From: Bernardetia sp.
GTDB taxonomy: Bacteria; Bacteroidota; Bacteroidia; Cytophagales; Bernardetiaceae
DNA: 40,527 nt
Assembly (NCBI RefSeq): GCF_020630935.1
Contig: NZ_JAHDIG010000045.1
Location: 1 to 40,527, forward strand
Direction of reading: 5' to 3'
Numbering within the stretch: position 1 is the stretch's first letter; each line of letters starts with the position of its first letter. The position numbers and the translations under genes were made by a program. The notes under the pieces were generated by a model. That model ran no database searches. It worked only from the letters and a program-made list of their open reading frames with translations, and was not told the origin of the DNA. Below are positions 1-40,527 of this stretch, one piece after another.

Positions 1-49
1 AAAAAAGTTCCTCAATAAGAAAAATAATTGATAATTTTTATACTAACTA

Positions 50-80
50 TTTGGAATACTGCAAATTATTCGTACCTTTG
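50..80 (+). promoter_or_regulatory. Bacteroidota-type promoter upstream of rplP
   Basis: TTTG at 50-53, exactly 19 nt, then TACCTTTG at 73-80. This is a perfect match to the Bacteroidota -33/-7 consensus (TTTG-N19-TAnnTTTG). Transcription would begin near 86-88, leaving about 450 nt before rplP. Because ribosomal genes inside a normal S10 operon need no promoter, this one suggests that rplP starts its own transcription unit here. Confidence 0.8.
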
Positions 81-539
81 CATTCCCTAAAGGATACTAT
101 ACGTGAGCAAAATGCTTTATACGTACAAGTCCTTTTTCAAAATCGCTTTCCTTATATCTTTAATTTTAAAGGTTATAGAAGTAGTAATGAGTAAGTCAAA
201 TTTGTCTCATTACACATTTTTGAGAAAGAATCCATTCTGTGTAAAAGTTTTGCATAGTATCTACAAGGGATTTGAAAAGCGTAATCTAATCAGACTTCTT
301 TCAGTAGAATAAAATTATATTAAGTTTTTTAAAGAAGTTAGAGTTCTTAATCAGAATCTTTACTTTCACTTAAAAGACTTTTTTTATTGCTTTTTTCTTA
401 AAGAAAAACATAGAAAACGTAATTCATAATTGATATTTTGAAATGATTTTTTAAGCAGATTCATAATTCAGTTATTGATTTTCTCAAAAGGTTATTTTCA
501 AATTTATCTTTTTAAAGACCATTAAACGCAAAAGGAGTT
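81..539 (+). other. Long AT-rich leader before rplP, no recognised gene
   Basis: About 450 nt between the promoter and rplP. In most bacteria rpsC abuts rplP, but no rpsC coding sequence is visible. A 69-codon frame opens with GTG at 103 (ATG at 112) and ends at 312. It resembles nothing I know and its composition looks like the surrounding spacer. The stretch contains copies of the AT-rich motif aattgata (near 431) that recurs in other spacers. It could be an autoregulatory 5' leader, but no defined structure was recognised. Confidence 0.5.
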
Positions 540-965
540 ATGTTACAGCCTAAGCGCACCAAGTTTCGTAAACGTCATAAAGAAGTACGTCGTACTAGAG
601 GTATTGCTCAACGTGGTTATACAGTAGATTTTGGTGATTTCGGTATCAAAGCCTTGGAGCCAGCGTGGATTACTTCACGTCAGATCGAAGCAGCTCGTAT
701 TGCTGTTACTCGTGCAATGAAGCGTCAAGGTCAGGTATGGATTCGCATTTTTCCTGACAAACCAATTACCAAGAAGCCTGCAGAGGTTCGTATGGGTAAG
801 GGTAAAGGTGCTCCTGAATATTGGGTAGCTCCTGTCGTACCAGGTACAGTACTTTTTGAAGTTTCAGGTGTTGATAAAGCACTAGCGCAAGAAGCATTGC
901 GTCTGGCTGCTCAAAAATTACCAATCAAAACTAAATTTGTTAAGCGTATTGATTTTGATGCTTAA
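540..965 (+). CDS. rplP: 50S ribosomal protein L16
   Basis: L16 of the large subunit, which helps shape the A-site tRNA region near the peptidyl transferase centre. At 141 aa it is close to the E. coli length of 136. It begins [14 protein letters not shown], the family signature, and contains the conserved RGIAQRG and [12 protein letters not shown] segments. The start is fixed by that N-terminus. An AGGAG lies only 2 nt before the ATG, too close to act as a classical ribosome binding site. It heads the ribosomal cluster here and is preceded by a promoter and a long leader instead of rpsC. rpmC follows 70 nt downstream. Confidence 0.97.
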
Positions 966-1035
966 TAGCTAAATGAATCAGCGTTTTGAGAGGGTAAAAA
1001 ACTTAATCTTAACCGACCTTTAACTTGACGAAGTT

Positions 1036-1248
1036 ATGACACTTAAAGAAACAAGAGAAGAAATCAGAGGACTAGATGATGCAGCCTTGAAAGCTAAAAT
1101 AGCTGAACAGCAAACTGCACTCCAACGCTTGAAGTTTAGCCACGCTATTTCTCAAATTGAGAACCCTTCAAGCATCAGAGATGCAAAACGCATGGTAGCT
1201 CGTCTAAAAACTGAACAAAGAGCAAGACAAATTGCTAAATCCAAGTAG
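1036..1248 (+). CDS. rpmC: 50S ribosomal protein L29
   Basis: L29 sits at the polypeptide exit tunnel, where SRP and trigger factor dock. At 70 aa it is slightly longer than the E. coli protein (63 aa). It shows the expected helical hairpin: an N-terminal [15 protein letters not shown] helix and a C-terminal helix with [14 protein letters not shown]. It lies between rplP and rpsQ as in the conserved S10 operon. The start codon is preceded by GTT, a context shared by several genes of this cluster, and there is no clear Shine-Dalgarno site. Confidence 0.95.
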
Positions 1249-1283
1249 TTATTAATTTAATTGCTGCTAACAGTATTCTTACT

Positions 1284-1556
1284 ATGGAACAAGAAACAAA
1301 ACTAGAACGCAAAAGCCGTAAAGAACGTATCGGAATTGTCAAAAGTAATAAAATGACATCTACGATTACAGTTTCGGTAGAGCGTAGAGTAAAGCACCCA
1401 TTGTACGGAAAATTTGTAAAGAAAACTTCAAATTTTATGGCTCACGATGAAGGCAACACTGCTAATATTGGAGACCGTGTTCGTATTATGGAAACAAGAC
1501 CACTCAGCAAACGTAAGCGTTGGCGTTTGGTCGAAATCTTAGAACGTGCGAAGTAA
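1284..1556 (+). CDS. rpsQ: 30S ribosomal protein S17
   Basis: S17 is a primary 16S rRNA-binding protein with an OB fold. At 90 aa it is near the usual 84. The motifs [27 protein letters not shown] and the C-terminal [15 protein letters not shown] are typical. It follows rpmC by 35 nt. A spacer of about 150 nt containing a stable hairpin separates it from rplN, which is unusually wide for this operon. Confidence 0.96.
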
Positions 1557-1587
1557 TTGTATTTTATTACAATAAAAAGCCTTTCTC

Positions 1588-1616
1588 GTTCTGCTATAAA
1601 TTATTTTTAGCAGAAC
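1588..1616 (+). promoter_or_regulatory. Hairpin in the rpsQ-rplN spacer
   Basis: The arm gttctgcta (1588-1596) is perfectly complementary to tagcagaac (1608-1616), with an 11-nt loop. No U-run follows, so it is not a typical intrinsic terminator. It could be an RNase processing site, an mRNA stabiliser or a ribosomal-protein binding site. The role is inferred only from its position between two operon genes. Confidence 0.45.
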
Positions 1617-1704
1617 ATTCTAAAAATAACGTTACTTTTTTTGGTTGTTCATTTATAATCAATTTTAGTAGCACATCGTTTCACTCTTTAATTATTATTG
1701 AGCG

Positions 1705-2073
1705 ATGATTCAACAAGAAAGTCGTTTGGCAGTTGCTGACAACTCTGGAGCAAAAGAAGTTTTATGTATCCGTGTATTAGGTGGTACGAAAAAACGTTAT
1801 GCTTCTGTAGGAGATAAAATTGTCGTTTCTGTTAAATCTGCAATCCCTTCTGGAAATGTCAAGAAAGGAGCAGTTTCGAAAGCAGTCGTAGTGCGTACGA
1901 AAAAAGAAATACGCCGTAAAGATGGTTCATATATTCGCTTTGAAGAAAATGCAGCAGTACTCCTCAATGCTCAAGACGAGCCTCGTGGAACTCGTATTTT
2001 CGGCCCAGTGGCACGTGAACTAAGAGATAAAAGATTCATGAAAATTGTATCTTTAGCTCCCGAAGTACTTTAA
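1705..2073 (+). CDS. rplN: 50S ribosomal protein L14
   Basis: L14 contacts S12 and the 16S rRNA at the subunit interface. The length of 122 aa matches E. coli (123). Conserved parts are the N-terminal [18 protein letters not shown], the [15 protein letters not shown] stretch and the terminal [10 protein letters not shown]. The ATG at 1705 is supported by the MIQ start universal in the family. It is the first gene of the spc-type block. rplX follows after an AT-rich spacer of 80 nt. Confidence 0.97.
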
Positions 2074-2153
2074 TAGAACTTTCTATAAAAGTCTTCTTTA
2101 AATTATTTAAGTGTTAGACACTAATGTACTAATTGTACAAATCCTTACGGATT

Positions 2154-2495
2154 ATGAAAAAGAAAAACACTCAAAAATCTGTCAAACTTCATGTAAAGAG
2201 GGGAGACAACGTAATCGTAATTGCGGGCAACCACAAAGGCGAACAAGGAACAATTACTGAAGTAAAAGTTAAAGAGCAACGTGTAATTGTAGAAGGTTTG
2301 AATATGGTAAAAAAGCATATCAAGCCGTCTGCAAACAATCCAGAAGGTGGTATCATCGAAATGGAAGCTCCTATTCACATCAGCAACGTAGCACATGTAG
2401 ATGCTAAATCTGGTACTGCAACACGTATCGGACGTAAGAAAGATGAGAACGGTAAACTTGTTCGTTATTCTAAAAAAAGTGGTGAAATTATTTAA
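2154..2495 (+). CDS. rplX: 50S ribosomal protein L24
   Basis: L24 starts 50S assembly and lies near the exit tunnel. I chose ATG 2154 (113 aa) over an in-frame TTG at 2133, because the seven residues that TTG would add are not typical and the ATG has the ATTATG context seen at other starts here. The KOW motif is visible: [18 protein letters not shown], then [10 protein letters not shown]. The C-terminal region ([19 protein letters not shown]) is typical. Only 3 nt separate it from rplE, so the two are translationally linked. Confidence 0.95.
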
Positions 2496-2498
2496 GTT

Positions 2499-3044
2499 AT
2501 GGCAACACCTCGTTTAAAAGATAAATACTTCAATGAAGTAGTTCCTGCTCTAAAAGACAAATTTGAGTTTAAATCAGTCATGAGAGTGGCTCGTTTACAA
2601 AAAATTTGTATTAATAGTGGAGTTGGAAAAGCTGTCTCAGACAAGAAACTCATCGATACTGCCGTAGAAGAAATTTCTACTATCGCTGGACAACGTGCTG
2701 TACCGACATACTCTAAGAAAGCTATCTCGAACTTTAAACTTCGTGAAGATATGCCGATTGGTGTGCGTGTAACACTTAGAGGCGATCAGATGTATGAATT
2801 CTTAGACCGTTTGATAACAGTTTCAATGCCTCGTGTACGTGACTTCAAAGGTATTAGTGATAAAGGCTTTGATGGTCGTGGAAACTACACTTTGGGCGTG
2901 AAAGAACAAATTATATTCCCTGAAATTTCGATCGATAAAGTGAAGCAAATTACAGGAATGGATATTACTTTTGTTACTACTGCTCAAACTGATGAGGAAG
3001 GATTGGCTCTTTTGAAAGAACTTGGTATGCCTTTTCGCAGCTAA
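2499..3044 (+). CDS. rplE: 50S ribosomal protein L5
   Basis: L5 binds 5S rRNA and contacts P-site tRNA. At 181 aa it matches E. coli (179). Diagnostic segments are [16 protein letters not shown], the [18 protein letters not shown] loop, GVRVTLRG and [20 protein letters not shown]. The gene starts 3 nt after the rplX stop. A 128-nt spacer follows, in which aagttcaaat occurs twice and caatatt/aatattg can pair. Confidence 0.97.
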
Positions 3045-3172
3045 TTTCAATCAATTTTGAACAAATCTGACTTATCTAAATCAATATTTAAGTAATATTG
3101 TATTCAGAACTGAGCCGAATTGAAGTTCAAATTTAATAAAGTTCAAATCCAAATCTAAGTCAATCATAAGTT

Positions 3173-3460
3173 ATGGCTAAATCATCGATGATTGCACGTG
3201 AGCGTAAACGCCAAAAGTTGGTAGATAAATATGCTGAAAAACGTGCAGAATTAAAAAAACGTGCAAAAGAAGGAGATATTGAAGCACAAATCGCTTTAGA
3301 TAAGCTTCCAAAGGATGCTTCTCCAGTTCGTTTGCACAATCGTTGCCGTTTGACGGGTCGCCCTCGTGGCTACATGCGCCGTTTTGGTATCTGTCGTGTT
3401 GTTTTTAGAGAAATGGCTAACGATGGAAAAATACCAGGTGTAACAAAATCAAGCTGGTAA
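3173..3460 (+). CDS. rpsN: 30S ribosomal protein S14, zinc-free type
   Basis: S14 lies in the head of the 30S subunit. At 95 aa it is the long form (E. coli 101 aa), not the short zinc-ribbon form of about 61 aa. There is no CxxC pair, only single cysteines in [12 protein letters not shown] and [10 protein letters not shown]. The C-terminus IPGVTKSSW is the classic ending. Its position between rplE and rpsH is standard, but the flanking spacers of 128 and 122 nt are wide. Confidence 0.96.
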
Positions 3461-3582
3461 TTCTTTTTACAAGGACTATACTTACCCAAATTCTTTAGAA
3501 TTTTATATATAATATTTTTAATCTTTGGGGAATAAAAAATTAAGTTCTTTTTTCATATTTCCTGAATATAAACCTTGAGGGA

Positions 3583-3981
3583 ATGACAACGGATCCTATT
3601 GCAGACTATCTGACTAGACTCAGAAACGCAATCAAAGCTAATCATAGAATTGTAGAAGTTCCAGCTTCAAAATTGAAGAAGGAAATGACTAAAATTTTGT
3701 ATGATAAAGGCTATATACAAGGCTATAAATTTGTAGATGCACCAGTAGGAGCTTCTATCAAAATAGCATTAAAGTATCATCCTGCTACTCGTACTCCTGC
3801 TATCACGCACTTAGAGCGTGTAAGTAAGCCAGGTTTGCGTCAGTACCGTAAGTCTGATGAATTACCTCGTGTACTCAATGGATTGGGTATCGCTGTAATC
3901 TCAACTTCACACGGTGTTATGACTGACAAAGAGGCAAGAAGTAGCAACGTAGGAGGAGAAGTACTTTGTTACGTATATTAA
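3583..3981 (+). CDS. rpsH: 30S ribosomal protein S8
   Basis: S8 is a primary 16S rRNA binder and, in E. coli, the translational repressor of the spc operon. The length of 132 aa is normal (E. coli 130). Visible signatures are [13 protein letters not shown] at the start, [35 protein letters not shown] and a C-terminal GGEVLCYVY. Whether it represses this operon cannot be told from sequence. The spacer after it carries a 15-nt-period direct repeat. Confidence 0.97.
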
Positions 3982-4084
3982 TATTGCACTCATTTCATAT
4001 AATTCGTATAATTCATTTAGATTGTTTCAATGATAAGATGAGTTTCAAAATACATAATAATTTTATTACTATTTAGAGTAATTT

Positions 4085-4119
4085 AATTCGTAATTGACAA
4101 ATTCGTAATTGATAATTGA
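4085..4119. repeat. AT-rich direct repeat in the rpsH-rplF spacer
   Basis: aattcgtaattga occurs at 4085-4097 and again at 4100-4112, a 15-nt period, followed by taattga-like sequence. Related tracts occur at about 26-38, 425-436, 5721-5738 and 26988-27022. They look like members of an AT-rich spacer repeat family common in Bacteroidota, which is inference from resemblance. Confidence 0.5.
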
Positions 4120-4143
4120 ACCATCTAATAAATCTGATAGAAA

Positions 4144-4695
4144 ATGTCACGAATTGGTAAAAACCCAGTTACTATCCCTAGTGGAGTAACTATTAACGTT
4201 TCGGACAACACCATCAAAGTAAAAGGTGCAAAAGGCGAGCTTACTCGTACGATTGACCCTAGAATTTCTGTAAAAGAAGAAGATGGAAAGTTGGTTTTTG
4301 AGCGTTCTAACGAAGAAAAACAAACTCGTGCTATGCATGGTTTATACCGTGCTTTGGTACAGAATATGGTTCAAGGCGTATCTGAAGGTTACAAGACTCA
4401 ATTGGAGCTTGTAGGTGTAGGATACAAAGCAGAAGCAAAAGGACAAATTCTTGAGCTGAACTTGGGTTACTCACACAATATCTTTATGCAAATTCCTAAA
4501 GAAGTTAGTGTAAGTACTGAGATGCTAAAAGGTCAGAACCCTAAAGTTACCTTAGAATCTAGCGACAAAGAATTACTCGGACACATTACTGCTAAAATAC
4601 GCTCACTTCGTAAGACTGAGCCGTACAAAGGTAAAGGTGTACGCTTTGTGGGCGAACAGATTCGTCGTAAGGCTGGTAAGAGCGCAGGTAAATAA
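4144..4695 (+). CDS. rplF: 50S ribosomal protein L6
   Basis: L6 binds 23S rRNA near the GTPase-associated centre and the sarcin-ricin loop. At 183 aa it is close to E. coli (177). It begins MSRIGKNPVTIPSGV and ends with the signature RKTEPYKGKGVRF followed by GEQIRRKAGKSAGK. Two tandem L6 folds of about 80 residues each are expected. It is separated from rpsH by 162 nt and from rplR by 99 nt, both unusually long. Confidence 0.97.
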   Translation: MSRIGKNPVTIPSGVTINVSDNTIKVKGAKGELTRTIDPRISVKEEDGKLVFERSNEEKQTRAMHGLYRALVQNMVQGVSEGYKTQLELVGVGYKAEAKGQILELNLGYSHNIFMQIPKEVSVSTEMLKGQNPKVTLESSDKELLGHITAKIRSLRKTEPYKGKGVRFVGEQIRRKAGKSAGK

Positions 4696-4794
4696 TCGTT
4701 GAGTAATTTTAACTGATTGAAAAATTAGTATAAAAAAAATAATACGATAACTTCGTGTTCCTTATTTTGAGAAATTTTATAATAAACTAGTATC

Positions 4795-5151
4795 ATGGCA
4801 ACTACCTCACGCAAGAGTCAGCGTCGAACTCGTATTAGACGTAGTATTCGTAAAAAATTAGCGGGAACAGCCGAAAGACCACGTCTTTCTGTATTTCGCA
4901 GCAACAAATATATTTATACCCAGCTCATCGACGATGTAAATGGGCGTACCCTTGTGAGTGCTTCTCTCAAAGATATTGATGCTGAGAAACATATCAACCA
5001 AGAACTATCAAAGCAAGTAGGTTCAAAACTTGCTGAGCGTGCTAAAGAAAAAGGTATCGATAAAGTAGTTTTTGACAGAAATGGTTTCTTATATCACGGA
5101 AATATCAAAGCAGTAGCAGAAGGCGCACGAGAAGGTGGACTTCAATTCTAA
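4795..5151 (+). CDS. rplR: 50S ribosomal protein L18
   Basis: L18 binds 5S rRNA together with L5. The length of 118 aa matches E. coli (117). A basic N-terminal tail ([16 protein letters not shown]) precedes [20 protein letters not shown]. The C-terminal [20 protein letters not shown] is highly conserved. rpsE follows after 26 nt, the usual order, and this is one of the few tight junctions in the block. Confidence 0.97.
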
Positions 5152-5177
5152 ACACTTTGCAACCGACCTCATAAATT

Positions 5178-5693
5178 ATGGCAGCAAACGTAAATACCGT
5201 TAAAGCAAGCGAAATAGAACTAAAAGAAAAAGTAGTTACTATCAATCGTGTAGCAAAAGTAGTAAAAGGTGGTCGTCGTTTCAGCTTTGCAGCATTAGTT
5301 GTAGTTGGCGATGGCAACGGTGTAGCAGGTTACGGTCTTGGTAAAGCCAATGAAGTAACAGATGCTATTCAAAAAGGTATAGAAGACGCTAAGAAAAACT
5401 TAGTGAAAGTACCAATTATCAAAAATACGATACCACATCCTATTATTGGTAAATTTGGCGCAGCTAAAGTAATGCTCAAACCTGCAACGCCAGGTACTGG
5501 AGTTATTGCTGGTGGTGGTGCAAGAGCCGTATTGGAAGCAATCGGTATCGAAAACGTACTTGCTAAGTCTCAAGGCTCAAATAACCCAGGAAACGTAGTT
5601 CGTGCTACATTTGATGCATTATTGCGTATGCGTGATGCAAAAGCAGTAGCAGAGCAGCGTGGTGTTAATCTTACCAAAGTTTTTAATGGGTAA
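5178..5693 (+). CDS. rpsE: 30S ribosomal protein S5
   Basis: S5 acts in translational fidelity and the mRNA entry helicase region. The length of 171 aa is normal (E. coli 167). The dsRBD-like segment [20 protein letters not shown] is followed by the S5 C-terminal fold with [32 protein letters not shown] and the [16 protein letters not shown] motif. It is preceded by rplR (26 nt) and followed by a 190-nt AT-rich spacer before rpmD. Confidence 0.97.
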
Positions 5694-5720
5694 GAAAGTA
5701 ATTAACAATGAATAATTTAT

Positions 5721-5738
5721 AATTGATAATTATCAATT
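5721..5738. repeat. Perfect AT-rich palindrome in the rpsE-rpmD spacer
   Basis: aattgataattatcaatt is an exact 18-bp palindrome inside a 190-nt spacer that also holds further attatcaatt tracts (about 5829-5840). It resembles the AT-rich tract near 4085-4119. It is probably a repeat remnant and has no evident regulatory role. Confidence 0.5.
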
Positions 5739-5883
5739 CAATTATTGACTTCATTCTCAATGTCTTTACAATAAATTGTCTTGTAAATAACAGTTTGAGG
5801 CTTATTAATTTGAAGTTTAAGTAATTTTTAATTATCAATTTTACATTGTCAATTTATCTGATTACCAAAAACTATTTAGTAAA

Positions 5884-6063
5884 ATGGCGAAAATTCGTAT
5901 TACTCAGGTGCGTAGCTCAATCAAACGCCCAAAAAAACAACGCCTAACTTTGGAAGCTCTAGGGCTTCGCAAAATGCACCAAACCGTAGAGCAGGAAAAT
6001 ACTCCTAACATACTTGGAATGGTAAAGGCTGTAGAACATTTAGTAAAAGTAGAGGAAGCATAG
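5884..6063 (+). CDS. rpmD: 50S ribosomal protein L30
   Basis: A 59-codon frame that translates to MAKIRITQVRSSIKRPKKQR, then LTLEALGLRKMHQTVEQE, then NTPNILGMVKAVEHLVKVEE, ending at TAG 6061-6063. This is a full-length L30 (E. coli 59 aa), with the conserved LxALGLRKM core. It lies between rpsE and rplO exactly where L30 is expected. It is easy to miss because of its length. Confidence 0.95.
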   Translation: MAKIRITQVRSSIKRPKKQRLTLEALGLRKMHQTVEQENTPNILGMVKAVEHLVKVEEA

Positions 6064-6114
6064 GTTATAAACACGATATTTTGAGGATAACTTTAAATCT
6101 TATCTTCAGAATAC

Positions 6115-6144
6115 TTTAGAAAAAGATTTTTTTTTCTACCTTTG
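6115..6144 (+). promoter_or_regulatory. Bacteroidota-type promoter upstream of rplO
   Basis: TTTA at 6115-6118, 18 nt, then TACCTTTG at 6137-6144, a full match to the -7 element TAnnTTTG and close to the -33 element. TACCTTTGCA is identical to the -7 region of the promoter at 73-82. Transcription would start about 155 nt before rplO, giving rplO-secY a separate transcript inside the ribosomal cluster. Confidence 0.65.
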
Positions 6145-6306
6145 CACTCACTTGAACAAATTCCTTATTAAGCAAAGACTTATTGTTGTTTGTTTTTTCT
6201 AAGGATTTTGTCTTTTAATCTCATTACATTTTACTCAAAGCGTTTAGCCTATAAAATGGATTAGGAAATAGCGAGTTTTGGGTAATTATATAAACTAATC
6301 TAAGAA

Positions 6307-6753
6307 ATGAAACTTCATCAGTTAAGACCTGCAAAAGGGGCTGTAAAGTCTAGCAAAAGAGTAGGTCGTGGACAAGGATCTGGACGTGGTGGTACATCTA
6401 CACGTGGACATAAAGGAGCGCAATCTCGTTCTGGTTATAGCCAAAAATTAGGTTTTGAAGGTGGACAGATGCCACTTCAACGTCGTGTACCTAAGTTTGG
6501 TTTTAAAAACCCAGCTCGTGTTGCTTATAAGCCAATTAACTTGGATACTCTTCAAGAACTTGCTACAAAGAAAAATACTACTGTTATTGATGTAGAATTA
6601 TTAGCTGCAAATGGTTTGGCAGGAAAAGGCGATTTGGTAAAAGTATTGAATCGTGGAGAACTGACAACAGCTATTGAGGTTACTGCACATAAATTTTCTG
6701 CTGCTGCTAAAGAAAGCATTGAAAAAGCAGGAGGAAAAGCAACTACACTCTAA
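6307..6753 (+). CDS. rplO: 50S ribosomal protein L15
   Basis: L15 is a late 50S assembly protein buried in domain II of the 23S rRNA. At 148 aa it matches E. coli (144). It begins MKLHQLRPAKGAVKSSKR, followed by a glycine/arginine-rich loop (VGRGQGSGRGGTSTRGHKGA) and GGQMPLQRRVPKFGF. It has its own likely promoter at 6115-6144, and a hairpin sits between it and secY. Confidence 0.97.
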   Translation: MKLHQLRPAKGAVKSSKRVGRGQGSGRGGTSTRGHKGAQSRSGYSQKLGFEGGQMPLQRRVPKFGFKNPARVAYKPINLDTLQELATKKNTTVIDVELLAANGLAGKGDLVKVLNRGELTTAIEVTAHKFSAAAKESIEKAGGKATTL

Positions 6754-6761
6754 CAACAAGA

Positions 6762-6801
6762 AAGCCGATTATGCTCTATGAAAGTAGCTCATAATCGGCT
6801 T
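6762..6801 (+). terminator. Hairpin between rplO and secY, possible attenuator
   Basis: aagccgattatg (6762-6773) pairs perfectly with cataatcggctt (6790-6801), a 12-bp stem with a 16-nt loop, beginning 9 nt after the rplO stop. No T-run follows, so it may be a partial terminator, a processing site or a Rho-independent attenuator that lowers secY expression relative to the ribosomal genes. Confidence 0.5.
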
Positions 6802-6888
6802 AACTTGATTATAATTTATACTAATTACTATATATCTAGTATTATAAGTCTAAAGGCTTATGAAATTTAGTAAACTAGAAAAAGCATT

Positions 6889-8223
6889 ATGAAGAAGTTT
6901 TTTGAAACTATAAAAAATATCTTTTCTGTAAAGGAACTCAAAGACCGTATTTTCCTTACTATTGGATTACTAATGGTTTTTCGTTTAGGTTCTTTTATTG
7001 TTTTACCTGGTGTTGATCCAAGTAAACTTGATACAGGAAAAAATGGTATTTTAGGCTTTATAGATAATATTTTAGGAGGTGCATTTGAGCGTGCCTCAAT
7101 ATTTGCCTTAGGTATCATGCCTTATATCTCTGCATCAATTATCATTCAACTTCTTACTGTGGCTGTTCCGACATTCCAAAAAATGCAGAAAGAAGGAGAG
7201 TCGGGTCGTAAAAAACTTACTCAAATCACTCGTGCGCTTACTATACTTATTACTATCGGACAAGGTTTTGCCTACTTAAAAGGAACTGTTCCAGTAGATG
7301 CAATTATTATAGATCAAACGTTCTTCTTAATATCATCTATTGTTATTCTCACTTCAGGTACAGTTTTCTGTATGTGGTTAGGAGAAAAAATCACAGATAA
7401 AGGAATTGGAAATGGTATTTCACTTCTCATTATGATAGGTATTATCTCACGTTTCCCAATGGCAATCGTTTCAGAAGCAACTTCAAAAGGAGCAAGTGGA
7501 GTATTTCTTTTTGTTTTAGAGGTTTTAGCTTTATACTTGGTAGTTATGGGAGTTGTTCTTATTGTACAAGCTGTACGCTATGTTCCACTTCAGTATGTAA
7601 AGCAAGTAGCAGGTCGTTCTCAAAAGCAAATGCTTACTCAAAAGAAACGTTCTGCATTACCTCTTAAAGTAAATGCAGCAGGTGTAATGCCAATCATCTT
7701 TGCACAAGCACTTATGTTTTTACCTCCTTTGGTAGCTGGAGCTTTTCAAGGTGATGATACGCCAAATGCAGATTATGTAGCACAAGCATTTTCAGACTTT
7801 ACTTCAATAGAATACAATGTTCTTTTTGCTGTCTTGATTATTGCATTCACGTTCTTCTATACTGCAATGACTATCAATGTACAACAAATTGCAGATAATT
7901 TGAAAGATAGTGGAGGGTTTGTACCAGGTGTTACTCCAGGGGAAGAAACCAAAAACTACTTAGGTAAAATTTTAGATAGAATTACTCTTCCAGGTGCAAT
8001 TTTTATTGCGATTGTAGCTGTACTTCCTGCTTTAGCAGCAGCAGCTGGTGTAGGTACTCAGTTTGCTCAATTCTATGGAGGAACATCTCTTCTCATTATG
8101 GTAGGTGTTGTATTAGATACACTTCAACAGATTGAGAGTTACCTATTGAACAAAGAATACGATGGACTTATGAATACAGGAAGTGTAAAAGGTCGTCAAG
8201 CACAACCAATGAACTATATATAA
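6889..8223 (+). CDS. secY: Protein translocase subunit SecY
   Basis: Central channel of the Sec translocon in the inner membrane, exporting unfolded proteins and inserting membrane proteins. At 444 aa it equals E. coli SecY (443), with ten hydrophobic segments. Visible signatures include the plug/TM2 region ALGIMPYISASIIIQLL, GIGNGISLLIMIGII and the cytoplasmic loop NLKDSGGFVPGVTPGEET, part of the SecA/ribosome-binding face. It follows rplO at 135 nt behind a hairpin and is closed by a strong terminator, so secY ends a transcription unit here. Confidence 0.97.
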   Translation: MKKFFETIKNIFSVKELKDRIFLTIGLLMVFRLGSFIVLPGVDPSKLDTGKNGILGFIDNILGGAFERASIFALGIMPYISASIIIQLLTVAVPTFQKMQKEGESGRKKLTQITRALTILITIGQGFAYLKGTVPVDAIIIDQTFFLISSIVILTSGTVFCMWLGEKITDKGIGNGISLLIMIGIISRFPMAIVSEATSKGASGVFLFVLEVLALYLVVMGVVLIVQAVRYVPLQYVKQVAGRSQKQMLTQKKRSALPLKVNAAGVMPIIFAQALMFLPPLVAGAFQGDDTPNADYVAQAFSDFTSIEYNVLFAVLIIAFTFFYTAMTINVQQIADNLKDSGGFVPGVTPGEETKNYLGKILDRITLPGAIFIAIVAVLPALAAAAGVGTQFAQFYGGTSLLIMVGVVLDTLQQIESYLLNKEYDGLMNTGSVKGRQAQPMNYI

Positions 8224-8294
8224 ATCAAAACAAATCACTTCTTCATTGTATTATATAATGCGAGTACGACTTGTTTAGATTTTAAAATCATTAT

Positions 8295-8332
8295 ACAAAG
8301 CATCAAGAATCGACTTGATGCTTTGTTTTTTT
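8295..8332 (+). terminator. Intrinsic terminator after secY
   Basis: acaaagcatcaag (8295-8307), 6-nt loop, cttgatgctttgt (8314-8326): a perfect 13-bp stem followed by a run of T. This is a classical Rho-independent terminator that should end the ribosomal/secY transcript before map. Confidence 0.9.
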
Positions 8333-8386
8333 AGATGAAATTATTAACCCTTTATTTTACTTTTTGATAATAAAATCAATAGAAAA

Positions 8387-9175
8387 ATGGGAAAACCAAT
8401 ATACAAAACAGCACAAGATTTAGAGAAAATGCGTAAGAGTGCTGACCTTTTAGGACGCACACATGCTGAAATTGCCAAACGCATTATGCCTGGAATCACT
8501 ACCAATGAGCTTGATAAGATAGCTTATGAGTTTATCAAGGATAATGGAGCAAAACCTAGCTTTTTAGGACTATATGATTGCCCTAGTTCTATTCTTACTT
8601 CTGTAAATAATCAAGTAGTTCATGGCTTACCCAATAACAGACCTCTAAGAAATGGCGATATTATTTCTGTTGATTGTGGTGTTTTCTTAGATGGTTTTCA
8701 TTCTGATAGTGCCTATACTTATGAAATTGGTAATGTTGCCCCAGAGATTAGGAATCTATTGAAAGTTACTAAAGAAGCCTTGTATATTGGTATTGAGAAC
8801 ATGAAATATGGCAATAGAATAGGGGATATTAGTAATGCCATTCAAAAGCATGTAGAAAAAAATAATTATACAGTGGTTCGTGAGCTAGTAGGACATGGAG
8901 TAGGAAGAAAGATGCATGAAGCTCCAGAAGTACCTAACTTTGGAAAAGCAGGTAAGGGAGAAAAAATTAGAAATGGACTTGTGATTGCTATTGAGCCAAT
9001 GGTAAATATGGGGAGTCGTAGTGTTTTGCAGTCAGATGATGGATGGTCTATTGTAACAAAAGATGGAAAACCTGCTGCCCACTTCGAACATACAGTTGCT
9101 TTAGTGGATGGAAAACCAGAAATCTTGACAACATTCAAGTATATAGAGCAAGCTATTAAGATGTTTCATAATTAA
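8387..9175 (+). CDS. map: Methionine aminopeptidase type I
   Basis: Removes the initiator methionine from nascent proteins, in the cytoplasm. At 262 aa it matches E. coli MAP (264). The five metal ligands of the pita-bread fold align with the E. coli enzyme, shifted by one: D96, D107, H170, E203 and E234. The substrate-contacting histidine is in NNQVVHGLP (H79). map follows secY as in many bacteria, but a strong terminator lies between, so it needs its own promoter (a poor -7-like TACTTTTTG lies near 8359). prmC follows after 33 nt. Confidence 0.97.
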   Translation: MGKPIYKTAQDLEKMRKSADLLGRTHAEIAKRIMPGITTNELDKIAYEFIKDNGAKPSFLGLYDCPSSILTSVNNQVVHGLPNNRPLRNGDIISVDCGVFLDGFHSDSAYTYEIGNVAPEIRNLLKVTKEALYIGIENMKYGNRIGDISNAIQKHVEKNNYTVVRELVGHGVGRKMHEAPEVPNFGKAGKGEKIRNGLVIAIEPMVNMGSRSVLQSDDGWSIVTKDGKPAAHFEHTVALVDGKPEILTTFKYIEQAIKMFHN

Positions 9176-9208
9176 TACTGTTTCTTCTTAGTTTTCATTA
9201 TTTCTTAG

Positions 9209-10087
9209 ATGCTCATTTCAGAATTTATAAAAAAAAATACTCAGTATTTACTTTCTACTAATCAGACAGATGAAAGGGAAGTACAAACAATACTGCGTTT
9301 TTTAATTGAAGATACTTTACAGATAAATAGAATTGATTTCTCTAGTCGTTTCTTAACACAACAAGAAATTGAGTTTCTAAACCAAAGTGTAGAGCGCCTG
9401 AAAAATAATGAACCTCTACAACATATTACTAAAAAGGCTTATTTCTATGGTTTAGACCTAGAAGTAAGCCCTAATGTCTTGATACCCCGACCCGAAACAG
9501 AAGAACTGGTACATCAAATTTTAAAAGACTTTGAGAATAGAAAAGAGAACAAAGAAATATTTTTAGAAGTTGGTACAGGAAGTGGGTGTATCAGTATTGC
9601 TCTTGCTAAAAATTTACCTAATTTTCATTTTATTGCGATTGATATATCTGAAAAGGCTTTAGAGATAGCTAAAAAAAATGCTAAGAAAAATAATGTGGAA
9701 AATATAGAATTTCTACAACTAAATTTTCTTGATAAAGAAGAGGTAAGAAACTGTAAAGCGATAAAAAATATAACACATATTGTCAGTAATCCTCCTTATA
9801 TAAAGGAAAATGAGAAGGCAACTATGAGTGCAAATGTCCTTGATTATGAGCCACATATAGCACTTTTTGTAGAAAACACCAATCCTCTCATTTTTTATAA
9901 AGCCATTGCTGAATTTTTCACAAATACTACTGTTAATAAGAATAGTTTCTTATATGTTGAAGTCAATCAATATCTAGCAAAAGAAACAAAAGAGCTTTTC
10001 ATAAGTTTTGGATTAGAAAATTGTATTATTTTTAAAGATTTGCAAGAAAATTTACGATTTGTCAGAGCAACTTATGAGTCGTTTTAG
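9209..10087 (+). CDS. prmC: Peptide chain release factor N5-glutamine methyltransferase
   Basis: Methylates the glutamine of the GGQ motif in release factors RF1 and RF2, using SAM. At 292 aa it is near the usual 277-290. The N-terminal helical domain (about 1-85) is followed by a Rossmann methyltransferase domain with motif I VGTGSGCISIALA (121-133) and the catalytic NPPY (194-197). The IPRPETEELV stretch at 92-101 is diagnostic for PrmC/HemK. It lies 33 nt after map and is likely cotranscribed, a pairing of two protein-maturation enzymes in the place where infA-rpmJ-rpsM would be expected. Confidence 0.93.
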   Translation: MLISEFIKKNTQYLLSTNQTDEREVQTILRFLIEDTLQINRIDFSSRFLTQQEIEFLNQSVERLKNNEPLQHITKKAYFYGLDLEVSPNVLIPRPETEELVHQILKDFENRKENKEIFLEVGTGSGCISIALAKNLPNFHFIAIDISEKALEIAKKNAKKNNVENIEFLQLNFLDKEEVRNCKAIKNITHIVSNPPYIKENEKATMSANVLDYEPHIALFVENTNPLIFYKAIAEFFTNTTVNKNSFLYVEVNQYLAKETKELFISFGLENCIIFKDLQENLRFVRATYESF

Positions 10088-10167
10088 TGTAGTATCCAAT
10101 TTTATTTTTTTGACTTTTGAGAATTTTTTTCCTAAAAAACATATTATTTCGCACTAACTCTGCTTTT

Positions 10168-10198
10168 TTTGCTTTAAATTTGCAAACAACTATCTTTG
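10168..10198 (+). promoter_or_regulatory. Perfect Bacteroidota promoter 500 nt upstream of the PorE-like gene
   Basis: TTTG at 10168-10171, 19 nt, TATCTTTG at 10191-10198: an exact match to TTTG-N19-TAnnTTTG. The predicted start is near 10205, with about 505 nt to the next start codon, so it drives either a very long leader or a small RNA. Confidence 0.8.
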
Positions 10199-10208
10199 TA
10201 TTTTTATG

Positions 10209-10246
10209 GAAAGAATAATTTGTTATTATACCTAACAAATTCTTTC
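10209..10246 (+). other. Hairpin at the start of the 10.2 kb transcript
   Basis: gaaagaataatttgtta (10209-10225) pairs with taacaaattctttc (10233-10246), with a bulge of about 3 nt in the left arm and a 7-nt loop. It begins a few nucleotides after the predicted transcription start. No poly-T follows. Confidence 0.5.
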
Positions 10247-10710
10247 TAACCAAAATTTATTTTAATTCAAACAAATTGCGAAGTATTTTTTATACTATGA
10301 AATGCAATAAAGACATGTCATTCTTTTAGTTTTGAATGATTTGTCTGATGAAAAAGTCTGTTCTGTATTTGTTTTTACGTATTTTTGCGTTATATTTTTA
10401 CAGAGAGATTTTGATAAAAACCAAAAATAAGGTATAGAAATAATTATGAGTAAAAATAAATAGTAGATTAAATTTGAGTAGTCTTATAAAACATATCAAA
10501 TTCTAGCGATTTTTGATGTACAGACTAACTACTCACTTTTTAAAGTATTTTTAATAACTTTAGTAGAGTTTTGAAAATTTTTCTTAGGAAAATCTACTTT
10601 ATTTTCGATTTATGCTAAATTATTTCAACTTAAAGTTGGTCTCTTTTATAGTATTTATTTTCTTTGTAACAACTTAACCTAATCGCTAATCTCAATCTAA
10701 TACCCTGATT
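10247..10710 (+). other. Non-coding stretch with second promoter and nested hairpin
   Basis: No gene is visible. A second promoter-like pair lies at 10357-10387 (TCTG, 19 nt, TATTTTTG). Nested inverted repeats lie at 10476-10534: gagtag pairs with ctactc, tc with ga, and acat..caaa with tttgatgt inside. The sequence acttttt follows directly at 10535-10541, as in an intrinsic terminator. A weaker -7-like TTTCTTTG lies at 10659-10666, 45 nt before the PorE-like gene. Together these would fit an independently transcribed small RNA of 150-340 nt followed by a separate promoter. No known RNA family was recognised. Confidence 0.4.
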
Positions 10711-12672
10711 ATGAAAAAAGGAATCCGTAATTTGAGCTTATTGCTCATGTTTCTTTTAGCTGGGACATTTGTTAAGGCACAAGATGATGCCTCTACAACA
10801 GCTGAAAGCGACGACAAAGCAAAAGATGGTGCTACTAGCATCTACGAACAATGGCGTGACCCACAGCGTTTTCGCTTACCTCCTGCCGTAAATCAACTAA
10901 TGACTGATGAAGTGTCTCCTGCTATCAGTCGTGATGGAAAAACTCTTATTTTCCAATCTAACCGAGGAAAAACTTGGAAAGGATATGGTCTTTACATGAC
11001 TACTCGTGATGACAATGGCAAGTGGACTAAGCCAGTTGCATTAGAATCAATTAATTCTAAGGCTGGAGATAGCACTGTAATTGCAGGTCCTTTTCTTAGC
11101 TACGACGGACTTAGCCTTTTCTTCTCTTCTAACATGGAAGATACTAAAGGAGGAATGGATTTGTATGTTTCTACTCGTGAAAGCAAAGATGGAGAGTTTG
11201 GCGAGCCTACTAACTTAGGTGATGTAAACACTGCTGATTATCAAGGTTTCCCTACAGTTTCTGCTGATGGAAATCGTCTTTACTACATGCAACGTGCTGA
11301 AGGTGCAGAGAATGAAACTTCTGAAGCTGGTTCAACTGAAGGAACAGATGCTAAAAAATCTGGTAAAGAAAAAGTATGGTGTTATACAGCTATGGTTTCT
11401 AAGCGTTCTGCTGACGACAAGTGGTCTGCTGGTGAAGAGCTAGAAGGTGCTATGAACGAAGATTGTAGCAAAGCATTCCGTATCATGCCTGACGGTGAAA
11501 CAATGTTCTATACTTCTATGAGAGATGGAGCTAAAATGCAAGCAAACACTAAAGGTATCCGTGCTGATGCTAAAGATTTTGATTTGTTTATGTCAAGAAT
11601 GGAAGGTGAGTCTTGGGGTGAGCCTATGGCTGCTGATTTTGCTAATCACCTTTCAGCAGAAGGCTATGTAACAGTTGCTCCAGACGACGGAGCGCATACG
11701 GTTATGTATTTTGATGCAGATATGAATGCTTCTCATGAAATTTTCTGGACATTAGTACCTCCAGGATTTGCTCCTCGTAAAGTAATGTTAGCTCGTGGTA
11801 ATGTAGAGGATTCTGTAACAGGAGAGCCTGTATATACTATCATGAAGTTTGAAAACCTTACTCGTCCTTCTTTAGGATATGACCGTTACAACGACGAAGA
11901 AACTGGTAAATTCTCTACTGTAATTACAGAAGGAAATAAATATAAAGTAAGCATTAATCACGAAGATTATTTGCCTTATGAGTTTATGTGGGATTTCACA
12001 GATGCTGACGAAATCACAAACCTTTATCAGAGAGTACGTCTAGTACCTAAAGGTGTTGAAGTTACAGTTACTCTTCTTGATGCTATTGATGAGCAGCCAG
12101 TAGATGCAAAACTTACTGTTAAAGCAGCTGATGATACAAGCATTGGAGATGTAGAAAAAACAGGAACTGGTAAATATGAAGCTCGTCTTGATCCAGGACA
12201 AGTTTATACTCTCACTGCTGAAGCAACAGGAAACTATATGGAAGAAACAGATACTTTAGACCTTACTCAAGCGCAGTTTGGAGACAAAGTAAACAAGATT
12301 CTTTATATGCTTGATGCTACTAAAATCAAGTTTGACAACATCAACTTCGCAACAGCTCGTTGGGATTTGAATGCAGAAGCAAGAGCAGAACTAGACAAAG
12401 TGTATCAGTTCTTGACAGATTATCCTAAAATGAAAATCCGTATTGAAGCTCACACTGACTACCGTGGTGGAGATTCTTACAACCAACGTCTGTCTCAAAA
12501 CCGTGCTAAATCTGCATTGGATTACTTAGTTGGAAAAGGTATTCCTACAGAGCGTTTGGAGTCAGAAGGATATGGTGAATCACAACCAACTGTTCCAAAT
12601 GAAGTGAACGGAAGAGCTAACCAAGCTAACATGGCAATCAACCGTCGTGTAGAATTCAAAATTGTTAGATAA
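10711..12672 (+). CDS. PorE-like outer-membrane protein: PD40 propeller, CRD-like and OmpA domains
   Basis: 653 aa. A signal peptide ends near residue 23 (TFVKA before QDD). PD40/WD40-like propeller blades follow (about 65-350: SPAISRDGKTLIFQSNR, LSYDGLSLFFSSN, FPTVSADGNRLYYMQR, FRIMPDGETMFYTS). Next is a beta-rich region resembling a carboxypeptidase-regulatory domain (about 370-440). The C-terminal OmpA peptidoglycan-binding domain (about 540-653) contains HTD (581-583), with D583 and R598 as the expected ligands of diaminopimelate. This order matches PorE of the type IX secretion system, which ties the outer-membrane machine to peptidoglycan. The N-terminal TPR of PorE is absent, so it may be a paralogue. 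The next gene is a T9SS cargo. A strong terminator follows. Confidence 0.82.
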   Translation: MKKGIRNLSLLLMFLLAGTFVKAQDDASTTAESDDKAKDGATSIYEQWRDPQRFRLPPAVNQLMTDEVSPAISRDGKTLIFQSNRGKTWKGYGLYMTTRDDNGKWTKPVALESINSKAGDSTVIAGPFLSYDGLSLFFSSNMEDTKGGMDLYVSTRESKDGEFGEPTNLGDVNTADYQGFPTVSADGNRLYYMQRAEGAENETSEAGSTEGTDAKKSGKEKVWCYTAMVSKRSADDKWSAGEELEGAMNEDCSKAFRIMPDGETMFYTSMRDGAKMQANTKGIRADAKDFDLFMSRMEGESWGEPMAADFANHLSAEGYVTVAPDDGAHTVMYFDADMNASHEIFWTLVPPGFAPRKVMLARGNVEDSVTGEPVYTIMKFENLTRPSLGYDRYNDEETGKFSTVITEGNKYKVSINHEDYLPYEFMWDFTDADEITNLYQRVRLVPKGVEVTVTLLDAIDEQPVDAKLTVKAADDTSIGDVEKTGTGKYEARLDPGQVYTLTAEATGNYMEETDTLDLTQAQFGDKVNKILYMLDATKIKFDNINFATARWDLNAEARAELDKVYQFLTDYPKMKIRIEAHTDYRGGDSYNQRLSQNRAKSALDYLVGKGIPTERLESEGYGESQPTVPNEVNGRANQANMAINRRVEFKIVR

Positions 12673-12730
12673 TAATTGATTATCTATAATTTTAGAATCA
12701 AACCTTTATTTAGGTTTTGATTTAAACAAC

Positions 12731-12766
12731 AAAAAAACCAATTATTGAAAAATAGTTGGTTTTTTT
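12731..12766 (+). terminator. Intrinsic terminator after the PorE-like gene
   Basis: aaaaaaaccaattatt (12731-12746), loop gaaa, aatagttggttttttt (12751-12766): a 16-bp stem with one G-U pair, a GNRA-like loop and a built-in T tract. It separates the PorE-like gene from the protease gene. Confidence 0.88.
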
Positions 12767-12826
12767 GTTATATTACTTTTTGATTACAAGTGAGTTATAT
12801 ATTACTATTTCTACTTAGGTATTTTT

Positions 12827-12834
12827 TATTTTTG
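12827..12834 (+). promoter_or_regulatory. -7 element upstream of the protease gene
   Basis: TATTTTTG matches TAnnTTTG, 88 nt before the start codon of the subtilisin-like gene and after the preceding terminator. No convincing TTTG lies 19 nt upstream, so this is only a candidate. Confidence 0.4.
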
Positions 12835-12921
12835 TAACTAAAACCAATTCAATTCGTTAATAATAAGTTAGCTGTTGTGTCTGTATAGGCTTTGAAATGT
12901 ATTTTTTAGATTAGATCAATT

Positions 12922-15900
12922 ATGAATATAGTTTTACCAAAATTGAATAAAAATATACTATCAATGGTAAGTTGTATCTTACTTTGTATTGTATGTATAA
13001 ACATAAGTGAGGCACAATACCTACCCACTAATTTTTCAGATATAAGACCATTGGATAACAAACTTATGGTCAAAATCAAACCTAGTACAAAACCTAAACT
13101 AGAATCTGTAAGTAAGGCACTTAAAACGAAGACTATAAAAAAGCGATTTGCGCCTTCATCAATAAACAATACAACCTTTCATCTAAAAAAAGCGACAGCT
13201 AATGTAGTTCGTCTTCAAGACTGGTATGAAATAGAAATTTCTTCTACTACCACAGTAGAAGAAGCCATCAATTATTATCAAAAACAAGATTTTGTTGAAT
13301 ATGCTGAACCTATCTATCCAAATTATATTTTAGCTCCTCCTTATATTCCTAATGATGTATCAATGCCTACACAGTGGCAGTTAGGTGTTGCAGAGTTATA
13401 TGCAGCTTGGGGACTACACAAGGGAGATAGTAATACTGTTATTGGAATTATAGATACAGGAGTAAAAACAAATCATCAAGATTTGAAAAATCAAATTAAA
13501 GTAAATTACGCTGAAAAATATGGACAAGCAGGTGTAGATGATGACAATAATGGTTTTGTAGATGATAGTTTGGGCTACAATTTTGGTTCTATGAACCCAA
13601 ATGTAAGTGATTATCAAGGACATGGAACAGGAGTTACAGGTATGGCTGCTGCTACAACAGACGACGGATTAGGCATTGCAGGAACTAGCTTTGACTGTCG
13701 TTTTTTGCCTGTAAATGTTCTGTCACCTAGTTATACAATCGTTAATATGTATGATGCAATACTATATGCAGCCGAAAATGGATGTAAAGTAATCAATGTT
13801 TCTATTGGACGTCCAAATTTATGTTTTCAGTGGGAACAAGACGTTATTGACTATGTTACTTTGGTTCAAGATGCTTTAGTTGTGGCTTCGGCAGGCAATA
13901 CCAACTTAGAATTAGATTTTTTTCCAGCATCTTACAAACACGTATTATCAGTAGCTCATTCTGATCAAGGGGATAATCGTTTTTCTGGAGCTACATACAG
14001 TAATTATGTAGATGTAATGGCTCCAGGAGCTAGAGTTTTGACTACACATGTAAATGGCGCATATAGTTATGCTTGGGGGTCTTCTTATGCCTCCCCATTT
14101 GTTGCTGGTGTTGCAGCACTTGTGCGTTCAGCATTTCCAAACCTGTCTGCAAGCCAAGCAGGAGAGCTTGTGAGAATAACGGCAGATGATAAATATAGCC
14201 AACCTGCTAATGCTCCATTCTTAGAGAAGTTAGGAAAGGGAAGAGTAAATGCCTTTAGAGCTTTGAGTGAAGAAGTTACTGCAAAATCCATACGAATGGA
14301 TAATTTTTCTTTTTTTGGTCGAAATGGACAAGCTGCATTTTCTGGGGATACAATAACCTTAGAAGCTGATTTTATAAACTACTTGAAACCTACTACTCAA
14401 AATGCTAGAATACTTATCTCTACTACTTCTCCACACATCCAATTTTTAGACAGTGTATTTGATATTGGAGAGATGACAACAATGCAGCAGAAAAACAATT
14501 CAAGCCGTCCGTTTCGTTTTATTGTCTCCCAAAATGCTCCACTAGATATAAACGTGAAATTTCGTTTAGGATTTTCAGATACCAATTATTCAGATTATCA
14601 ATATTTTAGTATTCCTGTAAATGCGCCTTATTTAGAAATTCCGTTCAATACGATTCAGTTTACACTTACAGGAAATGGGCGTGTAGGATATTACGATATT
14701 TATAATAGATTTGGAGGTGGAGTTAAATCGTCTGGTTCACAAACATTACAAGAAGGAGGTTTGATTGTAGGAAAGTCTGATAATAATGTTTCAGATAATA
14801 TTCTGACAAATATTGGTAATGTCTATAAAGATGATGATTTCAAATTAATAGATATTCCAAGAATAGTACAAAAAACACCGTTTTTTACAAAGGCATCATC
14901 AGAGTTTGCTGATACTTTGGGAGTAGTTAGTCCTCCTGTGGGTGTACATGTAAAACATACAGTTAAAGGAAGAACAAATACTCCACATCATCAATATATT
15001 ATCTTAGAATATGAGTTTACAAATGTGAGTGGTGCTGTAATGGATTCAATGAATGTAGGTTTGTATTATGACTGGAACTTAGGAGACTATACTAGAAATT
15101 TTGCCGAATGGGACAATGAACGTGAGTTTGGTTATGTATTTGGCAATGGAGCAAGTGGATATGCTGGTATAAAAGCAATTAGTTCTAATAAAACATATTT
15201 TGCTTTAGACTTTGAAAATGTTGGAGGAAATAATATTAATGTAGTGGACGGATTTACATCTGCTGAAAAATATCAGAGTATTTCTACTGGAATTGCTCGT
15301 AGGCGTGCAGGCTTTAGTACAGGAGGTGCAGATGTAGCTCATATTGTAGGGACTGTTTTACAAAACTTTGCTATCGATGAGACAAGAAAAGTTACTTTTG
15401 TAGTTATGATTGCTCCCACTCTAATGGCGTTAAGAGAAGCTCATGATGCTGCAATGTTGGCAACTGACCCTTCCTCTTCTATATCTCCTACTCCAATAGT
15501 AAATAATACACTTTGTGAGAATACTTCTTATACTATTACACCACAAGGAGGAACAAATTTTAGATTATATGATATAGCAAACACTCAAACTCCTATTCAA
15601 GCTGGAACATCTTTTACACTTACTCCAGCAGATTTGGGAAGAGAGTTTTATGTAACCAATACAGATTCTGTTTTGGAAGGAGATTATACTGTTTTATATT
15701 TTAGCACACGCACAGCAGTAGCTGATTTTACTGCTCCTTCTCAACTCAATTTAGACCAAACAAGTGGTGTTATTTTTCAAGATGCTAGCCAAAATGCACT
15801 CTCTTGGTCGTGGGATTTTGGAAATGGTCAGACCTCTACTTTGCAAAATCCACCTTCTATTTCTTATGCTCAACAAGGAATATACACAGTTACTCTAACC

Positions 15901-17688
15901 ATAACAGATATTGCAGGCTGTACTAGTACAAAGTCAAAAACGATTCAAGTAGTTCGAAAATCTCCAAAGCCTGTTATTGCAACTGTTTCCCAACAGTCTT
16001 GTGATAATCGTTCTATCGAAATACGTCCATTAAATGGCACTAATTTTAGGTTTTATAATGCTCAACATACATTATTATCAACAGGAAGAAGTTATGTGAT
16101 TCCACCTAAGTCTCTTGATAGTCTTTATGTTTCTAATATAGATTTTGCCTTAGAAAGCGATAAAGTGTTGGTTAAGGTTCAGTGGGTAAGATTAGATGCA
16201 GATTTTGTTGCTAGTCCTAAGTATGATACCCTTTTATATGACAACGTACTATTTCAAAATATGTCTTCTGGAGACTTTTTTATTGAAAATACTACTTGGG
16301 ATTTTGGAGATGGCTCACCTATTCAAACTGGTGTAACTAAAAGACATACTTATTCAGCACAAGGAAGGTATAAAGTGAAAATGACTGTAACTAATCAGTT
16401 TGGGTGTGAGAAAGTAGTAGAAAAGTGGTTTTATGTAGGTAAGGCTTCACCTCGTCCAATGATTACATCTCCTATCAAAATTTGTAAAGGAGGAAATATT
16501 ACTATTCGTCCGAGTGGGGGAAGATTATTTAATTTTTATTCTAGGTTGGATTCTCTACCGATTGCACAAGGACAGGAAATTTCATTTAGCACAAACACTG
16601 AAATTCCAGAAGTTTTATACATTAAAGGAGCTGATTCATTGATTGAGAGTGAGCCTGTGAGTACACGTTTGGAAGTAATACAAGTAACACCTAATTTTGA
16701 TTTTCCTAGAGAACTTTATTTAGATGAGCAAACAACGGTTAGTTTTATAGATACTACTCCTCGTGCTATGAGTTGGCTTTGGGATTTTGGAGATGGTACA
16801 ACTTCAACAAACCGAAATCCAATACATTCATATAATGCACAAGGAAATTATACCATTACACTTACAGTAAGAACAACAGAAGGTTGTCAAGGACAATCCT
16901 CCAAAAATTTACAGGTCTTTAGTCGTTCTCCTAAGCCTATTATAAATGATATTTTTATATGTAAAAATGATTCCGTTACAATTATTCCACAAGGAGGAAC
17001 ATTATTTAATTTTTATAATTCTGCCACTACTGACCAGCCTATTTATACAGGAAGAGCATACAATGTAGGCTTTGTTGGAGAGCCTAAAAACTTTTGGGTT
17101 ACCAATCTAGATTCTGCCTTAGAAAGCCGTGCTGTGAAGGTTCATATAGGTTTTGCTCGCCCTTCATCTGATTTTGAAATGAGTGTAACCGATACACTTA
17201 ATCTATTTGAGCAAGATACATTGTTCTTAACAGATAATAGCCAAGATGCTGTTTGGTGGTATTGGAGTTTTGGTAATGGGCAGATAGGAACTACACAGAA
17301 TACACAAACTGTCTTTGAACGAGAGGGAGAATACGAAATTACACTAATTACTAGAAACTCAATAGGTTGTATAGATTCTTTGAGTCGTAGATTAGTGGTC
17401 GTTGACACTCCAGTTATAACAGGAGGAGAACCAGATACAAATTACCAAGTATTGATTTATCCTAATCCTGCAAAAGATTATCTCAATACATATATAGAAC
17501 TGCAAACAAGTGATGAGGTAACCATCAAAATTTTTAATAGTCTAGGACAAGAAGTAATCAGAAGTAAGAAGGAACAAATTACCAAAAAACGATTCCTCTT
17601 TGATGTGAGAACTCTAACAAAGGGAATGTATTATGTACAAATAATTTTATCTGATAGGGTAGTAAGTAAGAAAGTAGTGTTAGATTGA
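12922..17688 (+). CDS. Secreted subtilisin-family protease with four Ig/PKD modules and type A T9SS tail
   Basis: 1588 aa. A signal peptide ends near residue 31 (NISEA). A propeptide-like region (about 40-135) precedes an S8 peptidase domain (about 150-450) with the full triad: D178 in GIIDTG, H234 in GHGTGV, S388 in GSSYASP, and oxyanion N326 in SAGN. A beta-rich linker (about 460-850) leads to four tandem modules of about 160 aa starting near nt 15496, 15970, 16456 and 16936. Each holds an Ig-like part (PxGGTxFxFY) and a PKD part (WDFGDG). The C-terminus (about 1510-1588: YPNPAKDYL, GQEVIRS, KGMYYVQI, KKVVLD) is a type A T9SS sorting domain, cleaved as the protein is anchored or released at the surface. 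A likely role is extracellular protein degradation. It needs the T9SS, to which the preceding PorE-like protein would belong. Confidence 0.92.
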   Translation: MNIVLPKLNKNILSMVSCILLCIVCINISEAQYLPTNFSDIRPLDNKLMVKIKPSTKPKLESVSKALKTKTIKKRFAPSSINNTTFHLKKATANVVRLQDWYEIEISSTTTVEEAINYYQKQDFVEYAEPIYPNYILAPPYIPNDVSMPTQWQLGVAELYAAWGLHKGDSNTVIGIIDTGVKTNHQDLKNQIKVNYAEKYGQAGVDDDNNGFVDDSLGYNFGSMNPNVSDYQGHGTGVTGMAAATTDDGLGIAGTSFDCRFLPVNVLSPSYTIVNMYDAILYAAENGCKVINVSIGRPNLCFQWEQDVIDYVTLVQDALVVASAGNTNLELDFFPASYKHVLSVAHSDQGDNRFSGATYSNYVDVMAPGARVLTTHVNGAYSYAWGSSYASPFVAGVAALVRSAFPNLSASQAGELVRITADDKYSQPANAPFLEKLGKGRVNAFRALSEEVTAKSIRMDNFSFFGRNGQAAFSGDTITLEADFINYLKPTTQNARILISTTSPHIQFLDSVFDIGEMTTMQQKNNSSRPFRFIVSQNAPLDINVKFRLGFSDTNYSDYQYFSIPVNAPYLEIPFNTIQFTLTGNGRVGYYDIYNRFGGGVKSSGSQTLQEGGLIVGKSDNNVSDNILTNIGNVYKDDDFKLIDIPRIVQKTPFFTKASSEFADTLGVVSPPVGVHVKHTVKGRTNTPHHQYIILEYEFTNVSGAVMDSMNVGLYYDWNLGDYTRNFAEWDNEREFGYVFGNGASGYAGIKAISSNKTYFALDFENVGGNNINVVDGFTSAEKYQSISTGIARRRAGFSTGGADVAHIVGTVLQNFAIDETRKVTFVVMIAPTLMALREAHDAAMLATDPSSSISPTPIVNNTLCENTSYTITPQGGTNFRLYDIANTQTPIQAGTSFTLTPADLGREFYVTNTDSVLEGDYTVLYFSTRTAVADFTAPSQLNLDQTSGVIFQDASQNALSWSWDFGNGQTSTLQNPPSISYAQQGIYTVTLTITDIAGCTSTKSKTIQVVRKSPKPVIATVSQQSCDNRSIEIRPLNGTNFRFYNAQHTLLSTGRSYVIPPKSLDSLYVSNIDFALESDKVLVKVQWVRLDADFVASPKYDTLLYDNVLFQNMSSGDFFIENTTWDFGDGSPIQTGVTKRHTYSAQGRYKVKMTVTNQFGCEKVVEKWFYVGKASPRPMITSPIKICKGGNITIRPSGGRLFNFYSRLDSLPIAQGQEISFSTNTEIPEVLYIKGADSLIESEPVSTRLEVIQVTPNFDFPRELYLDEQTTVSFIDTTPRAMSWLWDFGDGTTSTNRNPIHSYNAQGNYTITLTVRTTEGCQGQSSKNLQVFSRSPKPIINDIFICKNDSVTIIPQGGTLFNFYNSATTDQPIYTGRAYNVGFVGEPKNFWVTNLDSALESRAVKVHIGFARPSSDFEMSVTDTLNLFEQDTLFLTDNSQDAVWWYWSFGNGQIGTTQNTQTVFEREGEYEITLITRNSIGCIDSLSRRLVVVDTPVITGGEPDTNYQVLIYPNPAKDYLNTYIELQTSDEVTIKIFNSLGQEVIRSKKEQITKKRFLFDVRTLTKGMYYVQIILSDRVVSKKVVLD

Positions 17689-17727
17689 TATGAGCTAATT
17701 TGTTAGATACGAATCTTTTCAGTACAA

Positions 17728-17762
17728 AAAAAACTCATTCTTATTGCAAGAATGAGTTTTTT
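17728..17762. terminator. Bidirectional terminator between convergent genes
   Basis: aaaaaactcattctt (17728-17742), 5-nt loop, aagaatgagtttttt (17748-17762): a perfect 15-bp stem with A/T tracts on both sides, so it can end both the + protease transcript and the - gene at 17784. Confidence 0.88.
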
Positions 17763-17783
17763 ATGAAATATGTGAAAATTTTA

Positions 17784-18170
17784 TCAATTCACAGCCAAAT
17801 TTAAAATAGCTGAATAAAAAAGAAGTTGATGTATTTTCCAAGTATCCATTGTTCCTCCAAATTTCTCTTCCCAATCAGCATCTTGGTAGTTCATGAGTTT
17901 TTCTTTTTCTTCTTCTGAAAGGGCTTTCACAGATACATCTTCATAAAATTTCATTTGGAATGGATTCCAAGTTTCAGTTTTTGAACCAAAAAAGCTATTC
18001 CATTCTTCAATAGGTTTGGCGTTCCATTCTTGGATTTGTTCATTAGAGAGAAGTTCTATATTTGGTTTTTCTGGGTCTAAAGTTTGAGCGACAGCAGCAG
18101 GTGTAATAGCAACACAGCCAAAAAAACTAAAAACAATACCTGTCAGGAGTATAAATAAATTTCTTTTCAA
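17784..18170 (-). CDS. Small secreted protein with an internally duplicated W/FG/TW motif
   Basis: 128 aa, function unknown. The start is TTG at 18170: no ATG is in frame before a stop, and this start keeps the signal sequence MKRNLFILLTGIVFSFFG. The sequence allows either lipoprotein processing at C19 (SFFGC) or signal peptidase I cleavage after AAVA (residue 28). The mature part contains two similar segments: EEWNSFFGSKTETWNPFQMKFYED in two pieces around residues 55-78, and ADWEEKFGGTMDTWKIHQ plus LLFYSAILN around 97-123. The shared pattern is W-x3-F-G-x4-T-W-x3-Q-x2-F-Y. This suggests a two-repeat fold, perhaps a small binding protein. It is a single-gene unit on the minus strand. Confidence 0.75.
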   Translation of the reverse strand: MKRNLFILLTGIVFSFFGCVAITPAAVAQTLDPEKPNIELLSNEQIQEWNAKPIEEWNSFFGSKTETWNPFQMKFYEDVSVKALSEEEKEKLMNYQDADWEEKFGGTMDTWKIHQLLFYSAILNLAVN

Positions 18171-18379
18171 AATAGTAATGGATTAGAAATGATAGGATAT
18201 TCTTTTTTATAAAATTATCAAAATAATGGGGGATAACAATCTTCCCTAATTATTTATACTTATAATAAGCAAAATAAGTTTATTTTTATAAAATTCTAAC
18301 ACATTTCAAGCCAAATCCCCTGTATATGAATGAAATAGCAATAAGACACTTGTAATAAAATAAGAGAAATAAGATTTTT

Positions 18380-18898
18380 TTAAAACTTAATTTTCAATCC
18401 ATATTCTTTTTTGAGTGTTAGCAATGCTTCTGCATTACCTTTTGCATCATCAAGAGCATTGTGTGTGTGCCGAGTTTGACGCAAATGCTTAAAGTTTTTG
18501 AAAGTATCTTTAACAATACCTTTGTAAAGACTACCTAAGTTTTGTGAGCTAAATCCAAATGGATTTTCTCCTAAAAAATGATGAAAATACCAACAGACAA
18601 ACATCCAATCAAAGCCATTATTATCACTAATAAATATAGGTCTGTTGTCGCAAACTTTATGTATCCAATCTTTAAACTCTTGCATGACTATTTTGGGTTC
18701 TTCAAAGCTAAGAGTTTGTTCCCTACTAAATCCAGAAACAGCTAATGCTTTTGGATTATAGTTTTCTGAAATAGGTTTCAAACAGCCATAAAACGTTTTA
18801 TCTAAGGCTTCATCTACTACGATTGCACCTAGTGAAATCATAGAGTAATCGGATGGAATTGCACCATCAGATTCAATATCTACCATAATATAAGTCAT
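18380..18898 (-). CDS. DEDDh 3'-5' exonuclease, RNase AS/Rv2179c-like
   Basis: 172 aa. Acidic catalytic residues of the DEDDh superfamily are visible: D7 and E9 in MVDIESDG, D97 in NNGFDWMF, and H146 with D151 in HNALDDAKGNAEA. The compact size, the SDGAIPSDYSMISLGAI start and the CWYFHHFLGENPFGFSS region match the Rv2179c-like family (RNase AS in mycobacteria), which trims adenylate-rich RNA 3' ends. A DNA exonuclease of the DnaQ type is less likely. It stands alone on the minus strand, 209 nt from the upstream end of the small secreted-protein gene. Confidence 0.85.
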   Translation of the reverse strand: MTYIMVDIESDGAIPSDYSMISLGAIVVDEALDKTFYGCLKPISENYNPKALAVSGFSREQTLSFEEPKIVMQEFKDWIHKVCDNRPIFISDNNGFDWMFVCWYFHHFLGENPFGFSSQNLGSLYKGIVKDTFKNFKHLRQTRHTHNALDDAKGNAEALLTLKKEYGLKIKF

Positions 18899-19032
18899 TA
18901 TTTTGTTTTTTTTAAGTTGTTGTATTACAGTGTTTTAAAGTTGAAAAGTCAGTTTTATAAAAAAATGTTATGAAAAAATGCAACTCAAAAGGGAGAAAGT
19001 TACGTTAATACTTTCAAAATTTTCAATTTAAA

Positions 19033-20022
19033 ATGAAAATTATGAATAATACACTTATCTCTGCTGCTGATTCTTTATCTTTTCAAAAAAACCAAACCCA
19101 TACTTCTTTTAGTTCCGATAAAAATACCTCTAAGAAAAAGGAGAAAACAGACCTTACAAACTACCAAAGTTTGCTCAACTACTACCAAAAAGCGACCGAA
19201 GATTATAAATTTTGGAGTGAAAATTATCATATGCATTTTGGTTTTTACAAAAAGGGAATGAATCCTTTTGATTTGGAAAAAATGCTTCTTCAAATGACAA
19301 AAGAAGTTTTTGCTCGTTTAGAAATTTCTAAAAATAGTGAAGATGTTAAAGCCATCGATTTGGGTTGTGGTGTGGGAACGAGTGCAAGGTATTTTTCTCA
19401 AACATATCCTTTGGCTAAAGTTACTGCCGTTACACTTGTACAAGAGCAAATAGAGTTAGGAAAATTTTTGTTAGAAAAAGAATCAAAAAATAAAGAAAAT
19501 ATACAATTTGTTTGTACAAATTACGAAAATACACTTTTTCAAAAGAACAGTTTTGATGCAGCTTATGCAATAGAGAGCAGTTGTTATGGCAATGGAAAAG
19601 ATAAATTTGAGTTTTTGAAAGAAAGTAGCCGATTGCTCAAAAGTGGAGGCAGACTGGTAGTGGCAGATGGCTTTTTAAAACATGGAGAAAAATTGCCTTT
19701 CTTGATAAATCAAGCCTATAAAAAAAACTGTGAATGTTGGGCATTGACAGAAATGGGGCAGATAAAACCATTTTTAGAGGCAATGGAAAAAGTCGGTTTT
19801 AAAGATATTAAGGTAGAAGATATTTCTTGGAGAGTTGCTCCTTCGGTGGCACATGTGCCTTATATTACGCTTAAATTTTTACTCAAACAAATTCAATCAA
19901 AATCTATTTTTAGTCTGCATCAAGAGCAAAAAAACAATGTCTTTGCTCCTCTCATGACGATGCTTTTAGGATTGGCTAGAAATCATTTTTCTTATTATAT
20001 TGTGAGCGCAACGAAAAAATAG
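19033..20022 (+). CDS. SAM-dependent methyltransferase, tocopherol/sterol C-methyltransferase-like
   Basis: 329 aa (326 if ATG 19042, which has the ATTATG context common in this window, is used). The N-terminal 45 residues are polar and low in complexity. A class I methyltransferase domain follows with YKFWSENYHMHFGFY (58-72), motif I AIDLGCGVGTSARYF (107-121), and a post-I region ending AVTLVQEQIELG. The HMHFGFY segment and spacing resemble gamma-tocopherol and sterol/UbiE-type small-molecule C-methyltransferases. The substrate cannot be told. The 78-nt spacer to the oxidoreductase gene contains a 10-bp hairpin, so cotranscription is uncertain. The protein has no signal peptide. Confidence 0.8.
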   Translation: MKIMNNTLISAADSLSFQKNQTHTSFSSDKNTSKKKEKTDLTNYQSLLNYYQKATEDYKFWSENYHMHFGFYKKGMNPFDLEKMLLQMTKEVFARLEISKNSEDVKAIDLGCGVGTSARYFSQTYPLAKVTAVTLVQEQIELGKFLLEKESKNKENIQFVCTNYENTLFQKNSFDAAYAIESSCYGNGKDKFEFLKESSRLLKSGGRLVVADGFLKHGEKLPFLINQAYKKNCECWALTEMGQIKPFLEAMEKVGFKDIKVEDISWRVAPSVAHVPYITLKFLLKQIQSKSIFSLHQEQKNNVFAPLMTMLLGLARNHFSYYIVSATKK

Positions 20023-20033
20023 AAGTTGTGTTT

Positions 20034-20057
20034 GTTGTTGGTGGAGACACCAACAAC
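20034..20057 (+). repeat. GC-richer hairpin, REP-like or terminator
   Basis: gttgttggtg (20034-20043), loop gaga, caccaacaac (20048-20057): a perfect 10-bp stem much richer in GC than the surroundings. A short T run (taatttttta) follows about 6 nt later. It may terminate the methyltransferase transcript, or be one copy of a dispersed palindromic repeat. Only one copy is present in this window. Confidence 0.55.
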
Positions 20058-20100
20058 GGCTAATTTTTTAATTGTTCATTTTTAATTTTCCATTGAAATT

Positions 20101-21105
20101 ATGCTTGCCCTACGCCTCCTAGAAAAAGACAGTTCTCATTCTGATAGAATTCAGCTTCAAGATGTTAAAACACCTGAACCAAAAGAAAACGAAGTGCTTA
20201 TCCAAATGCAAACAGCAGCTCTCAATCGTAGAGACCAATGGATAAGAGAAGGACTTTATCCGGGTATTCGCCCTGCAACGTTGGGTTCAGACGGTTGTGG
20301 AATTGTCGTAAAGACAGGCGAAAATGCAAAAAAATGGGAATCCAAAACGGTAATTATCAATCCAAATAACAACTGGGGAGACGACGAGAGACACCAATCA
20401 GCTGATTATCATATTTTGGGAATGCCTACTGATGGAACATTTGCTGAATTTCTTTGTGTAAATCAAGATAGGTTAGTAGAAAAACCAAAATCACTTTCTT
20501 TAGAAGAAGCTGCTGCTTTGCCACTTGCAGGTCTTACAGCCTTTCGTTCTGCGTTTTATCATGGAGGCATTAAGAAAGGAGATAAAGTTTTGATTTCGGG
20601 TGCTGGTGGTGGCGTAGCTCAATTTGCCTTTCAATTTGCTGTGGCAGCAGGAGCAAAGGTTTTTGTAACTTCTGGAGATGATGAAAAACTAGAGAAGTTG
20701 GAAGAAATGGGGGCAGCAGGTGCTGTAAATTATAGAGATGAAGATTGGAATAAGCAACTCAAAGAAATGGTAGGAAGTTTTGATTGTGCTATCGATAGTG
20801 CAGGAGGAGAAACCTTTGCCGAAATTATCAAACTCTTAGGACGTTCTGGACGTATAGTTTTCTATGGAGCAACGCTTGGCTTGCCTCAAAAAATTGATTT
20901 GTACAGAATGTTTTTCAATCAAATCCGTATTCAAGGCTCAACGATGGGAAGTGATAAGGAATTTGTAGAGATGGTAAACTTCGTAGAGAAACACAAAATA
21001 AAACCTATTATTGGTTCAGTTACACCTTTTTCTGATATTATTTCAGCCTTTGATACCATGAAAGAAGGAGAAGGCTTTGGAAAGCTCGTTGTTTCTATGA
21101 AATAA
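20101..21105 (+). CDS. Zinc-free MDR-family oxidoreductase (quinone oxidoreductase-like)
   Basis: 334 aa medium-chain dehydrogenase/reductase, NAD(P)H-dependent, cytoplasmic. The GroES-like N-terminal domain (about 1-125) has AALNRRDQWIREGLYPG and LGSDGCGIVV. The Rossmann domain carries the dinucleotide motif ISGAGGGVAQFAFQFA (165-180). The four-cysteine structural-zinc lobe is absent, so it belongs to the quinone oxidoreductase/YogA-like group and not to classical zinc alcohol dehydrogenases. The substrate is unknown. The ATG at 20101 is supported by the MLALRLLEKD start and by ATTATG context. Convergent with the methyltransferase gene on the other strand. Confidence 0.87.
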   Translation: MLALRLLEKDSSHSDRIQLQDVKTPEPKENEVLIQMQTAALNRRDQWIREGLYPGIRPATLGSDGCGIVVKTGENAKKWESKTVIINPNNNWGDDERHQSADYHILGMPTDGTFAEFLCVNQDRLVEKPKSLSLEEAAALPLAGLTAFRSAFYHGGIKKGDKVLISGAGGGVAQFAFQFAVAAGAKVFVTSGDDEKLEKLEEMGAAGAVNYRDEDWNKQLKEMVGSFDCAIDSAGGETFAEIIKLLGRSGRIVFYGATLGLPQKIDLYRMFFNQIRIQGSTMGSDKEFVEMVNFVEKHKIKPIIGSVTPFSDIISAFDTMKEGEGFGKLVVSMK

Positions 21106-21117
21106 CCCATTCAAATT

Positions 21118-21144
21118 CTGACAGACCTCTTTTGAGGCTGTCAG
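21118..21144. terminator. Hairpin between convergent genes, REP-like
   Basis: ctgacagacctc (21118-21129), loop tttt, gaggctgtcag (21134-21144): an 11-bp stem with one bulged A. It lies 13 nt after the oxidoreductase stop and 18 nt before the end of the convergent gene. Palindromes of this kind (ctgacag...ctgtcag) are frequent in Bacteroidota spacers, which is remembered resemblance and not a search result. Confidence 0.6.
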
Positions 21145-21161
21145 TAATTTTAGAATAAAGT

Positions 21162-23431
21162 TTATTCGAATAATTTTACTTGTCCTCCTTTTTTCAATCG
21201 CCAAGATTCTTCTCCTACTCGTTCTGCAATATCCTCCAAAACTTTCAAAATAGTTTGTGCTTCTGGAGTAATTCCATTTTTGAGAAGAGGTAAAATATGC
21301 AAAACAATTTCATCAAAACGAGCCTTTTTGTTTTCTCTTTCCATTCTTCGAAGATAAGAAATCAAATAATAACGCACTCTCAAATGTAAATCAATATGTG
21401 TTTTGAATTTTTGATTTTTTTGAATGGTAAAAAGTTCTGTTTTGTCATCATAATCAAAAGTTCCCAAGAGAAAAGGCGTAAGGTCAGAATATTCTTTTTT
21501 CAATAAATCTAAAAAGCCAAGTTCTAAGCCTTTTATGATTAGTTCGTCGTTGATTTGCTCTAAGGTAGCTCCGTTATTTTGTGCAATGACACCTTCAGTT
21601 GTTTGGATAATTATTTCAGCGATATTCATTCCTAAAGCAGCTTTCATAATCGCTCTAGGCTTTCTAACTTTCTTAAAATTAATGATAAGCTGACCAGATA
21701 AAACAGTAAATGGATGCTGACGTTTCTTAAAACTTGTCTGTCCATTTTTTTGAGCCACAGCACCAGCATATTCAAAACCACAACGCTCTGCTGTTTCGAC
21801 TATCAAATGCCAAAACTCTGGGTCTTTGTGAGCAAATACAAAACTCATCCATCTATCAAACTTCAAAACACGATACATTTCTTCTATCGATTTTGCCATC
21901 AAAGAGTTGTACTCGTCTTTGCTTTTCTTTTGCTCTCCTCCTTCTATGGCTTCTAGTGCAAAATCCTCTTCCGTTACTTCCAAATCTAGCCACGCATTCC
22001 ACATCGTACTCAAATCTAAGTAGGGAATCTTCTTTCCATACGGTGGGTCTGTATAAATATAATCTACACTTTCTTTCTTAATAAAACTCAAATCCGTAGC
22101 CGTTCCTTTTACTATTTGGGCGTTTTTATTTATTTCCTCTACTGTACTGTGAAATTTTATTACTTCTAATGCTATTTCTTTTTTAGCATTAACTATAGCT
22201 GATACTTTTTTCTCAAAGTTGGGTATAAAGTCTAGTTCTACCTCATCTGGAGCAATTCTGTAACGATAATACCTCATTGGAGAACTATCTCCAGCGTTTT
22301 TACTTGCAGATTTAGAGTGATGATAAGTGAGATTTATTTTATTTACTAAACTAGAGAAAGCCAAAAGCAATGATTTTTGAATATTTTTATCTTTAATTTT
22401 TTAATAAGATGTTTCACAAATGCAAGTTTGGCTTTTTGTTCATCTGAAAACAAATCTTCTATCACTTTTACATCAGAGCCTTTAGGCAAAGCAAAGCCAG
22501 TAGGGTAAGAGTGTTTTTTGAGTTGTTCTTTTTGCTTCTTGGTATCCCAATTTTTGAAATTTTCTATATCTGATTTTTCGTATTCAGCTTTTATTTTCTC
22601 AAATGCTAGTTTGAGGTCGCTTATTTTGACAGGAGCTATCAAGGCTTCTACCATAAATACAGACATTGGATTAATATCTATGTGAATGGCTTTTCTACCT
22701 ATCATTAAGGCTTCTATGGCTGTTACCCCAGAGCCACCAAAAGGGTCTAATACTACATCGTCTCTCTGCGAAAAGTGACGGATATATTCTTGCACTACAT
22801 TCCAAGCCTGCCGAGTAAAATAACCGTGTACACCAAAATGACGTTTGGCAGCTCTCTTTTTTACATTTATTTCCTCTAAAAAAGGTTTTTCTAAGTAGTT
22901 GAAGTTTTTATTAGATTCTGTTTGTTTATGAAAACTCTTAGGGTCGGTGTAAGTATATTGTTTTCCAGTTTGAAAGGCTGAAGGAGAAAGCAAGCTTTCT
23001 AACTGCTGCCAATGGTGTTCTATATCTCTGATAGGAAAAAATAGAAGTGGTTTTTTCTCATCATCTCTAAACAAAATAAATTCCTTCCCATTACAAAGAG
23101 CAAAGAACTTGGTACGTACTTCGGGATGAATAGCATAGGAATAGACTTGTTCTATATGGTCGCTGTCGTGTATACTTTCATTAGGAGCTTTGGCATCTAA
23201 CACCCATGCATAACTTTCTCCAACTTTGAATAAATAGTCTGGAACGAGATGTATGTTTCGTTTTTTTGAGCCTATTTTTACAAAAGGATGTTCCAATGTT
23301 TTACTTCTAACAATGCTATTATGGTTATAACCTAATTCATGAAGAATAGGCAAAATAAGAACTTCCCTAACACTATCTTCTTTGAAATCAGGATTATCTA
23401 ATAAGTTGAAGTCAAAATTTTCGAAAAGCAT
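21162..23431 (-). pseudogene. PD-(D/E)xK nuclease plus DNA methyltransferase, split by a frameshift
   Basis: Two overlapping frames read as one gene of about 755 codons. Frame 1 (23431 to 22346, 361 aa) has an HsdR-N-like nuclease domain with PD (64-65) and DAK (79-81), then KKRAAKRHFGVHGYFTRQAW and methyltransferase motif I, LDPFGGSG (228-235). Frame 2 (to 21162) supplies motif IV, YTDPPYGKKIPYLDL, and a helical C-terminal region of about 270 aa. Neither half holds a full SAM-plus-catalytic site. The frames join if one A is added to the A6 run at 22397-22402: HLIKK then continues IKDKNIQKSLLLAFSSLVNK. The IPYLDLSTMWNAWL stretch after DPPY resembles DUF1156-like methylases. Intact, it would suggest a one-polypeptide restriction-modification or self-methylating nuclease. 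It could instead be an inactive gene, an assembly error or a slippage-controlled gene. Confidence 0.82.
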
Positions 23432-23463
23432 ATTTTATATTTTAATAGCAAAGAAATAAAACA

Positions 23464-23491
23464 CAAACATATTAAAACCTAAACAAACAAA
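23464..23491 (-). promoter_or_regulatory. Candidate promoter of the nuclease-methyltransferase gene
   Basis: On the minus strand TATGTTTG (23471-23464) matches TAnnTTTG and lies 32 nt before the ATG at 23431. A TTTG lies 16 nt upstream (23491-23488), shorter than the ideal 19 nt. Confidence 0.4.
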
Positions 23492-23589
23492 GAAATAATT
23501 TTTATACGAACTAAATTTTACCTTAAAAAATCACAATAAATCTAGTTTTTATTTAAAAAATGTAACCTTTTTCAATACACAACAACGTA

Positions 23590-23652
23590 TTGAGGTAATT
23601 ATTTGTGCCTTTATCTTTTGTATCGTAATTTGTAAATAATTACGTATGATAC
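23590..23652 (+). promoter_or_regulatory. Candidate promoter and leader hairpin of the tricorn-like gene
   Basis: TTGA (23590-23593), 18 nt, TATCTTTTG (23612-23620) is close to the Bacteroidota promoter. Immediately downstream, gtatc (23620-23624) plus gtaatt (23625-23630) pair with aattac (23638-23643) and gatac (23648-23652), leaving a 4-nt bulge. The hairpin lies at the predicted transcript start. Confidence 0.4.
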
Positions 23653-23696
23653 GGGTTTCTAGCCTATATGCACGTCAAAATTAATCTAACTTCAAT

Positions 23697-26600
23697 ATGC
23701 CTTTTTTACACATTTTAAATAAAACCAAAAAAGTTACTTTAGCTTTAGCTATCGCCACTTCTGGTTTTGTTAGTGCTTTTGCACAGCAAGCAGAGCAACC
23801 CTTTTTGCGTTATCCTGCTATTAGTCCAGACGGACAAACAGTAGCCTTTTCATTTCAAGGCGATATTTGGTCTGTGCCTGTGAATGGTGGAAATGCTACT
23901 CGCCTTACCATTCATGAAGCCTACGAATTTAATCCTCATTTTAGTCCAGACGGAAAACAAATAGCCTTTCAAGGCGACCGTTATGGCAATGATGATATTT
24001 TTGTAATGGAAACAGTTGGTTCAATGCCAAAACGCCTAACTTATCGCTCTTCTGGAGATAATTTAGGAGGTTGGACTTCTGATAATTCTCTTCTTTTTAC
24101 GTCTCGTCGTGATTTTGCTCAAGCAGAGTGGGCGCAAGAAATTCATAAAGTTTCTGCCAATGGAGGAACGCCAGAGCGTTATTTGGATGCTTTGGGCTAC
24201 ACGCCTTCAATGTCGCCAGATGGTCGTTTTGTGGCGTACGTACAGGGCTACAACAAACCAGAGCGCAAAAATTATCGTGGTTCGGCAAATCGTGATTTAT
24301 ATTTGTATGATACCAAAACCAAAAAATATACACAGCTAACGACTTTTGCAGGGAACGACATGCATCCAGATTGGTCGGATAGTCGTAATTTATTTTTTGT
24401 AAGTGAAGCAGATGGAAGTTATAACCTCTATAAAATAAATCTGACAGACGAAGGAAAAATAAATGGTACTACACAGCAACTCACTACTTTCAAAGATGAT
24501 GGTGTTCGTCATTTTGACGTAAGCAAAGATGGAAAAACAGTTGTTTTGGAGCAAGGAACAGGCATTTTTAAGCTAGATGTTGATTCTAAAAAAATTACTT
24601 CTCTCAATGTAAACGTAACTTACGATTATCGCTTTGACCCAATAGAAAGAAAAACATACAGTAATAGACTACAAGAATATGCAGTTTCTCCAAATGGAAA
24701 ATTGGTAACTTTTGGTGTTCGTGGAGAGCTATTTTTGATGGAAAATGACAAGGAAAACAAGCGTACGGTTCGCCTTACTCATAGTCCATTTCGTGAGCAA
24801 GAAGCTGATTTTCTAAATGATTCTACGGTTATTTTTATTTCGGATAGAGAAGGACAAAAAGATATTTTTATGGTAGCTTCTGCCGATGCAAAGAAAAATG
24901 GGCTTTTCGAAACCTTGAAATACAAAACTACTCGCCTTACCCAAACGCCTCAACATGAGGATAATCTAAGTATTGCACCAAATGGAAAAAAGATTTCATT
25001 TACTCGTTCTGATAAATTTATCATTGCTGATATTGATGGAAAAACAGGTCAAATCACAAACGAAAAAGTGATTTTAGAAGGTTGGAACTTGCCAAGTGGT
25101 TTGCAGTGGTCGCCAGATAGTAAATGGATTGCATATAGCCAAGAAGATTTGAATTTTAATGCAGAAGTATATATTGCAGCAGCCGATGGAAGCAAAAAAC
25201 CTGTAAATATTAGTTATCATCCACGTATTGATAGTGAGCCATTTTGGAGTAAAGATGGAAGTAAACTTGGTTTTATTTCAGAGAGAAACAATGGAGATGC
25301 AGATGTGTGGTTTGTGTGGCTCAATAAAAAAGACTGGCAAAAAACTAAAAGCGACTGGGAGGAAAAAATAAGTTATGACGAAGACAAAAAAGAAGAAAAG
25401 AAAGATGACAAAAAGGACGAAAAAGACGATAAGAAAAAAGAAGTAGAGCCTATCGAAATAGATTTTGATAGAATACACGAACGCCTTGTACAAGTAACAT
25501 CTATGAATGGAAATGAGTCTGATTTAGTTATTTCTGATGATGGAGAAACATTTTATTTTGTTACCAATCGTGGTGGCTGGACGGCTTCTACCGACGACCA
25601 AGACCTTTATTCTATCAAATGGAATGGCGACGAGCGCAAAGCCATCACGCAAGGAGGAACTACGCCTTATGGAGTGAGTCTTTCAGCAGATGGAAAAGAA
25701 CTTTTTTATGTGGCTCGTGGTGGCTCACTTTTCAAAGTTCCTGTTGCTACTTCTAAGCCAGAAGGATTACCTTTCTCTGCTCGTATGGAAATTGATTATT
25801 TACAAGAAAGAGAAGGGATTTTCAATGAAGTTTGGAGTTTGATAAATGAGCGTTTTTATGACCCTAAATTTCACGGAGAAAACTGGGGAGAATTAGGTGA
25901 AAAATACCGTAATTGGACACAAAAAGCCTCTTCTGAACGTGATTTTCAAGAGATGATGAACCGAATGCTTGGTGAACTCAATGCCAGCCACATGGGATAT
26001 TATGCAGGCGACCGTGCCGAAACGCAGCGTGAACGTACAGGACTTTTAGGAACAGAAATCACGATGACAAAAGAAGGTGCAAAGGTAATTCGTGTAATTC
26101 CAAATAGCCCTGCCGATAAGGAATTTAGCAAAATTAATGTAGGTGATATAATTACTTCTGTTGATGGACAGCCTGTCAAACTAGAAGAAAATTTCTATAA
26201 TCTCTTTGCTGATAAATCTGATATTCGTACCGTTTTGGGAGTGAAAAATACTAAAGGCGAAACTAGAGAGGTTATTATTCGTCCTGTTACTTCACTGGGT
26301 GATGAACTTTATAATGAATGGGTAATGGAAAGACGTAAACTGGTAGAGAAATATTCTAATGGAAAGCTAGGCTATATTCATATTGAGGGAATGAACTGGG
26401 AGAGTTTTGAGCGTTTTGAGCGTGAACTTTCAGCGAGTGGAGAAGGAAAAGAAGGTTTAGTCATTGATGTTCGCTTCAATGGTGGTGGTTGGACAACCGA
26501 CTATTTGATGGCAATCCTAACCACAAGACAGCACGCCTATACTGTTCCTCGTGGCGCAACTGATGATTTGAAAAATCAAAAAGAGTTTTCTAATTATTAT

Positions 26601-26987
26601 CCGTATGGCGAACGTTTGCCTTTTCCTGTTTGGACAAAACCATCTATTACACTTTGTAATGCCAATAGTTATTCTAATGCCGAAATTTTCTCTCACGCTT
26701 ACAAAACCTTAGGGTTAGGAACACTTGTAGGACAGCCTACGTTTGGCGCAGTAATTTCTACTGGAGGAGCTGCTTTGATAGATGGTTCGTTTGTTCGTCT
26801 GCCATTTAGGGGCTGGTATGTAAAAGGCTCTGGAATGAATATGGAAAACAACGGAGCACAGCCCGATATTTTGGTTGAAAACTCTCCGAATGCAAAAGCA
26901 AATAACGAAGACGAGCAACTTCAAAAAGCTGTTGAAGTGCTTCTAAAGCAAATTGCAGAGAAGAAAACAGCTAGTGGAAAGCCGTAA
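23697..26987 (+). CDS. Tricorn-type serine protease (S41), secreted
   Basis: 1096 aa, close to Thermoplasma tricorn (1071). A signal peptide ends near residue 29 (SAFA before QQ), so this member is exported, unlike the archaeal cytosolic enzyme. A first PD40 propeller (about 35-330: ISPDGQTVAFSFQGDIW, FSPDGKQIAFQGDR) and a second one (about 330-700) are interrupted by a lysine/glutamate-rich linker near 560-583. Then come the C1 helical core, a PDZ domain (about 780-860: NSPADKEF, VGDIITSVDGQPV) and the S41 catalytic domain. Catalytic residues are visible: S764 and H765 in NASHMGYY, nucleophile S993 in NSYSNAEIF, E1050 in GMNMENNG. It likely degrades peptides in the periplasm. It is a single-gene unit ended by a strong terminator. 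Confidence 0.92.
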   Translation: MPFLHILNKTKKVTLALAIATSGFVSAFAQQAEQPFLRYPAISPDGQTVAFSFQGDIWSVPVNGGNATRLTIHEAYEFNPHFSPDGKQIAFQGDRYGNDDIFVMETVGSMPKRLTYRSSGDNLGGWTSDNSLLFTSRRDFAQAEWAQEIHKVSANGGTPERYLDALGYTPSMSPDGRFVAYVQGYNKPERKNYRGSANRDLYLYDTKTKKYTQLTTFAGNDMHPDWSDSRNLFFVSEADGSYNLYKINLTDEGKINGTTQQLTTFKDDGVRHFDVSKDGKTVVLEQGTGIFKLDVDSKKITSLNVNVTYDYRFDPIERKTYSNRLQEYAVSPNGKLVTFGVRGELFLMENDKENKRTVRLTHSPFREQEADFLNDSTVIFISDREGQKDIFMVASADAKKNGLFETLKYKTTRLTQTPQHEDNLSIAPNGKKISFTRSDKFIIADIDGKTGQITNEKVILEGWNLPSGLQWSPDSKWIAYSQEDLNFNAEVYIAAADGSKKPVNISYHPRIDSEPFWSKDGSKLGFISERNNGDADVWFVWLNKKDWQKTKSDWEEKISYDEDKKEEKKDDKKDEKDDKKKEVEPIEIDFDRIHERLVQVTSMNGNESDLVISDDGETFYFVTNRGGWTASTDDQDLYSIKWNGDERKAITQGGTTPYGVSLSADGKELFYVARGGSLFKVPVATSKPEGLPFSARMEIDYLQEREGIFNEVWSLINERFYDPKFHGENWGELGEKYRNWTQKASSERDFQEMMNRMLGELNASHMGYYAGDRAETQRERTGLLGTEITMTKEGAKVIRVIPNSPADKEFSKINVGDIITSVDGQPVKLEENFYNLFADKSDIRTVLGVKNTKGETREVIIRPVTSLGDELYNEWVMERRKLVEKYSNGKLGYIHIEGMNWESFERFERELSASGEGKEGLVIDVRFNGGGWTTDYLMAILTTRQHAYTVPRGATDDLKNQKEFSNYYPYGERLPFPVWTKPSITLCNANSYSNAEIFSHAYKTLGLGTLVGQPTFGAVISTGGAALIDGSFVRLPFRGWYVKGSGMNMENNGAQPDILVENSPNAKANNEDEQLQKAVEVLLKQIAEKKTASGKP

Positions 26988-27028
26988 TTCAATTACGAAT
27001 TACCAAATTAGAAATTACGAATGAAATT

Positions 27029-27065
27029 AGCCTTTGTATCATTTTTTTGATGCAAAGGCTTTTTT
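27029..27065 (+). terminator. Intrinsic terminator after the tricorn-like gene
   Basis: agcctttgtatc (27029-27040), 8-nt loop, gatgcaaaggct (27049-27060), then ttttt. The 12-bp stem has one G-U pair. The AT-rich tract before it (26988-27022) contains attacgaatta-like repeats. Confidence 0.88.
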
Positions 27066-27107
27066 GTATATTTACCTAGTAAAACGCATAGAAAAACTAT
27101 TTATCAA

Positions 27108-28310
27108 ATGGCTACTAATTCTGTCAAAGAACATAAACTACCTACTAAGGAAGAACTTATAGAAAGAATCAATCAGATAGATAATCCGTCTGAACTGTTG
27201 CGCTTACGTGTTTTTTTTGATAATGAGGAAATAAATGAAGAAGAAACACAAGAGGGGGTAGATGAGTATAGCAAAATGATTGATGAAATATTGTCTATCT
27301 ACAAACAGAAGGATGAGCCTCTTTTGGTGCGTCAAGAACTGCCATCTATCAGCAAGTTACAACAATTTGAAAATCGTTTTGCTCCTATAATGTTTTGGTT
27401 CAGTATTTTGATGTTGATGCTGATGGGCTTTATCATTATGTTTAGTTTTTCTCCACAGTCTCGTGCATTGGTTACGCCTTTTGTGTTGTGGCAATCTACA
27501 CTCATATATGGAATTTTGATGACTATTCCACTAGCCGAGTTAATCTATGTCATCTACTTAAAAAATAAAGAAGGATTAAAAGTTTCTAATGCCCAGCTTA
27601 TTTTTCGTGCTGTGGCTATTCCCCTAATGCCTTTGCGAATGGGTGCAAGGCGTTTGTCAGATAGTGAATGGCTTTGGATTCCGTTTTGGAAGTGGAGTAA
27701 GTGTAATGATATACTTTTAGAAGAGCTAAAAAGAAAGTTTAGTATGCCCATGATTGGTATTGCCCTTCTTATTATTCCTATTTTATTTATAGACTTAAAT
27801 AAAACAGTAGGCGAACAGGTGGCTGCTCGTGTGCCAGATATTAGTCTGTATTTGGAAGCTGTTCAGGCATTTATTTGGGTGGCTTTTACGTTTGAATTTA
27901 TCCTTATGTTTTCTGTTACGAAAGACAAGCTAGACTATTGTAAAGCGAATTGGATAGATTTATTTATTATTTTACTTCCTTTGGTTTCTTTCCTAAGAAC
28001 TTTTAGAGCTATTCAAGGCTTGGCAAGAGTAAACCAAGTAGCGAGAGCATACCGTTTTAAAGGAGTAATTACGAAAGTTAGAGAGGCTTTAGTTTTGGCT
28101 GATATGGTACAGCGAATTATGTATCCTAACCCAGAAACACAACTTAGAGCTTTGCAGAAAAAAATTCAGAAAAACAGACGAGAAAAGCTACACCTAGAAA
28201 AACAAGTGGAAATGGCTGTCAGAAGAATCAAAAAACGCAGGGAAAAACGAGAACTCAAAAAGAAAGAAAAAGCACAGAGGGAAGTAAACAAGCGAAAAAA
28301 TAATGCTTAA
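27108..28310 (+). CDS. Membrane protein with voltage-sensor-like segment, no pore, basic coiled-coil tail
   Basis: 400 aa, not assigned to a named family. A soluble acidic N-terminus (1-88) precedes hydrophobic segments at about 91-114, 121-151, 162-176, 213-230, 247-270 and 281-298. The last two look like S2-S4 of a voltage-sensor domain: FTFEFILMF has an acidic residue inside the membrane (E263), NWIDLFIILLPLVSFL has the S3-type aspartate (D284), and it runs into a helix with R297, R300, R307, R313 and R316. No pore helix or TVGYG-type filter follows. Instead residues 340-400 form a strongly basic, probably coiled-coil tail. Pore-less voltage sensors are known (Hv1 proton channels, voltage-sensing phosphatases), but whether this protein senses voltage is inference. 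It starts 43 nt after a terminator and ends at another. Confidence 0.75.
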   Translation: MATNSVKEHKLPTKEELIERINQIDNPSELLRLRVFFDNEEINEEETQEGVDEYSKMIDEILSIYKQKDEPLLVRQELPSISKLQQFENRFAPIMFWFSILMLMLMGFIIMFSFSPQSRALVTPFVLWQSTLIYGILMTIPLAELIYVIYLKNKEGLKVSNAQLIFRAVAIPLMPLRMGARRLSDSEWLWIPFWKWSKCNDILLEELKRKFSMPMIGIALLIIPILFIDLNKTVGEQVAARVPDISLYLEAVQAFIWVAFTFEFILMFSVTKDKLDYCKANWIDLFIILLPLVSFLRTFRAIQGLARVNQVARAYRFKGVITKVREALVLADMVQRIMYPNPETQLRALQKKIQKNRREKLHLEKQVEMAVRRIKKRREKRELKKKEKAQREVNKRKNNA

Positions 28311-28322
28311 ATTTTCACACTA

Positions 28323-28359
28323 AAAAGTCTTATTTCTGTTAGGTAGAGATAAGACTTTT
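28323..28359. terminator. Terminator between convergent genes
   Basis: aaaagtcttat (28323-28333), 15-nt loop, ataagactttt (28349-28359): an 11-bp perfect stem with A and T ends, usable in both directions between the + membrane-protein gene and the - gene ending at 28380. Confidence 0.75.
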
Positions 28360-28379
28360 GTTTAAATGGTAGTTGCGTC

Positions 28380-28841
28380 TCAAGAATTGATTGCTTCTAA
28401 AATAGTGTCTTTGTACTGAATATCAAGATTATGAAACTCTCCATCTGGGTATTTTCTTGCTAATTCTGCTCGTCCAGCTTTTACGGCAAGGGCAAACCAA
28501 GTGATGGCAGGAAGAAGTTTACGATGTTTTTTTAAGCCATATTTTTTAGACATTTCTGTTTTCCATTCTGTAAAATACCACTCCATAGAAGGTTGATGAA
28601 AGGCTTTTAAAGCTCTTTTGTCGAATACGAAGTTTTCTGGACGATGTTTGGCTACATGAGCTGAAATAGCATTGAAAAGAATTTTAAAATCCTCTTCTGG
28701 CATATATTCGTGTATTGCCTCACAGACCATAGTGTTTGATTTTGGAATCCAATAAAGGTTGGCAATTTCGTTTTGTTGTAGAACTTCTACTTCAAAAGGA
28801 AGTTCTAAATATTCATTTTTTTTAGATTGTGCAGCTTGCAT
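28380..28841 (-). CDS. STAS/SEC14 (SpoIIAA-like) domain protein
   Basis: 153 aa, no signal peptide or membrane segment. The pattern of a short beta strand (NLYWIPKSNTMVCE), then an acidic helix (MPEEDFKILFNAISAHVAKHR) and ENFVFDKRALKAFHQPSMEWYF in two parts resembles the SpoIIAA-like or STAS/SEC14 fold seen in many uncharacterised Cytophagales proteins. The later EMSKKYGLKKHRKLLPAITW region fits the same family. The exact role is unknown. It may bind a small molecule or act as an anti-anti-sigma-like partner. The ATG at 28841 has ATTATG context. It stands alone. Confidence 0.6.
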   Translation of the reverse strand: MQAAQSKKNEYLELPFEVEVLQQNEIANLYWIPKSNTMVCEAIHEYMPEEDFKILFNAISAHVAKHRPENFVFDKRALKAFHQPSMEWYFTEWKTEMSKKYGLKKHRKLLPAITWFALAVKAGRAELARKYPDGEFHNLDIQYKDTILEAINS

Positions 28842-29193
28842 AATTGATAAAAAATTGGAATGAGAAAAATAATTAGTTTAAAAAAATGATACTTTTTAAT
28901 AAAATATCTAGTAGCATATCTGTTTTTTTATAGATATTGTTTAATTTTTTTTTAAAATATATCTACTTACTGAAAAATAAATCAACAAAATAGTCATTGT
29001 GTTGAAATAATTAACCTTACAAGTAAAACAAAAGTATCCTTCTTACAGACTCTTCCGTATAATAGATTAAACAACGTACAGACTGTTTTTCAAAAACTCA
29101 TTAAAGTTTTGTATTTTAGAGTTTTAGTAAAAACTACACTTCAAACTAATCACTATTTATTTTATCTTTTCACACTTAAATCTCAAAGAAATT
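28842..29193. other. Divergent intergenic region, nothing recognised
   Basis: 352 nt of very AT-rich sequence between the start of the - gene at 28841 and the + gene at 29194. No exact TTTG-N19-TAnnTTTG promoter was found in either direction. gttttagtaaaaac near 29122 can form a 5-bp hairpin. No reading frame of note was seen. Confidence 0.6.
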
Positions 29194-29355
29194 ATGAACA
29201 TTATGAAAGTCGTTAAGGTGGCTGTTTTGGTAGTCGTGGCTATTGTAGCTCTCAAAATTGTAGGTGCATTGCTAGTAGGTGCACTATCTACACTATTTAC
29301 CTTTGCTGTAATTATTGGAGGAGTTTATCTTCTTTACAGTATTTTTAAGTCTTAG
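29194..29355 (+). CDS. Small two-helix membrane protein
   Basis: 53 aa from ATG 29194 (ATTATG context) to TAG 29353-29355. An in-frame ATG at 29203 is an alternative start. The translation begins MNIMKVVKVAVLVVVAIVAL, continues KIVGALLVGALSTLFTFAV and ends IIGGVYLLYSIFKS. Two hydrophobic stretches (about 6-30 and 32-49) with glycine/alanine small-residue patches suggest a membrane hairpin. No family was recognised. A terminator 50 nt downstream supports a separate short transcript. Confidence 0.65.
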   Translation: MNIMKVVKVAVLVVVAIVALKIVGALLVGALSTLFTFAVIIGGVYLLYSIFKS

Positions 29356-29405
29356 ATGGACATGAAAACTTTGTAAAAAAGTATTCCAAACATCTTCGAA
29401 TTGTT

Positions 29406-29440
29406 AAAAACCTTATGAGTTAGTCTTATAAGGTTTTTTT
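29406..29440 (+). terminator. Intrinsic terminator after the small membrane-protein gene
   Basis: aaaaaccttat (29406-29416), 11-nt loop, ataaggttttt (29428-29438) and further T: an 11-bp perfect stem with a T tract. Confidence 0.8.
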
Positions 29441-29519
29441 GTTGTATTTTTATAAAAAAAATACAAATACCTCATCCACTAAAATTATCTTTAAGAAAAT
29501 TACATAACTGTATAAAATT

Positions 29520-32500
29520 TTGACAACTCTATCCTACCTTCATCACTTCAAAAAAGGCACTCATTTTTTAATATTGCTACTGTTTTTCGCTGTCTTATTC
29601 CTATCTACTAGCTATTCTGCTTATGCAACCCATATTGTAGGAGGCGAACTTGAATTTACCCACATTCAAGGAAATAGGTATCGTATCGGAATGGTAAAAT
29701 ATTTTGATGCTGTAAATGGAAATCCAGGGGCGATTGGAGAAACTGCTAAAATAGGTGTTTTTTCTAAACGGGATGATAGACAGTTGCTTTTCTTAGAAAT
29801 TCCTCGTATTTCTGATGAGCCAGTTCCTTATACAGACCCAGACTGTGCTATCGGAACACTACTTGTGCGTCGTATTTATTATGCACAAGAAATAACCCTA
29901 GACCGTTCTCGTTTCAATGAGCAAGAAGGCTACTATATGGTTTGGGAGCGTTGTTGTAGAAATAATATTATCAGTAATATTATAGCTCCTGAAAATGCTG
30001 GACTAACCATGTATTTAGAATTTCCTGCTTTAGTAGATAGAAATGGCAATCCTTTTATCAACTCTGCGCCTCAAATATTTCCTCCACTTAGTGATTATGT
30101 GTGTGTCAATCAGCCTTTTTTCTTCGACTTTAGTGGTGCAGACCCAGATGGCGATGAACTTCGTTATCGTCTTACTGTTCCTATCAATGGAAATAGTACT
30201 TTTGATGACCCTCGTATAGACCCTCGTCCTGGACCTTATTCACTTGTGGAATTTGTGCCTGGAATAACACTTAATAATATGGTGCCAGGCAGTGTGCCTC
30301 TTAGTATAGACCAAGATGGAATTATTTCATTAACAGCTTCCCAAACAGGTCTTTATGTATTTGCTATTGCCGTAGATGAGTTTCGAAATGGAGTCAAAAT
30401 AGGAGAGGTGCGACGAGATTATCAACTTTTAGTAATTGATTGTCCGACAGCTACAAAACCTAATTTGGCATTTCAAGCCAATGCAGAACCTAACCGTTAT
30501 GTAGAAGGAACAACTATTATCCTTGACCCAAATGAAGATAGATGTGGAAATCTTTTGGTTACAGATTCTGACCCAAATACTGTTATTTCTGCACGAGTAA
30601 AACCTATTAATTTTACAGATGGAAGTGGAATTTTACTAGAAAATGGAGGAAATATTAGCGGTGCTGGCGATGAGCTTTCTTTAGGTGTTTGTTTTCCAAA
30701 ATGTCCATTAAATATTAATGACCCAACCGAGCCATATATTATGGATTTTATTGTGGCAGATAATAGCTGTGCTGTGCCACTTTTAGATACGATTCGTGTT
30801 AATGTTTTGATAAGAAATCCTCCAAATGACCCTCCAACTTTTGTAACAGATGCTACTTTTGATGCTGCAACAAATTGTTATATCAAAGAAGTAGTAGTAG
30901 GTAATCAACTTGTTATCAATACAACAGCAGATGACCCTAATGGAGATTCGCTTCAAGTAAATATAAATGGTTTGCCAGCAGGAGCTTCTTATACAGGACA
31001 AACACAAGGACAACCTGTTTTGAACGGACAGCTAACATGGACACCTGATTGTAACGTACTTGCTCCAAATCAGACAGAGCAAACCTTTGATGTAAGTTTT
31101 ACTACAACCGACCAACGAAATTGTGATAATCCTTCTCAAGTAGAAACTTGTTTGAAAATCAAAGTTTTGAAAGATACTACACAAAATCGTGCGCCAGATA
31201 TAACTACTAACCTAACCTTTGACCCAACTACAAATCAATATGTTTATGATAGTGTTTTTGTAGGTGAGGTTATTGATTTTAATACACTTGCTACTGACCC
31301 AGATGGCGATAGTTTGAGCGTAGAATTTGTTCCTCAAAATTTTAATGCTAGTGGAAGAAATATTTCTTATTCTCCTTTGCAGGGAATTGGAAGTATAAAT
31401 TCTAATTTTTCTTGGCAGACAAGTTGTGAAGATTTGAATGACCCACGTAGCGCACAGACTTTTGTAATGAATTTTAATGTAACTGACTATGATGCGTGTG
31501 GAGATGCTAGTCTGACAGACCAAATACAAGTGCGTGTAGTGCTTTTACCACGTCCAAATATTCGTCCTACTATTCGTGCTTCTTTAGTGTACGATTCGGC
31601 TCGTATGACATATTATGATACGCTTACTTTGGGAGAACCTTATCGTTTTACGCTTACAGGAGACGATGCTAACGGAGATAGTATCTTGATTACAGGAAAT
31701 GGAGTAGGATTTAATTTTGCTGAATTTCAAATGCAGTTTACTGAAGTAAGTGGACGACCTGTTCAAACAACAGATTTTGTTTGGAATACTAGCTGTGAGC
31801 AAACTAACATTCCTATTGGAGAACCAATAAATTTGAAATTTCAAGTAACAGATTTTAATGAGTGTGAAAGTTCATTGGATGAAGAGATTGATGTACAACT
31901 GATTGTACTTCCTCCAGACCCAAACAACACAGCTCCAGAAGCTAAACCAGAAATTACTACTTTCAACGACCTTGAACAGGTTTTTGTAGATACTGTTTTT
32001 GTTGGTGATGCTATTTCTTTTGATGTTTTAGGGCTAGATGCACAGCGAGATAGTGTACTTTTGTATGCAGAAGGTGTTGGTTTTGACCTTTCAGATTTTA
32101 ACATGACTTTCCCACAAGTGAATGACTTTGCTCCAGTAGAAAGTACGTTTGATTGGCAAACCTTGTGTGAATATTTGGGTGAAGAACCAGTAGCTAATCC
32201 ACAAAGAGAGTTTTTGATAGACTTTATTATCAGAGATTTTAATGAGTGTCAAGAATCTTTAGAAGACACAACTAGAGTAAAATTGGTTTTATTATATGAG
32301 CGAAATCCGAACCGTGCGCCAGAAATATCGGCTAATCTAACCTTTGATGCTGCACAAGATTTGTATATCCGTCCAGTGCGTGTAGATGAGTTTGTTCGTT
32401 TCAATGTAACAGGAGAAGATGCAGATAACAGTGTTCTTTCTTTAGAAGGAAGGGGCGTAGATTTCAATTTTACTGATTTGAATATGAACTTTGAAGATGT

Positions 32501-33320
32501 TTTTGGTACACCAACTCTAACAAGTGAGTTTACATGGCAGCCTTTGTGTTCAGATCTTGGTTTTCAGAATGCTGATACGTCGTATATTGCTGAATTTATA
32601 GTAACTGACATTGCCAACTGTGATATTATTTATACAGATACTATAAGAGTTCGTTTTGACCTTACTGTCGACTCACAGAATACACCTCCTAGCTTAGAGC
32701 TTCAAAATACTGATTCTATCTCTATAACAAATCCAGATGAATATGTTGTTCGTATAGGTGTAGGACAAGAAGTTATTATTCCTACGCTTGCCAATGATGT
32801 AGATGGCGACAAATTAGCCTTATCTGCTCGTGGTGTAGGATTTAATTTATCAGACTTGGGGATGCAATATGAAAATAAACAGGGTTTCCCAGTTCTTGAA
32901 AGCGATTTTTCTTGGACTCCAGAATGTGATATTTTAGAAGGTGAGTTTAGTAAAGAATTTAAAGTCATCTTTACTGCTTCTGATACTACTCGTTGTGGTT
33001 TGCGTGCTTCTACTCCAAAAATACTTACTATTATTGTAGAAGATGAAACTGTCAATCTTGATTTTACACCAGCTAATGTCTTTACACCAAACGGAGATGG
33101 AAAAAATGATACTTTCTACATTCCAAATCTTCCACAGGATGATTGTAACGACCAGTTTCAAGGCGTTGAGATTTATAACCGTTGGGGACAGCTTCTCTTT
33201 GAAAGCACCGACCGTAATTTTGAGTGGGATGGAGGTAATGCCATTTCAGGACAATATTATTTCCTTATCAAATACAGAAACAAAACGTATAAAAACTGGC
33301 TGACTATTTTGAGAGATTAG
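29520..33320 (+). CDS. Large secreted surface protein with six repeats and type B T9SS tail
   Basis: 1266 aa, function unknown, probably adhesin-like. The start is TTG at 29520: a TAA lies five codons upstream, the next in-frame ATG is near codon 58, and only the TTG start keeps the signal sequence (HFLILLLFFAVLFLSTSY, cleavage near SAYA). The mature N-terminus begins THIVGGELEFTHIQ, a start shared by many Bacteroidota gliding-associated proteins. Six cysteine-containing, beta-rich repeats of about 123 aa begin near nt 30808, 31186, 31556, 31924, 32309 and 32680. They share ANLTFD, DDxNGDS, GxGVGFNFxDxxM and a conserved FxWxxxC. The C-terminus from about residue 1180 (VFTPNGDGKNDTFYI, EIYNRWGQLLFES, GQYYFLIKY) is a type B (CHU_C) T9SS sorting domain, so export is through T9SS. 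Confidence 0.9.
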   Translation: MTTLSYLHHFKKGTHFLILLLFFAVLFLSTSYSAYATHIVGGELEFTHIQGNRYRIGMVKYFDAVNGNPGAIGETAKIGVFSKRDDRQLLFLEIPRISDEPVPYTDPDCAIGTLLVRRIYYAQEITLDRSRFNEQEGYYMVWERCCRNNIISNIIAPENAGLTMYLEFPALVDRNGNPFINSAPQIFPPLSDYVCVNQPFFFDFSGADPDGDELRYRLTVPINGNSTFDDPRIDPRPGPYSLVEFVPGITLNNMVPGSVPLSIDQDGIISLTASQTGLYVFAIAVDEFRNGVKIGEVRRDYQLLVIDCPTATKPNLAFQANAEPNRYVEGTTIILDPNEDRCGNLLVTDSDPNTVISARVKPINFTDGSGILLENGGNISGAGDELSLGVCFPKCPLNINDPTEPYIMDFIVADNSCAVPLLDTIRVNVLIRNPPNDPPTFVTDATFDAATNCYIKEVVVGNQLVINTTADDPNGDSLQVNINGLPAGASYTGQTQGQPVLNGQLTWTPDCNVLAPNQTEQTFDVSFTTTDQRNCDNPSQVETCLKIKVLKDTTQNRAPDITTNLTFDPTTNQYVYDSVFVGEVIDFNTLATDPDGDSLSVEFVPQNFNASGRNISYSPLQGIGSINSNFSWQTSCEDLNDPRSAQTFVMNFNVTDYDACGDASLTDQIQVRVVLLPRPNIRPTIRASLVYDSARMTYYDTLTLGEPYRFTLTGDDANGDSILITGNGVGFNFAEFQMQFTEVSGRPVQTTDFVWNTSCEQTNIPIGEPINLKFQVTDFNECESSLDEEIDVQLIVLPPDPNNTAPEAKPEITTFNDLEQVFVDTVFVGDAISFDVLGLDAQRDSVLLYAEGVGFDLSDFNMTFPQVNDFAPVESTFDWQTLCEYLGEEPVANPQREFLIDFIIRDFNECQESLEDTTRVKLVLLYERNPNRAPEISANLTFDAAQDLYIRPVRVDEFVRFNVTGEDADNSVLSLEGRGVDFNFTDLNMNFEDVFGTPTLTSEFTWQPLCSDLGFQNADTSYIAEFIVTDIANCDIIYTDTIRVRFDLTVDSQNTPPSLELQNTDSISITNPDEYVVRIGVGQEVIIPTLANDVDGDKLALSARGVGFNLSDLGMQYENKQGFPVLESDFSWTPECDILEGEFSKEFKVIFTASDTTRCGLRASTPKILTIIVEDETVNLDFTPANVFTPNGDGKNDTFYIPNLPQDDCNDQFQGVEIYNRWGQLLFESTDRNFEWDGGNAISGQYYFLIKYRNKTYKNWLTILRD

Positions 33321-33346
33321 TAAAACTCTATTCTTATTAAAAAGAC

Positions 33347-33376
33347 AAAACCGTATTCTGAAAAGAGTACGGTTTT
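33347..33376. terminator. Terminator after the type B T9SS cargo gene
   Basis: aaaaccgtattct (33347-33359), loop gaaa, agagtacggtttt (33364-33376), then ttt: a 13-bp stem with one G-U pair and a GNRA loop. It lies between convergent genes and can serve both directions. Confidence 0.85.
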
Positions 33377-33397
33377 TTTAGGTGTCAAATGAATAAT

Positions 33398-34098
33398 TTA
33401 TTTCATCTTGTATTTTTTGTAAAATTTCTTTTTTACTTCCATATGAGGTAATAGTTTTTCACTTGTTAAATCTTGATAAACAGCTAAACTATCTTGGTCT
33501 TTTTCTATTATCCAATGTTTTTGAGGAGGGTTATTCCATATAAAGTTTACTCCCATAGAAGGATGACAACTTAATGAGGTGTTTTGGTCAATTTCTAAAT
33601 TGCTTATAAAGTCTTTATCATCAATTCTCTTAACTAAAAAATCAATATTTAATTTGTGTTGAAAGTCATAAACATCTAAAGAATCGTATTGCACTTTATT
33701 TAGGGCTTTCAGTATGATTTCTTTGTTTTTATTATGAACCTTTAAAGTATCTTTTTTTAAAACGATATAATTAGTAAATTCATTTTTTATGAATTCTAAC
33801 ATACTATTTTTGTCTTCATCATCCGTTGCTGGAAATAGAGTATCATTTCTTATTTCGTAAGGAAAATTCATTGGCTCTATACCACCTCCGAAAATATTAA
33901 CATAATTACTGTCTATATTTATAGAGGTAATTTTTGTGTAACATTCACAAGGTAAGTCATTTTCAAGCATTCTAAATAACTGTGATTGATATAATTTTTA
34001 TAGATACTTTTTACAGCAGTTTTTTCATTTGAATTGCTTGATGAACACCCAAAAAGGGCAAAACAAAATAGTAGTAGAAGTAATGTATATTTTCTCAT
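33398..34098 (-). pseudogene. Lipoprotein gene with a one-base frameshift
   Basis: An intact lipoprotein signal starts at ATG 34098: MRKYTLLLLLFCFALFGC with lipobox LFGC, then SSSNSNEKTAVKSIYKNYIN. That frame reads HSYLECLKM and stops about 15 codons later. A second frame, open from upstream of its ATG at 33970, carries the remaining 190 aa (NDLPCECYTKITSI, MNFPYEIRNDTLFPAT, to the stop at 33398). Adding one A to the A4 run at 33960-33963 joins them as ECLKNDLPCECYTKI and gives about 233 aa. The downstream part alone lacks any export signal though its neighbours are exported, which supports a single original gene. The function is unknown. Causes could be real inactivation, an assembly or sequencing error, or slippage. 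Confidence 0.75.
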
Positions 34099-34110
34099 TT
34101 ATATTAAATT

Positions 34111-34175
34111 TTCGGTACTGCCCTATCGGGCTGACCTTTATTAAAGATAGGTCAGTCTCGTCAGAGCAGACCGAA
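34111..34175. repeat. Cloverleaf-like palindromic element, REP-like
   Basis: A 65-nt element with an outer stem ttcggt(a)ctgc/gcagaccgaa (34111-34121 with 34166-34175, one bulge). It encloses three smaller hairpins: ccc-tatc-ggg (34121-34130), ctgacct/aggtcag (34131-34137 with 34149-34155), and ctc-gtca-gag (34157-34166). It is GC-rich against an AT-rich background. It sits upstream of the frameshifted lipoprotein and 17 nt past the end of the dehydrogenase gene. No T tract follows on the minus strand, so it is not a plain terminator. It resembles REP elements mobilised by TnpA/RAYT proteins, which is inference. Confidence 0.6.
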
Positions 34176-34192
34176 AAAAAGAAGAAACTGAA

Positions 34193-35458
34193 TTATCTCC
34201 CTTCCAAATAATCTCTCAAATATTCAAAATCTTCTCCGAGGTCTTTATTTTTGGCAACAGTTGCTCTTTTTATTCTATATCCATCCGTAAAGTTATGTTC
34301 TTTTAGATAATGAGGATTGTCTTCAAAAAGTAGATAAGGCAAAACTTGGTCTATAAGTTCTCTACCAAAATCTCTGGAAGCATCTCTAGGAAGCTCACAA
34401 GGTAAATTATCCACTGCCATAACGGTTACATTTGCTTCGTCAGAAAAAGGTTTTTCCTCGCTTTCTGTTTTGGTATTGTAATCATAAAATGGCTCTGCTA
34501 TCGTTGAAGGACGTTTTGTAGAAGGAATAGAGCCTTCAATATCGCAAGTAATATCTGCAATAACTTTTACTTTGAAATCATCTTGTTTCATTTCGTCTTT
34601 GGTAAACAAAACAGGCGATTTCGGATTCCAGTAGGCAGCAGCAATAAGCAAATCAGTTTCTTTTGTGAAATCTGAAAAATGACTTTCATAATTTGCTGCA
34701 TTATTATAAAAATCCTTTAAATCAAACTCTTTGTTTTCTTTTGTTTTGCCTTTCTTAAAATGATAATCTTTTGAGCGAAGGCGAGTAAAGACAGCTTCAT
34801 CAAATGTTTTGTTCAAATACTCTTCTGGACTGACTTCTTTTATTTTCATTCCTTCCAAAACTTCTACCGAACCTTTGGCTACTCTTCCCCCTCCCGTAAC
34901 GGCAATTTTGATAGCTGGCAATTTGACTTTTTCAAACTCGCTCCACATTTCTTCCATATCAAAACATTCGTTGGCTGGCTTCAAATCAAACAAGCCAAAA
35001 CGCTTTCCATACGTCAAAATACCATTATATGCTCCTACAATTCCTGCATAACGTCCAAAGGCAATCACTCGCTGCCCTGCTGCATTGGTCAAGACTTCGT
35101 AGTCTATTAGACGAATATTTTTTTCAATGATTTTTTCTAATAAATCTCTATTATACGGTTGCTTTTTGATGGTATGAGAGAAAAATAAATAGGTTTTATC
35201 AGAGATAAGTTGTGGCTTTGGAACTTCTTTTACACCTAATAAAATATTTGCTTCGCTTATATCTTCTGTAATTCTACACCCTGCTTCCTTGTATTCTTCT
35301 TCTGAAAAACAACGAATTGGACTCGGCTGCACTAAAATTTCAAAATCTTTATCTGTTTGTCTGTATTTATCTAAAACTTCTTGGCATTGTGTAGGAGTAA
35401 GAGCGACACGACGGTCGGGTGGCGTTTTGCCTTCTCTGATAAGGGCAATTTTTTGCAT
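34193..35458 (-). CDS. Saccharopine dehydrogenase (lysine-forming)/alanine dehydrogenase-family oxidoreductase
   Basis: 421 aa, cytoplasmic. The N-terminal AlaDH/PNT-type domain shows IREGKTPPDRRVALTP (about 7-22), the family's substrate-binding signature. The QRVIAFGRYAGIVGAYNGI segment (about 128-146) and the nucleotide-binding region IKIAVTGGGRVAKGSVEVLE (about 183-202) follow. DITCDIEGSIPSTKRPS matches NAD-dependent saccharopine dehydrogenase (LYS1-like) proteins that form lysine and 2-oxoglutarate. Alanine dehydrogenase or a related enzyme is possible, because no pathway neighbours are present. ATG 35458 is the first Met of the conserved N-terminus. It is followed downstream by the palindromic element and the broken lipoprotein. 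Confidence 0.8.
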   Translation of the reverse strand: MQKIALIREGKTPPDRRVALTPTQCQEVLDKYRQTDKDFEILVQPSPIRCFSEEEYKEAGCRITEDISEANILLGVKEVPKPQLISDKTYLFFSHTIKKQPYNRDLLEKIIEKNIRLIDYEVLTNAAGQRVIAFGRYAGIVGAYNGILTYGKRFGLFDLKPANECFDMEEMWSEFEKVKLPAIKIAVTGGGRVAKGSVEVLEGMKIKEVSPEEYLNKTFDEAVFTRLRSKDYHFKKGKTKENKEFDLKDFYNNAANYESHFSDFTKETDLLIAAAYWNPKSPVLFTKDEMKQDDFKVKVIADITCDIEGSIPSTKRPSTIAEPFYDYNTKTESEEKPFSDEANVTVMAVDNLPCELPRDASRDFGRELIDQVLPYLLFEDNPHYLKEHNFTDGYRIKRATVAKNKDLGEDFEYLRDYLEGR

Positions 35459-35542
35459 ATAAAATCTGTATTTTGTGTGCTTGATTTATTTTTGCTGCAA
35501 ATTACGAAAATGTCAATAATATAGCATTCAAAAAGACTTTTT

Positions 35543-35550
35543 TACTTTTG
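35543..35550 (+). promoter_or_regulatory. -7 element upstream of the + lipoprotein gene
   Basis: TACTTTTG matches TAnnTTTG, 48 nt before ATG 35598. The -33 region is not recognisable (TATA where TTTG is expected), so this is only a candidate. Confidence 0.4.
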
Positions 35551-35597
35551 TAGTATCTCAATAGCTCATTATCATCTATACAACTTTATACTCATAA

Positions 35598-36434
35598 ATG
35601 AAAATTAAATATGCCTTTTTACTATTGTTATTTATAGTTTTTTCGTGCAATGCAAAATCTGAAAAGAAATCTAATGAGCAACAAGAGAAACAAAATTTGA
35701 TTGTGGAAACTCCAACCATAACTAAGAAAGATATTGCTAAAGAAACTCCTGTTGAAACCAATAATAAGACAAAAATCATAAACGAACCTTTAGAAAATTT
35801 CACAAAAGTTGATACAGTATTTTTTGAAATCAACAATACAGATTCTTCTTATTTAGGTAGAAGTCAAATGGGAGACAACGGTTGGGGATATGCCAATGTA
35901 ATCAATGATTCTATCATATTTGCTTATGATGATTACTATTTCAATATGAAATTACTGAATGTCAATACTGGTCAAATAGACACTGTTGTGTATCACGACA
36001 TTGATTTTAACTTTCAGAGTTTTGAAGCTATCAGAGGAGAAGTTTTTAGGCAAACACATAAAAATTTGTATAGATTTGATAGCAATCTCAATCTAAAAGA
36101 TTCTATTTCAGTTAGTGAAAGTGTATCTACTAATTATGCTCAATACGATTTTGTAGAGGATTTTCATAGTAGCCCAAAGGGAATAAATATTGATTACCCT
36201 AAGGGATTTACAAAGAAAAGTATCAAAAAATCTGACCTCACAGAAAAACCTTATTTAAAGCGAATAAATGATTCTACGTTACAATATGGAGCAGTTTTCT
36301 ACAAAGTAAAACTACTACCAAAAAATCAAACCTTTATTTTCCATTACAAAGACAAAATATATTCTGTTTATGATATAGAAGGAAAACATATATTACTGAT
36401 TCATTATTATGATAGTCCTTTGAAAGGCTATTGA
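35598..36434 (+). CDS. Lipoprotein of unknown function
   Basis: 278 aa. The lipoprotein signal MKIKYAFLLLLFIVFSC has its lipobox cysteine at 17. A polar, lysine/glutamate/threonine-rich linker (about 20-70) precedes a beta-rich domain (YLGRSQMGDNGWGYANVIND, SIIFAYDDYYFNMKLLNVNT, then HYKDKIYSVYDIEGKHILLI). The strand pattern hints at a propeller-like or 6-bladed-like fold often seen in Bacteroidota lipoproteins, but no family was recognised. It is convergent with the barstar-like gene, ending 18 nt from it. Confidence 0.75.
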   Translation: MKIKYAFLLLLFIVFSCNAKSEKKSNEQQEKQNLIVETPTITKKDIAKETPVETNNKTKIINEPLENFTKVDTVFFEINNTDSSYLGRSQMGDNGWGYANVINDSIIFAYDDYYFNMKLLNVNTGQIDTVVYHDIDFNFQSFEAIRGEVFRQTHKNLYRFDSNLNLKDSISVSESVSTNYAQYDFVEDFHSSPKGINIDYPKGFTKKSIKKSDLTEKPYLKRINDSTLQYGAVFYKVKLLPKNQTFIFHYKDKIYSVYDIEGKHILLIHYYDSPLKGY

Positions 36435-36452
36435 ACAAGTGAAACAACATGC

Positions 36453-36956
36453 TTATCGTTCCTTGTCATTTAAAAGATAGAGGTTTATCGCTCCTATGGG
36501 TTCTGTAATTTTGAAATTCCTGTCATCTATTTGTACTAAAACTAATAGTTTTTTTCCGTGAGCAAACTTTCGCCTACCTTGAAAGGCGAAGATATCCAAA
36601 AGCATTGTTATACTCCACTCATCTAAATAATTTAAGTGCCTAAAAACTATTACTGTACCATTTTGATGGACTTCATAATCGTATAAGCAATCGTTGAGAG
36701 CATCGAAATTTTTACCATAATAATCTGGAAAGTTTAGCTTCTGTTGTAGGTCATAATGTAGTTCTGTCTTGTTTGATAGAAAGTTTCCTTCAAATTCTAT
36801 TATCTCATAACTTTTGTCTTCCAGTAACTTAATATCATAATCTAATACGCTTTCTTTGTGATACAACCTCACGAAACCATTTCCTATTATACTCAAATCG
36901 ACATTTTTATCTCTTAGTTGTTGTCTTTTTTTAGCTTTATCTTCGTGGTCTGCCAT
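36453..36956 (-). CDS. Barstar-like RNase inhibitor
   Basis: 167 aa. The C-terminal half carries the barstar signature FPDYYGKNFDALNDCLYDYE (about 96-115), the loop and helix that plug barnase-type ribonucleases, followed by a strand-rich end. About 90 residues at the N-terminus are extra compared with barstar itself (about 90 aa). No barnase-type or toxin gene lies in the visible neighbourhood, so the partner may be elsewhere, or this is an orphan immunity protein for a polymorphic or T6SS/T9SS toxin. The protein has no export signal, consistent with cytoplasmic protection. Confidence 0.78.
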   Translation of the reverse strand: MADHEDKAKKRQQLRDKNVDLSIIGNGFVRLYHKESVLDYDIKLLEDKSYEIIEFEGNFLSNKTELHYDLQQKLNFPDYYGKNFDALNDCLYDYEVHQNGTVIVFRHLNYLDEWSITMLLDIFAFQGRRKFAHGKKLLVLVQIDDRNFKITEPIGAINLYLLNDKER

Positions 36957-37020
36957 TGTAGAAAATTAAGAATTACGTAATCTTATTTAACGTAAAATAT
37001 GAAATATTTCTTATTTTGTT

Positions 37021-38862
37021 TTACTCATCCTCCAAAGTCTTCAAAAAACTTATAACATCTTTAATTTCCTGTTCTGAAAGATTCAAAGGCTTGACTGGTA
37101 GAGTCTGATATTTTAAATCAATTCCGATGCCTGCTCCACCACCACGGTTATAAAAGTCCATCACTTCTTCTAGTGTCTGATATACGCCATTGTGCATATA
37201 AGGAGCAGTTTTGGAGATATTTCGAAGTGTTGGAGTTTTGAAAAAGTGCTTTTTTTCTTCTGTTTGAAAAACATTGTATCTACCCAAATCTGTATCTATT
37301 TTAGCATTTATAGTATCGTTTTGAGTAGGAACACCAAGCAGTTCTATTTCAGATTCTTTGAAAGAAGTTGGAACAGTTCCGTTGAAAAGCGGTGCAAAAT
37401 GACACGTCGCACAGGCTGCCTTTCCCATAAAAAGATTGAAGCCATTGATTTCATTTTGGGTAAATGTATTTTCTATTCCCCTCATATTTTTGTCTAACTT
37501 GGAAGAAAATGGCGACAAACTTCGGATATAATCTGCCATTGCTGTACGGATATTTTGCTCTGTTAGGCTATCTGGATAAAGTTCTGCAAAGGTTTTGACG
37601 TATTCCGAGTTTTCTCTGACAGCAGAAAGCATAATCTCAGCATTGGTATGAAATTCTGTTTCATTATTGATAACTGATACAATTTGTCCTTCTAAGCTGC
37701 CTGCTCGGTTGTCGTGAAAAAATCCTTTTTGAAGTGCTGCATACGTTAGGGTTGGACTGTTTCTTTTTTGTCCTTCTGAAATTTTCTTTCCATCTGTAAA
37801 AGCTAAATCTTGGCTATGGCAAGTGGCACAGCTCATTTTTTTGTTTCTAGAAAGGTTTGTATCATTAAAAAGCTGTTTTCCCAAAACGACTTTGTCTTTC
37901 GAAATCTGTCCTAATTTTTGGTCAGAAAAGAAGTTGAGGTTAAAAGTAGAATCAGAAAAAAGTGAAGTCGCATCATTTTGAATGGCAAGCTCTAGTGGAA
38001 AATCTACATTCCAGTCTTTTACTGTTTTGTTCCAAAGTTGAATTTGTTTTTCTGTATGATTTTTAATGAATGAATATCTATCAAAATATTCAAAATTGGT
38101 GGTTTCATTTTCTGTAAGGAACTGACTGCTTTTTTGTAGCGCATTTTTCCAATCTTGATAAAGCTGTTGGTTTTTAAATTCCTTTTCAAAGAGCGTTAAA
38201 TAGTTTTCTAATTCTTGATAGACAATTTTATTATCCTCCAATGAAAGACCAGAAGGAGAATCGAAGCCTGTAATTCCTGTCAAAGCTACTCTAAAAATGG
38301 CATCTCTGAAAAGCCATAAAAAATGATAGTTTTTATAGACAGAAAGGTCAGTGTTGTTAGAAATAAGTCGTAAGCGTTGAAGCGTTTTGTCTGCCGTTTT
38401 TTGAATGTCCTTTATAGTTTCTTGTTCTATCTCTTCTAAAAACAAAAGTTCTTCCAAGACTTGAAATCCAAAAGGTTCAATGATTTTTATATTGGTTGCA
38501 TCTTCTTCCTCTACTTTTAAGATATTTGGAGCATTTAAGGTCTTATAATTTTCCCCATCTACGAAAGCCAAAATAGATTCTATCTTCTTAAAACTCCTTC
38601 TCGCCTCTTTATAATGATTTTGGCTTTTCTGAATGTGAATTTTGTTATACGCTGTGTCTTTATCAATGAGATTGAGAGCTGTTTTGCTAGCCTCTAGGTT
38701 GTTGATACAGTTTTCTATGTGGGAAAGATAAATATTTTCAATTTCTTGAAATGGTGTTGTGATTTCTTTAGAAATAGCTTGTTTGGTTTCTTTATTTGAA
38801 GAATTACAGGCTACAAGTAAAACAATAGACAAAAAAGTAAGGAGGAGAGCAAAGTGTTTCAT
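37021..38862 (-). CDS. Di-haem cytochrome c peroxidase lipoprotein with imelysin-like N-terminus
   Basis: 613 aa. Lipoprotein signal MKHFALLLTFLSIVLLVAC with the lipobox cysteine at 19. The N-terminal part (about 30-270) is helical and resembles imelysin/insulin-cleaving-like iron-uptake domains, with EPFGFQVLEELLFLEE. The C-terminal part is a CcpA/MauG-type di-haem peroxidase with haem-binding motifs CATCHSQ (C345, C348, H349) and CATCHFAP (C484, C487, H488). It also carries GKQLFNDTNLSRNKKMSCAT, PYMHNGVYQTLEEVMDFY and LPVKPLNLSEQEIKDVISFL in the usual places. It should act in the periplasm on peroxides or as an electron-transfer partner. The PhoX-like gene lies 106 nt upstream on the same strand. 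Confidence 0.9.
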   Translation of the reverse strand: MKHFALLLTFLSIVLLVACNSSNKETKQAISKEITTPFQEIENIYLSHIENCINNLEASKTALNLIDKDTAYNKIHIQKSQNHYKEARRSFKKIESILAFVDGENYKTLNAPNILKVEEEDATNIKIIEPFGFQVLEELLFLEEIEQETIKDIQKTADKTLQRLRLISNNTDLSVYKNYHFLWLFRDAIFRVALTGITGFDSPSGLSLEDNKIVYQELENYLTLFEKEFKNQQLYQDWKNALQKSSQFLTENETTNFEYFDRYSFIKNHTEKQIQLWNKTVKDWNVDFPLELAIQNDATSLFSDSTFNLNFFSDQKLGQISKDKVVLGKQLFNDTNLSRNKKMSCATCHSQDLAFTDGKKISEGQKRNSPTLTYAALQKGFFHDNRAGSLEGQIVSVINNETEFHTNAEIMLSAVRENSEYVKTFAELYPDSLTEQNIRTAMADYIRSLSPFSSKLDKNMRGIENTFTQNEINGFNLFMGKAACATCHFAPLFNGTVPTSFKESEIELLGVPTQNDTINAKIDTDLGRYNVFQTEEKKHFFKTPTLRNISKTAPYMHNGVYQTLEEVMDFYNRGGGAGIGIDLKYQTLPVKPLNLSEQEIKDVISFLKTLEDE

Positions 38863-38916
38863 TTTTATTTGTTATAATCACCCACGAGATATAAAAACAT
38901 TTACATACATACAAAG

Positions 38917-38946
38917 TGTAAGGAAAAGGCATGCCTTTTCCTTACA
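38917..38946. promoter_or_regulatory. Perfect 30-bp palindrome between PhoX-like and peroxidase genes
   Basis: tgtaaggaaaaggca (38917-38931) is immediately followed by its exact complement tgccttttccttaca (38932-38946), a loop-free 15+15 bp inverted repeat. On the minus strand it lies 22 nt after the PhoX-like stop and 54 nt before the peroxidase ATG. No T tract follows, so it may be an operator or a partial terminator. A cruciform or RNA hairpin would be very stable. Confidence 0.65.
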
Positions 38947-38968
38947 TGTACTACACATAGAAAAAAAA

Positions 38969-40438
38969 TTATCTTCCTAAACCATTGACAATAAATAACA
39001 TACTGCCTTCTTTTGTACTTGCTCCCAAATCTGAAACAGCATTAGGGTCTGTGAATGGTACTCCATCTTCTTTTACCCATCCGTGATTTTGAGTAATTAC
39101 TAAGAATGTTTCATCAATTCCGATAATATCAGAAACATCAATCATTCCAGTGATTTCCCACATATCGTCTGTTGCTCCGTAACCTTGTGTTGCTGCTGTG
39201 GTTTGGTTACATTCAAGAACAGTTTTCAATGCTCCAGTTCTCAAATCGTATTGATACAAACGTGCAAAGTGGTCTTTGTCTGGCGTGTCAGGATAACCGT
39301 TAGGGTCTTCTTGGATATAAGCGTAGTTTTCTGTAACTAAAATATTGTCTGGACTGTGGAATGCTTTTGCTTTTCCATCTAGCTTGTCGCCATCCAAAAC
39401 ACACGTAATTTTTCCTGCTTTGGTTGGGTCTTCTGGGTTCATCTCTAACTTATAAACACGACCATAAAATGTTCCTTTTCCTACCAAACCATCTTTTTTA
39501 CGTCCTGTAACACAGAAATAAACTTCTCTGTTGTTGGCAGCCGAACCTCTTCGCCAGTCAATGTCTTCTACTCTTGAGAATCCCATTGCACCTTTTTGTT
39601 TTGCTTCTGCATCCAATAAATCGATTTGTGTTTCATTCATTTCTACAAATTCCATATCATAAGAAACTCCTTCTTGCATATCCATTTCGTAATTGATACC
39701 AGCAGAAGTAACTTTCAAAGTGTACAACTTTCCACCATCTAAATCGCCCCTATTGCCTACATACATTCCAAGCTGCCCAGAAGGAATGGCGTTGTCTGAA
39801 TGGTCGTCTCCGATAAAAACAACGGTTTGGTTAGGATAAGCCTCTTTTCCTATCGGAACAGCATTTTCTGTCGACCATTGTCCCATTGCAGTAAGCATAC
39901 GAGCCGAAGAAGCCGATGTAGCACTTTTGAAAGGGTCAGTAGCAAAAACACCTTTTGAAGCTCCACCCCATTCTCCACCAGAAAGGTACAAAGGACCAAA
40001 ACCGTGTTCTTCAGGCGTGATAAGCGTACCCGAACACTGTGCCGTAGCAGCTGTAGCTTGTGCGTTGAGGATATACTCGCCCTTTACAGGTTTGAAGGTT
40101 TTGTCAAAAGTAATTCTGGCGATAGAATAATCTGCTTCAATATTGTTGATGAGCGTATAAGTACCGTCTGCATTTCTTAAAAGACCAGCACCATCAGCCA
40201 TTGAGCCATATACAAATTCTGGACTTTCGCTTAGTTTGTCTTCCGAAGTAAGTAAAGGATAAACTTTTACAGAAGAAAACTCCGAAGTGAGTTTCAAGAA
40301 AGAAGGCGTAATAGAATGAGCGACCAATTCTGCTTCTGTTGTGATAACATCTGGCGTATTTTCGTCATCTTTACAAGAAGAGACAAGGCTAGTTGCAGCC
40401 AACGCTAAGGTAAATAAGGTAATTTTTGAAGGTTTCAT
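38969..40438 (-). CDS. PhoX-like (DUF839) secreted phosphatase-family lipoprotein
   Basis: 489 aa. Lipoprotein signal MKPSKITLFTLALAATSLVSSC with the cysteine at 22 (LVSSC). The mature protein is a beta-propeller of the PhoX/DUF839 group: SMADGAGLLRNADGTYTLINNIE (in two pieces) near the start, EEHGFGPLYLSGGEWGG, then FSRVEDIDWR, YFCVTGRKKDG, HSPDNILVTENYAYIQEDPN and the terminal TQNHGWVKEDG. The family includes calcium- and iron-dependent alkaline phosphatases. The metal ligands cannot be assigned with certainty by eye, so phosphatase activity is not proved. It precedes the peroxidase gene on the same strand and may share its regulation. Confidence 0.78.
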   Translation of the reverse strand: MKPSKITLFTLALAATSLVSSCKDDENTPDVITTEAELVAHSITPSFLKLTSEFSSVKVYPLLTSEDKLSESPEFVYGSMADGAGLLRNADGTYTLINNIEADYSIARITFDKTFKPVKGEYILNAQATAATAQCSGTLITPEEHGFGPLYLSGGEWGGASKGVFATDPFKSATSASSARMLTAMGQWSTENAVPIGKEAYPNQTVVFIGDDHSDNAIPSGQLGMYVGNRGDLDGGKLYTLKVTSAGINYEMDMQEGVSYDMEFVEMNETQIDLLDAEAKQKGAMGFSRVEDIDWRRGSAANNREVYFCVTGRKKDGLVGKGTFYGRVYKLEMNPEDPTKAGKITCVLDGDKLDGKAKAFHSPDNILVTENYAYIQEDPNGYPDTPDKDHFARLYQYDLRTGALKTVLECNQTTAATQGYGATDDMWEITGMIDVSDIIGIDETFLVITQNHGWVKEDGVPFTDPNAVSDLGASTKEGSMLFIVNGLGR

Positions 40439-40496
40439 TTTGAATGATTTTGAATAGTAAATTTTTAATGCTGAACTTGTTTAAGAATGGTTTTCT

Positions 40497-40519
40497 AGCG
40501 CAAGATTCCATCTTGTGCT
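40497..40519. repeat. Palindromic element near the window end
   Basis: agcgcaagat (40497-40506), 3-nt loop, atcttgtgct (40510-40519): a 10-bp stem with one mismatch, GC-richer than its surroundings. It is upstream of the PhoX-like gene and may extend past the window edge. It may be one copy of a dispersed repeat. Confidence 0.5.
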
Positions 40520-40527
40520 TACCGTTT

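Follow-up and report, generated by a model that had tools for sequence, protein, structure and literature searches.

The window analysed here is one entire contig of 40,527 bases from a 4.75-Mb draft genome that is assembled in 153 contigs. On its minus strand, two open reading frames that overlap by 25 nt in different frames share out the motifs of a nuclease and a DNA methyltransferase. The locus therefore raises the question of whether these frames are two genes or one and, if they are one, whether the break between them is a switch, a working division of the enzyme or damage to it. An earlier note had read them as a single nuclease-methylase gene with a one-base frameshift between motifs I and IV, placed at a run of six A that could serve as a slippage switch. 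The features concerned are the following.

22346-23431, minus strand: ORF A, 361 aa, with a PD-(D/E)xK nuclease domain, motif I of the methyltransferase and the first part of the insert after it.
22922-23431, minus strand: N-terminal HsdR/Type IIG-like nuclease domain, placed by alignment, a model of the relative L029 and fold matches.
22397-22402, minus strand: A6 run of the coding strand (T6 on the plus strand), where the frame leaves that of the family.
21162-22370, minus strand: ORF B, 402 aa, opened by a TTG start at the 5' end and carrying motif IV (TDPPYG), the remaining methyltransferase fold and the conserved C-terminal helical part.
21104-23515, strand not given: segment present here, in place of which the congener G006 has 162 bp.

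Motif I reads DPFGGSG and lies in ORF A, and TDPPYG lies in ORF B. The frame of ORF B is open only from 22400, with a TAA directly upstream, and the final 18 or so codons of ORF A are off the frame of the family. The ORFs, the placement of the motifs and the position of the A6 run are all as the earlier note had described them.

Comparison with other genomes revealed that the two halves belong together. Among 39 genomes, ORF A as query (E ≤ 0.001) finds some match in 15, its own included, mostly short and around the methylase motifs, and ORF B finds some match in eight. Three other genomes give strong full-length matches, with identities of 68, 59 and 58 % to ORF A and of 76, 72 and 71 % to ORF B, respectively. 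In these three, both halves form one open frame of 742-790 codons, which from the start codon encodes proteins of 740, 782 and 745 aa, and their alignment passes through the join uninterrupted. Because three relatives hold the whole protein in one uninterrupted frame, the join reflects real homology, and a chance pairing of unrelated ORFs is ruled out. The single gene with a one-base frameshift is thus borne out, as is the expectation of intact homologues, which are about 740 aa long and read in one frame.

Wider sampling showed that intactness is the rule in this family. Among 291 genomes of the order, a profile search (E ≤ 1e-60) matches 15 genomes, 12 of them with one uninterrupted frame; the other three are the present window and G118, both frameshifted, and G147, a distant relative without the nuclease. 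The frameshift of G118 lies near residue 527, not at the break of the window. In a sample of the phylum, 10 of 395 genomes match, seven uninterrupted, together with the window, G384 and G636. The G384 protein is divided near residue 506 between two contigs (residues 1-507 and 505-741), and the G636 gene begins at base 1 of its contig. The two pieces of G384 lie at C49:84307-85827 and C70:60687-61397, and each frame is longer than its match. With G043 and the window belonging to both samples, 22 different genomes hold the family, 18 of them in uninterrupted form. In a named collection, the best 80 of 195 relatives all match in a single frame (two are cut by contig ends), in a ranking that disfavours broken copies; Thermoflexibacter ruber (L052) and Algoriphagus boseongensis (L060) are examples with an intact gene. 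Identity to the reference relative is 59-72 % for the 79 other sequences, and the family is widespread, with 11 phylum labels.

Two truly separate genes, divided at this very position in homologues, had been set beforehand as the case that would speak against a single gene. No such two-gene arrangement is seen among the 291 genomes of the order, the 395 of the phylum or the best 80 of 195 named loci; the broken or partial copies are those of G118, G384 and G636 and a 50-residue remnant in G008. One locus of the collection, L041 from Thiospirillum jenense, contains two complete tandem copies (8001-10214 and 10336-12546) whose proteins are 93 % identical, an arrangement unexpected for a single-gene restriction-modification enzyme.

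The intact protein is a fusion of a nuclease and a methyltransferase, in which an HsdR/Type IIG-like PD-(D/E)xK domain is followed by a methyltransferase in the order motif I, insert, motif IV, and by a helical C-terminal part. The first 155 residues, modelled separately for the relative L029 (mean pLDDT 88.9), fold as a PD-(D/E)xK nuclease. This model matches the HsdR fragment 3h1t (VIA Z 13.2, 135 residues, rmsd 5.1), BpuSI 3s1s (Z 11.7, 137 residues, rmsd 3.6) and DrdV 7lvv (Z 11.7, 133 residues, rmsd 3.1). Since unrelated mitoribosomal chains appear in the same fold list at Z 8.1-8.5, only its top rows count. The motif set comprises, in the numbering of the relative, E18, P64-D65, D79-A80-K81 and Q95xxxY99, and the row of the window has all of these residues. 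In an alignment of 22 rows, P64-D65, A80-K81, Q95 and Y99 are invariant and D79 is present in 90 % or more. The Pfam model HSDR_N stays below its own cut-off (17.9 versus 25.1 bits), so the assignment is carried by fold and motif. The PD-(D/E)xK domain that had been recognized from the letters stands on their agreement, although HSDR_N falls short.

The methyltransferase occupies residues about 185-576; its motif I spans 227-233 and its motif IV 446-451. Between these motifs lies an insert, about 150 residues long and mostly helical (including 268-414), which was placed on a whole-protein model of L029 (mean pLDDT 81.4). In the alpha-class arrangement, the recognition domain lies between motifs I and IV. 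The best Pfam match of this part is N6_N4_Mtase, in permuted order; N6_Mtase gives no match up to E = 1 for the halves of the window or up to E = 0.1 for five relatives. BpuSI and MmeI belong to the gamma class, and the structurally known Type IIG enzymes are expected to match models other than N6_N4_Mtase. Helices make up most of the C-terminal part (about 585-735), which is strongly conserved over its first 60 residues: mean pair identity per block of 20 residues is 0.70-0.89 over 581-640 and 0.44-0.64 in the insert. The break of the window falls midway through the insert, where a loop is predicted to link helices 323-337 and 342-358. A sequence search of solved structures returns only short matches around the methylase motifs, for example RsrI and CcrM, and the fold searches with the whole model are filled by matches to the methyltransferase core.

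Among the known systems nearest to the family are the Type IIG enzymes of the BpuSI and DrdV/MmeI kind, which likewise place the nuclease first and the methyltransferase after it in one polypeptide from a single gene, and of which BpuSI and DrdV are matched by the family's N-terminal fold. Stimulation of cleavage by S-adenosylmethionine is a further trait of Type IIG enzymes. Both domains lie in one polypeptide throughout the intact family; in the window, this polypeptide is interrupted. Unlike these enzymes, the family is compact (about 740 aa, versus 870 for BpuSI and about 1010 for DrdV), and its methyltransferase is distinguished by the DPFGGSG...TDPPYG motifs, the N6_N4_Mtase match and the helical insert. 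The nuclease itself has its best fold match in the N-terminal domain of Type I HsdR, with which it shares the conserved Q95xxxY99 and D65...D79-A80-K81; in contrast to HsdR, the family protein is without a helicase part, and no HsdM- or HsdS-like gene was recognized among the scanned ORFs of the window. A core is also shared with the PADLOC PglX/PglXI models (PDLC02541: E 8.4e-47 for residues 313-573 of an intact relative, E 3.2e-34 for ORF B), whereas Pfam recognized no BREX-type neighbour among the scanned ORFs. The earlier note had further seen a resemblance to DUF1156-like methylases. A loose match does exist, but ORF B reaches only 19.0, ORF A 11.7 and an intact relative 18.2 bits with the model NF042963, whose cut-off is 1000. 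Finally, the available text of PMC4389544 describes HVO_A0006 of Haloferax volcanii as the nuclease piece of a fused enzyme that stands apart from its methylase, as the two frames do here; there the pieces are two distant genes, whereas here they are two overlapping frames of one locus.

Several related proteins depart from this architecture. L123, L126, L127, L128 and L129 form a sister family without the nuclease (766-778 aa) in genomes of the same order, with about 34-38 % identity across the methyltransferase part; of these, L126 and L128 match models of the PglX-like kind and, with weak scores, of DUF1156. Conversely, stand-alone proteins on the Nostoc plasmid pNPM4 (L130:4001-4876) and an Acidithiobacillus caldus megaplasmid (L131:4034-4957) are 48 and 44 % identical, respectively, to the nuclease domain alone. 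Both are annotated as HsdR N-terminal domain proteins, and no methylase is annotated in their stretches of about 8.5 kb, the plasmid gene tables being incomplete. No record in the plasmid and phage collections covers 80 % of the protein. Three IMG/VR contigs (L273, L274 and L275) carry full-length members that are 53-62 % identical. Among the papers listed by PMC searches on this architecture, none names the family in its title or abstract opening; as these searches covered PMC rather than REBASE or most subscription journals, we stop short of calling the family new to the literature.

Could the break be a switch? As a phase-variable contingency locus, the gene would be turned on and off by slippage at the A6 run, in the manner of the Helicobacter pylori Type IIG genes JHP1272 and HP1353-HP1354, for which the available text of PMC3936762 reports phase switching. 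The frameshift does fall in a homopolymer of a restriction-modification gene, but the run is only six long and is ordinary for both gene and window: the split gene contains 13 A or T runs of at least six, three of them of length seven, and the 40.5-kb window has 105 of exactly six and 51 longer ones. Half of the intact rows (40 of 80) also have an A-run of at least six somewhere in the break segment, defined as residues 331-349. This frequency was compared with synonymous shuffling within each gene (100 shuffles; 80 intact sequences from 79 loci, with L104 left out and L041 counted twice). The shuffles predict 38.9 rows (sd 3.1) with such runs, and 25.0 rows with runs of at least seven, where 26 are observed. 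When the gene is divided into fixed segments of 19 residues, an A-run of at least six occurs in 38 rows for the segment with the break (324-342), in 41-51 rows for five other segments and again in 38 for one more. A conserved homopolymer was accordingly rejected as a candidate: runs of A6-A7 do occur in half of the relatives' segments, yet shuffling shows that they match what lysine-rich, AT-rich coding yields. Moreover, the homopolymer is neither longer nor more conserved than expected, all 80 of the loci retained as the best among 195 are in frame (a selection that disfavours broken copies), and the second frameshifted copy, in G118, breaks elsewhere in the gene. The slippage switch proposed in the earlier note does not hold up against these counts, and we regard a contingency locus as very improbable.

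Similar considerations apply to a gene that is naturally split or recoded, in which ORF B would be made by re-initiation at its TTG, by -1 frameshifting or by transcript slippage, and the pieces would reassemble. Both halves are conserved, the break lies in a predicted loop, and two-polypeptide methylases exist, the C5-methylases M.AquI and M.EcoHK31I being examples in the available text of PMC3404938. Transcripts do acquire insertions at A/T runs (PMC5574713, as far as its available text goes), and a tssM gene broken at a run of 11 A is described in the accessible part of PMC4256274 as rescued by transcript slippage. However, the same text of PMC5574713 gives an insertion rate that is exponential in run length, which makes a run of six weak. 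A canonical X XXY YYZ slippery heptamer for -1 frameshifting is absent at the break, where only T AAA AAA is present; the RNA fold there is not unusual (z = +0.89 versus shuffles), and the two-frame arrangement at this site is seen in none of the relatives found. The heptamer, downstream structure and conserved site of a programmed -1 frameshift are thus all lacking. Because A-runs are as frequent as in shuffled genes, the run is short, and neither a slip heptamer nor an RNA fold marks the break, an evolved switch or programmed recoding is unlikely. A naturally split or recoded enzyme appears highly doubtful, and we give equally little weight to the idea that the two frames work as a two-piece enzyme, its pieces being produced independently, or at times linked by slippage, before they reassemble. 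If true, its activity would be tuned by the level of the second piece, and the locus would represent a first step of a fused enzyme turning split. That neither half would be an active methylase by itself, as the earlier note had it, is likely given where the motifs lie; the claim is softened by the examples in the available text of PMC3404938, since co-expressed halves could in principle complement each other.

The remaining question is how old the break is, and whether it is real. Of the columns that are invariant in 80 family sequences, half A (the first 343 residues) keeps 44 of 45 and half B all 90, the sole loss being L332V, close to the break. Among columns conserved in at least 95 %, half A keeps 34 of 36 and half B 79 of 79; over these 115 columns, intact members show a median of two departures (range 0-22). 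The frameshifted copy in G118 likewise keeps 127 of 127 invariant columns. With 134 of 135 invariant residues kept and no decay, the lesion in the window is either very young or not real.

An error of sequencing or assembly at the homopolymer, with the gene intact in the organism, would account for this lack of decay, for a lesion of one base within a homopolymer and for its occurrence in a draft assembly of 153 contigs. Against it, when 1.24 Mb from the present genome was compared with 1.2 Mb from the complete congener G001, no frameshift appeared in 191 other shared orthologues (about 250 kb), nor in 190 in the reverse comparison; the test recovered 145 of 191 simulated single-base deletions and also flagged the gene of the window. 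By the rule of three, the error rate is bounded at about 1.6 per 100 kb, with which one error is still compatible. These zero counts favour a real indel, without proving it, and weaken the case for an assembly error. A survey that covered 1,106 genomes regards isolated frameshifted genes, when homologues confirm them, as likely sequencing errors or indel mutations (available text of PMC3711429). Our judgement is about evenly poised on whether the lesion is a natural, very recent inactivating indel; a sequencing or assembly error is a realistic possibility that we rate below the natural indel, and it is counted within our preferred explanation.

The surroundings of the gene are consistent with a self-contained unit. 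The left end of the window is a cluster of ribosomal protein and SecY genes, and the gene itself is flanked by genes for a zinc-binding dehydrogenase and a tricorn-like S41 peptidase. Of the 37 ORFs of at least 90 aa in the window, five that are nested inside larger ORFs were outside the Pfam scan; in the 30 other ORFs scanned, Pfam found no restriction or DNA-methylase domain, and five of these matched no family. A Barstar-family protein (36453-36956, minus strand; Pfam E 4.6e-15) in the same window is a possible immunity gene. Across 80 related loci, many of them with short flanks, the commonest neighbour family, an ATPase-type cluster, occurs in 10. No conserved partner gene was found and, as no neighbour family exceeds 10 of the 80 loci, the gene seems to travel alone. 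The suggestion of a lone bifunctional enzyme thus apparently holds, both for the scanned ORFs of the window and for the related loci.

The family is patchily distributed among genomes, and none of the six congeners searched has a full-length match. In G006, the dehydrogenase and peptidase genes stand side by side, with the 162 bp replacing 21104-23515 of the window. G001, G002 and G004 have unrelated sequence at the corresponding site, the peptidase gene of G003 is turned round, and G005 gives no dehydrogenase match. In G008, from the same family of genomes, only the last 50 residues of the gene remain. This C-terminal remnant (L151:3696-3845) lies beside ORFs 3896-4657 and 4617-5480, which we take to resemble a three-Cys-motif partner/Gp37-Gp68 pair, and one defence gene may have been replaced by another there. 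Compositional evidence of transfer is weak at best: the G+C content of the gene (33.8 %) is near that of the window (34.6 %), with 39.4 and 38.6 % in the two flanking genes and 33.8 and 33.5 % in two contigs compared. On the family tree, the phylum label has to change 19 times, against a minimum of 10, which does not prove transfer.

Taken together, these results make it very probable that the locus is a recently inactivated, or mis-assembled, copy of a Type IIG-like single-gene restriction-modification family, carrying a one-base frameshift that is not conserved. In the intact enzyme, the HsdR/Type IIG-like PD-(D/E)xK domain would cut unmethylated DNA, and the amino-methyltransferase, in which the insert separates motifs I and IV, would keep the sites of the host protected. 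A single recognition unit, made up of the insert, the C-terminal helical part or both, may steer the two activities. After the frameshift, the nuclease piece would lack both motif IV and the C-terminal part, and the frame of the other piece is open only from the break onward, so that nuclease and methylase activity would most likely be lost together and the loss would be harmless to the host. With these parts missing from the nuclease piece, we expect no untargeted cutting and no unprotected sites.

For the biology of such enzymes, this suggests that a frameshift in a one-chain protein should disable cutting and protection together and so permit loss without self-restriction, which would fit the patchy presence of the family and its other damaged copies. 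The broken copy itself is ordinary. More useful is the family: a compact, strongly conserved nuclease-methylase for which no partner was found, and which could therefore be assayed after a single cloning step.
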